A stretch of 64,000 nucleotides of DNA, from NCBI RefSeq assembly GCF_038396675.1, contig NC_088926.1:34522501-34586500 (forward strand), given 5' to 3'. Below the pieces are notes generated by a model that saw only the letters and a program-made list of their open reading frames with translations, ran no database searches and was not told the origin of the DNA. The DNA is from Hydra vulgaris. Lineage: Eukaryota > Cnidaria > Hydrozoa > Anthoathecata > Hydridae. This document shows, piece by piece, positions 1 to 64,000 of the stretch (its first letter is position 1; each line of letters opens with the position of its first letter). Position numbers and translations under genes: made by a program.

Positions 1-27
1 AATTTTAAAATACAAATTGTTTTTAAG

Positions 28-469
28 GTTTACCTATGGTTCGATTTGCTAAAGGTATTGAGTTAGTAATTAAGCGAGAAAAATTTGTTTGCAAAACTCT
101 TGTTGAAACTGTTTCTCGAGTGCAACTCCCATTACAGCTAGCTTGGGCGATTTCAATTCATAAAAGTCAGGTATAAAGTTCAATCAATTTTTTTTTTTTT
201 TAATTATTTATCTGTTTCTTACTTTTATAATTCTTTTTTTTTAGGGTTTAACTCTGGATTGTTGTGAAGTTTCGCTTGATCGTGTTTTTGAAAATGGCCA
301 GGCCTATGTCGCACTATCGCGTGCAAAAAGCCTTCAAAGTTTACGAGTTCTTGACATGACGCGTAATTGCGTTCGTGCGCATAAAGATGTTTTAAAGTTC
401 TACATTAAGTTAAGACGCGACATCAGTTTCGCTTCGTCAAACAAAGAAAATGAAGTTTTCGTCGCATGA
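28..469 (+). CDS. PIF1: PIF1-type 5'-3' DNA helicase, C-terminal exons (partial)
   Basis: Two exons are visible: 28-170 and 245-469, separated by a 74-bp intron (171-244, GT..AG, with a long T tract before the acceptor). The first exon follows an acceptor AG at 26-27, in phase 1. The translation carries superfamily 1B helicase motifs: LPLQLAWAISIHKSQ joined to GLTLD across the intron (motif V region), then GQAYVALSRAKSLQSLRVLD (motif VI, with its arginine). It ends DVLKFYIKLRRD plus a short tail, with TGA at 467-469. This matches the end of cellular PIF1 rather than a Helitron, because no Rep or OTU part is near and the tail is the usual PIF1 'VL.FY..LRR' ending. PIF1 unwinds G-quadruplexes, telomeric DNA and mitochondrial DNA. 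The N-terminal ATPase half lies before base 1. Confidence 0.9.
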
Positions 470-1545
470 GATCTTTTTAATGTCATAAAAATTTAGATAT
501 TAAACTTTTAATTGACAATATATAGTAAAAACAAACAACAAATTATAAAAATAATATTTTAAGTTTGATGATAAAAAATAGATAACATAAGCAAAGTACA
601 GTTGGTATTTATAAAAAATAACGGCAGGAAAATATTTTAAAAATAAAATATCAAGAGTTAAATTCTTACAGCATATACCAAGTCAGATAAAACCTTATAA
701 TTCTCATGCGACGCCATGTGTGATGTAATTTATTCTCTCTTTTTAAAAGCAAACGTATTAGTAAGACCACTACTTAAATTAAAATATTTATAATGCTAAT
801 AACTATTTCAAAAGAAAATATTATTTTAAGATGAACATTTTTTAGCAATAATCTCTTTATAGTAAAGTTTTTTGTTTATATTTTTATTTCAAAAGAAAAT
901 ATTTTGTATTTTTTTTTATCGAAGAGTTATGTAAAATAAAATTGAAAATTTGCTTGATATTATGTTAGGTGTAGTTGCGATAAGCTACGATGTTTGTCGG
1001 GGTTGGTGGAAGAATTTTTTGATGCTTTAGATATTTGGCCCCCATATTCTGAAACGGGGCCCTGTGCTGGAGCTTTCTACAAGCTTAATGGTTGTGCAAA
1101 AAAATAAGAATTTTTCTTTTTCTTTGGCAGATTAAAAATGGATTATTATTTAAAACATTTTTATTTATAATAACATTTATAATATTTTATTTTAAAGTTT
1201 TTCTATTTTGAGCTACAGACTCACGTTTGTAATTTAAGCTTGAAATGTTTTAATAACTTAACAATCTGGTAAATCTTTCTTTTGAGACAGCATTTAAATC
1301 CTGAACAACAAATACAACTTTTAAGGAACGAAACTAATTTGAGAAACGTTATGATTTTAAAATAACTTTTTTAATAGTTTTCAAACTGTAAATGTCAGAA
1401 CAGAGTAGTTTCAGAATTAATTATTTTTGATTGTAAATTAGTTTTATAACAAAGTTAAATTAATGTAAACGATTAATCTGAAAGATTACTCAAATTATGT
1501 TTACCAACCCATCAAATCAAATGTTAAGCTATAGTGCATGCGTGT
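470..1545. other. Intergenic AT-rich DNA downstream of PIF1
   Basis: No coding region or recognisable element is seen. It starts with the PIF1 3' UTR; AATAAA-like hexamers lie near 640 and 930. A slightly GC-richer patch at about 965-1100 shows no reading frame I recognise. Confidence 0.5.
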
Positions 1546-1546
1546 G

Positions 1547-1548
1547 TA

Positions 1549-1610
<62 letters not shown>
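1547..1610. repeat. (TA)n(GA)n compound microsatellite
   Basis: About 38 bp of TA dinucleotides run directly into about 25 bp of GA dinucleotides. Confidence 0.95.
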
Positions 1611-1775
1611 TTTGTGTATTGATATATCTGCCAGCCCTCAGTGCTAAAGTACCACCTACCTCATCCCTAGTGGGGCCCATGTTCAAATATGACAATTATA
1701 TCTATATCTCATTTTATAAACAGATGCAGTCTAGCCCTGTGAATTTTCCAAGATGTGTTTTTCCATTAAGTTTTA

Positions 1776-1835
1776 AATAAACTTTCTTTAGTATTAAGTT
1801 GATTTTGGTGAGATTTCATTTTAACCCAAAAAACT
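1776..1835 (+). repeat. Left copy of a 60-bp inverted repeat pair
   Basis: This 60-bp segment recurs in inverted orientation at 5298-5357 with a single T/C difference. The similarity may extend patchily outward after an indel (shared TTCACAGG). The left copy overlaps the start of the fossil LINE at 1799. It may be a dispersed repeat rather than the ends of one element. Confidence 0.85.
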
Positions 1836-3090
1836 TTTGGAATGTTTTTAAGTGTATAAAAAAGAATTCAAATCCAAAACTTTTTGCTATAAACAATAAA
1901 AAGGATAAAGAATCGATTACCGCAGAATTTGCTACTATATTTGAAAAACGATTAAACACTGAAAGGTTAAATCATAGTTCTATTTATCGTCAAATTCCAA
2001 CTTGTGAAAATCCTGATGAAATAGCTATTACTGATGAAAATATAAAAGACGCTATTTCTTGCCTAAAATTAAATAAATGCCAAGATCATTTCAATATATC
2101 TCAATTCAAAATAATCTCAATATAATAATTCAATATAACATTTAAAATATGCCCAGTGTGATGCACTTATATAACATATACAACGAAAAGTTACTCGAAA
2201 CTATAAAAAATGATAACGTTATAGGTACTAGTATACATGAAAACTTTACAGGTGTTGTTGCTTATGCTGACGACATCATTCTTCTTAGCTCTACTCTATC
2301 TGGTCTTGAAAGACTGATTACAACGTGTAATATTTACAATAACTTAAACGGCATAAAGCTCAATGGTGTCAAAACGGAACTGTTGCTTTCGGGAAAAAGA
2401 CAATTAACTAATTGCAAGAAAACCCTAGACGACCAACTAAATAATACCAAATGAAAAACTTAATCATCTTGGCTTTATTTGGGATACACAAAAATCTATT
2501 TTTGCCTCACTCAATAGAACAAATATTAACAATAGGGTATCAAATTTCCAAACAATAGTGCAAACTCTGATTCAATCTGGTATCCGGTTTGTACATCCAT
2601 CTTCAATTATTCAGTTATATACATCTTTAGCAATTCCGACGCTAACTGGTCTGGAACTCTGTGAAAATAGAGTCAACAATGCAAAGACTTAATAAACTTG
2701 GAAGAAATGCAGTTAAGTCATTTTTTAATATCTCTAAGTATAGCAAAAACTATATAAACTCTCTATTTAAAGTTCGGGAGATATCGACTTACATACAACA
2801 AAATAAAATAAACCTATTTAATAATAAAGTAACTTTTGAAATCATCAATTCTCAGCTTAACTATTGTTCATTAAAATATTCATTTTTAGATGATATAAAG
2901 GAATTATGTAAGATCCATAAAATAAATATGAAAAACTTAATTCAGGATAAGAAGAAAGTGAAAATTTATTTCAGAAATTATAATTCCTGAAGATACTTAT
3001 CAAATTTTTGTACAGGCAATTCAATGTTGGAATGCAAAGCAACAGCGAACAATTCTCAAAAATACTCTTGAAGAAAACATTATCAAGTGA
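1799..3090 (+). pseudogene. Fossil non-LTR retrotransposon reverse transcriptase
   Basis: Broken frames, in order, give pieces of one LINE RT. The segment at 1799-2125 has the region before the RT core (NFWNVFKCIKK, then ENIKDAISCLKLNK). The segment at 2149-2454 has the catalytic palm motif VAYADDIILLSS followed by KLNGVKTELLLSGK. The segments at 2455-2990 and 2961-3090 have the thumb and C-terminal region, ending in TGA at 3088-3090. Palm motifs 1-4 between the first two pieces are deleted, and there are frameshifts near 2455, 2660 and 2960. It cannot make an active enzyme. The YADD form and overall order fit an L2/CR1/R1-type element; I do not assign a clade. Confidence 0.8.
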
Positions 3091-4303
3091 TATACTTTAT
3101 TCTCTCTTTATATATCTTAAACTATTTTTATGTATTTTTACCTTGTAAACACATTTACAGAGGATGTTTAATAAAATAATAATATAAACAATTTGAGTTA
3201 AACTTTTGATTTTCAGTAATTTTATCTTAGTTTTCGTGAATAAGCAATCGTTCATAATGAGCAGAAATTGGCTTAGTCGGAACTTCAGGAGTAAAGTAAG
3301 GCTCATTTTTATACTCAGTGTCGGTTTCATTACAGTTTGTGCATCATCAATTTACCAATTAATAATTTTTAAAACAACAGCTTTTGATGTAAATTTTGAT
3401 ATGAATTCTCGTTTTTTCCCAATAATTTAGCTAGTTTGAAAGAAGTATATGCTGTTAATTTTAAATTCATTTTACTTTTAAAAATTGGCATAGTATTTTT
3501 TAATACTGGTTAACAAAATTTGACACATTTTAACGCAAATTTGTTGCGCAACCAAAATCTTATTCCTTTAAAAAAAAAGTCATGCTTCGTAAAAAATTCA
3601 ATTTCTTGAAAAAACCCTTCGATTAGACTAAAAAAACGCGCTGCTTCGCAACGCGTACATTACAGAACGCTTATCACAATGCCAGGCTGGGATAACGTCA
3701 AAGGGCATAGTTTTACAGGACTTCATTTTCTGTACTGATAAACCTTTGCAGAAGTTTTCAGTCAACGCATCAAGAACAAAATTTTAAGAAATTTTAAAAT
3801 TAAGAAAAAGGTAAAAACGAGTTGTTTTTAATATATAAATATACATGTTTATCTGCTTAATTTTACTTAATATACACGAAAGAATGCAATAGAACCGCAA
3901 CAGAATGAAGTATACAAAATGAAAACTTCAGAAATTGCTATGAAATTTTCAAAGAAAACTAAAATACGGCGAATGAAAATATCAAGATTAAATATAGAAA
4001 ACCAAAAGAAGTTTTAAAAATATAAAGAGACCATTTTAGCACTTTTAAAAACAAATAAGTTTAAACAAAAAAATTGAGGTACTATTTGAGCGACTTTCGT
4101 ATTTACGAAACCAAAGTACATCAACAAAACCTAATAAATTTCAATAAGAAATAGCCAAAGGCCGATTACAATCGTTGAGATGGAAATTTAACGAGGTAAA
4201 ATAGTATTTTGAAATTTAATTACACTCTAAGTAAAAACTGAATGAATAATGAATGAATAAAAATGCCAGCATATTATAAATATATAAGCTATATACATAA
4301 GCT
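3091..4303. other. Intergenic region between LINE fossil and PTB 3' end
   Basis: AT-rich with no convincing coding region. Short open frames at 3097-3330 (minus) and 3206-3430 (plus) overlap each other and have no domain signature. A small GC-rich self-complementary patch (ACGCG..CGCGT) lies near 3637-3657. The PTB 3' UTR must lie here. Confidence 0.5.
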
Positions 4304-4308
4304 TTATT
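4303..4308 (-). terminator. Possible poly(A) signal overlapping the PTB stop codon
   Basis: On the minus strand the end reads ATG CAA TAA AGC, so AATAAA spans the last sense codon and the stop. It would imply an extremely short 3' UTR if used; other A-rich hexamers occur further downstream. The hexamer is seen; its use is inference. Confidence 0.25.
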
Positions 4309-7300
4309 GCATTTCGTTTTTAGCAAAGGAAACACGCAGATGACTGGATTCGTTTAATTTTCGATTGTGAAGTTTCTAAAAAAAAAAAAATTTTTTGATT
4401 AATAGATCAGCTTTTACTTAAATACTTTTGCGATTCTCTAGCACGATTAGGGAATCACTTACTGGTTTTATAGAGATGCATTTAACAATAAACTCAGACA
4501 CCTTTGAAGATTAAAAACACTTACAATTAAACATATAAGAGCTTCTTCTACCGTACTCATTTGTATCAACGCCATTTTTCGGTCTTTAGGAAAAAATCTG
4601 AAGTTATTAATTGTTCCATACTCAGCAAACATTTCTTGAAGTTCATCCTCTGTTACAGATTCACTAAAATATATATATTTTAAATAACAATATATATTCC
4701 TCAGTATAATATACCCTAAGGAGCTAAAAATAGCCACCGAACATTGGCTTAAAAACGTCATCTACCAGTCAGCCCGAACCGTACTATTTTATATCAAAGT
4801 TTAATAAACGTAGTATAAAACCTATTATTTAAAAACTCTGCTCTATAACGAGCAAAACAAAACAAATCTCTTATTTTCTTTTATTGATTATCTTGCATGG
4901 TTGTTTATTTTTAATTACAAGACTTTCGTGTGCAAGATTTGAATGTATGTAATTGAGTAAATATAGTTGGCCATAGTGAGCCGTACATACTTGTAAATAC
5001 CAAAGAATAAAGTATATATAAAAAAGGCATTAAAACAACTGTTATTAAAGAATATCATACCTGTGGTATAAGATACCATGTGGATATGATAACTAAGAGA
5101 AGAAAATACTTATTTTGGCCCAACCTGGCTTTACACAAGAAAATGACATCTATAAATTATATCCGGAATACCATAAGTTATGTAGCTAATGAGCCTAATA
5201 ACCCGCCAAACAATGCCACTCAATTTAGGATTTTTTTACTTAAGTAGAAAATGTGATGTTAATTTTATCTCTTTTTGAGTCATTTAATAAACAGTTTAGT
5301 TTTTTGGGTTAGAATGAAATCTCACCAAAATCAACTTAATACTAAAGAAAGTTTATTGTTCACAGGACACAAGGGTAGTGCGATGCATGTTACTCCGATA
5401 AAGAGTTTGATCATAAAAGTAGATTATTGAATTTTGATTGGCCTAAAGTGTTTTATTTTTATTTTTTTTATCATACAGTAATTTTGGGAATTTTATTATA
5501 CACATAGAATAGTCATTTTTGTTATTAATAAAAATGTTGAAATGTTAGAACTGTGTTATAAAATAAACAACACAACAAAATGTATGAATCAGATATAGAA
5601 TTATAACTGACACTCTAGAATTAAATGATATTGAAATTTTAAATTAGAGACTGGCCGAAGCATATTTTAATAAATTTTATGTACCTAGAGCCATTTTCAA
5701 ACTGTTCTTCAAGTCACATGAATACTACAAATAAAAAGTCATTACACTATCAATAAAAAGTTGTCCAGAGAAGAAGTCAAACAGAATTTTAATCACAAGA
5801 CAAGGACTTCAGTTTTGGACATTAAAAAAATCAGACGCTAGCTGCAACAACTTTATCATCAAAATTTTAACAATGCTTAACCTTAATTTCTCTCAATGGT
5901 TTAGTATTATATTTTTTTGTAATAAACTGTTGAAACATTGCTTAATTACTTTAAAACTTATTAATATAAAAGAAATGTGGCTACTGTGGTTACTTATGTT
6001 TTTACATTAAAACTTAATGTTTTACTTCTTCACAATTTTTCAAGGTTTCTGTCCTATATTCCTATCAACTTTATCTTTAAATAAATCAACTTCAACATTA
6101 TGCCCAATTAAAAATACTGATATAAATAAATGATAATACTGAGATGTAAACAATAACTGAATAACTAACAACTGAAATATTTACAAAGAAAAAAATTAAA
6201 AAATATTCACAATTGTTCAACATGTCATATTCAAAACTGCTTTCTTCATAACTAGTTTTCTGAGTTAATTTTTCATTGAGTTATTTCATGGAAATTAACT
6301 CAAGGTACATTAAGGTAACATAAAATAGTTATATTAAGCTATTGTTAAGTTTCTTTTGTTTTTAAGTATCAGGGTTACTGGTACAAGTATAATTTATTAT
6401 CTTAAAATAGCTCACTTTCTCTTGGTTCTACATTGATTTTAGAATCCTTAGTTTTAACCTGGTTTTATCTTCTGAAAACCTTTTAGACTCAAGCACACTA
6501 ATTAAATTTCTTAAAATTAGTAAATAAGTTTTGATTTTTTATTGTTGACCAGATAATATTTATACTTCTCAACATAATTAAAGAGCGTTTTTCTAAATAG
6601 AGCTAAGTCCATTTTATCCGAAACTGAGTCTTTTCAACATTCAAATTCTGTATTAAAAGTACAAATTTAACCATGTTAGTATGAATAAAAAAGTTGTTTA
6701 TCATCTTTATTTACAATTAAAAAATTATTGATATTAAAAAATAAACGCTTTGCCTGATTAGTTTTTTTATTCCCCTTAAAACACGTAAAATATGACTAAT
6801 AACTCTCTCATTAAAATGACTAGGTAAGCTATCATCCATGAAAACAATTTAACAAGTGAAAAGATGCTTTGTATATAGAAAAAAGATTTCTCAAACCAAT
6901 CTGAAAAATGTCACTGAACTAAACCAAACAGATTTTGTTTAGTTAAATTTGACACCTAATCCACCCTCTGGTCAAAATATAAATAGTAATGCTTTTAACT
7001 TACTCTTAATATTCTGTTTCATGCCTTAACAAACATTTAGTAACACCAGCACTATCAGTCACACTTGTATGATAGTGTCAAAATCTTAAGGCTAAAATAG
7101 CTTCTATTTCTATCTTAAAAAAATAGACAACATAGAAAAGACAATAAGATTTTACTTGTTTTTCTCCTAAGTTACCCCATTGTAATCGATTAACTATCTG
7201 ATAACCCAACTGTATTATTAATCTAACAAAATTAAACTTACGGTATGTTCGAGAGATGAAGTGACTGAATAGGAGCAAATATATTTTGAAAATTTTTAGA

Positions 7301-10300
7301 TCCTGGTTTCTGCAAATTAAAAACAAATCAGCAAAATTATTATGTGAATGAAATAAATAAACTAATACACAATAAGATAAATAGATCTAACAATTACCTT
7401 AAACCTATGAAGTGGAGAGTTAGAATAATCTTTTGTTAATTCTTTCCCTTCATCATCAGATTTAGGCATATGTACATAGTCATGCTTGGACCGAGATACA
7501 CGCATTTCATTATTAAATAAAGTGACATTGTTTAAATTTTGCAGTGCTGAAAAACAGTTTTTCTATTTTAATTTTTTAGCTTAACTAAAGCAGAAATGTT
7601 AAAAACAATCAAATATATATGTTTTTAATAAAAAATGCAATATAAAAATGAAATAAATAAAAGATACCAGTAGATGCCTGCTGAGCATCTGCAAATTGAA
7701 TAAGGGCAGTATCTTTTTTGTTAAACAATATTTTTACTCGAAGCACATCACCATAATGACCTTTTTAAATAAATGTTTAAATGTTTATTTTTCCACAAAA
7801 AAAATCCCTTGAAAAACAATCTAAGCAAAAATACATTTGAAGTAAACAATTTAAAAATTACAAACATTCTTATTACACCCAGACATGGATTGTTTAACTA
7901 TATTTTAATTTTAAATAATGCAAAAATTTGGTAAAATGATAAGCTACTGAGAATTTTACTTAATTGACTAACACTAAACATCACTAACATTCAAAATTTA
8001 AATGATTTTACAACACACATTACAAAGTATTACATTTTTTTCTCCCCAAAAAAATTAAGGGCTGTGTTCTAGTCAAGTTAAAGCTGGGAAATTTTTTAAA
8101 GACCAGAACAGTAATATAAAAATTATAAGATAATTTAGATTTAAAAAAGGCAGGCATGTAGACAACAGAACACTTAATATAGATGCATATTTATACAGAT
8201 AGAATTGTAAAGACATGCTCCATAGATTATTAATTTTGAAATATAAACGGCCCCAAAAATCATTCAAGAAAATACTTAATTACAATAACTGTGAAATATT
8301 TCAACCAATAAGAGACGAGAAAAATATTTACCAAAGAGAATAAACAGGTCATCACAGGAGATTTCCTAGAAGTACGTAAAGAAATAGGTGAATATGAAAT
8401 ATAGAATTAAAAGTAGAATTGAACAATTTTAAAAAGAAAAATAGGTGAGTAAGAGATAACTTCACCTTAAAAATTAAATTTAAAAATTGTTGTGTATGTG
8501 TATGTGCGTATGTGTATAAGCATACCAACTCAAAACAAAAGTTGACTTGATTCTTTTTTTTTTAAATAATATATTATAAAGCATAAAAACATAGGCATAT
8601 GAAAATATCTTCAATTTGAATATTTAATTCTTGCAAAAATAAAAATCTCATCAAATAAGCAACCTCTACTTTAGTATATATTATAATTGCTGTTTTGTTT
8701 TAAAGATACTTTTGTTCTGAGTACTGTATGTGCGTTAGAGGCAACTGGTAAAATTATGCAATCTGTAAAATCTACAGAATTAACTGCATTAAAAATGTTA
8801 ACTTATTTAATGAGTTTGATTGAACTGATTATTACTGACAAAATTAATTATTTACTACTTTAATCTTATTTTTTAAATATATTTTCTGGGGTATTTTTTT
8901 TACTAACTTATATACAATGAATGTTTTCAAATATATGACTTGCATTAACAATTTTACTCAAAATGAAGTGTGTATGCAATAGATTAGTCAAGATAGGTAC
9001 TTGTGATGTTTCAATATTTTTAAACCCATCATAATGTTCAATAATAAAGCAATTAATTAAAGAAACAAAAAAAACAAAAAAACTAAAAAAAACTAAAAAT
9101 CCAGTTGGAAAGATAAAATGAAAGTGAAAGGACTCAGGGTAAACATTAAAAAGACAAAGGTTATGCATTACAAAATTTTTAAAGTTAATTTTGCTTTGTT
9201 TAATAAACCCCAAAATTAAAAGAATAACAATTGGTTTAATAATACCCCAGACATTTTTTTAAATAGATAAGCTATTAAATTTGAATGCAAAATTATAAAA
9301 TTTATATTTTAAAATCTAATAAATACATTACAATCAAGGATTTTTCTAAGAAATTTAAATTTTTACAGAACCAAGTTTTTTAAATAGTACAGATTGCTTA
9401 ACACTTTCAGTTGCCAGTAACATATGTAGTTTATACCGCGGACTTAAGTATGCATAAAACATCACCAAAGAAATCATACTGAAATAGAGATAAGCCCTTT
9501 ATACACATTAACTAATTGTTAAGGTTGGCATTTACTTAAAATAAATTTAATAGAGAAAACTACTTTTTTTCTTTGTCAGGATTAATTTATGCATTTCAGA
9601 AATCAAATTGGTGGAATACAATGAGACTTAAATCCGCAGTAGTGAGTGTGTGTATGTGTGTGCATGTATGGAGTGCTGCTAAGGTAACAATACATGACCC
9701 TAAAAATAACACTCTCATTTAAATAATTTGTAGCTAACTTTATAAAGTAGAGATGAGAAAATTATGTAGATAAAATGTTCAACTAGTTTTTGAACAAAAA
9801 AAAAATTCAGTTAACAACAAAAATTTCTAAGAAACAAAAGAACTTTTGGCAACTAAAACTTTTTCAAAATGAAGATCAAGACTTGTTACCTTAATAGCAG
9901 AATTTTTATATGTTTAAAATTTAGTTATTAATCAAAACCACATAATAACTTACATTTTCATTCAAGTTGCTTACAAGGAGAACAGATACTTGACGATTGC
10001 CACCACCAATGTTTTGGTTAAAGTTATTATTAGGACTTAGACTGCCCATCATATTTGGAAAACCACCACCAACTGAAAAAAAAGGTTTTAATTCTACAAT
10101 AAAAATATTTCTATTATGCTAACTGCACACAATGTACTAAGGTTCTATGCCTACTCCACATTTGATAATCTTTATTAAGTTCAATTGCATGCAACTTTAC
10201 TAGATTAATAGTTTAGCAAACAAGTAATATAGATACTGTTCCCTATTTACATACAAGAGCAAAGTGCAAAAATTAAAAATAAGACTAAACTGTTTTGTGA

Positions 10301-13300
10301 TGTTTTTAACATAAACATTTAACTTTACGTAGAGTTAAACTTGTTAAACTTTACATATAGTTAAATTTGTTATACCATACATACAGTTAAATTTGTTGAA
10401 CTTTACATACAGTTAAATCCTTGAGTAAAGAGCTGAGGTGGAAAAGAACTTGGAACAGGAAGCATCCCTGGATTCATCTGGGCTTGCATAGCTTGTAGTT
10501 GAACATTTAGGTTATCATAATTAGATTTATCAGGTTTTGTGAAGTCTCTAAATAAAGATAACAATTTAATAAAAAAAATAGTAACTCAAATTATCAAATT
10601 AAATTGGGTAAAAAAGATGTTAAAATAATTTTGTTTATATAGTCTCTTGGAAAAGTTTAGAATCAGTTAAGCATTGTTTAGGTAAATCCATAATTTATTG
10701 ACATACACAAAGCTTAGATTTAATTAATGTTATATACACATGTATATATATAACATAAATTAAATCTTAGCTTTGTGTATGTCATTTTCAATAAATTATG
10801 GATTTACCTAAAAAATACTTAATTGATTTTAAACTTTGGCAAGAGACTGTAAATACATTTTTCACACAACATCTTCAATAACTCAGAGAAAATGAATACT
10901 TTCGGAAAATTCCACAAGTTGATAGTATGTAAAGATACAAATGTTTACATTATGTCCACAAACTATATGAACAAATTTATTTTACCTTCATACTTTTTAA
11001 TCTTTATTTAGAAATGAAGTTGTATTTATGAAAATATATATAAGAAATAAAACGAAAATATTTACATGACCCCTAACTGAAACTCCTAAATCTTAATTTA
11101 AGCAAACATTTGCAAATGCAGGCTGTTTATGATAGCACATGCAAATGTTACAATATACAGTTTTATAAAATACCTCATTTTTTCATTGTTGAATTTAACA
11201 ACTAGTTCGCTCATTTTTGAGAACTCTACATGCAGAGTATTGCAGCCGTTATAAATATTTTGTTTATCAAAAAGTACTTTAGCAGCTGATGCTTCCTTAG
11301 AGTTAGAATATTGAATAAGAGCATGAAACTGATCATTACGTATGAATGTAACAACTTTCTGTATTTCACCACATCTTTGGAAAACCTAAAATTGATTTGA
11401 ATGATTTTAATAAACAATAAATATACTGACCGATCAAACTAACAAATACAATTTTAATAAAAAGACCTTTTTTACTATAAAGTAAACTTAAATACCATCA
11501 AAGTTAAAGAACATTTACAAACAACTTTCATTAACATGTTTTGCTGACATTTTTACTTTCTAATTTAAAAAGTACAGTTTAATATTTTAAAACGTCATAT
11601 TTTAACTCTTCTCCTGAGATTGAGAATAAATAGACGTAGATGACTTATATAAACTTTATGATGGTTTATTAGATGTTTAATTTATAAAAACCTAAATAAA
11701 TAATAAACTTAAATTTAATTATAAATGCAGATAAGTAATATCTTTAATCAAATTTTTATCATTAAGATTAACCCATATCATTTATTATTTAGTAATTAGC
11801 TATTAAAATCTATTTCATAAATCGAAAGTCATAGTAATATAAAATTATATTGGCAAATTATTTAATGCAACAATAATACAAAGCCTAAAATCAACTTTAA
11901 ATATAAATAATAAAAAATTAATCACATTTTGTATAAAATGTATACATACATGTACAAAATGAGTATTATTTTATTCACATGTTTATGTAAATAAGATAAT
12001 GTTTCACATGTTTATGTAAATAAGATAATGTTTCACATGTTTATGTAAACAACTATGCAAATAAGATAATTATGTAAATAAGATAATTAATTATGCAAGT
12101 AAGATAATTAATTATGTAAATAAGATAATTAATTATGCAAGTAAGATAATTATTTAAGTCAATAAGATAATTAGTTAAGCAAGTAAGATAATTAATTATG
12201 ATGATTGAGATAATTACAAGTTACCTAAAATCTTTAAATAAAATACTTTGAAAAACTTTTTATGTTTTAAATTTTTATAAATTCTAAATTAAAATTTCAT
12301 GTGAAAGGATATTTACAATACATGTATACTATAATTATATTACCATATATATTGCTACCACACACACACAAAATACTGTTAAATAGTTTTTAAAAGACAA
12401 CAAAATTAAAAACAGATTTAAAAAAAAATTAGCAAATCATCACCTGCTGAAGAACATCTATGGTAACAGGATAAATAATATTGGTAACAATGACTTTCAA
12501 AACACATCCACCATGTGGTCTACTATCAGAATCTCCATTGCGATCACTATCCCTGTGGTTGTTTTGATTATTAGTACGAAGTTCTTGATGTTGAGAAAAT
12601 TGTAAAAAGACCTATAAAAATTGAATACTAAAGAGTCAATAAATCTATTTTTCTATTTAGTTATTTATGAAAAGCAAAAATTAATAAATATTATAACAAA
12701 ATAGAGACTAGATTAGTCTCAAAGGGGTTACCATAAAACATAGAAACAAGGTCCACAATTTTTTGCCAGCATTTAACACTTTTAGGTCAGAAATGCCAAA
12801 TGCCTAATTCTGACCCTAATTCTGAGGGTTGAAGAGTATGACTATTTGAGTTTTGTTTGAAAATAGTTAAAAAACTGAAAATGCTTTTTAACTAATTTTG
12901 ACATTTTTTCAAATTTTCATTTATTTAAAAAAAAAATTTTTTCATCAGTGACAGATTTGTATTAATCAAGTACACTCAAATTCCTGAAGTTATTTTTTAC
13001 ATTTTAATAAAAATAATTAATAAAGCATTTTAACAATTTATTATTTCAACTGAGATAAAAAAAATTTTCAAGTTAAAATTAATTTTAAATTTTATTTAAA
13101 ATTGATTTTGACTAGTTTTTAAACTGTAAAATAAGTTTTCAATTTGGTAAACACTGATAATAACAAAAAACGATTTTGAAAATAATTGAGAACTATTTAT
13201 GATTTTATTTTTCCATCAAATTTTTTAATAAGCTAATTTAAAAAATTTATAATGAGTTTGCTGATATATTTATATAAACATATCTACTAACTCATTTAAT

Positions 13301-16125
13301 TGTAGTAAGTGACCAGGGCCCCGGCTAAAAATGAAACTTTTTGCAAACCTGGCCCAGGAAATTATAAGAATTAGCAGGGGTTGATAGTTAGGGCTAGAAA
13401 AAAATTTATGATACTTAATATATTATAATTTTACGCTTACATTTACAATTTATTAAATACTGGCATACATTTATATATTTTTATATATCCTAATTTACTT
13501 CCAACAAGATTGAAAGCAACTACTAAGTTATGAATTACTTTAAAATAGAGAATAAGTTAAAATACTAGGAAATGTATAATTGGGGACTTAAAAAGCTAAA
13601 AGTCATATAAAAAAAAAAGGAAAACATAAAGATGGGTAAGAGTTACAAGGTTTTTTTGATGTTCAAGGAAAAAAACTGGATTAATAAAAGTTTTTATAGC
13701 ATGAAGGGACAGATACAGGAAAATGATGCAACTTGCTGATTAAAATACCATACAAGAATGAGTTTCAGTTTATTGTTATAGAGATAATACAACCTTACAA
13801 CAATAGGAAAGTGGTTCAAGCTTGGCAGATAAAGCAGGTCTAATTACATTTACAATGTGCTTTTAGACTTTGTCTGAGAGTAAGAGGGTTGTAATTTGTC
13901 AATATAGAAATGCTAATATTGCAATATTTTTTTGCAGTTTTGTTGTCTAACAAAAATTGTGGATTTTAAGTCCAGAATTTAAATTCATAAGCCACTGCAA
14001 GCATTATGCTGTTACAGAAGAGAGATCAGATTTAAACTCGGCTGCTTGTTCTAAGCAATTAAAAAGTAAAGATTTTTTGTCAAGACAAGAGTATAAAGTT
14101 GAGTTGTCAGCAAATAGAGGCACTTTAGATTTCATGAAGATGAAATATAAAGTGCCTCTATAAGTGCCTAATATAAAGTTATTGTAAAAAGTTGTTCTTA
14201 AGAAAGAAAAAAAAGATGAAATAAACGACTAATTTTTAATAAAGCAACTGCTGATGGTGATAAAAGATGGTGAAAAATGGGAAGTAGAATGAGGCTTGAC
14301 TTAAAATTGAAGAGAAGTAATAAAAGCTTCCAAACTTTTATTCAGAAGGAATAAAAGCAAACACAGAGAGTGTTTGCTTCCAAGATGCACTTTATGCATA
14401 CATATTATGAATATAAACATATATGTTTGCTATTTTTATAGATGCAGGCATACAATATCTTTTCATTGTTATAAAAACTTTAGTATTTATATGGTGTAGT
14501 ATTTGCCAAATGAGAAGATGATCAGATGGATATGTGATGTGACTCTAGCAAGACAAGAAAAGGAGACATAATCTTAGATAGATTAGAAAAAACGCTGTAT
14601 CAAACAACATTTGTTAGAAAAGATTAATGTAATTTAGGTATCAGCATGTAGAGAGGTAGCAGCTTAAGTAGAAAATGGTAGAGGTAGATGTAAGAAAACT
14701 CGGAGAGTGCCTTACATATTGTATGAATGAGCTTTAGTTAAGAAAAAAATGCTCTGGATTGTTTATATTAGAGAAACAGCTTGAAAGATGAAGGCTAAAG
14801 CCTGATGATGATCATCATCATTATCATCATCAGCAGTATGATCATGATCATCATCAGGTTTTAGCCTTCCCTTTTTTGTGCTGCTGATTATTATGATGAT
14901 GATGATCATGTTGATCATAATGATGTTTATATATGCATATATATACAAAATATAACATGAACTTCGAATAAAAAAAATATACTTTAGGATGTATTAAGGC
15001 TTATACTTCCCTGGCCTTTTTTAATAACAGAGTGTTTGCCACATTTTATTAGGTAGCTTCATATTTTATTAAAAAATTACCCAATTATTAAAAAATATTG
15101 TGAATTTTTAAATATTAAAACACTTACAGGTTGATTACGAATAGTTGGAGAAACATAAGTATAATAGTTTATCATAGTTTTAGCACAATCAACATCCTGC
15201 AACTCAAGAAATGCTTGCGATTTTGACCTCATTAAAAGCATGTTAGTAACCTCACCAAAAGGTAAACCTAAAGATTTTATTTCGGGCTCTGTAGCATCCA
15301 TAGGTATCTGTCGAATATGAATGACTTTTGATGGTGTTTGGTCCTGCTTTGACTTAAAAGGAAACAATTTTATATTATACAATATTAAATCAAATATTAG
15401 TTTTTAAAACAATTACTATTGCTATATTAAATATAATTCAGATTATAATCTGAATTTTAATCATAATAGTATAGATATATATATTTAAACATGTAATCGA
15501 AAAACAACTTTTTTAGTTTTAAGAAATTTTAACAATAATTAAGAAATTTTAAAAAAACCAAAAAAAATGCTTTTTAATAAACTAGTCAAAAAAAATATCT
15601 AAATTTGAAATAATAACAACCTTTTTAGTGTCCATATCGTTTGAGTCGTCAGGGTATGTACGCTAAAAAAAAAATTATTAAATTCAAAATGAAAAACAAA
15701 CAAAACATATGCATAATCAAACATATCATAGATGTTTGAGCTTTAAAAAATTTACTAATTTTATAGTTTTGATTATAACCTAAGTCTTTGTACTATAAGC
15801 TTTAAACAAAATTCTTTTTTATTAGCCAGGTACAGAGAAAACCTTAAATGCTAGTTTATTGTGATTTAACATACTTAAGTTTATATATAACATTATATGC
15901 AGTATTTGATTCAAATTTTAAAATTTAATTAGCAAATGAATTAATCTAAATCTAATAATATTAAATTAGGCAATAAAACAATGGAAAAAATCTTAACTAT
16001 TTTTATTTAGAATTATATAGAAAACCAACACTATATATCTACATATATATATATATATATATATCTATATATATCTATATATATATATATATCTATATAT
16101 CTATATATATATATATATATATATA

Positions 16126-16197
<72 letters not shown>

Positions 16198-16737
16198 GAA
16201 CATGTATTATATAAATAAAAAATAGATATCATTTGCCTTAAAGTTTCATGTTAATAACAGTCAATATATCCAATTATAAAATTAAGGAATCAAATACATC
16301 TAGACTCTAAAACCCTTTAAAAAATTTTACTTGTAAAATCGATAGCTTATGTGGTCACTAAAAGCATGTTCTTTTAAATATATATTCTTAAATTTTTAAT
16401 ATATACAAACAATAACACTCTTATCAACTTATTAAAAGCTTGTTTATGACTGAAAGCACACATACAAAGCATATTTTTAAAATAAAAATTTTACTAATTC
16501 GTATTAACTTACTTGTGATTACTCATCTTTGTTAAAAAATTATAAACAAAATTTTGGTCTTTTAAAAAGAAATAAAGAATTTTGTAACTAATTACAATTT
16601 ACTTGTTTGAGGTTGAACTACTAGTAAATAAATTTTTGTCGAAGTTAAACGCTCACGTGTTTTATTACATTAAATAAAACGTAATTTATTTACATACCTT
16701 ATTTCCGATTGAGCTTTGGTTCATATCAGGTACGGCC
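4304..16737 (-). CDS. PTBP: Polypyrimidine tract-binding protein (PTB/hnRNP I), 13 coding exons
   Basis: This gene encodes an RNA-binding splicing repressor that binds UCUU/CUCUCU tracts in the nucleus. Coding exons in transcript order are 16737-16698, 15662-15621, 15352-15128, 12611-12444, 11385-11174, 10547-10411, 10072-9954, 8365-8332, 7760-7668, 7546-7398, 7309-7242, 4663-4525 and 4375-4304 (stop TAA). Every junction is GT-AG and all phases agree, giving about 498 residues (human PTBP1 has 531-557). Signatures: NLS-like GNKRTYPDD..KKSK; RRM1 [41 protein letters not shown]2 [30 protein letters not shown]; linker [12 protein letters not shown]3 [34 protein letters not shown]; linker [23 protein letters not shown]4 [42 protein letters not shown]. 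It is a single pre-duplication ortholog of PTBP1/2/3. The start codon is unresolved: an in-frame ATG lies at 16724, but the AVPD before it resembles human IVPD, which suggests a tiny upstream coding exon. Confidence 0.95.
4664..7241 (-). other. PTB intron between the two RRM4 exons
   Basis: A 2.6-kb intron between exons 7309-7242 and 4663-4525. Apart from the 60-bp repeat copy at 5298-5357 I see no gene, RNA or clear mobile element in it. Confidence 0.7.
5298..5357 (-). repeat. Right copy of the 60-bp inverted repeat pair
   Basis: Reverse complement of 1776-1835 with one mismatch. It lies inside the PTB intron, so the pair is more likely two copies of a dispersed repeat than the two ends of a 3.6-kb element. 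Confidence 0.85.
8332..8365 (-). promoter_or_regulatory. 34-nt PTB exon, predicted NMD autoregulatory cassette
   Basis: The exon is exactly 34 nt, flanked by CTAG on the acceptor side and GTAAAT on the donor side, and encodes [12 protein letters not shown] up to the first base of Gly. It aligns with RVTPQSLFILFG of RRM3 in human PTBP1. Vertebrate PTBP1 exon 11 and PTBP2 exon 10 are also 34 nt, and their skipping, promoted by PTB, triggers nonsense-mediated decay. Here, joining the neighbouring exons without it gives eight altered codons and then TAA, with four exon junctions still downstream. A pyrimidine-rich stretch (TTTTTCTCGTCTCTT on the minus strand, 8323-8309) follows the donor. That PTB controls this exon in this species is inferred. 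Confidence 0.85.
10326..10413 (-). repeat. Tandem copies of the PTB exon-end/5' splice site
   Basis: The donor region of exon 10547-10411 reads TTTAACT/GTATGTAAAG on the minus strand. The same string recurs about every 26-30 bp downstream in the intron: TTTAACTGTATGTATG, TTTAACTATATGTAAAG and TTTAACTCTACGTAAAG. The first intronic copy keeps a complete GTATGT donor; the other two are mutated at the GT. Use of the intronic donor would read through TAA right after the normal exon end. Confidence 0.8.
10640..10849. mobile_element. Tc1/mariner-type MITE in PTB intron
   Basis: A 210-bp element whose two halves are inverted copies of each other. The ends are TAGTCTCTTGG and CCAAGAGACTG-like (the right end reads GGCAAGAGACTG), and TA dinucleotides flank both sides (10638-10639 and 10850-10851), as for Tc1/mariner insertion. 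The terminal sequence continues AAAAGTTTAGAATCA, typical of Tc1-like ends. The inner halves contain the inverted AGGTAAATCCATAATTTATT. No coding capacity. Confidence 0.85.
11975..12215. repeat. AT-rich minisatellite in PTB intron
   Basis: Two subfamilies of short tandem units lie next to each other. One is about 29 bp, around AAGATAATGTTTCACATG and TTTATGTAAAT. The other is about 21 bp, around AAGATAATTAATTATGCAAG. Copies are imperfect. Confidence 0.85.
12731..12790 (+). repeat. Degraded dispersed repeat, copy 1
   Basis: About 60 bp beginning TTACCATAAAACATAGAAAC, with roughly 80% identity by eye to 61968-62027 in the same orientation. Element class unknown. Confidence 0.6.
14785..14930. repeat. 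Imperfect GAT/CAT trinucleotide repeat with inverted symmetry
   Basis: ATCATCATC and GATGATGAT blocks alternate. The first half is bounded by AAGGCTAAAGCCTGATGATG and its near-complement CATCATCAGGTTTTAGCCTT, so the block can fold into a long hairpin. Confidence 0.75.
16030..16195. repeat. (TA)n microsatellite with TATC interruptions
   Basis: About 160 bp of TATATA with interspersed TATC units, in the intron between the first two located PTB exons. Confidence 0.95.
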
Positions 16738-18755
16738 CTAAAGAAAAAGAGACCATGATAGCAAGAAGGAAGCAGAAAGACAAGAAGAAAGGTTTAGACA
16801 AGTATTAAAAGCAGTCCGACGAACCGCTTAGAATAATATATATATTTTTATAGCCATAAGTATAAATTAGACAGCGCCCCGTCAAAAAATAAAAATGTTT
16901 AACCGAGTTGGCACATGACCTAAAAGTCTTAAAAATTTAAGTTAACAATAATTATGTAAATAAACATTGAAAATTATTTTATATAATAAAGCAGAAGAAG
17001 GTCATATGTTAAGTAAAAAAAAATTAAATTAAAAAAGTATTGAGTCATTTTTTATCGCCCTGTTGTCAGTTCAGAGACTTAATTTAGGAAAATTTTAATT
17101 TTAGCGTAATATGCAACTTAGAGACAACTGACGTAAACGGTTAGCGCCTCGGTTAGCCGCTTGGATTCTGGGAAAGTTTGTCATGAAAGTTTTGACAAGA
17201 ATAAATTGAAACAAAATTAAAACAAAAATAAAAAGTTTATTATAGAATTTATAAATCTTAAAAAACCGTTAATGCCTATGTAAAACATAATACAGTTACT
17301 TAATTTTATATGAGCCTTGGCTTAGATTTTCAACCCTTGTTAATGATGTATATTTTAACTATAACCTCTATGTGTATTGTATTAATTACACACTATTTCG
17401 ACTATTCAATGTTAAATTGAGACTGCTCACAACTTCAATTAATTCCAGTAATTCTGTTTATAAATTTAAAGTCTCTCTAAAAGTTTAGAGATTGTTTATA
17501 AAACTCATTAACAGAACTATTAAATCTAAGATAAAACATGTTCATTATTCACATAGGAGATATTAATTCAAAATCTTTATATTTCTGAATAGATTTTGAG
17601 TATAAAAGGCAAAATGTTGTAATTTAATAATTCAAAATAAGAAAATCTTAGATTTAAAAAATTACTTGGGATTAAAATGGCAAGGCCTAACAAGTTCTAA
17701 GTACGTAGCAAGGAAGATAGCCTACCTTCTTGGGAAGCACACGATAAAGATTGATAACAATGAAGTAACAAAAGAGATCAGAAACTGCTTTCAAGACAGA
17801 TATCTAAAATTAGAGAATCAGATTATACAAAAAGATTTCCTATAATAATAAAAAAGAATTTAAAGAACATAGCCTAAATTTATTGACTCAATGCAGCTAA
17901 ACAGTTTAGAAATAAAACAGTTTAGAAATAGGGTTTTGCATAGTTAACTTAACACTATCAATATTTTTTTAAACTTAGATTTCTAATTAAAAAAAAATCA
18001 TTTATCATTTAAAAGCCACGAAAAAGCAAAACAAAAAAAGTAACAAAAATTCATATGTTTTAGCAAAAAATTAAATTCCTTTAGATTTATCTTATTTTTA
18101 AAAAAATTATAATTTTGATGTTTTGCTTATTGGTGCTAAACAATGATTTTTTTGTGTAAAACCCAAATAAAATAACCGAATAACTTAATCGATTAAAGAC
18201 TTTAGGAAACACGACGCTTAGAAAATGAAAACAAGAAGTAGACAATTATAACTGAGTAGAAAAGAGGATACTATACCTGATCTTTAGAGATGATAAAGAA
18301 TAAATAGATGATAATACAAAGATATTTAATAAGATAAAATGTTCTGCGTTACCCAAGAGAAAGCAATATGCCTAAACTTGAATGGTCAGCGTGGCAAGTA
18401 GAACTCTCGGTGAATAACAGCTGGCAATAAATTTTACCTTATACAAGTTTACTATTGCGGAGATAACAAAAAAGCGCGTGATATTTTTAAGCTGGAGTTT
18501 CACTTATGACATTTCGGGAAGTTTTTTTTATATAGTTTAGTTTTATATTATTACCCTCATTTTTTTTTAATTTATATGAATTTTTGATAAGATTATATTA
18601 TTTAAGCTTTTTAAATGTTAACTTAAAAAATTTATTTATAATTGCTAAAAACTGCTTCACGCAAATTATAAACCACCGTTCAAATAAAAAAAATTAAAAA
18701 AACCGTAATTACACTTTAGTTTGTTAGTTCGCATATTTTTTACTTTATGCTATAG
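16738..18755. other. Region upstream of the first located PTB exon
   Basis: The acceptor of exon 16737-16698 has a strong pyrimidine tract (minus strand CTCTTTTTCTTTAG). Upstream lies about 2 kb with no exon I can establish. A GC-richer patch at about 17120-17175 could be near a promoter, but nothing decides this. Confidence 0.4.
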
Positions 18756-18759
18756 TGTA

Positions 18760-19388
18760 CTCAGAGGCGTAGAAAGAATTTTTTGGTGTTCCAGATAGGT
18801 AACTTCCAGACATGGAGCAAACTCCAAACATTTATATGTTTATACTTATGTCAAATAATGAGTGTTTGCAAAAAATTGCGATGATTGGAGGCTGGGAACA
18901 AAAATGCCCCAAAATTTTCGCCCCCCTGCCACAAACGTGAGAGCAACAAGTTGATGAAGTATTATTTGTACTATTCTTAACTAGACTTATATTCATCGAT
19001 AAATTTTAGATTTCATTTAAAAATATTTTAGCGTTCAAAAATTATGACCATATAAAGTTTAAACCCCCCTCAATTTGAGGGAGTTGCACATTTTATATAG
19101 TAATAATTTTTAAACGCTAATAGATAATACTATGAAACTTAAAATTTATCGATGAATATAAGTCTAGTTAAGAATAGTACAAAAAATACTTCATCAACTT
19201 GTTGCTCTCACGTTTGGGGCAGGGGGGCGAAAATGTTGGGGCTTTTTTGTTCCCAGCCTCCAATCATCGCAATTTTTTGCAAACCCTCATTATTTGACAT
19301 AAGTATAAACATATAAATGTTTGGAGTTTGCTCCATGTCTGGAAGTTACCTATCTCGAACACCAAAAAATTCTTTCTACGCCTCTGAG
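18760..19388. mobile_element. 629-bp palindromic fold-back element
   Basis: The left half, from CTCAGAGGCGTAGAAAG, is repeated almost perfectly in inverted orientation in the right half, which ends CTTTCTACGCCTCTGAG. Arms of about 300 bp meet near CCCTCAATTTGAGGG at about 19072. TGTA flanks both sides (18756-18759 and 19389-19392), consistent with a 4-bp target duplication. The few differences between arms suggest a fairly recent insertion. No transposase is present, so it is a non-autonomous fold-back or MITE. Confidence 0.9.
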
Positions 19389-19392
19389 TGTA

Positions 19393-20107
19393 CTATTATA
19401 TTTATAATTACTAAACACTTTTATGATACATCCCTACTATAACTATACCAAGCTTAAATGTAAATCAAACTTTGTTTTTGCCAAAATGTTTATGGTAATC
19501 ATAGAATAATAAAAATTACTATTTCATATTTGTTTATAATTATATAAAAACTGTTTCAAATTTGAACAATGTTTTTATGTTAAACACTATTCAAGATTAG
19601 AATAAAAACTATTAAAGATTAGATAAAAACAACATTCTTATTAGTATATAAAATATATCAACATCAGTAGTGGTCGTAAAAATTTAACATCGGATGCTTT
19701 TTTTTCCGTTTTTTTTTTTACATCCATCATGCAAAAATTAGAAATTTAACATGCGTAAACAATATTGATTGGGAAAAATATTGATTTTATTCCATTATTT
19801 ATAGTGCCGACTATAGCCGGCGGTTTCCCTGGTGTTGTCGACTCAATGGTCATAGAGAAACAAAATCTTTTTTTTTTTTTCAATATATATTTTTAATATA
19901 TATAAGTTGTTTCGTATGAAAAAACCGATTTTTAAAATTTATTGCGCGAGCTGCGTGTTTCTTTGAGTGCTTCCCCATATAATATTTGCGTAATTTATAT
20001 GACAATGTATAAATGAATAATATAATTGTGTTAACTGGTGTATACTTATTATATTTCTTGCTTTATAGAAACTTCCGATGCATTTAGCAATTTTATTGGA
20101 GGTATTA
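19393..20107. other. Unassigned AT-rich DNA
   Basis: No gene seen. A short GC-richer stretch at about 19805-19860 (GCCGACTATAGCCGGCGG) has no recognised origin. Confidence 0.4.
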
Positions 20108-20414
20108 TCAATATGATTTCTCCAAGATTTTCATCGATCTCATCGAACAAAATTTTGTTACTCCCAGAAACTTTTTAACTTTTTTTCTTTTTATTATCAT
20201 ATTATCAATTAAAAGGTCTGGCATGATATGGGGCAGTTTATGTTTTTTCGAAGTTGGATAAAAAAGTGTCCATTTTGTTTTTTCTATACTTAGAGACAAT
20301 TTATATCCTGTAAACCAAACAGAAACTTTTTTTAAATAATTTGTCATGTTAGTAAAAAGCATATTAATATCTTTATGAGAAAAATTTTTAAAAACAAGAC
20401 AAGAGTAGATTGGG
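20108..20414 (-). pseudogene. LINE reverse transcriptase fragment (second family)
   Basis: The frame contains MTNYLKKVSVWFTGYKLSLS followed by IEKTKWTLFYPTSKK and KKVKKFLGV, which is the RT region just after the catalytic FADD motif (the 'WF..NKLSLN..KT' block and the 'KFLGV' block). It is a short piece with no catalytic motif. Its sequence differs from the LINE fused to it at 20415, so the junction is a chimera or an insertion boundary. Confidence 0.7.
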
Positions 20415-22450
20415 TTATACATTATTCTTTTTTAGAATTTTTGGTTGAAATTGAGGGACCTGGAAGTTAACTTTGTTGATTTTGTTCGTGATTTTGTATT
20501 GCTCAATTAGGTCCCCTCTTTCACGTCGTTCGTTTAATGTTGTTAGATTAAGGCTTGCTAGTCTCTGAGTATACGGTAGGTGTTTTAAAGTGGCAATATG
20601 TTTTGAGGCTCGGCGTTGAACTTGCTTGAGCTTAACTATGTCTTGAGCTAGAAATGGTGGTTTGTACTGCATATTCAAGGTGTGGGCGCACGTATGAAGT
20701 GTACAATGTGCGCCATAATGCTGAACCTCGACCTCTAAAAGCCTTCTTGAGCCTGCCAAGCATTTGATTGCCAGCTGATGCAGCCGTGCAAACTTGTTTT
20801 TTAACTTTCAAATCGTTAGCCATAACAACGCCTAGGTCTCGTTCAGATGATGTACATGAGATAGGTCGATAGTTTGAGGGGTTCAACTTGCAGTCTTTTT
20901 TGAAGATGAGAGTTATTTCAGCTTTCTTCCATTGAAACGGTACTTCGCCAGCTTCAAACGATTCAGAGAATATAATTGTTAGTGGGGTAGCAAAGCCTGC
21001 AGCACAGTATTTCAGAACGCGAGGGTGAATGCCTTCAAAGCCCATTGTTTTGATTTTGTTCAGGTCTGAAAGTTTTTCTTTAATAGATTCGTATGATGCG
21101 AGTGTGGTCGGTTGGTGTATGCTTGTGGAACGAAGGTTGAATGCTGGAAGAGGTCTTAGCGGCTCGATTTCGAAAATTGATTGGAAATAATTGTTAAGTG
21201 TGTTGCATATTACTTTAGGATCTGTTGTAGTTTGATTGTTAGTTGTTTCAAGTTGACGGATGCGGTCGTGTGTGTCTTGTTTGCTTTTGGCGTATAAGTG
21301 GATGCTTTTTGGGTCACGTCTGCTATTATTTACCAGCTCCTCTTCGTAAGCAAGAACAGCTGATTTGACTAGTCTTTTCACTACTTTGCTTGCATTTTTA
21401 TGCTGTTTGCGTAGAGTTGGCTTGTTTGGTCGGCTAGCAGCGATAAATTTGCCCCAGAGTTCGCTTTTCAGTTTGACAGCGTTTGCAACATCTTTGTCAT
21501 CAATGTTTTGTGCTTGTTAGTGTAAGGAGTAGTCGTTGACAGGAAGTGTAACGAGGTTACTTCGTTGTATTTGTTGATAAATATTTGATATTTTTCGGAA
21601 ATTGTTAAGCCTTCAAAAGCCGAATGTTTCAATATGCGTAGTGATAAGGTTGTAGTCGGCTTTGCACCAGATGAGACGTTTTTTATAGAGGTTGGAGGAG
21701 TTGTTTGTTTCGGGTTCTCTAATTTTTAGGTCAGAGAGAGCTATACTTCCCTCGATAAAACAGTGTGACTGACCTTTGGCTGTGAAGCCGAGAGGACTAG
21801 CTTTTTTTATTTCGATTGATTGGTCTGGTTTGTTGGTCAGGATCAAGTCTAGTGTATTTTATGGAGGTTCCTTACGAGTGCTGCGATAGGTTGGAAAGAT
21901 TATTAGCTGATTCAGATGATTTTCTTCGAGACAGTATTGAAATTTACAATCTGTCGGCCAATCGTTTTGTACATATGCAACAGTCGCAATACCACCTTCT
22001 ACGTTGACATGTGAGTACACAGTATTGCTGAAATTGAAGTCGCCGTGCGCGAGTAAGGATGAGCAGCCAATTGAATTGCATTTTTTAGATGCAGTGCTTA
22101 TTGAACTTATTATTCCATCGAGCGCTGAGTCGTTTATATCATGAGGGCGGCAGAGTCAGCCTGGTAGAATCGATTCGTTGTGAAATTTTAGTTTAATCCA
22201 GACTTGTTCAATGGAGGTGCGGTTGAGTTGGTCAATTTTGGTGTAAGAACAATCGAGGTTTTCTTTTGTGTAGATGGCGACTCCTCCTCCTCTTCTGAAT
22301 TTGTTTTTATTGAACAGTTGGTACCCTACAAATTTTGTGTCGGATGTGTCTGTGAACCAAGTCTAACGTCGTTAACTGTGAACCAAGTCTAATCGATCGT
22401 GATGCTTTTGGTCGTTCTGGTCGGATGAAGTTGAATTGTTTATTCCTTGG
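20415..22450 (-). pseudogene. Degraded CR1-like LINE (endonuclease plus RT, core deleted)
   Basis: From 5' to 3' on the minus strand: an APE-type endonuclease domain at about 22330-21600, with RRGGGVAIYTKENL, LAHGDFNFSNT and NTLDLILTNKPDQS, containing stop codons; a pre-RT region (SRRDPKSIHLYAKSKQDTHD); and RT start motifs (KLNPSNYRPISCTS at about 20880). The frame then jumps to SERDLGVVMANDLKVKKQV and LWRTLYTSYVRPHLEYAVQ, so palm motifs including the catalytic Asp pair are deleted. The tail (20415-20759) continues in another frame with QRLASLNLTTLNERRERGDL. It is the same family as the plus-strand LINE at 24062-25419. Inactive. Confidence 0.85.
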
Positions 22451-23229
22451 ATGACGATATTCTTCACAAAAAAAAAAAAAAAAAATAAAATAAATAAATA
22501 AAAATAAAAATAACAACTTTTAAAACTCTGTAAAAATATAAGCGAACTGAAGCATAAATAAACTCTTAGCTATAAATATTTTTATGATAATAATATGTAA
22601 ATTAGATATAAATATAATAAAATATAAGTATAGGTATATATAAATATAGGTGTGCGAAGTAAAAAAAACTGTATTTTAGACACGAGTATAGGTAATATAG
22701 TATACTGTGATTTTAGAATAGAAAAGTAACTAATAAGCTAATAAGATGAAGCAATAAATAAAGAAGTAAATAATGGTTATAAAAAGAATAAGACGAAAAA
22801 ATATATATATAAAAAGAATACGAGAGAAATACTCCTGAAAACTTACGCTCCAACAAAAACACGTCTTGTCGACTCAAAGGCTTGCACAAAGACAAAAAGC
22901 GCAAAAAAATATAATTTTTTTTTTTTTTTTTCCGTAAGTTTTTGTTTACATTTGACGTAATATATATAAATTACATTTTTTTTTTTCAAATACAAACAAG
23001 GCTTCTAAAAGAAGATCAAATGATCTTATCGTCAGAAGAGAACGTAAAAAATTAACATAAAAATATTAAAATAGCACTTAGATAAATAGAAACAAATTGT
23101 CAACAAGTATAAAACAAAGATTGAACATACATTTCAAATCAATATAAACTTTTGTAAGTGTTTCTTACTACAGTTTAAAGTTATTTAGAATCAAGAAATC
23201 GTGTAATTTCGTCATTCAAAATGTTTAAA
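22451..23229. other. AT-rich gap between LINE and hAT fragments
   Basis: Poly(A)/poly(T) tracts (22468-22500, 22916-22931) and simple AT-rich sequence. The left terminus of the hAT element should be here, but no inverted copy of its right end was found. Confidence 0.45.
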
Positions 23230-23323
23230 ATGGAAAACATTAAAATTTCGAATTATTTGACAAATCTTGATCGAGAGAAGCGTTCTGGCACTTGTTTAGC
23301 AAGTAACAAAACTGTTTAATGTT
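23230..23323 (+). pseudogene. hAT transposase, 5' fragment with BED finger start
   Basis: ATG at 23230 opens MENIKISNYLTNLDREKRSG, then TCLASNKTV, then a TAA where a residue is expected. The frame resumes after the inserted LINE at 27134 with CSKERLAAHNRSTCPNAS. The Cys and His residues in this order suit the BED-type DNA-binding finger at the N-terminus of hAT transposases. Confidence 0.75.
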
Positions 23324-23659
23324 TTTTTTTTGTTTTTTTTTATTTCGTCATTTTCATAATAAGTTATTTACAAAATATTTTGAGTTAAGATATGACCGGA
23401 GCAGGCAGAAGACAAAAGTCTTATCATCTAGCCCCGTTGTATCGTTTACACTATCATAAATCATAAATTTTTACAATATCAATAAAATAATATAAATACT
23501 TTTAAATAAACATTTTACATTTTTTTATACATAAAAAAAAGAAATATTTATACATTCATAAAAATATATATGTATAAAAAAAAAAAAAAAGAAATAAATA
23601 CAAATTTAAATAAACAAGCAAAAAAAATATATGTTTTACTTTTAAGCAAACGAAAGAAA

Positions 23660-24061
23660 AGTTAAGAATTGAAAAAGAAGATATTAAAAATAAAATAGAA
23701 TTTGAGATATGTCATAATCAAGTAACTGTTTTTTTAAAATAACTTTGAAAGTTTTAAGTGAAATTAAAGTTTTACTTTCAATTGGAATGAATGAGTTCCA
23801 CAAATGTGGCCCTCGGTATACTATTGAGAAATTAGACTGTTTTAATAAGGTTTTTGGTACCTGATAGTTATGCAATGAATGCTTTGTTTGATATTTATGA
23901 TTTATAATAACAAAAAGGTCGTCAAAAATATTTGGCAGCATACGATATTTAAATCTAAACATGAATAAAAGAATAATGTAGATATTTAATTGATAAACAT
24001 TAAGCACTCCAAGCTTTTTAAGCAGTGGATTGGCACTGGTGTATTTATTAGCATTTAATAT
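23660..24061 (-). pseudogene. C-terminal part of the minus-strand LINE RT protein
   Basis: The minus frame reads LNANKYTSANPLLKKLGVLN, then VYQLNIYIILLFMFRFKYRM, and ends RGPHLWNSF, SLKTFKVILKKQLLDYD. This is the standard C-terminus of CR1/Jockey-type RT proteins. It continues directly from RLI at about 25426 once the plus-strand LINE is removed. Confidence 0.85.
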
Positions 24062-25419
24062 GCTGCAGACATGCAGTAGACGTCATTTACACAGACTTTG
24101 CAAAGGCGTTTGACAAAGTACCACATAAACGCCTTCTTCATAAGCTGAGAGCGTACGGTATTCAAGGCGCTCTTCTTGACTGGATCGCAGCTTGGCTAAG
24201 CAATCGATGTCAACGAGTGGTTATAAACAGCATTACTTCTGAATGAAAAGCATTCACTAGTGGAGTGCCTCAAGGCTCAGTCTTGGGGCCATTCCCAGTG
24301 GGCACAGAACCTAAATAAGACGTCTTTTGAACGTTCAAAAGACGTCCAAAACGTTCAAAAGACGTTTAAAAGACGTCTTTTTTACGTCCTGTGCCCACTG
24401 GGTTGCTATTCGTAATCTTTGTAAACGACCTGCCGGACAGTATTACTCATCATATGAAACTGTTTGCCGACGACAGCAAAATAATAGGGATAATTAAAAA
24501 GGAGTCGGACAACATCACTCTCCAAGATGACGTTGACAAAGCAGTGAAATGGTCACATATTTGGCTCTTGCATTTCAACGTTGAGAAATGCAAAGTAATG
24601 AATGTTGGGCGCGGATGTAACAAGTCAACGTACAAATACTCAATGTCAAACGTTGACGGCACCCGTCGTCCTCTCGAAGAAACCGAAGTCGAAAGAGACC
24701 TTGGTGTGATGGTCTCGAATGACCTTAACGTTAGACCGCAAATAGAGTCAGCCGTATCAGTAGCGAATAGAGTGCTAGGGCGATTCAAAAAAACATTTCG
24801 CAGTCGCAGTTTTTATTTATGGCGCACTCTGTATCTCACTTACATTCGCCCCCATCTTGAGTTTGCTGTACAAGCCTGGTCACCGCATTTAAAATCAGAC
24901 ATAGCCATTCTCGAGCAAGTCCAACATCGAGCAACAAAAACAATATCGACTATTAAACACATGACCTATGAAGATCGACTCCAACGGCTCGGTTTAACAA
25001 CTCTTGAAGAACGCCGCAAAAGAGCAGATCTTATCGAGCAATTCAAAATCACTCGTAAGCTCGAGCTTGTTAGTTTTGTTGTCCCGCAAAAAATTTCAAA
25101 AAGTAAAGATAAGTATATTCTAAGAGGCCATAACCATAAACTAGAACGTCAGATGGTAAAAAACTGTGAGGAGCGGTATAACTTTTTTTCAAATAGAATT
25201 GTCGCCCCATGGAATGCGCTTTCGCAAGAAGCAGTGAACGCTCAATCCATCAACGCTTTCAAAAACAACATAAGAAAGTAACTTTATAGATACAATTGCT
25301 GCTTTGTCTGTAGCTTCTGTATCTCCATGTTCGTCAGCATAGGGGGGCCTGGTGTAGCACCTCTTCATCAAATTATAAATAGATTATTGTATTTGTATTT
25401 GATCACTGAATAATAATAA
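24062..25419 (+). mobile_element. 5'-truncated CR1-like LINE inside another LINE
   Basis: It starts within the RT: DVIYTDFAKAFDKVPHKRLL, then TSGVPQGSVLGP. It is interrupted by a MITE at 24294-24402 and continues LLFVIFVNDLPDSI and MKLFADDSKIIG (catalytic FADD). It then runs ERDLGVMVSNDLNVRPQ, LWRTLYLTYIRPHLEFAVQA and ends at TAA (25279-25281). One in-frame stop lies before the VPQG motif. The 3' end has a (TAA)n tail at about 25410-25419. TAATAT at 24056-24061 and 25420-25425 is the likely target duplication, though it is hard to separate from the tail. Same family as 20415-22450. Confidence 0.88.
24294..24402. mobile_element. 109-bp MITE inside the LINE RT frame
   Basis: Terminal inverted repeats CCCAGTGGGCACAG and CTGTGCCCACTGGG bound an interior of repeated GACGTC, AACGTT and CAAAAGACGT motifs with inverted symmetry. 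It splits the LINE RT exactly between GSVLGP and LLFVIF; removing it with one copy of the flanking TT (24292-24293, 24403-24404) restores the frame. Superfamily uncertain. Confidence 0.9.
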
Positions 25420-25425
25420 TAATAT

Positions 25426-27133
25426 AAGGCGGCTAGCTTGTTTTTGTTTATTTAAGTTACGCTTTAATTTTGATGGATAATTGCTGGCCCACGCAATATT
25501 ACAATAACTGATATAGCTATGGATAAACGAAAAGTAGATAAGTTTTAAGCAGTTTTTATCCAACATATGTCTTGTCTTGTACATAATTCCAATACTCTTT
25601 GAAATTTTATTTTCTATTAAATTAATGTGGTCTTTCCAACTTATTTGTTCGTCAAGTAAAACGCCTAAAAATTTAATGCAGAATGTCCGTTGTAAATTAG
25701 TTTTTTCTATTGAAATATTTGGGAGTTTTAGGGGCAAATTTTCAGATTTGGAGGGTTTAGAAAAAAGAACATATTTGCTTTTAGTTTTATTTAGAGAGAG
25801 TTTGTTGGCTTTCAACCATTCATTGAGGTTGTCAAGCTCACGATTAATAGTGATAAAGATTGACTCTATGTTTGAGTGGGTATAAAAAACCTGAGTGTCG
25901 TCAGCAAAAAGATTGAAATTTAATACACTAGAAGATAAGTAAATATCGTTTATATAGATAATAAATAATAAAGGCCCTAGAATAGATCCCTGTGGAACTC
26001 CGCAAGAAATGTTTTCTAGTTTCGTACAGGTTTTGTCATAAGATACACATTGTTTGCGATTATTAAGATAGGAAAAAAACCATTTATAATTATTATTTTT
26101 GACACCATAATTTCTGAGTTTGTAAAGAAGAATAGTATGTTCCACAGTATCGAAGGCCTTTGAGAGGTCAATAAAAACCCCAAGAGTATATTGGTTGTTA
26201 TCAAATCCGTTTAAAATTTCTTTAACAAATTTAATTACTGAATGTTCTGTCGAGTGCCCTTTTCTAAATCCGTACTGATTATTATTAAGCAATTTATGTT
26301 TTATAAAATAATTGTATAGCCTATTATGCATTATTCTCTCTAAAATTTTAGAAAAACATGGAAGTATTGAGATAGGTCTATAATTAGATAATTTAGAAAT
26401 ATCACCGTCTTTAAAAATTGGAACTACTCTTGCTAGTTTTAAGAGGTCAGGAAAAATACCATTATTAAATGAAAGATTAAAAATAATTAGCAAGGGTTTT
26501 TCAATAATATCAAAAACTTCTTTAACAACCCTTGGGCTTATGTCATCAAGACCTGAGCTTTTGTTTGGTTTTAACATATTAAAAGCAAACCGAAGTTCAT
26601 CAGGAGATACTTCAAGCTCATCCATCACACAGTCCTCTTCTTTAATATATGATTTAAAATTTTTATTTCCGGGAGTTATTTTATTTGCTAGGTTTTGACC
26701 GACGTTTATAAAATAATTATTAAAACTCTCTGCAATAACTTTTCGCTCATTAATTACTGTTCTTTCATCTTCAGTGTATATATATTTTGGTAAAGTATTA
26801 CCATGATCTTGTTTATTTTTTCCTATCACTTCCTTTATTATATCCCAAGTTTTTTTGTTATTACCAATATTATTTTGTAGTGATTTTGAGAAATAATTTT
26901 TTTTAGCTTTCTTTTTCAGGTTTTCAAACAGGTTTTTGTAAATTTTATATTTTTTTTCGTTTTGATAAGTTTTATTTTTTAAGAATTTTTCATATAGTCT
27001 TTGTTTTTTCTTTGAAGATTTAATAAGCTCTTTTGTAATCCAGGGACTTTGCAGGTTTTTAAGCTTAGTTTTTATTTCCTTCATCGGAAACGCTTTGTTG
27101 TAAGCATTAATGAACTCATTGTAAAAAAAATCA
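25426..27133 (-). pseudogene. LINE reverse transcriptase, long open frame
   Basis: About 565 residues are open from 27084 to the insertion point. Motifs with rough residue numbers: SPWITKELIKSSKKKQ (13-28), NYRPISILPCFSKILER (234-250), QYGFRKGHSTEHS (270-282), VFIDLSKAFDTVEH (303-316), SCGVPQGSILGPLLF (360-374), and NLFADDTQVF (391-400) with the catalytic Asp pair. Then follow KANKLSLNKTKS and KFLGVLLDEQISWKDHI. The core is free of stops and therefore fairly young, but the protein is cut at QASRLI by the plus-strand LINE; the last residues of the open frame are read from that insert. The endonuclease domain is missing. Confidence 0.9.
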
Positions 27134-28828
27134 TAATGTTCGAAGGAACGCCTTGCAGCGCATAATAGATCAACATGTCCAAACGCCAGTGTCGAGGAAA
27201 AAAGATTGTTTTCTAAGCGTAATTATGAATCATCACATCTAATCAATGATTCTCTTCAACTTCTGTCTACGTCTAATTCACCGACGCAGCGTGTACATCC
27301 CCCAATTAATGAAGAGCTCAAAAATGATATCGATACGAAACTTGCTAATTTCTTTTACCGTACAGGTATATCATTTCGTTTAGTCGAATTGGAGCCCTTG
27401 AAGGATTTCGTTATGTTGTTCGATCCATCGTACGCATCTGTCACTTCGAATGCTAAAGCCTTCTCAGGATCTCTGCTCGACAAACAATACACAAAATGTT
27501 CTACTTCTGTAAATGAAATTTTGAATTCTGAAACAAACTTAACACTGATGTCTGACAGCTGGACGAACATAAGAGGCGATCACATAGTGAATTTTTGTAT
27601 TAAAGCGCCCGATCAGAAGCCTTTTTTTTTACACCTTGATAAATACATCCGGAATCATTCAAAATTCATCTGCAGTTGCCGCGGCAATCTTACAAGTTAT
27701 TGAGAAGATTGGCCCACAAAAATTTACCAGATTCATAAGCGACAACGCTCCTGTTATGAAATCAGCGTGGAGGATCATCGAGGAGAAATATCCACACATC
27801 TCGGCTAGCAGATGCGGAGCTCATGGAGTCAACTTGCTTGTGAAGGACATAGTTTCTACAACTGAGGCCACAAAAACAGTCAAAGATGCAGAGAAAATTA
27901 TCAAATATGTGAAAAATCATCACATCGTGAAAGCAAAGTTTGATGAAAGACAGCAAATATTTCTCTTTCATTGTCCATGCCTGTATCTACACGATGGTTT
28001 AGTTATTATAAATCAATGAGCAGTCTCCAGCTATCAAAATACGTTCTTATTAAGTTGGTAGACGAAGAAAGTACATTACTGAAGGAAATTCAACTAAAGA
28101 ATACATCTGCTGATATTATGGCGTTGATAAAATCTAACTTATTTTGGGACCGTTTCTCTAAGCTTGTCAAGAGCATTGAATTTCTTTCCAACGTGATCGG
28201 AAAGTTAGAAAGTGATGAAGCTCCATTGTCTCTCGTGTATGATTATTTTGGTCAAATGTACAATTCTTATATGGACGATAAAGACATACAGCAAAAAGTG
28301 CAATCTCGCCTCAATTTTCTCTTTACACCAGGTATTGGAATTGCTTTCATATTAACGCCTAAAAATGCTGCAAAAGGTTTATATTTGAATGAAGATAAAA
28401 CCGATTTTATCACTGCTACAGTTGAATTCGTCAAAAAGATCAAACCTGAAATTGCTGACACGGCTGAGGATGAATTAATTGCTTTTATAGGAGAAATGGC
28501 TGCGCTGCCTGAGAGAAAGAAAACAATATTCAAGATGAACGCGCAAAATTATTGGAACATTATCGGTCGCGATAAATATCCTGCTCTTTACGAAATTGCA
28601 AAGCCTATTAACGAAATGATCTGCTCATCGGCTACAGCAAAAAGAGCTTAGTTGACCTTTCGGTTTATTCATTCGCGACTAAGAAATCGTCTTACGAATA
28701 AGAGAGTTGAAAAGCTGGTATTATTGTATACCAAAAGCGTGCTGATGGACACAAATGACAAGACTGATTACATTCTTGAAGAAGGTGCAATTCTCAATGA
28801 AATTGAATGTCAAGAAATCACCGAATAG
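27134..28828 (+). pseudogene. hAT transposase, main body (frameshifted)
   Basis: Continues the BED finger (KERLAAHNRSTCPNASVEEK), then a DUF659-like part of the catalytic domain (NLTLMSDSWTNIRGDHIVNF), a frameshift near 27640, FISDNAPVMKSAWRIIEEKY and SRCGAHGVNLLVKDI, and another frameshift near 27960. The C-terminal hAT dimerisation region follows: AQNYWNIIGRDKYPALYEIA and ICSSATAKRA, with TAG (28649-28651) where the usual Trp of the 'AK.RAWS' block should be, then TFRFIHSRLRNRL and an acidic tail ending at TAG 28826-28828. At least two frameshifts and two stops make it inactive. Confidence 0.85.
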
Positions 28829-28984
28829 GCGTCAGCATTTTTTTTTTTTATTACTGTAAGAATCTTTGAAAACTCCTATTGTTACTAATCACTGAATTTA
28901 TAATAAAGTTAAAATATTACTTAAAACATTTTTTAAGTTTAAATTTTTTTTTGTTGATTTCAAAAAATCGTTTGCAAAGCAGTA

Positions 28985-29059
28985 AATTTTGTCGGCGCCG
29001 ACGTCTGCGCGGACAAATTACACTGTCTGCGCATATCTGCGCAGACAGTCCGAGCCCTA
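28985..29059. repeat. GC-rich palindromic right end of the hAT element
   Basis: Contains the palindrome GTCGGCGCCGAC and a longer hairpin with 12-bp arms ACTGTCTGCGCA and TGCGCAGACAGT, then the probable terminal GTCCGAGCCCTA. The composition stands out sharply from the AT-rich surroundings. Confidence 0.6.
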
Positions 29060-29161
29060 ATTTGTTGTCAATTTGGAAGTAAACTTGTATTTTGTTTAAG
29101 TTTTCCAGACACCTCCATCACGATTTGCCAAACGCGTTTTGAGTAGTGCTTATATTTATTA

Positions 29162-29208
29162 CAGAGTTTATGCGAAATATAAAACATTTTTTAAGAAAAT
29201 ATAAAACA
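29162..29208 (+). repeat. Left terminal inverted repeat of the 16-kb element
   Basis: Begins CAGAGTTTATGCGAAATATA and matches the reverse complement of 45197-45243 with one difference (A/G at position 4). Confidence 0.9.
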
Positions 29209-29326
29209 GTTTTTAATAATTTAAAAAACATTTTTTTAGAGAATACAAAACAAATTGTAAGAAAATAAAAAACAAATTTATAAAATTATAAAACAATAAA
29301 AATATATATATAAAACAACTTTTAAG

Positions 29327-29610
29327 AAAATATAAAACACCTTAGTTATTTAAGAGTGCATTTATGATGTATAAAGTTATTCATAAATTTCTAAAGAATA
29401 AAGTGTATTTTTTTAATATAACTATAACTCATTATATTTAAAGATATAATTATATCATTATATTTAAAAATATAAAACTCATTATATTTAAAAATATAAA
29501 ACATTTTAGTTATTTAAGAGTGCATTTATGATGTATAAAGTTATTCATAAATTTCTAAAAAAATAACATTTTTTTAATATAACTATAACTCATTATATTT
29601 AAAGATATAA
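29327..29610 (+). repeat. About 120-bp direct repeat, two copies
   Basis: The segment with TTAGTTATTTAAGAGTGCAT and GATGTATAAAGTTATTCATA occurs at about 29327-29452 and again at about 29489-29610, nearly identical except for a short internal difference. It lies between the left terminal repeat and the transposase 3' end. Confidence 0.85.
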
Positions 29611-29632
29611 TATAAATAACAAAGTATCCACT

Positions 29633-30762
29633 TTAATATTCTTGCCTTGCTATGCCTTTCAAAACCCATCTTCTCATATTACAATACCAACCACAAAAAT
29701 CAATGCCAATTGTCGGTATAAGCGAATTTAAAGTAGCCTTAACTTCATTGCTAGTTTTTGGAAACGGCCTTATAGAAGTATAATTAGCTTTAAGACAACT
29801 AAAGTATTCCTCGATCGGGTTCATTTGCGGTGAACAAGGTGGCAAAAAGTAAACTGAAACATTAGATTGGTCGAGCAAATCGATTACATCTCTTCGACAA
29901 TGAAATGCACAATTATCAAATACTAGCACAGAATGAGGATTCCTTTGGAAATACGGTCTTAAATTGTTAGTTATAAAATCACAAAAAATATTGCCATTAT
30001 AGGCACTATCCACTATCTTAAATGAAATGCACAATTATCAAATACTAGCACAGAATGAGGATTCCTTTGGAAATACGGTCTTAAATTGTTAGTTATAAAA
30101 TCACAAAAAATATTGCCATTATAGGCACTATCCACTATCTTAAAGCTTAGAATACCATTAACTGTTATAGCGGCTAATTAGACTTACATTCTTTCCACGA
30201 TTTGCTAGCACTGTAGCAAAACATTTTGTACTCTTTATAGAATAGCCATATTGCTTAGAAGTATGTAAGTTAAAGCCTGTTTCATCTAGAAATACTAAGT
30301 TATTGTCAGGAATCGAATTAATAGTCCTGCAAAAACTTTGTCTTAAATCAACGTTTTGCGGTAAGTTCCTTTCTTTTGGTACTAAGTAAGTCGTTTTCTA
30401 GTGAACTCCATCGATTTCAAATACTTAGATATTGTTGGTATAGATGCATTAATATTCCTTTCAATGAGAATGTTTCTCAACGATGCTAAGGTATGAGATG
30501 AATCATGCTCAATTAACAATCGAATTTCAGATTTATGTATCTCGTCATAAGAGCTGCGCCTTCCTTTTTTTACTGATGTGATTTCATCATCACTAAGTCC
30601 TTTACTGATTTTATCAGAAATAGAACGTGTTGCAGAAACTGATATTTCAACTTCTTCCGCTATTTCTTTTAATTTCATTTCTTTTAGCATTGACTTTCTT
30701 ATGGTTCTTACAATATCCTTTGTAATAAGTGTTCTTTTTTTCCTTTCTCTCTCATTTTCCAT
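29633..30762 (-). pseudogene. Tc1/mariner (IS630-like) DDE transposase, broken
   Basis: The N-terminal part (30762-30382) has MENERERKKRTLITKDIVRT and helix-turn-helix style repeats (LKEIAEEVEISVSATRSIS; ASIPTISKYLKSMEF). After a frameshift the middle part carries NNLVFLDETGFNLHTSKQYG (first catalytic Asp) and VLANRGKNVSLI. A 122-bp tandem duplication then disrupts the frame. The C-terminal part (to 29633) has SVLVFDNCAFHCRRDVIDLL (second Asp) and FLPPCSPQMNPIEEYFSCLK (catalytic Glu). Asp-to-Glu spacing is 34 residues, so it is DD34E. All three catalytic residues are still encoded, but no single frame joins them. Confidence 0.85.
29901..30144 (-). repeat. Perfect 122-bp tandem duplication in the transposase
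   Basis: 29901-30022 and 30023-30144 appear identical. 122 is not a multiple of three, so the duplication alone shifts the frame. Lack of differences suggests a recent event, or an assembly error. Confidence 0.95.
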
Positions 30763-31193
30763 TTATCAATTAAAACAACAAAATAAAGCTTAAATAATAT
30801 ATTTTAATTAAAAGCATAGTAAGGCATGATTACATATGTATCGCACTTAAAAATTTTTCTCTGGATAAAAAAAAGCATTTGTTTAAAAAAAAACATTTGT
30901 TTTTCTATTTTTATTGTACTTAATGTAAACTTAAAACTATAACGAACATTACTTACCATATTAAATCTTTTAAGTTTGGAATAAAACTTTTATTCCATAC
31001 TTAAAAGTCTAATTCCAAACTTTAAGGTATGATAAAAAGTTTGATAATAGACTCAAAAAGTTATACTTTTAAAGCACTTATAACTAACAACTAATTTACT
31101 ACCACCGTCCTTTTTTTATTTTTTATAGTTCTCTTCTCTGACATGAATAAACCTCATAAATTCCAAAGTGTTATGGAGTAATTATGTAATTAA

Positions 31194-34100
31194 ATGTTTT
31201 ATAAATTCTTAAAAAATGTTTTATATTTTCTTTAAAAAATGTTTTACATTTTCTTAAAAACTGTTTTATATTTTCTTAAAAACTGTTTTATATTTTCTTA
31301 AAAACTGTTTTATATTTTCTTAAAAACTGTTTTATATTTTCTTAAAATGTTTTATATTTTCTTAAAAACTGTTTTATATATTCTTTAAAAACTGTTTTAT
31401 ATTTTCTTAAAATGTTTTATATTTTCTTAAAAACTGTTTTATATTTTCTTAAAATGTTTTATATTTTCTTAAAAAATGTTTTATATTTTCTTAAAAACTG
31501 TTTTATATATTCTTAAAAACTGTTTTATATTTTCTTAAAAACTGTTTTATATTTTCTTAAAAACTGTTTTATATTTTCTTAAAAACTGTTTTATATTTTC
31601 TTAAAATGTTTTATATTTTCTTAAAAAATGTTTTATATTTTCTTAAAAACTGTTTTATATTTTCTTAAAAACTGTTTTATATATTCTTAAAAACTGTTTT
31701 ATATTTTCTTAAAAACTGTTTTATATTTTCTTAAAATGTTTTATATTTTCTTAAAAAATGTTTTATATTTTCTTAAAACCTGTTTTATATTTTCTTAAAA
31801 TGTTTTATATTTTCTTAAAAAATGTTTTATATTTTCTTAAAAACTGTTTTATATTTTCTTAAAATGTTTTATATTTTCTTAAAAACTGTTTTATATTTTC
31901 TTAAAAAATGTTTTATATATTCTTTAAAAACTGTTTTATATTTTCTTAAAACCTGTTTTATATTTTCTTAAAATGTTTTATATTTTCTTAAAAACTGTTT
32001 TATATTTTCTTAAAAACTGTTTTATATTTTCTTAAAAACTGTTTTATATTTTCTTAAAAACTGTTTTATATATTCTTTAAAAACTGTTTTATATTTTCTT
32101 AAAATGTTTTATATTTTCTTAAAAACTGTTTTATATTTTCTTAAAAACTGTTTTATATTTTCTTAAAAACTGTTTTATATTTTCTTAAAATGTTTTATAT
32201 TTTCTTAAAAAATGTTTTATATTTTCTTAAAAACTGTTTTATATTTTCTTAAAATGTTTTATATTTTCTTAAAAAATGTTTTATATTTTCTTAAAAACTG
32301 TTTTATATTTTCTTAAAATGTTTTATATTTTATTAAAAAATGTTTTATATTTTCTTAAAAAATGTTTTATATTTTCTTAAAACCTGTTTTATATTATCTT
32401 AAAATGTTTTATATTTTCTTAAAAACTGTTTTATATTTTCTTAAAAACTGTTTTATATATTCTTTAAAAACTGTTTTATATTTTCTTAAAACCTGTTTTA
32501 TATTTTCTTAAAATGTTTTGTATTTTCTTAAAAACTGTTTTATATTTTCTTAAAACCTGTTTTATATTTTCTTAAAAACTGTTTTATATTTTCTTAAAAA
32601 ATGTTTTATATTTTCTTAAAAACTGTTTTATATTTTCTTAAAAAATGTTTTATATTTTCTTAAAAAATGTTTTATATTTTCTTAAAATGTTTTATATTTT
32701 CTTAAAAAATGTTTTATATTTTCTTAAAAACTGTTTTATATTTTCTTAAAAACTGTTTTATATATTCTTTAAAAACTGTTTTATATTTTCTTAAAACCTG
32801 TTTTATATTTTCTTAAAATGTTTTATATTTTCTTAAAAACTGTTTTATATTTTCTTAAAACCTGTTTTATATTTTCTTAAAATGTTTTATATTTTCTTAA
32901 AAACTGTTTTATATTTTCTTAAAAACTGTTTTATATTTTCTTAAAACCTGTTTTATATTTTCTTAAAATGTTTTATATTTTCTTAAAAACTGTTTTATAT
33001 TTTCTTAAAAACTGTTTTATATTTTCTTAAAATGTTTTATATTTTCTTAAAAAATGTTTTATATTTTCTTAAAAACTGTTTTATATTTTCTTAAAATGTT
33101 TTATATTTTCTTAAAAAATGTTTTATATTTTCTTAAAAACTGTTTTATATTTTCTTAAAAAATGTTTTATATTTTCTTAAAACCTGTTTTATATTTTCTT
33201 AAAATGTTTTATATTTTCTTAAAAACTGTTTTATATTTTCTTAAAAACTGTTTTATATAATTTCTTAAAATGTTTTATATTTTCTTAAAAAATGTTTTAT
33301 ATTTTCTTAAAAACTGTTTTATATTTTCTTAAAAAATGTTTTATATATTCTTTAAAAACTGTTTTATATTTTCTTAAAACCTGTTTTATATTTTCTTAAA
33401 ATGTTTTATATTTTCTTAAAAAATGTTTTATATTTTCTTAAAAACTGTTTTATATTTTCTTAAAAACTGTTTTATATTTTCTTAAAATGTTTTATATTTT
33501 CTTAAAAAATGTTTTATATTTTCTTAAAAACTGTTTTATATTTTCTTAAAATGTTTTATATTTTCTTAAAAAATGTTTTATATTTTCTTAAAACCTGTTT
33601 TATATTTTCTTAAAATGTTTTATATTTTCTTAAAAACTGTTTTATATTTTCTTAAAAAATGTTTTATATTTTCTTAAAAACTGTTTTATATTTTCTTAAA
33701 AAATGTTTTATATTTTCTTAAAAAATGTTTTATATTTTCTTAAAATGTTTTATATTTTCTTAAAAAATGTTTTATATTTTCTTAAAAACTGTTTTATATT
33801 TTCTTAAAAACTGTTTTATATATTCTTTAAAACTGTTTTATATTTTCTTAAAACCTGTTTTATATTTTCTTAAAATGTTTTATATTTTCTTAAAAACTGT
33901 TTTATATTTTCTTAAAACCTGTTTTATATTTTCTTAAAATGTTTTATATTTTCTTAAAAACTGTTTTATATTTTCTTAAAAACTGTTTTATATTTTCTTA
34001 AAACCTGTTTTATATTTTCTTAAAATGTTTTATATTTTCTTAAAAACTGTTTTATATTTTCTTAAAAACTGTTTTATATTTTCTTAAAATGTTTTATATT

Positions 34101-37100
34101 TTCTTAAAAAATGTTTTATATTTTCTTAAAAACTGTTTTATATTTTCTTAAAATGTTTTATATTTTCTTAAAAAATGTTTTATATTTTCTTAAAAACTGT
34201 TTTATATTTTCTTAAAAACTGTTTTATATATTCTTTAAAAACTGTTTTATATTTTCTTAAAACCTGTTTTATATTTTCTTAAAATGTTTTATATTTTCTT
34301 AAAAAATGTTTTATATTTTCTTAAAAACTGTTTTATATTTTCTTAAAAACTGTTTTATATATTCTTTAAAAACTGTTTTATATTTTCTTAAAACCTGTTT
34401 TATATTTTCTTAAAATGTTTTATATTTTCTTAAAAACTGTTTTATATTTTCTTAAAAACTGTTTTATATTTTCTTAAAACCTGTTTTATATTTTCTTAAA
34501 ATGTTTTATATTTTCTTAAAAAATGTTTTATATTTTCTTAAAAACTGTTTTATATTTTCTTAAAAACTGTTTTATATATTCTTTAAAACCTGTTTTATAT
34601 TTTCTTAAAATGTTTTATATTTTCTTAAAAAATGTTTTATATTTTCTTAAAAACTGTTTTATATTTTCTTAAAACCTGTTTTATATTTTCTTAAAATGTT
34701 TTATATTTTCTTAAAAACTGTTTTATATTTTCTTAAAAACTGTTTTATATTTTCTTAAAACCTGTTTTATATTTTCTTAAAATGTTTTATATTTTCTTAA
34801 AAAATGTTTTATATTTTCTTAAAAACTGTTTTATATTTTCTTAAAATGTTTTATATTTTCTTAAAAAATGTTTTATATTTTCTTAAAAACTGTTTTATAT
34901 TTTCTTAAAATGTTTTATATTTTCTTAAAAAATGTTTTATATTTTCTTAAAAACTGTTTTATATTTTCTTAAAAAATGTTTTATATTTTCTTAAAACCTG
35001 TTTTATATTTTCTTAAAATGTTTTATATTTTCTTAAAAACTGTTTTATATTTTCTTAAAAACTGATTTATATAATTTCTTAAAATGTTTTATATTTTCTT
35101 AAAAAATGTTTTATATTTTCTTAAAAACTGTTTTATATTTTCTTAAAAAATGTTTTATATATTCTTTAAAAACTGGTTTATATTTTCTTAAAACCTGTTT
35201 TATATTTTCTTAAAATGTTTTATATTTTCTTAAAAAATGTTTTATATTTTCTTAAAAACTGTTTTATATTTTCTTAAAAACTGTTTTATATTTTCTTAAA
35301 ATGTTTTATATTTTCTTAAAAAATGTTTTATATTTTCTTAAAAACTGTTTTATATTTTCTTAAAATGTTTTATATTTTCTTAAAAAATGTTTTATATTTT
35401 CTTAAAACCTGTTTTATATTTTCTTAAAATGTTTTATATTTTCTTAAAAACTGTTTTATATTTTCTTAAAAAATGTTTTATATTTTCTTAAAAACTGTTT
35501 TATATTTTCTTAAAAAATGTTTTATATTTTCTTAAAAAATGTTTTATATTTTCTTAAAATGTTTTATATTTTCTTAAAAAATGTTTTATATTTTCTTAAA
35601 AACTGTTTTATATTTTCTTAAAAACTGTTTTATATATTCTTTAAAACTGTTTTATATTTTCTTAAAACCTGTTTTATATTTTCTTAAAATGTTTTATATT
35701 TTCTTAAAAACTGTTTTATATTTTCTTAAAACCTGTTTTATATTTTCTTAAAATGTTTTATATTTTCTTAAAAACTGTTTTATATTTTCTTAAAAACTGT
35801 TTTATATTTTCTTAAAACCTGTTTTATATTTTCTTAAAATGTTTTATATTTTCTTAAAAACTGTTTTATATTTTCTTAAAAACTGTTTTAAATTTTCTTA
35901 AAATGTTTTATATTTTCTTAAAAAATGTTTTATATTTTCTTAAGAACTGTTTTATATTTTCTTAAAATGTTTTATATTTTCTTAAAAAATGTTTTATATT
36001 TTCTTAAAAACTGTTTTATATTTTCTTAAAAACTGTTTTATATATTCTTTAAAAACTGTTTTATATTTTCTTAAAACCTGTTTTATATTTTCTTAAAATG
36101 TTTTATATTTTCTTAAAAAATGTTTTATATTTTCTTAAAAACTGTTTTATATTTTCTTAAAAAATGTTTTATATATTCTTTAAAAACTGTTTTATATTTT
36201 CTTAAAACCTGTTTTATATTTTCTTAAAATGTTTTATATTTTCTTAAAAACTGTTTTATATTTTCTTAAAAACTGTTTTATATTTTCTTAAAACCTGTTT
36301 TATATTTTCTTAAAATGTTTTATATTTTCTTAAAAAATGTTTTATATTTTCTTGAAAACTGTTTTATATTTTCTTAAAAAATGTTTTATATTTTCTTAAA
36401 ACTTGTTTTATATTTTCTTAAAATGTTTTATATTTTCTTAAAAACTGTTTTATATTTTCTTAAAAACTGTTTTATATTTTCTTAAAATGTTTTATATTTT
36501 CTTAAAAAATGTTTTATATTTTCTTAAAAACTGTTTTATATTTTCTTAAAAAATGTTTTATATATTCTTCAAAAACTGTTTTATATTTTCTTAAAACCTG
36601 TTTTATATTTTCTTAAAATGTTTTATATTTTCTTAAAAAATGTTTTATATTTTCTTAAAAACTGTTTTATATTTTCTTAAAAACTGTTTTATATTTTCTT
36701 AAAATGTTTTATATTTTCTTAAAAAATGTTTTATATTTTCTTAAAAACTGTTTTATATTTTCTTAAAATGTTTTATATTTTCTTAAAAAATGTTTTATAT
36801 TTTCTTAAAACCTGTTTTATATTTTCTTAAAATGTTTTATATTTTCTTAAAAACTGTTTTATATTTTCTTAAAAACTGTTTTATATTTTCTTAAAAAATG
36901 TTTTATATTTTCTTAAAACCTGTTTTATATTTTCTTAAAAAATGTTTTATATTTTCTTAAAAACTGTTTTATATTTTCTTAAAATGTTTTATATTTTCTT
37001 AAAAACCGTTTTATATTTTCTTAAAAACTGTTTTATATTTTCTTAAAAACTGTTTTATATTTTCTTAAAAACTGTTTTATATATTCTTTAAAAACTGTTT

Positions 37101-40100
37101 TATATTTTCTTAAAATGTTTTATATTTTCTTAAAAACTGTTTTATATTTTCTTAAAAACTGTTTTATATTTTCTTAAAAAATGTTTTATATTTTCTTAAA
37201 AACTGTTTTATATATTCTTAAAAACTGTTTTATATTTTCTTAAAAACTGTTTTATATTTTCTTAAAATGTTTTATATTTTCTTAAAAAATATTTTATATT
37301 TTCTTAAAACCTGTTTTATATTTTCTTAAAATGTTTTATATTTTCTTAAAAAATGTTTTATATTTTCTTAAAAACTGTTTTATATTTTCTTAAAAAATGT
37401 TTTATATATTCTTTAAAAACTGTTTTATATTTTCTTAAAACCTGTTTTATATTTTCTTAAAATGTTTTATATTTTCTTAAAAACTGTTTTATATTTTCTT
37501 AAAAACTGTTTTATATTTTCTTAAAACCTGTTTTATATTTTCTTAAAATGTTTTATATTTTCTTAAAAAATGTTTTATATTTTCTTGAAAACTGTTTTAT
37601 ATTTTCTTAAAAAATGTTTTATATTTTCTTAAAACTTGTTTTATATTTTCTTAAAATGTTTTATATTTTCTTAAAAACTGTTTTATATTTTCTTAAAAAC
37701 TGTTTTATATTTTCTTAAAATGTTTTATATTTTCTTAAAAAATGTTTTATATTTTCTTAAAAACTGTTTTATATTTTCTTAAAAAATGTTTTATATATTC
37801 TTCAAAAACTGTTTTATATTTTCTTAAAACCTGTTTTATATTTTCTTAAAATGTTTTATATTTTCTTAAAAAATGTTTTATATTTTCTTAAAAACTGTTT
37901 TATATTTTCTTAAAAACTGTTTTATATTTTCTTAAAATGTTTTATATTTTCTTAAAAAATGTTTTATATTTTCTTAAAAACTGTTTTATATTTTCTTAAA
38001 ATGTTTTATATTTTCTTAAAAAATGTTTTATATTTTCTTAAAACCTGTTTTATATTTTCTTAAAATGTTTTATATTTTCTTAAAAACTGTTTTATATTTT
38101 CTTAAAAACTGTTTTATATTTTCTTAAAAAATGTTTTATATTTTCTTAAAACCTGTTTTATATTTTCTTAAAAAATGTTTTATATTTTCTTAAAAACTGT
38201 TTTATATTTTCTTAAAATGTTTTATATTTTCTTAAAAACCGTTTTATATTTTCTTAAAAACTGTTTTATATTTTCTTAAAAACTGTTTTATATTTTCTTA
38301 AAAACTGTTTTATATATTCTTTAAAAACTGTTTTATATTTTCTTAAAATGTTTTATATTTTCTTAAAAACTGTTTTATATTTTCTTAAAAACTGTTTTAT
38401 ATTTTCTTAAAAAATGTTTTATATTTTCTTAAAAACTGTTTTATATATTCTTAAAAACTGTTTTATATTTTCTTAAAAACTGTTTTATATTTTCTTAAAA
38501 TGTTTTATATTTTCTTAAAAAATGTTTTATATTTTCTTAAAAACTGTTTTATATTTTCTTAAAATGTTTTATATTTTCTTAAAAACTGTTTTATATATTC
38601 TTAAAACCTGTTTTATATTTTCTTAAAATGTTTTATATTTTCTTAAAAACTGTTTTATATTTTCTTAAAAACTGTTTTATATTTTCTTAAAAACTGTTTT
38701 ATATTTTCTTAAAAACTGTTTTATATATTCTTTAAAAACTGTTTTATATTTTCTTAAAATGTTTTATATTTTCTTAAAAACTGTTTTATATTTTCTTAAA
38801 AACTGTTTTATATTTTCTTAAAAACTGTTTTATATTTTCTTAAAATGTTTTATATTTTCTTAAAAAATGTTTTATATTTTCTTAAAAACTGTTTTATATT
38901 TTCTTAAAATGTTTTATATTTTCTTAAAAAATGTTTTATATTTTCTTAAAAAATGTTTTATATTTTCTTAAAACCTGTTTTATATTTTCTTAAAATGTTT
39001 TATATTTTCTTAAAAACTGTTTTATATTTTCTTAAAAACTGTTTTATATATTCTTTAAAAACTGTTTTATATTTTCTTAAAATGTTTTATATTTTCTTAA
39101 AAACTGTTTTATATTTTCTTAAAAACTGTTTTATATAATTTCTTAAAATGTTTTATATTTTCTTAAAAAATGTTTTATATTTTCTTAAAAACTGTTTTAT
39201 ATTTTCTTAAAAAATGTTTTATATATTCTTTAAAAACTGTTTTATATTTTCTTAAAATGTTTTATATTTTCTTAAAAACTGTTTTATATTTTCTTAAAAA
39301 CTGTTTTATATTTTCTTAAAAACTGTTTTATATTTTCTTAAAATGTTTTATATTTTCTTAAAAAATGTTTTATATTTTCTTAAAAACTGTTTTATATTTT
39401 CTTAAAATGTTTTATATTTTCTTAAAAAATGTTTTATATTTTCTTAAAAAATGTTTTATATTTTCTTAAAACCTGTTTTATATTTTCTTAAAATGTTTTA
39501 TATTTTCTTAAAAACTGTTTTATATTTTCTTAAAAACTGTTTTATATATTCTTTAAAAACTGTTTTATATTTTCTTAAAATGTTTTATATTTTCTTAAAA
39601 ACTGTTTTATATTTTCTTAAAAAATGTTTTATATTTTCTTAAAAACTGTTTTATATTTTCTTAAAAAATGTTTTATATTTTCTTAAAAAATGTTTTATAT
39701 TTTCTTAAAATGTTTTATATTTTCTTAAAAAATGTTTTATATTTTCTTAAAAACTGTTTTATATTTTCTTAAAAACTGTTTTATATATTCTTTAAAAACT
39801 GTTTTATATTTTCTTAAAAACTGTTTTATATTTTCTTAAAACCTGTTTTATATTTTCTTAAAATGTTTTATATTTTCTTAAAAAATGTTTTATATTTTCT
39901 TAAAAACCGTTTTATATTTTCTTAAAAACTGTTTTATATTTTCTTAAAAACTGTTTTATATTTTCTTAAAAAATGTTTTATATTTTCTTAAAACCTGTTT
40001 TATATTTTCTTAAAATGTTTTATATTTTCTTAAAAACTGTTTTATATTTTCTTAAAAACTGTTTTATATATTCTTTAAAAACTGTTTTATATTTTCTTAA

Positions 40101-43100
40101 AATGTTTTATATTTTCTTAAAACCTGTTTTATATTTTCTTAAAATGTTTTATATTTTCTTAAAAACTGTTTTATATTTTCTTAAAAACTGTTTTATATTT
40201 TCTTAAAACCTGTTTTATATTTTCTTAAAATGTTTTATATTTTCTTAAAAAATGTTTTATATTTTCTTAAAAACTGTTTTATATATTCTTTAAAAACTGT
40301 TTTATATTTTCTTAAAATGTTTTATATTTTCTTAAAAACTGTTTTATATTTTCTTAAAAACTGTTTTATATTTTCTTAAAATGTTTTATATTTTCTTAAA
40401 AACTGTTTTATATTTTCTTAAAAAATGTTTTATATATTCTTTAAAAACTGTTTTATATTTTCTTAAAACCTGTTTTATATTTTCTTAAAATGTTTTATAT
40501 TTTCTTAAAACCTGTTTTATATTTTCTTAAAAAATGTTTTATATTTTCTTAAAACTTGTTTTATATTTTCTTAAAATGTTTTATATTTTCTTAAAAACTG
40601 TTTTATATTTTCTTAAAAACTGTTTTATATTTTCTTAAAATGTTTTATATTTTCTTAAAAAATGTTTTATATTTTCTTAAAAACTGTTTTATATTTTCTT
40701 AAAAAATGTTTTATATATTCTTCAAAAACTGTTTTATATTTTCTTAAAACCTGTTTTATATTTTCTTAAAATGTTTTATATTTTCTTAAAAAATGTTTTA
40801 TATTTTCTTAAAAACTGTTTTATATTTTCTTAAAAACTGTTTTATATTTTCTTAAAATGTTTTATATTTTCTTAAAAAATGTTTTATATTTTCTTAAAAA
40901 CTGTTTTATATTTTCTTAAAATGTTTTATATTTTCTTAAAAAATGTTTTATATTTTCTTAAAACCTGTTTTATATTTTCTTAAAATGTTTTATATTTTCT
41001 TAAAAACTGTTTTATATTTTCTTAAAAACTGTTTTATATTTTCTTAAAAAATGTTTTATATTTTCTTAAAACCTGTTTTATATTTTCTTAAAAAATGTTT
41101 TATATTTTCTTAAAAACTGTTTTATATTTTCTTAAAATGTTTTATATTTTCTTAAAAACCGTTTTATATTTTCTTAAAAACTGTTTTATATTTTCTTAAA
41201 AAATGTTTTATATTTTCTTAAAATGTTTTATATTTTCTTAAAAACTGTTTTATATTTTCTTAAAAACTGTTTTATATTTTCTTAAAAAATGTTTTATATT
41301 TTCTTAAAAACTGTTTTATATATTCTTAAAAACTGTTTTATATTTTCTTAAAATCTGTTTTATATTTTCTTAAAATGTTTTATATTTTCTTAAAAAATGT
41401 TTTATATTTTCTTAAAACCTGTTTTATATTTTCTTAAAATGTTTTATATTTTCTTAAAATGTTTTATATTTTCTTAAAAACTGTTTTATATTTTCTTAAA
41501 AACTGTTTTATATTTTCTTAAAATGTTTTATATTTTCTTAAAAAATGTTTTATATTTTCTTAAAAACTGTTTTATATTTTCTTAAAATGTTTTATATTTT
41601 CTTAAAAACTGTTTTATATTTTCTTAAAAAATGTTTTATATATTCTTTAAAAACTGTTTTATATTTTCTTAAAACCTGTTTTATATTTTCTTAAAATGTT
41701 TTATATTTTCTTAAAAACTGTTTTATATTTTCTTAAAAACTGTTTTATATTTTCTTAAAAACTGTTTTATATTTTCTTAAAAACTGTTTTATATATTCTT
41801 TAAAAACTGTTTTATATTTTCTTAAAATGTTTTATATTTTCTTAAAAACTGTTTTATATTTTCTTAAAAACTGTTTTATATTTTCTTAAAAACTGTTTTA
41901 TATTTTCTTAAAATGTTTTATATTTTCTTAAAAAATGTTTTATATTTTCTTAAAAACTGTTTTATATTTTCTTAAAATGTTTTATATTTTCTTAAAAAAT
42001 GTTTTATATTTTCTTAAAAACTGTTTTATATTTTCTTAAAATGTTTTATATTTTCTTAAAAAATGTTTTATATTTTCTTAAAAAATGTTTTATATTTTCT
42101 TAAAACCTGTTTTATATTTTCTTAAAATGTTTTATATTTTCTTAAAAACTGTTTTATATTTTCTTAAAAACTGTTTTATATTTTCCTAAAAACTGTTTTA
42201 TATTTTCTTAAAAACTGTTTTATATATTCTTTAAAAACTGTTTTATATTTTCTTAAAATGTTTTATATTTTCTTAAAAACTGTTTTATATTTTCTTAAAA
42301 AATGTTTTATATTTTCTTAAAAACTGTTTTATATTTTCTTAAAAAATGTTTTATATTTTCTTAAAAAATGTTTTATATTTTCTTAAAATGTTTTATATTT
42401 TCTTAAAAAATGTTTTATATTTTCTTAAAAACTGTTTTATATATTCTTTAAAAACTGTTTTATATTTTCTTAAAACCTGTTTTATATTTTCTTAAAATGT
42501 TTTATATTTTCTTAAAAACTGTTTTATATTTTCTTAAAACCTGTTTTATATTTTCTTAAAATGTTTTATATTTTCTTAAAAACTGTTTTATATTTTCTTA
42601 AAAACTGTTTTATATTTTCTTAAAAACTGTTTTATATTTTCTTAAAATGTTTTATATTTTCTTAAAAAATGTTTTATATTTTCTTAAAAACTGTTTTATA
42701 TTTTCTTAAAATGTTTTATATTTTCTTAAAAAATGTTTTATATTTTCTTAAAAACTGTTTTATATTTTCTTAAAATGTTTTATATTTTCTTAAAAAATGT
42801 TTTATATTTTCTTAAAAACTGTTTTATATTTTCTTAAAAAATGTTTTATATTTTCTTAAAACCTGTTTTATATTTTCTTAAAATGTTTTATATTTTCTTA
42901 AAAACTGTTTTATATTTTCTTAAAAACTGTTTTATATTTTCTTAAAATGTTTTATATTTTCTTAAAAAATGTTTTATATTTTCTTAAAAACTGTTTTATA
43001 TTTTCTTAAAAAATGTTTTATATATTCTTTAAAAACTGTTTTATATTTTCTTAAAAAATGTTTTATATTTTCTTAAAACCTGTTTTATATTTTCTTAAAA

Positions 43101-45225
43101 TGTTTTATATTTTCTTAAAAACTGTTTTATATTTTCTTAAAAACTGTTTTATATTTTCTTAAAAAATGTTTTATATTTTCTTAAAACCTGTTTTATATTT
43201 TCTTAAAAAATGTTTTATATTTTCTTAAAAACTGTTTTATATTTTCTTAAAATGTTTTATATTTTCTTAAAAAATGTTTTATATTTTCTTAAAAACTGTT
43301 TTATATTTTCTTAAAAACTGTTTTATATATTCTTTAAAAACTGTTTTATATTTTCTTAAAACCTGTTTTATATTTTCTTAAAATGTTTTATATTTTCTTA
43401 AAAAATGTTTTATATTTTCTTAAAAACTGTTTTATATTTTCTTAAAAAATGTTTTATATATTCTTTAAAAACTGTTTTATATTTTCTTAAAACCTGTTTT
43501 ATATTTTCTTAAAATGTTTTATATTTTCTTAAAAACTGTTTTATATTTTCTTAAAAACTGTTTTATATTTTCTTAAAACCTGTTTTATATTTTCTTAAAA
43601 TGTTTTATATTTTCTTAAAAAATGTTTTATATTTTCTTAAAATGTTTTATATTTTCTTAAAAAATGTTTTATATTTTCTTAAAAACTGTTTTATATTTTC
43701 TTAAAATGTTTTATATTTTCTTAAAAAATGTTTTATATTTTCTTAAAAACTGTTTTATATTTTCTTAAAATGTTTTATATTTTCTTAAAAAATGTTTTAT
43801 ATTTTCTTAAAAACTGTTTTATATTTTCTTAAAAAATGTTTTATATTTTCTTAAAACCTGTTTTATATTTTCTTAAAATGTTTTATGTTTTCTTAAAAAC
43901 TGTTTTATATTTTCTTAAAAACTGATTTATATTTTCTTAAAATGTTTTATATTTTCTTAAAAAATGTTTTATATTTTCTTAAAAACTGTTTTATATTTTC
44001 TTAAAAAATGTTTTATATATTCTTTAAAAACTGTTTTATATTTTCTTAAAACCTGTTTTATATTTTCTTAGAATGTTTTATATTTTCTTAAAAAATGTTT
44101 TATATTTTCTTAAAAACTGTTTTATATTTTCTTAAAAACTGTTTTATATTTTCTTAAAATGTTTTATATTTTCTTAAAAAATGTTTTATATTTTCTTAAA
44201 AACTGTTTTATATTTTCTTAAAATGTTTTATATTTTCTTAAAAAATGTTTTATATTTTCTTAAAACCTGTTTTATATTTTCTTAAAATGTTTTATATTTT
44301 CTTAAAAACTGTTTTATATTTTCCTAAAAACTTTTTTATATTTTCTTAAAAAATGTTTTATATTTTCTTAAAACCTGTTTTATATTTTCTTAAAAAATGT
44401 TTTATATTTTCTTAAAAACTGTTTTATATTTTCTTAAAATGTTTTATGTTTTCTTAAAAAATGTTTTATATTTTCTTAAAAACTGTTTTATATTTTCTTA
44501 AAAAATGTTTTATATTTTCTTAAAAACTGTTTTATATTTTCTTAAAAAATGTTTTATATTTTCTTAAAAAATGTTTTATATTTTCTTAAAATGTTTTATA
44601 TTTTCTTAAAAAATGTTTTATATTTTCTTAAAAACTGTTTTATATTTTCTTAAAAACTGTTTTATATATTCTTTAAAACTGTTTTATATTTTCTTAAAAC
44701 CTGTTTTATATTTTCTTAAAATGTTTTATATTTTCTTAAAAACTGTTTTATATTTTCTTAAAACCTGTTTTATATTTTCTTAAAATGTTTTATATTTTCT
44801 TAAAAACTGTTTTATATTTTCTTAAAAACTGTTTTATATTTTCTTAAAATGTTTTATATTTTCTTAAAAAATGTTTTATATTTTCTTAAAACCTGTTTTA
44901 TATTTTCTTAAAATGTTTTATATTTTCTTAAAAACTGTTTTATATTTTCTTAAAAACTGTTTTATATTTTCTTAAAAAATGTTTTATATTTTCTTAAAAC
45001 CTGTTTTATATTTTCTTAAAAAATGTTTTATATTTTCTTAAAACCTGTTTTATATTTTCTTAAAATGTTTTATATTTTCTTAAAAAATGTTTTATATTTT
45101 CTTAAAAACTGTTTTATATTTTCTTAAAAACTGTTTTATATATTCTTTAAAAACTGTTTTATATTTTCTTAAAACCTGTTTTATATTTTCTTAAAATGTT
45201 TTATATTTTCTTAAAAAATGTTTTA
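31194..45225. repeat. 14-kb AT minisatellite, 20-23 bp units
   Basis: Roughly 640 head-to-tail units share the core TTTTATATTTTCTTAAAA followed by ACTG, TG, AATG or CCTG. A 23-bp variant has TATATATTCTTTAAAAACTG. The variants are interspersed in recurring orders, giving higher-order duplications. Rare variants (ATTCTTCAAAAACTG, AAAAACCG, TATATAATTTC) recur at fixed offsets. The repeated FYIFLK-type open frames within it are by-products. The unit is the same as the inner part of the terminal inverted repeat at 29162. Confidence 0.97.
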
Positions 45226-45243
45226 TATTTCGCATAAACCCTG
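45197..45243 (-). repeat. Right terminal inverted repeat joined to the minisatellite
   Basis: The last minisatellite unit reads into TTTTATATTTCGCATAAACC then CTG, the reverse complement of the left end at 29162. Confidence 0.9.
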
Positions 45244-45244
45244 A

Positions 45245-45640
45245 AAGCAAGTTTGAGAAGTATTTTTTTTTTTTTTTTTTTGCTTTTTTGCGAATCTTTT
45301 CAAATAAGTTTATATAAGTTTTATAATTTTGTTTATGTTTTTCTGATTTCGATTTTAGGTATTTAACGTATAACTTCTGATTAATTTTTTACGATTTCCT
45401 GAGACCTTTTGTAATCCAAGGAGATGATATTTCTTTATCGTTTAAAACTATTTCAACCAAAATTTAAAATTATTTTAATTAAAGGAAAATTGAATCATAC
45501 ACTTGGTAAAAGGTTTTGAAAAAATTGTTGTAGATTATGTTAATACTATCATTAGAGTTAATATAACCCCAATCTGAAAGAATTCAAATTTTTCTTGTTA
45601 ATGAGCCGTTTCTTTATTGAAACCTTTCCCTGCATTTCTT
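45245..45640 (-). pseudogene. LINE fragment abutting the 16-kb element
   Basis: Minus-strand frames give NSNDSINIIYNNFFKTFYQV, then ISSPWITKGLRKS and SEKHKQNYKTYINLFEKIRK, then a Lys/T-run stretch and YFSNLLS, the region between endonuclease and RT of CR1/Jockey-type LINEs. Stops and indels are present. It ends abruptly at the CAGGG of the right terminal repeat, and I do not see the rest of the LINE on the left side of the 16-kb element. Confidence 0.7.
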
Positions 45641-45684
45641 TTTTTAAATTAACACATTTAGAAAAATCTTATAAAAGGTTAATT

Positions 45685-46110
45685 TTTTTTTAAATTAATT
45701 TAATTTTAATAAGATGCCATAACACACTCTAACCACATAATTAAATTAATTTAATTTTAATAAGACGCCATAACACACTCTAACCACATAATTAAATTAA
45801 TTTAATTTTAATAAGATGCCATAACACACTCTAACCACATAATTATATAATTATATAATTAATATTCTAACCACATAATTAAATTAATTTAATTTTAATA
45901 AGACGCCATAACACACTCTAACCACATAATTAAATTAATTTAATTTTAATAAGATGCCATAACACACTCTAACCACATAATTATATAATTATTTAATTAA
46001 TATTCTAACCACATAATTAAATTAATTTAATTTTAATAAGATGCCATAACACACTCTAACCACATAATTATATAATTATTTAATTAATATTCTAACCACA
46101 TAATTAATTA
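45685..46110. repeat. 51-bp satellite with higher-order structure
   Basis: Units contain TAATAAGATGCCATAACACA and CTCTAACCACATAATTAAAT (GATGCC alternates with GACGCC). Some units end in TTATATAATTATATAATTAA and TATTCTAACCACAT instead, giving a longer composite period of about 130 bp. Confidence 0.9.
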
Positions 46111-47655
46111 CTAGATCATTTTGTTTTAACTATTTTGTACTTTTTATAAAAAGTAAAAAGATTTAATTTGTTACTATCAATTATATGATTTAATTTAAAG
46201 TTAAATTTGCGACAACATTAATCTAAAAAGAAGAATTTTTTTTATAGTTTTGAAAGGAAAAAAAAAAGAATGATTTGAAGATGTCACTTTGTGATAAGGC
46301 AATCTTTTTGTCGTTTGATTCAAAAAGCGTTAACTTATCAGGTTCTGACATTTCAATACCAGAAGAACGGCTTAAAGTTAAGATTATGACCAGCTGATTA
46401 AAAATCATTATTCAACCTACTACTGTGTAGATGGCTACACATCTCCATAAATAGTGTTTAGTTACAAATTCGTACTTTAACACGATTTATGAATATATTT
46501 GTATTTTACATTTATTTAAAGTACTAAGGTAGGGTGAAACGAATTATTGGCATTTCTGAAAAATCGATTGTTTTTAGCTTGGTTATATTAGTGCATTATT
46601 GAAATTAATTTTCTTAATATCTTCTAGCCTTTTTCTTAACCAACAAAAAATAATCAGTTTTAACACCATTAAAGTTGATTTCTTTAAGAAGAACCAGAGC
46701 AGCTAGAGCTGACGTGTTTGACAAATTTCTCCAACATGAATACAAAAAAATTACTTAAAATAAAATATTAATAAAAATTACCTTTCACAAATTTACAATG
46801 ATAAACTATATAAACAAGGTAACTGAAAAAAGATCACGTGGATTTTGTCATCAGAACCTTAAATAAACCGTTCTCTAAAATGCAGTTATAAACTTCTTAC
46901 AATTATGAGATGAAATAAACTATTAAACTTCATTCAATTATGAAAGAAAATAATCTTTACACAAGGTAAACTGGCTTAATATAAACAGTAAAATAAACTA
47001 ATGCCTTACAATAATAGAAAGTTACAATAATAGAAAGTTAACAACTTCAAGATATTGCTATTAGTAGTACATAAGTAAGTTTAGTTTTAAAAATAGAGGA
47101 AGAAGAAGGCATATCAAAATTTTGCAAAATAACCTTGGGTGATGTCCATTTATTACTTCAACAAAATAGGAGGAAAGTAGGGGGGGTCTGAATTTTTTTG
47201 ACAACTGTTAACAAGGAGGAGGGGGGGGGGAGGAAGGTTAAGACAAGTTGTCTTTACCAACTAAACTCTTTCCAGCACCGGGATTGAATAAAATCTATAC
47301 TCAATTTAATAAATTTATTACATCACATGCTTCAGTTTCTAATGAGTAAAATTATTCATCTTTTGATGTAGATTGTCAATATTATGACATTAATAAACTT
47401 TGTTCTCATAACTTTGACATCATAAACTATATGTTCTTTTTTTCATTTAAACTTTTTACAAAAACAATTTGAAGATCTGAACATATTATAATCATCAATT
47501 AGTTTTGAAATTAGCATCTTTGGAGAATTATTACAGAAACAAGGTTAAAAAAAGAATCTCCTTCCACACATCCCACTATTATTCGAAATTTATAATTTTG
47601 AGTAATAATTGGATAATTTTTCTACTTTTCTACTTGGCGATCTGATCTCTGTCAA
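46111..47655. other. AT-rich DNA without a recognised gene
   Basis: No coding region supported. Two G-runs stand out: GGGGGGG at about 47170 and a run of about 11 G inside AGGAGGAG..AGG at 47215-47232. Confidence 0.45.
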
Positions 47656-47659
47656 ACTC

Positions 47660-47858
47660 TGACTTTAGTTTTTTAGTTTTATTTAGGTGTCCCAAGAACT
47701 TCTTACAGTCTTATCACAGAGCACCGCGGATGAGCATTTAATTGAATGTTCACGCCTCCTTCCTCTCCAATGTCGCAAAGCTTACCCAGAGGTGGGGTTT
47801 GAACCACGGATCTTTTGTTTCTGAGGCAAGTGCGCTACTACTGCGCCACGGCTGCTCT
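47660..47858 (-). mobile_element. tRNA-derived SINE, family 2
   Basis: The minus strand starts GCAGCCGTGGCGCAGTAGTA (A-box-like) and has GTGGTTCAAACCCC (B box, 47794-47807). A non-tRNA body follows and ends in an A-rich tail AATAAAACTAAAAAAC. The tRNA-like head has mismatched stems, so it is not a tRNA gene. Confidence 0.75.
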
Positions 47859-47907
47859 TGCAACTTCTGAGTTTTTAAACTTACTTTTTATAATAATTGC
47901 CCATTTA

Positions 47908-49797
47908 TTACGCTACCAACGAGAGTTACTGACCATTCTGCAACAATCATTGACAATATCTATTCAAATGTAACAACTAACCAAATTATTTCAGAAAATC
48001 TAACAACTTTTATTTCTGATCACCTACCTCAATTTCTTATTTTTCCTAATTTTAACAAATTATTTATACCACGCAATCATAATTTATACCGCAGGAACTT
48101 CAAAATTATAATAAATAATCGTTTAAATATAAACTATTAAAAGTTGAGTGAAATGACATTACCAATAAAAACGATGTTAACTCTAGTTTTGAAGTATTTA
48201 TCTCTTAAACAACATTGTCGTTAGATTATCATGTAACACATTAAAAAAATTAGTATTGCGAGCTATAAGCGTCAGTTCAAGCTAAAGGAATAATAAAATC
48301 AATTCAAATTCGAAATCTTATTCAAGACAAAATGTCTTTAAACGCTATAAATATACAATAATTAATCTAATAAAACTGAGTAAAAAAATAAATTTCGAAA
48401 AATTCTTTTCAGAAAATGTGAAAAATCTTCGTGAAACCTGGAAAGGCATAAAAAGTCTAATGAATGTCAAAAATGTCAATAATGTACCTCCGAATCGCTT
48501 ACAAGTTTTAGAAACATACATAAACCATACTGAAGCAACTCTAATATGCAAAGAATTTAACAACTTTAACACAAATGAAGCTCATAAACTTAATTCTAAA
48601 ATTCACTCATCTTACATTAGCTATAAAAACTATCTTAACCAAATCTTCATAGTTTACTGATATCTCCAACAAACTATTCTGAAATCTCATCACTTATATC
48701 TAAATTAGAATCTAGATAGGTCCTTTCAGCATCCTTACAAACATTGTTATTGATTTTACTTCTGAGTTTTCTAATATTTTCTCTAAGCTATTTAATATCT
48801 CCTTAAATGGAATTTTTCCTTACATTTTGAAATTATCTTGTGTCATTCCAGTATAAAAGTGATCGAAAACTCTCATGTACTAACTATTGACCAATTTCAA
48901 TTCTATCCAACATTAAAAAGCTCCTAGAAAAACTAATGTATTCTAGATTATATTCATTTTTGAGTTCCTTTAACTGTTTAAATGAATTTCAGTTTGGATT
49001 GCAATCAAAATACTCAACTTGCCACGCTTTAATAAGTATAACAGAAAAAATAAAAAAGGCTCTGGATACTGGTCATTTCGTTGGTAGTGTTTTTATTGAC
49101 TTACAAAAAGCTTTCGATACCACTAATCATAGCATTTTAATTTCTACTTGAGCATTACGGAATCCGAGGAGTTGCTTGTAATTGGTTTTAATCTTATCTC
49201 TCAAATCGGAAGCAGTTTGCTAGCATTAATAGTTACAAATCAAATAACCAACACATAGTTTGTGGTTCTGTTCTAGGCCCTTTATTGTTTTTGATTTATA
49301 TTAATGATCTAAATAACTCTGTCCACTTCTCATCATTTGTTTGCTCATTCCTTCATCACCATTTGTTTGCTCATCATTCCATGTGTAAGGATATAAGCTT
49401 AGATCTAAAAGGTTTAGTTTATTGGCTAAATGCAAATTTAATTTCTCTGAACTTGGAAAAAACTGAACTAATATTTTTTTCATCTCCAAGACAAAAACTT
49501 TTATATAACAATTATATAACTAAAATTAAAATTAATAATAGACGTTTATATCCAACACACGTTGTTAAATATGTTGGTGTTTTTATAGATATTCGAACCT
49601 CTCATGGAATTTTCATATTGATGCACTCCGTAAAATACATAATCGAGCTAATGGCATGCTTTCAATAATTCGCCATTATGTTGATAAAACTACCCTAAAG
49701 AATTTGTTTTTTGCAATTTTTCAGTCTCATCTCAACTACTGTTGTCAGATTTGGGGACAAATTGGCAACTGTAAAATTAATAAATTGTTATCAGCTC
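47908..49797 (+). pseudogene. Fossil LINE, endonuclease to RT C-terminus
   Basis: Pieces in order: end of the endonuclease (PTRVTDHSATIIDNIYSN, then FISDHLPQFLIFPNF); pre-RT NLRETWKGIKSLMNVKN; RT start with deletions near 48700-48900; NEFQFGLQSKYSTCHALISI and SVFIDLQKAFDTTNHSIL; a frameshift at about 49150; CGSVLGPLLFLIYINDLNNS (the usual VPQ is lost); then VYWLNANLISLNLEKTELIF and VKYVGVFID. The last part is ALRKIHNRANGMLSIIRHYV and FQSHLNYCCQIWG. The FADD motif is replaced by an in-frame direct repeat (LHHHLFAHH). Inactive. It ends in a palindrome at 49773-49821. Confidence 0.85.
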
Positions 49798-49821
49798 AGC
49801 TGATAACAATTTATTAATTTT
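49773..49821. repeat. 49-bp perfect palindrome
   Basis: 24-bp arms around a single C: the left arm ends TTGTTATCAGCT and the right arm starts AGCTGATAACAA. It begins within the LINE C-terminal region, so the right arm is an inverted copy of LINE sequence. Confidence 0.95.
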
Positions 49822-50234
49822 TAAAATAATTTATTTGTTCAAAATAAATTTAAACAAATTCTAAAAAAATTTAATTTTTTATTATTATTAACTTCTTTTA
49901 GTTTCCTTATTTTTCTTACTATTTTTATAGAAACTTTTTGTTTTTGTGATTGTTATTTATTATTTTTAATACTGCTACTTTTATTATTTCTATTATAATT
50001 ATAAATATTATTATTTTTGCTCTATTAATGAATAAAGTTATTAGTGTTATTGTTTTTTTTAAACTAATATTATTAATATAATTATTTGGTGTCACTCCTT
50101 TGATCAGGTTTCTTCATGAATGACTCATTCCTTGTCAATCAATTATTTATTCTTGATAATGATATTTTGATTTTATTATTTATAATATTATAGATATTCT
50201 AATTATTTTTATTATTATTAATATATTATTGTGA

Positions 50235-50472
50235 TTTTTTTTTTTGTTATTCACCTCCTCAAGGCCAAGAAGGCCACTACAGATGAGGAGGCTACTTAAT
50301 AGTGGTTATAACCCTCTCTCAACTCTATAACTCCGAAACACGAATCTCGACGAACAAGGCCGCTGCGCGGAGAAACAAGTTGAGCGCGGTACTACCAGGG
50401 ACGTGGTGGGGATCGAACTCCGAACCTCTCGCTTATGAAGCGAGCGCTTTACCACAACACCACTACCGCATT
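50235..50472 (-). mobile_element. tRNA-derived SINE, family 1, full copy
   Basis: Minus strand: GGTAGTGGTGTTGTGGTAAA (A-box region), then an anticodon-like hairpin CTCGC-TTCATAA-GCGAG with CAT in the anticodon place, and GAGTTCGATCCCC (B box, 50408-50420). A GC-rich body follows, ending GGCCTTCTTGGCCTTGAGGA then GGTG. About 90% identical by eye to 58611-58842. The T-run before 50235 is its A tail. Confidence 0.88.
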
Positions 50473-50904
50473 AAATGATTGTAAACTTTACGGAAAAAAA
50501 ATATCTCGTTGTTGTTGACGTCAACAATATTATTTTTTTAAATAAATGAAATCACTTAAAAAAAAGAAAAACTACGCAGCGTTTGCAGTTACCGTGTTAC
50601 ATATTCGCTTAACCTTTAATATTTTAAAAAGTTATTATATATTCCAACTTATAAAAAACCGTGTTGTGCTTTAAAAAGACATGATATATACAGAACTAAA
50701 TAAGCACACACGAGTTGTTTACTCGTAACACTACTATTTCAAATTTTGCATAAAATCCCATTAAATACATAGCTGGTAAGTAACTTACAAAGTTGGTTTT
50801 AAGAATTTTTATTCATCCCAAAAACATAACAAAAATATTTATGCAGTAAATTCACTGGTAAATAACAATTCTTCAATTCTTACAGCGCAGAGTTTCAATT
50901 CTAG

Positions 50905-52935
50905 TTACTTTTTCCTGAGAAAAACGTCAAAACTTGTAATATTCCTAATCCATTTTTTTGCTGTTAAAGTCTGTGATGCATCTTTACAGTCTGTCTTCAT
51001 ATTCTGGGTGGTTGCTTGGTTTCTTGTACCTTTGCCAATTGTTTCTGAAAAGATGATGGAGTGCTTCAGTTGCTTGCTCTGAATAAATTCCCAAAGAGCT
51101 ATTGTGGCGTTGGATGAATTGTGGAACATGGTGAATGACAGCATGAACCTTGGGAGTGATGGTGGTGCCCTGAAGTTGTCAATAGGAGACTCTGAAATGC
51201 ACAATTCTTTCATGCCAAAACAAGCCTGAACAACACCATTGAGTTTTCTTAGTGTGTCAATAAAGGGAACAGCTGGAAAGAAAGAGTGCTGCTGGGCTAA
51301 TCTCTCCAAAACATCCACATTCTTCAAAAGCTTCCTGCACTCATTTCTAGCCAGTTGTCCACCATGAAATGGCTGCTGTTGAATATGAAGTAACGCCAGC
51401 CATTCAGAAGTATGTGTCCAAATTTTTGAGAGAGACTGTAAAAGATGATTTACGACACCAAGCAACAGATGAAGCTCCATGGGTGGAAGAACATCAAGAA
51501 CAAAGATGCATCTGAGGCATTGATGATGGGTTCATGAACGGAGTTTCTGAATAAACTTGCTTTCTTGATGTTAGCATCAGTCGCAATGAATGCCTGATAA
51601 TCTCTTCTGATTGATCCAAATGTTCTCAGAGATCCACACTTAGCAAGATCTTTTGATGAAATGTCACACCAAGAGCATGGGTGTGCACTGGAATGTGCTT
51701 GTAGACCACAAATGATGTTTGCCAGCTTCATATCACAGGACAAAATAAAGGAAAGTTTTTCAATGTTCAGCAGATCAAAAACTTGCTTGACATTGCTATA
51801 GTTTTCCTGGAGATCTTCAGAAATGGCAATCAGTAACTGACGCTTAACGCCAGAACCTTTGGCCAGAGAATTGGTGAGAAGTCGTTTTGGTGGCGGAGAT
51901 TTTAAAACTGAAACTTTTTCCATGATTCCAAAGCTTACTTTTAGAAAACCACCACCACCATCCACTCCCAGCTTCATAATGTAGTCATCAGAGAGGTTTC
52001 TAGTTTCAAGAACTTGCTGATAAAGAGCTTTTAAGTCTTTGCAGTGAATGACAAGTTTATCCACCTGATTTGTGCCCTTGTCAGTTGCAACTTTGATCCA
52101 AGTTTTGGTAAAATGACTTTCAAATTTTTTGCTCAATTGGTCAAACTTCGAGAGAAAGTTCTTTTCTACAATCCGACTTGAAACAACTTGATTTAGTGTT
52201 GACACCAGCTTTTTCACACCAGAATTGGACAGCCCTGTGTTGTGTTGCATATAAACAAGATCTTTTGCTGTCAGTTTTGGTTCTTTATTGAAAAGTCTTC
52301 TTGCTCTTAAAGATGAACCTTTGAAATAGTTAAGAAAGATATTAAATTATTATGCATTACATAGACTTAAAATATGAAGCTAAAACTTTAAATATCTAAT
52401 ACAATGTTACCTGGAAGAACTGGAATAGAGTGGCCTCCTATTCCCTCTGGTCTGCTAAGAAGAACTGTTCCATGGGGTGAAGCTTCCTTGTTGGCAATGA
52501 CTGATGCTGCAACAGAGTCCTTTGACATAACTTCTGCTAAATTCTTTCGCAAAGTGGACTTTGAGCAACTGTGTGGAAGACCCTTGCCAACTATTGAAAA
52601 GCATTGAGAACATCTTCTTTCAACTGAGTTCTGGTTTGCTTTAGGTTTTTGGGTTGCCATAACTGGATGTGGGGAAATGTGCTTTGCTTTGCCAACTAAG
52701 CAAATCAAACAATCACAAACTGAATCTCTTGTAAATCGACGGACTTTTATATTGGAGTCAAACAGCCTTCCTCAAGCCTCCTAAGGTTAGAACGGCAACG
52801 CTCACAAATGCCAGTTGGGACTTTTGGATCATTAAAGTCAATTGGCTGCTTCAGAATTTGTTGCATTTTTTCTGTCATGAAGCCGGCGACTAGCCTTGCC
52901 GAGACACAAGAAGCAAAGTCTTTTTTTTTCTCTTC
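50905..52935 (-). pseudogene. Transposon-like multi-exon gene of unnamed family, frameshifted
   Basis: The N-terminus has paired Cys motifs (PTGICERCRSNLRRLEEG; then, after a frameshift at about 52755, DSVCDCLICLVGK and ERRCSQCFSIVGKG). It continues RPEGIGGHSIPVLPG, then a clean 92-bp GT-AG intron (52410-52319) and GSSLRARRLFNKEPKLTAKD. Next comes MKLGVDGGGGFLKVSFGIME, LSCDMKLANIICGLQAHSSA, HPCSWCD and a frameshift at about 51508. It then has LPPMELHLLLGVVNHL and FHGGQLARNECRKLLKN, with a degraded end at 50905. I recall similar proteins repeated in several invertebrate genomes and suspect a cut-and-paste transposase (Asp in GVDGG, Asp in CDMKL, C..C/H residues), but cannot name the superfamily. 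Confidence 0.6.
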
Positions 52936-54558
52936 GTGGCATTTTTTTGTTAATTCAGATACTAAATCTATGAAAAAAATGGATAAAATAACTAATGCTC
53001 AAGCTTTTACTGAGAAATTTATCATAATAATTTATAAAAAAGCAAGTTCGATTTTTTTCTTAAATTTTTTTGGTACAAATAACTTGTATATTCTTTTTTA
53101 AATTAAAAAAAAGCTCCAATTTTTTTTTCTTCCAAAACAACTTAGTTAACACAATCTGTCAAAATTTATAAAGTGGATGAAAGTAAAAGTTATAAAAAAT
53201 TAAGTTTTATTGCTCTAGAGTTAAATATTTTGTAGTATTTTAATGCGATTTTATGCAAATTTGAGAATGGATTTTCTACCACGGACGGTGTAACCAGATC
53301 TTGGGACATAAAACCTAGTAACCACCAATGATAGTACAATCATACCCCCGAAGGATTTTTCTGGGTCATGACATCAAGCAATATTTCATTTTTTACAACA
53401 GTGCTTTAGTTTTATACACAATTATTAATATAATATTGAAACGAAGATGTTGATAGCTCTTTAAAAAACTAAAAAGCCTTGTAAACTGCAACTTTCGGCT
53501 ATTCCTCAAAAGCTTGCTGACCCCTAGTTGATACAAAGTGCATTTTTTGTTATACTAGATATTATTATAAATAATTGGCTTTAACTCTGAAATTGGATGA
53601 TTGGCTCATTGAAGCGTTGTATTAATTTGAAATATGTTCATAGTTTAAATGTGTAAGGTGTATACATTTGTGAACTCTTAAATTTTTTTTCGGAGTAAGT
53701 CTTAGTAATACATAAACTGGAAAAATGTTCATATATCAAGAGTTTATTAATTTTTTTTTCTATATAGTAACTAACGATGAGAAAACAAGCACTCGGAAGC
53801 TTTAAATAATAGCCAGAACTCGAGCAAGACCAAAACCTTCAAAGATTAGCGATTTTGATGTTTTTAACTAATTACATATATAATAATTATAACTAAAGTT
53901 TAAAATTTCAGATAAATAAAAAAAAATTAAATATATATATATTTAAAGTGTGCAAATGTTTAATTTAACTTCAAATTAAAACAATGGTTACTAAGTAATT
54001 TGAAATATATTAAAAAATAAAATAAAAATAAAGCTACATAATTTAACATAGCTTTGCAAAAGAAAATCTGATTTTTACTTACATAATATTTTAAAACGTA
54101 TGTTGACGAAAAAACTCCCCAGCAGACACTTGGCCATAAAGACTTTTCATTTAACGTTCAAATAACGTTATTTCTGGACCAAATGCCCGATGAGCTTATT
54201 AAAGAGAAATAATAATAAAATAATTAATATTAAAGAGGAATAATAGTAAGACTTAATAAATAATAAAACATAAATAAAATAATATACATACAAAAAAATG
54301 TATATAATAAAAAATAATATAAAACCTCAAGATGCATTTTAATACTAAATAATTATTTCCAGAATACTGTGCATGCGCACATTGGCAAAACCTGTTTTGT
54401 TAACACGCTAAAAAGCATTAAGTTCATATAATTCTGATTCATAAAATAAATTATATTTTAAGAATTTACTCATTTGAAACAAAAAATTTAAAAGTCAATA
54501 CACGTCTAATAAAAAAGAAAGAAAAAGAAATCAGCAATGCATCTACAAATATCTAGAA
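52936..54558. other. AT-rich intergenic DNA downstream of the SR gene
   Basis: No gene or intact element seen. A degraded patch at about 54117-54195 (CAGCAGACACTTGG, AACGTTCAAATAACGTT) vaguely resembles the MITE at 24294. Confidence 0.45.
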
Positions 54559-57500
54559 CTATTCTCGAGACGAAGATTTTTTCTTTTTCTTTTTACTTTT
54601 TGTGGATTCGTCGCTTGATTCTCGATTTTTTTCTTTCGATTTTTTTTCCTTTTCTCGCTCTTTAAAAATAAAAAAATAAAAATATACTTTTTGTTTAAAT
54701 GCTTTTGTAAAATCAAAACTGAAAATTTAATTCGAACCTTCTTCGAATGTATAGATTTTAGTTAATAAACTCTGCAGTTCTTCTTGTGTACATAAAAAAA
54801 AAGTTTTATTTGTATAAACAAAAACACCAAAATATCAAATATTTCATATTCAAATATTAGCACAAAATATAACCTGATAAAAAATGGCTAACGCATAGAT
54901 AATGCGAAAAAAAAAAAAAAAGAAACCCATAGATAACGTATTTAGACTTTTAGTTGCAAGCAATAAAGTCAGTTATAAAGATTTACACTAATTACAGCTT
55001 TAAAATTCAAATATCTTTTAAAACACGTAGAGGTGTAAATAGCAATTTTAAAAGCGTATACGCTAAATTTGTAAGTGTAAACCTGCAAGCTAATTATAAA
55101 AACTTGTTAAACACGGTCTAATAGTACTTCTAAACAATTTTAATAACACTGAGAGAACCAGCTAAAACTTATTTTAACTTATAATGCAAACCCGCACAAA
55201 CAGATCAATACATAATATACAATTTGGACCGCAGTTAAGTAAGATTTAAAAATAATTGCATGATCAAATTATATTGTATATTTATGAAAATAATAGACGG
55301 TATTAGAGAAGGCATATGTTAATTTTAGGGCGTAAAGGTATTTTTTGTCCCTTAATGTCCATGCATTTTGATATTTAATATAGTATTCTATATACGTCAA
55401 AAAGATCAAATTTTAACTTAAATGCCAAAACTGGATTTATTGACTCAAAATATTTTGATATTCAAAAGTAAAATTTTACCTTCTGTACTTTTTTCAACTT
55501 CTTTACTTTTGTCTTTCTTCTTTTTTCTAAAATTAAAATGATTAAAAACTTTAATCATAAACTGGTCAACTGGAAACCTATTTTTGACATGACAAACTAT
55601 CCATTATATCTTTAATATAATCGGTTATAAAACCGTTTTATAACCGATTATATTAAAGATATAATGGATCCAAAATCTATGGAATATCTCAAATTTGAGA
55701 CCTGTTTAAAATTTTTTATAATTTGTTTTTACAGTTCAAAATTTAGTAGTAAAAAAATTTAATATCTAACTTAAAAACGATAAAAGAAGTTAAACAAAAA
55801 AGAAGATAGACAAGGTAACCAATAAGTTAGGAGAAGGGGGAGTAAGAATAAGGTAGGAGAAGTGGAAGTAAGAATAAGGTAGGAAAAGTGGGAGTAAGAA
55901 TAAGAAAAAAACCAAAAAGAATAATTAGAGGTAACAATTAAGTAATAAAAGAATGAAGTTAATAAGTAACAAAAAAAGTAAGACCTTATTTTATTTAATT
56001 CTTAATAAGGCATCTTTAATAAGAAAGCAAAAAAAATTAAAATAATAAAAATGAAAAATAAGACGAGCGGAAAAGCAAATGGGTAAAAAAAAAGATGACA
56101 TAGAGCGAAAAAAAGATAACTAAGTAGATGAAGGGACCTCCTGTTGTTTTAAAACTACAAAACATTTACAAAATTAAAATAAAACTAAATAAAAATTGTT
56201 TTTGTAATAGTAATGACAATAATAAATACACAAAGAGTTTGTTGAATTTGTAATAATAATAAATAAACACAGAATCTGTGGGATTTGTAATAATAATAAA
56301 AACACGCTGAGTTTGTGGGTTTAGGTCAGTTTCCCATATTAAAAATAAAGGAGTGCGAACTGTGAAAAAAATAAAATAAAAAATGAAACAATATAAAATA
56401 TATAATACTTTTTTTAGAGGTTCTTTAAATCAGAATTTTTTTTTTACTATTTTGTTGGAAAAGCAGGCAGAATATTGGTGAAGTCAGCAATACTAAAATT
56501 ATTGATGGTCAAAACGTTTACTTGTTCTTGTTTTTTCCACATTTGACCAATGATGGAAAATGCAAAAAGTCAAAAAAAAGTTTTTTTGATATCCAGAATG
56601 AAATTAATTTAAAAAATTTTTTGGGAGGTCTCTGGGATGTTTCATTAGACTTTCATTGAATTTCTTTTTATTTAAGATGTTTCTTTAAATCTTTTTTTAT
56701 AAATTTTTGGACTTGTGAAGTGAAGAAAGTCTGTGATCATCTTAACAGAATATTTGGTTGTTCTTATAATGAGCTCAAAACAATGGATAAACCTCTTTAT
56801 GTTTCAAAGTCTCAATCACAAATTAAATGACCCCTGGTTATAGTTGAGAAAGAGTTATAACCACAATTAAGTAGCCTCCTCGTCTGTAGTTGCCTTCTCG
56901 GCCTTGAGAAGGTGAATTAACAAAAAGTAAACTTTGAGTAGAATTTTGCATGTTCTTTTTAAATGTTATGGATGCAAAAATAAAAATGCATAGCTGCCTT
57001 ATGTAAAAACTTTCATGAATACGACTAAATATAAGAGCTTATTAATTTAAAAACTTTGTTGAACTATGTTTAGTTTTTACATAAAATATGCTCTCTCTTA
57101 TTTAGGCATGCTTGATGTAGCCACGTCTTTTCTCTGTCAATATTCACTGTTAGACATGACTTAAACTGAAAGGTCACATGATAGGTCAATTTAAAGGCAC
57201 CCATTTTTAACACAATGGCATGTCTGATTTTTACATGTTATGACACATATTTGTTTTTACAGAATATCATAGATACCACTCATAAGAAACATTTTCTACA
57301 ATAAAATCAAAAATTAAAAAATGCAACATGCGTGGTAAAAAAACAAGTACCAAATGCACTCCTAACAAGGCTGCATGCAACCACCAATTAAGTTAGGAGT
57401 TAACAGGAAAAAAAGAAGAGATGTAAAGAGCAAGAAAGTGATTGATAGAAGATTTTTAAACTACAAATTTTAGTCAGGAATACATGAAGATGGGAGAGAA

Positions 57501-60500
57501 TTTCAAAGTACCAATATTCATCAAAAAAATTAGATAACACCATTTTAAGCAAGAAGGAGCAGTTACTATGAAAAGATGCAATTTAGCTGAATGACCAATC
57601 ATGCAAGATTGACAAACAAGTGATAATAGCTCACATGATCAACAACCATAGTAATATTTGTAGAAAAGGGATGCAACCGTACAATAATGCAACAACAATG
57701 GAATGCGATGCAACAACAACGGGACAAAGATTTAAACTTAGCAGCTAGAGGAAGATGTAAAGTAAAGACCTATAAATGTTACATTAATAGGAATATCAAC
57801 AAAACTTACCAGCCACTGCAAGAACTGAGCTATCGAAAAATTACCACTTTTTGTCAAGACTAGGGTTAGAGATGAGATAAATCAAGAAGTGAAAGTAAGT
57901 GATTAGGGTTGCCTAAGTTAAAAAGTCGCTAAGTTTATTATTTAAGTAAGACATTGAGAAATTCAAAAATTTTGTAGGTACTAGAGCCAAGCCAATCAAT
58001 GTGATGAGCTTTTAAGCCACTAAATTCAGCAATATCAGACCAATTTGATCAGAAACAACATCAAAGAGATGTTGGGAAAAAAGAGTACAGGACAAAAATA
58101 TAGGTAAGTATATAAATAATAAAGATAATTAAAAGTAAAGAGAAGTTAAGCAAAAGCAAATAGAAGTTAGAACTCGAATTTCAGGATCTGGTTTCCCAAC
58201 AAATAGTTGAATTGATACGTTAATAAATCACCAGACATGTAACTACTGGAGTCTTTACCAATATTATTTGAAGATGAAAATTAAGTTAGTCTGACTATCC
58301 CGTGTTAACATAAGTAGAATCGTTACATACTGCATCAGGGCGCAACAAATCGTTTTTTTTAAATAAATGTTGACATTTGTTTCTTTATTTATTGACAAAC
58401 GTCTACTGTAAGAGGTATGTCAAATAACAGGGTAGACAACGCGGGGTAGGAACTTTTAATCTAGTTAATAAGATATATAATAATTAAATATATCAAAGTT
58501 GCTTATTGAATTTTATCAATTTTTTATTAATTCAAAACAATTTTTCATGCATTTGCAAAGTGCGGGCAAATTAATGATAACTAATATGCAATAACTTTAT
58601 GACTGTAAAATGCAGTAGTGGTATAGTGGTAGAGCGCTCACTTTATAAGCGAGAGGTTTTGAGTTCGATCCCCACCACGTCCCTGATAGTACTGTGCTCA
58701 ACTTGTTTCTCAGCGCAGCGGCCTTGTTTGCCAAGGTTCGTGTTTTGGAGTCATAGAGTTGAGAGAGGGTTATAACCACAATTAAGTAGCCTCCTCGTCT
58801 GTAGTGGCCTTCTCGGCCTTGGGGAGGTGAATTAACACACATAAAAAAAAAAAAAAAAAAATGTTTTCCATTAATACAAAATAGTGAATTTTTCTTAATT
58901 TAGTTTCATAAATTTATTTACTTATAAAAAAAAAAGGTATAAACTTGAAGAAATTTAAATTAAAGGGAATTAAAAATAAAATAATTTGTTTGGACATTTC
59001 TTTTTAAACATTTAAAAATAATAATATAATATTAAGTCCCCTCTTCCCCTCTGAGCGTACGTATTTAATGGACAATCCCTTAGCACGGCTTCTTTCAATG
59101 TCGTTGAAAATGCAATTTAAATTTTAGTAACTTATTGCTTTTTATGAATAATTATATATTTTTTTAAATAATAAATAAAAAACTATCAATCGCATAATTA
59201 TTTGGAAAAAAAAATTGCTGAAGTTATGCATTCATTTTTAAAATTTTTAAGCGAACGCCAATATTTGCTTCAGTAAAAGTAATGAAACCTGACATTCGTT
59301 TTTCTATCTTGTTCTTAACAAACATTTAACATTCGCCAATTTGTCGCGCCCTGTGTCACTTAATAATGTTCCACAATTATTAGATTTAAGAGATTCAAAA
59401 TTATAATACAAATTTTTACCAATTTTTTTGACAACAAAATTTCAACCAATTTTTCAGGTTATGTATGCGTTACAATGTACATAGAGCATTGGCATGGATC
59501 CACTTAACAACCAACTTTTAGTAAACACTGTTCAGTTTTTATTTCATAACGGCTTTTTTTTTTAATTTTTCTTGTAAAAATATATCATATCTAAGACTTA
59601 ATTGTGTAGCTTTAATACAAAAAAACTTTTTCTATGACCTTTCTATATTTAGAGGATTTTGGTCTGCTTTTTTTTCTTGTTCTTAATGATATGGACTAAG
59701 TCACAGTTAGTTTAAAAAGTTAAGAAAAACTAATAACAACTTTTTATATATATACGCTATGATGTGTGTGTATATATATACATATATATATACATATATA
59801 AATAACTTATGAAAGACATGGTTAAATAAAAAGTTTTCAATACAGTTGTAAATAATCCTGCTAATAAAAAATTAAAAACTAACTTCACTGATGATCGTTC
59901 AGGTGATCTTGATATAGATTTTTTTGATTTCTTTCTTGGTGACTTTGAACGAGATCGTCTTCTAAAATTTAATTAAACAAAAAATAATAAAAAATCTAAT
60001 ATACAAATATTTATTAAAACAAAAAATTTAATTAAACATTTTTGATATGCATGAATATTTGATCTACTCATTTTATCAGATAAGACCAAAAATCAAGATT
60101 ATTGGTAAACAGGTAGCCATAAACACTAACATATGCTCATAAGTTGTTGGGTGTACAAACAAAAAATTAAATGCCTTGATTTCTTTCTAGGGCTTCTTGT
60201 CCGAGATCTTCTCTTAGGACTTTTAGATCTAGTGCGTTTTCGAATACTTCTTGATCTGGATCTTCGTTTTGGACTTTTTGACTTGGATTTTCGCCTTGGA
60301 GATCGTGATTTAGACCGTTTTGGGCTTTTTGACTTAGACTTAGTTCTAGGACTTTCAGACTTCGACTTTCGAATAGGACTTTTAGAGATAGACCTTTTTA
60401 TAGGACTTCTTGATTTTGACCTCCTCCTCGGACTTATCGAGCGTGACTTTCTGCGAGGACTTCTTGAGCGAGAAATAGAACGGCGAGATCTTCTTCTTCT

Positions 60501-61210
60501 ATCTCTAAAATGAGAATCCGATGAACTGATGAAAAACTCAGTATATTTTAATTTCAAAGAATCTTGTTTTTAACTTAAGGTTATTATCTTTAAAATGATC
60601 AGTTATTATTCAAACAACATCAACATACAAATAGTATTTTTTTTCTTGAGGCTTAATATATATCTATCACTTTTAAAATTAATAATGGTGGCATGTCTCT
60701 CTCACAATTGATTGTCGCTCTCTCATGCACAGAGAGCAACAATTTGTTCAAAACTTTATTACTTTTTAAAGTGTTTAAATTAAATTCAGTTTTTTTTAAT
60801 CATTTTTAAAATTCCAATAAAATATTTTATTGTTCACAAAGTATCAATAGTAATATATATGTAAAATAAATGTATAAAATAAATAACAGAGTATAAAAGT
60901 ATTCATTTATAAATAAATCAATTTGTCAATAACTAATACTTTGAGATTAATTATTATATTAATAAAAAATTATTAATATAATAATCTATAATAATTACAT
61001 AGTTTTCACAAGCTCCGTGTCTTTTCTCGATTCTCGATTGAGACCTCTTAATCCAATGTTTGAAAACCCAAAAATGAAAAGTTTTGTAATTAAAAAATAT
61101 ATATATTAAGAAAGATGGCCACCTGGCTTTTATAAATTTGTGATAAAACAATCTATTCTCTATTCAAGAAAATTTTATACCTGGAGGGACTTCTTCTTCT
61201 TCGAGGAGAT
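54559..61210 (-). CDS. SR-type splicing factor, RS domain and tail (3' part)
   Basis: Exons in transcript order are 61210-61181 (30 nt), 60504-60175, 59961-59884, 55526-55480 (47 nt) and 54659-54559 (stop TAG at 54561-54559), with matching phases. The product is about 196 residues of Arg/Ser dipeptides: SPRRRRSPSR, DRRRRSRRSISRSRSPRRKS, many KSKSPKR repeats, then RRSRSKSPRKKSKKSISRSP. It ends in a Lys/Glu-rich tail (KKKKKDKSKEVEKSTEEREK, STKSKKKKK, SSSRE). RS domains are phosphorylated by SRPK/CLK kinases and recruit spliceosome parts in the nucleus. The K-rich tail suits SRSF11/SREK1-like proteins, but RS repeats alone cannot decide the ortholog, and the RRM lies beyond 64000. Most introns interrupt Arg codons in phase 2. 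The donor after 60175 is GC (AAG/GCATTT); a GT alternative at about 60156 would insert six foreign residues. Confidence 0.8.
55599..55669. repeat. 71-bp perfect palindrome
   Basis: 35-bp arms separated by a single C: the left arm runs ATCCATTATATC...GGTTATAAAAC and the right arm GTTTTATAACC...GATATAATGGAT. No mismatch seen. Confidence 0.97.
55823..55905. repeat. 26-bp minisatellite, three copies
   Basis: The unit GGAGAAGTGGAAGTAAGAAT then AAGGTA is repeated about three times with small changes. Confidence 0.85.
56838..56925 (+). mobile_element. SINE family 1, 3' fragment
   Basis: Matches the last 85 bp of the 58611 element (AGTTATAACCACAATTAAGT, GTAGCCTCCTCGTCTGTAGT, TTCTCGGCCTTGAGAAGGTG). 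The tRNA-like head is missing (5' truncation). Confidence 0.85.
58611..58861 (+). mobile_element. tRNA-derived SINE, family 1, full copy
   Basis: A tRNA-like head (58611-58683) with A-box TGGTATAGTGGTAGAGCG, a loop CTCAC-TTTATAA-GCGAG, and B-box GAGTTCGATCCCC (58661-58673). A body of about 150 bp follows with CTCAGCGCAGCGGCCTTG and GGCCTTCTCGGCCTTGGGGA, then an A tail of about 19 at 58843-58861. It carries RNA polymerase III promoter boxes but no conventional acceptor stem, so it is a SINE and not a tRNA. Confidence 0.9.
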
Positions 61211-61967
61211 CTATATTGATTAAAAAAACAACTTGAAGTAAAAAACTTTATAACTGCAAGAATATATGTACATGTCTCTAAAATTAAATATAAATAAATG
61301 AAATAATAAAAATGATGAAATATAAAAAATGAAAATCAAATATGAAAACTAAAAATAAAATCAACTTAAAAAAAAAAAAATTATAAAATATTTTTATTTG
61401 ATAAATTATTGATTTGAAAAATAAAAATAATATATTATGATTTTAATAAATTTGAATTGATGACGTTTAAGAAAAGATTCAAAATGAATTCCAACTGATG
61501 ATTATAAAGAAAACACTTTGTAAAAAATAAGAGTGTTTGCTTTTTAAAATATCTTAATCATCAGTAAACACCACAATTAGTTAAAATTAATAATCAAGTA
61601 ATGAAGTGTTTACAATCTCAAAGATAATTACTAAGTAAAATTTATTTTGAAATATGCAACCTTATAAGTTTATTCATTGAAATTAGTAAAATTTCATTAC
61701 TTGTTTTATCATGCTAATGTTTTAAATAACAAAATTGTACTATTTAATAAAAATAACTAAATAATACGACATAATAATAAAAAATTAACTCTATGTTAAG
61801 TTTTACCATTGAAGCTAATTTAAAACTAATTTTGTTTATTTTTAAACATTATTATCAAAAGATATGTTTAACCCTGGGAATTAGGAAAAATGTGGTTGGC
61901 AATTTTTAATTTGCCGACCTCAATCTACTAGAGGTTGGCAATAAAAAAAATGGATACAAAGATCTTA

Positions 61968-62027
61968 CCATAAAATATCGAAACGAGGTCAGCAACTTTT
62001 TCCCGACCTTAAACACTTTTAAATTAC
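61968..62027 (+). repeat. Degraded dispersed repeat, copy 2
   Basis: TTACCATAAAATATCGAAAC onward aligns with 12731-12790 in the same orientation, about 80% identity by eye, ending in the shared AAACACTTTT. Confidence 0.6.
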
Positions 62028-62494
62028 AGCTCACAGTTTTTTATTGTCTTGAACGACAGCAAATACTAAATCACATGAATGGTTTTATAGCCGACAAATC
62101 CATAACAACCAATAAAGAAAAGGAAATAGTACTATTTTCAAAAATTAAAGGAAAGATTATATCTAAGCAAAGAAAAAAATACAAATTAAAATCAACCGAT
62201 GATGCAACAAACAGTTCTAATACCAAAAATATTGTTGAACTTGCAAGTGCAGAATCAAGAAATACGGTATTAGCACCAGCATCAACTAAAACTGAACATA
62301 AGAACATTTTTATCAGATTGATCGAACCACTTCAGAACAATATGAGTTTAACAGGCTTAATTAAAGGAAAGTGGCAAATAATGATCCTGAAAATATTAAT
62401 AACCCATACTTTTTTTTGATTTGTCATCAATGTATCTAAGACCCTTTAAATTAACAAACATTCAAAACACCTATTTGTTAAATGGCAAAAAGAA

Positions 62495-62602
62495 AATATT
62501 GCACGCTCTATACCTATCAATACACAATAATATTGCACGCTCTATACCTATCAATACACAATAATATTGCACGCTCTATACCTATCAATACACAATAATA
62601 TT
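62495..62602 (+). repeat. 34-bp tandem repeat, three copies
   Basis: The unit AATATTGCACGCTCTATACC then TATCAATACACAAT occurs three times without visible differences, then AATATTAATC. Confidence 0.95.
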
Positions 62603-62687
62603 AATCATAACAGAAAACAATTTAGCTCAGTTCAAGACTATTCAAACGTCAAATACTTATCAAAATCAATTTAAATTAATTATACAT

Positions 62688-62800
62688 TTGCTTTACAAAT
62701 TAATTTCACTTAAAGCCCTAACAAACACTTTAAAATATGATGTCATTTTTATAACTGAAACTTTGGTAACAATATTTCAATGTAGTTCAAAAATTATCCA
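62688..62800 (+). pseudogene. LINE endonuclease fragment
   Basis: LKALTNTLKYDVIFITETL resembles the early part of the LINE APE endonuclease, where 'L...YDVIFITETW' carries the catalytic Glu. Only about 35 codons; no other domain part is near. Confidence 0.5.
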
Positions 62801-62844
62801 GGTCATTTTTAAAAATTTATTTTTAAAAATCCAGAATATATTTT

Positions 62845-62845
<1 letters not shown>

Positions 62846-62907
<62 letters not shown>
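62846..62907 (+). repeat. (CA)n microsatellite
   Basis: About 31 CA dinucleotides without interruption. Confidence 0.97.
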
Positions 62908-62909
<2 letters not shown>

Positions 62910-63093
62910 TAATCTGGAATTTATTTCCCTAATATTAGTCTTAATTTAGCTTTACGTTAATTACTTTTGAAATTTTATTTAAATTTTACTTATTTTTTAG
63001 TAAGGCCAATGACTAAAAAAGTTAAAAAACAAATATATTTTGAAAATTTATTTAAACTTGTATTTACCGAAAAAATTTTAGAAATGGGGAAAA

Positions 63094-63156
63094 TCTGGAC
63101 TTCCAGATATTTTCTTCCCCGGAAAAAAAGTCAAAGAAAATATCTGGAAGTCCAGA
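63094..63156. repeat. Hairpin with 23-bp perfect arms
   Basis: Arms 63094-63116 and 63134-63156 (TCTGGACTTCCAGATATTTT and complement), with a 17-nt loop containing CCCCGGAAAAAAAG. Confidence 0.95.
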
Positions 63157-63552
63157 GAAAGATAATCACAGACACTTACATGACTATAATATAAATTAAC
63201 AGGTAAGTCAGTGATGTTGCAGTCTATATAAATGATGAACTGAAACTGTTTAAAGTTTTATGCATCAATTGAACTGTAAAGCTGTAGAACATATATGGTG
63301 TACTGTAACAACAAATGATTATTCTATCAAACATTTATACCTTGAACAGCCAATGTTAGCATTGTTAGTTTTAGTGTTAGATGCAATTTAAAATAAATTG
63401 TTTAGTGATATGTGCTTAGCCAGATATTTAATTTTAACAAGTTAACATGGAATGAAGACATAGCATCCACATCGGTAGGCGCCTTAACTAGATCATCAAT
63501 TTGTGCATACTCTTAAAGATAATTTAATTGACTGGGATGTTTTGTTTATTTC

Positions 63553-63588
63553 TAAGAACACAACACAACGTTATGTGTTGTGTTCTTA
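63553..63588. repeat. Hairpin with 15-bp perfect arms
   Basis: TAAGAACACAACACA, six-base spacer ACGTTA, then TGTGTTGTGTTCTTA. Confidence 0.95.
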
Positions 63589-64000
63589 CAAGTAAAATAT
63601 TTTTCTCAGTACAATTGTTTATGCTATAAATTGATAGCTTGTTGAAAGAATAACTTTGACCAAATGTACAATGTTTTAGCAAAAAAGAACCACTTTTGAA
63701 TTTTTGTTAAACAAACCAGATCCTGAATTATACCAGTTCTTGATAAATTCAAGCAGGTTTGCAATCAAATTAAAAAGGAACTATAAAAATACAATAGTTC
63801 AAAACAATTCAAAGAAACTGCTATTTAGTTAAATCAAAGCAAAAAAAAAATAAAATGAAATCAGCGCTATGCATAATTTAAACAATGACATTAACACTTT
63901 AGATCCCAAGAAAAGTTAAAAAGTTTCTCCAATGCCAAAATTTACAATTTAAACTACCAGTTTAGTGTCCAAGACATAAGTTCAATTAGAAAAAGTTGCA

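Follow-up and report, generated by a model that had tools for sequence, protein, structure and literature searches.

That satellite DNA can grow from arrays lying inside transposons is already established, as passages in three papers set out (PMC4079207, PMC12628747, PMC9659126). In the Tetris/TIR-220 system of Drosophila virilis, tandem units in the terminal inverted repeats lead to satellite-like arrays, and long arrays between two terminal domains have been seen on DNA fibres, according to the passages of PMC4079207 that deal with them. Galileo, likewise of Drosophila, varies in unit number between the two ends of one copy as well as among copies, and transposase binding sites have been suggested to lie in its units (both points from the passages of PMC3573991 on these units). 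miDNA4, a Xenopus MITE of the same Tc1/mariner superfamily as the element described here, carries inside it a tandem unit of variable number (passages in PMC12628747 and PMC9659126). The beginnings of satellites have mostly been inferred from old, dispersed arrays.

The window considered here is a 64-kb stretch of the Hydra vulgaris genome (C7:34522501-34586500, in 911.5 Mb and 15 contigs); HydraT2T_AEP, of 912 Mb and 15 chromosomes, is described as gapless in the part of PMC12220107 that presents it. A decayed Tc1-like DD34E element spans positions 29162-45243 of the window (Table 1). Its two termini, 29162-29208 and the reverse complement of 45197-45243, are identical at 46 of 47 positions. 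An earlier note on this DNA had described an array of about 14 kb and 640 units whose last unit runs unbroken into a terminal sequence found again, inverted, at 29162, next to about eight degenerate units. That description holds in its essentials: the array measures 14,036 bp and 649.5 copies in the assembled sequence by TRF (648 unit cores by fuzzy matching), and the left end has 7 units by count in 177 bp (7.6 copies by TRF). The transposase, between the left terminus and the array, lies on the minus strand, so that the expanded end is the 5' end of the element. The broken transposase contains a tandem duplication with exactly identical copies, which is probably recent.

Table 1. Features of the element and its edges (positions in the 64-kb window)
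Feature	Position	Strand
TA target dinucleotide, left	29160..29161	
Element 3' end: terminus CAGAGTTTATGCG... and 7 units, mostly degenerate	29162..29339	-
Decayed transposase in several broken frames; DDE_3 domain in the piece 29633-30034	29633..30762	-
Exact 122-bp tandem duplication within the transposase, 100% match	29899..30144	-
5' non-coding stretch, ending in the inner edge GAGTAATTATGTAATTAAA common to short copies	30763..31194	-
Expanded 5'-end unit array, about 650 units of 20-23 bp	31195..45230	-
Longest exact block duplication, 1,189 bp (54 units): 36079-37267 and 37312-38500	36079..38500	-
Element 5' terminus, unbroken from the last array units	45197..45243	-
Target dinucleotide, right: AA, taken as a TA whose T became A	45244..45245	
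Right flank, a multicopy repeat whose empty copies run on into the left flank	45244..45543	+

Relatives of the element were sought throughout the genome with 24 bases of the terminus, allowing up to 3 mismatches. This gave 103 matches, 54 in forward and 49 in reverse orientation, where a reversed-pattern control gave one, and the recurrence of the terminus is therefore not due to chance. Sixty loci were retrieved (3 + 3 of the 103 termini lie outside them) and 100 ends were parsed, the window's own two included; L001-L008, which overlap later-retrieved loci, were left out of parsing and counts. Two single-unit, chance-like ends (L067 and L068) and six ends of unknown side do not enter the medians given below.

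The element is Tc1-like, as the assignment to Tc1/IS630 in the earlier note had anticipated. A DDE_3 domain is matched in the window's transposase piece (9e-14) and in an unbroken fragment from L010 (6.6e-31); in the latter the match to HTH_Tnp_Tc3_2 is weak and below its cutoff, and a family search with the N-terminal piece of the window's transposase gave no convincing match. Sleeping Beauty is the sole PDB match at E up to 0.01 (E 9e-4). Counted by hand on the translations, 34 residues separate the second D from the E, the spacing that marks Tc1-like DD34E transposases. TA adjoins 89 of the 100 parsed ends (TTA at 86), and 32 of the 39 copies with paired ends have it at both; together with the terminal inverted repeats, these features place the element. 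Foldback elements such as Tetris and FB are marked by long inverted ends, internal tandem repeats and little coding capacity. The element does not belong with them, because the ends of its sister copies are short and because 48 of the 60 other loci contain a transposase match.

Within the array, cores are spaced at 22 bp (461 times), 20 bp (147) and 23 bp (36), and no reverse-oriented core was found there. When the array was cut into 641 pieces, 597 of them belonged to five exact unit types: 222 to A, 140 to B (20 bp), 138 to C, 67 to D and 30 to E (23 bp; 31 in a second count). Of the 60 other loci scanned, 44 contain type C and 8 type A, but none contains B, D or E, three types that have been seen in this array alone. 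Written out in units, the array forms a mosaic that includes exactly duplicated blocks of 54, 32, 30, 30 and 25 units, the 54-unit block recurring at a shift of 55 units, the 32-unit block at 84 and 30-unit blocks at 133 and at 188. Runs of 12 or more units contain 408 of 644 units, the longest run in 200 shuffles being 12, and the two 1,189-bp members of the 54-unit pair show 0 differences.

These properties bear on the worry that the array might be a misassembly, either of the wrong length or a product of gap-fill noise. Nanopore reads did fill gaps in the matching assembly, according to the passage of PMC12220107 on how it was made, and this lends the worry some substance. Against it, there are no ambiguous bases (N) in the window; scattered indels are few, because 597 of the 641 pieces fall into five exact types; the mosaic is built of several different exact blocks; and a single empty site links both termini, as described below. 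We consider a misassembly very unlikely, and the exact length of the array is presumably that assembled.

The empty site comes from the right flank, a repeat with at least 40 scored matches (its own included) among 558 candidates. From the 39 other flank matches, 6 paralogues reaching the element edge were examined. In 5 of these the site is uninterrupted: the left flank (about 92-104 bp, at 81-89% identity) directly joins the right flank, with the junction ...GTGCTTATATTTATTAAGCAAG... in four paralogues and a variant of it in L072. The sixth, L070, differs in its upstream part, which lacks the window's left flank. The filled site is TTTATTA-CAGAG...CCCTG-AAAGCAAG and the empty site is TTAA. 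That the right dinucleotide is AA rather than TA counts against a clean TA insertion; the filled site is read as a TA duplication with one T-to-A change on the right. Since paralogues retain the empty site, both termini, the transposase and the array constitute one insertion. The possibility that the array had been joined to an unrelated terminus, on which the earlier note would have foundered, is rejected by the same evidence.

The earlier note had suggested scoring units at related ends and looking for short copies with few units, and such copies are the rule: the 90 other ends of known side carry 2-32 units. Among the 46 other 5' ends the range is 2-32 with a median of 5, among the 44 other 3' ends it is 3-23 with a median of 9, and the six ends of unknown side have 3-19. 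The unit is thus present in small number inside sister elements. With 7 units at its 3' end, the window's element is ordinary; with 649 at its 5' end, it lies far beyond the range of the 46 others, 7.9 s.d. above their mean on a log scale. No parsed end has between 33 and 648 units, and the last twenty-fold step is accordingly without an intermediate. Related ends devoid of the unit, which would have spoken against the proposal, are absent among those parsed, in a search whose pattern includes the first unit core and which ends without any unit would escape. A second, smaller expansion is seen at L026:378-1084, where 32 nearly identical units stand at the 5' end of another copy.

Unit number can differ even between close copies. 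Among pairs of copies whose bodies are less than 2.5% apart, 18 of 21 differ in unit number at one or more of the compared ends (L011 and L017, with bodies 0.75% apart, have 9 versus 3 units at one end and 23 versus 18 at the other); the remaining 3 show no difference where both are comparable. Adjacent identical pairs of non-canonical units number 40 in 89 arrays, the window's excluded; 2000 shuffles gave 5.4 on average and never more than 14. Sister ends, too, amplify their own unit variants.

Could the element have captured a satellite array that already existed? The size of the array, which no other parsed end of the family approaches, would fit such an origin, and a donor should then be found elsewhere. 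Two censuses of the 911 Mb, each with three units in a row and up to 3 mismatches in 61 bases (and so blind to arrays or donors diverged beyond that), found none. The C-type run has 368+179 matches in the genome, of which 368+175 fall within the window and the 60 loci together and 259 within the window alone; for the A-type run the corresponding figures are 382+123, 382+122 and 291. The window and the retrieved loci thus account for 543 of 547 and 504 of 505 three-unit runs, leaving 4 and 1. Of the matches located beyond the window, 283 of the 284 C-type and 212 of the 213 A-type ones adjoin a matched terminus in unit runs, the sole located exception being in L054, beyond its transposase matches and away from a matched terminus. 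This near absence of unit runs elsewhere implies that no pre-existing satellite of the unit was captured. Both edges of the array, moreover, are element sequence that is found in short copies: the inner edge and first array unit recur in L023, L029, L040 and L053, and L023 also has the second unit with one base changed. Within 3 mismatches in 61 bases capture is rejected, and we regard it as improbable in the extreme.

The array has, instead, expanded in place from units inside a transposon end, as the earlier note proposed; short sister ends, the shared edge and terminus, and the empty site all bear this out. Where that note needs limiting is in speaking of a route from transposon to satellite DNA. 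Satellite-like DNA can indeed be seen arising from a transposon at a single place, but the array is undispersed: there is one large array, it lies inside an element, and element-free arrays at several loci were not found. The inner edge has 43 places in the genome, 40 of them inside the window and the retrieved loci; at a further one, L069, the edge is followed directly by other sequence and not by another large array, and two places on C15 lay outside the sequence examined. The array has not spread, and to call it a satellite overstates it.

When the array grew can be judged against the body of the element. The comparison used 41 of 53 copies, the other 12 having less than 60% of the body, and an alignment that stops at column 1730 and takes in just the first copy of the 122-bp duplication. 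The window's body is 5.0% from the nearest of the 40 others, on a terminal branch of 0.041. Two 1,189-bp blocks dating from the insertion and free to diverge should by now differ at about 98 positions (2 x 0.041 x 1,189), so that the absence of any difference places the last duplication or homogenisation well after insertion. Block identity dates the last duplication or conversion: the most recent growth or homogenisation came late relative to insertion, but growth could have begun earlier.

An array that grew in an earlier, active copy, with the 16-kb element then transposing whole, is to be weighed here. Both ends and the target site do fit a normal insertion. Such a history is difficult to reconcile with the absence of another expanded copy among the parsed ends and of B, D or E units in the 60 other loci; the identical block pair on its 0.041 branch also opposes it, subject to the proviso that later homogenisation could hide an older start. 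We allow it a small probability, and growth after rather than before insertion is what these observations suggest.

Very probably, then, the sequence of events was a Tc1-like insertion, decay of its transposase and in-place amplification of the 5' end at this one copy. A DD34E Tc1-like transposon with short runs of the 22-bp unit at both ends (putative transposase binding sites) would have inserted at a TA in an older repeat, and the transposase of the inserted copy would then have decayed. A few 5'-end units would have been amplified in place about 100-fold by repeated tandem duplication of blocks, through unequal exchange or through slippage between units during replication or repair, with the terminus and the innermost units keeping their positions. 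Going from about 6 to 650 units requires at least seven doublings. As to the molecular mechanism of exchange, blocks of tens of units would suit unequal exchange or large-loop slippage better than unit-by-unit slippage.

The commonest array unit ends in AAAAAC, generating a quasi-palindrome, AAAAC-T-GTTTT, at unit junctions. In a hairpin test on single-stranded DNA, three A-type units gave z -2.30 and three C-type units z 0.01 (-0.62 and 0.86, respectively, for the complementary strands). The signal at A-type units is modest, confined to one strand and a lead only.

The neighbourhood contains other repeats and remnants. There is a 92.7% duplication near the element 3' end, and a second tandem array at 45690-46107, starting about 450 bp past the element, has periods of 51, 87 and 138 with up to 100% match (TRF) and one weak genome match elsewhere (69%). 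TRF repeats of period 50 or more at 95% match occur in 2 of the 60 other loci (L043 and L049), which are mostly short; because of that, and because the window was not randomly chosen, the cluster of local duplications may be due to chance. Upstream reading frames at 24391-28019 match RVT_1 and DUF659 (one of two matches below cutoff in each case) and are probably the remains of other mobile elements. An exact 34-bp tandem repeat (3.2 copies) at 62495-62602 and a pure CA microsatellite at 62846-62907 lie farther off. A more ambitious proposal, which we find doubtful, is that the locus represents satellite birth at its one-locus stage: an end made unstable by a one-base change that gave the quasi-palindromic junction, in a duplication-prone locus (three further local duplications within 17 kb), would have yielded a mosaic higher-order array before dispersal.

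An array of this size might also be kept by selection, for example as a transposase sink or a heterochromatin seed, and secondary transposase binding sites have been proposed in transposon-end tandem repeats (in the passages of PMC3573991 on such repeats). None of the tests pointed to a function, this copy has a broken transposase, and the large array occupies a single locus. Selection therefore seems most unlikely, and the insertion of a Tc1-like element followed by in-place growth of its 5' end remains our preferred account.

No paper on this array was found among the matches listed in the open-licence Hydra literature, and the portions of PMC12220107 retrieved under 'satellite' or 'tandem' contain no passage on such an array. 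One assembled genome thus holds the starting element, its short sisters, the empty site and the grown array, with the large array at one place only, so that the order of steps and the mechanism of growth become directly testable. The kind of event is known from Tetris, Galileo and miDNA4; the window is an unusually clean single-locus case. Tetris is non-autonomous and foldback-like, with 220-bp units and 39 contigs of those units alone (passages in PMC4079207), whereas the family in the window is Tc1-like and has transposase sequence, its unit is 22 bp long, and its one large array is resolved to the base together with the empty site. Galileo, of the P superfamily, has units of about 210 bp in two or three copies (passages in PMC3573991). 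miDNA4 is a non-autonomous MITE, for which the proposed origin is capture of a pre-existing tandem repeat (passages in PMC12628747 and PMC9659126), a route credited to Scalvenzi and Pollet in the pertinent passage of the review PMC12628747; for the window's array, the census finds no donor for capture. A Tc1-like family with transposase sequence, a single locus, an empty site and a near-complete census distinguish the Hydra array within this known kind.
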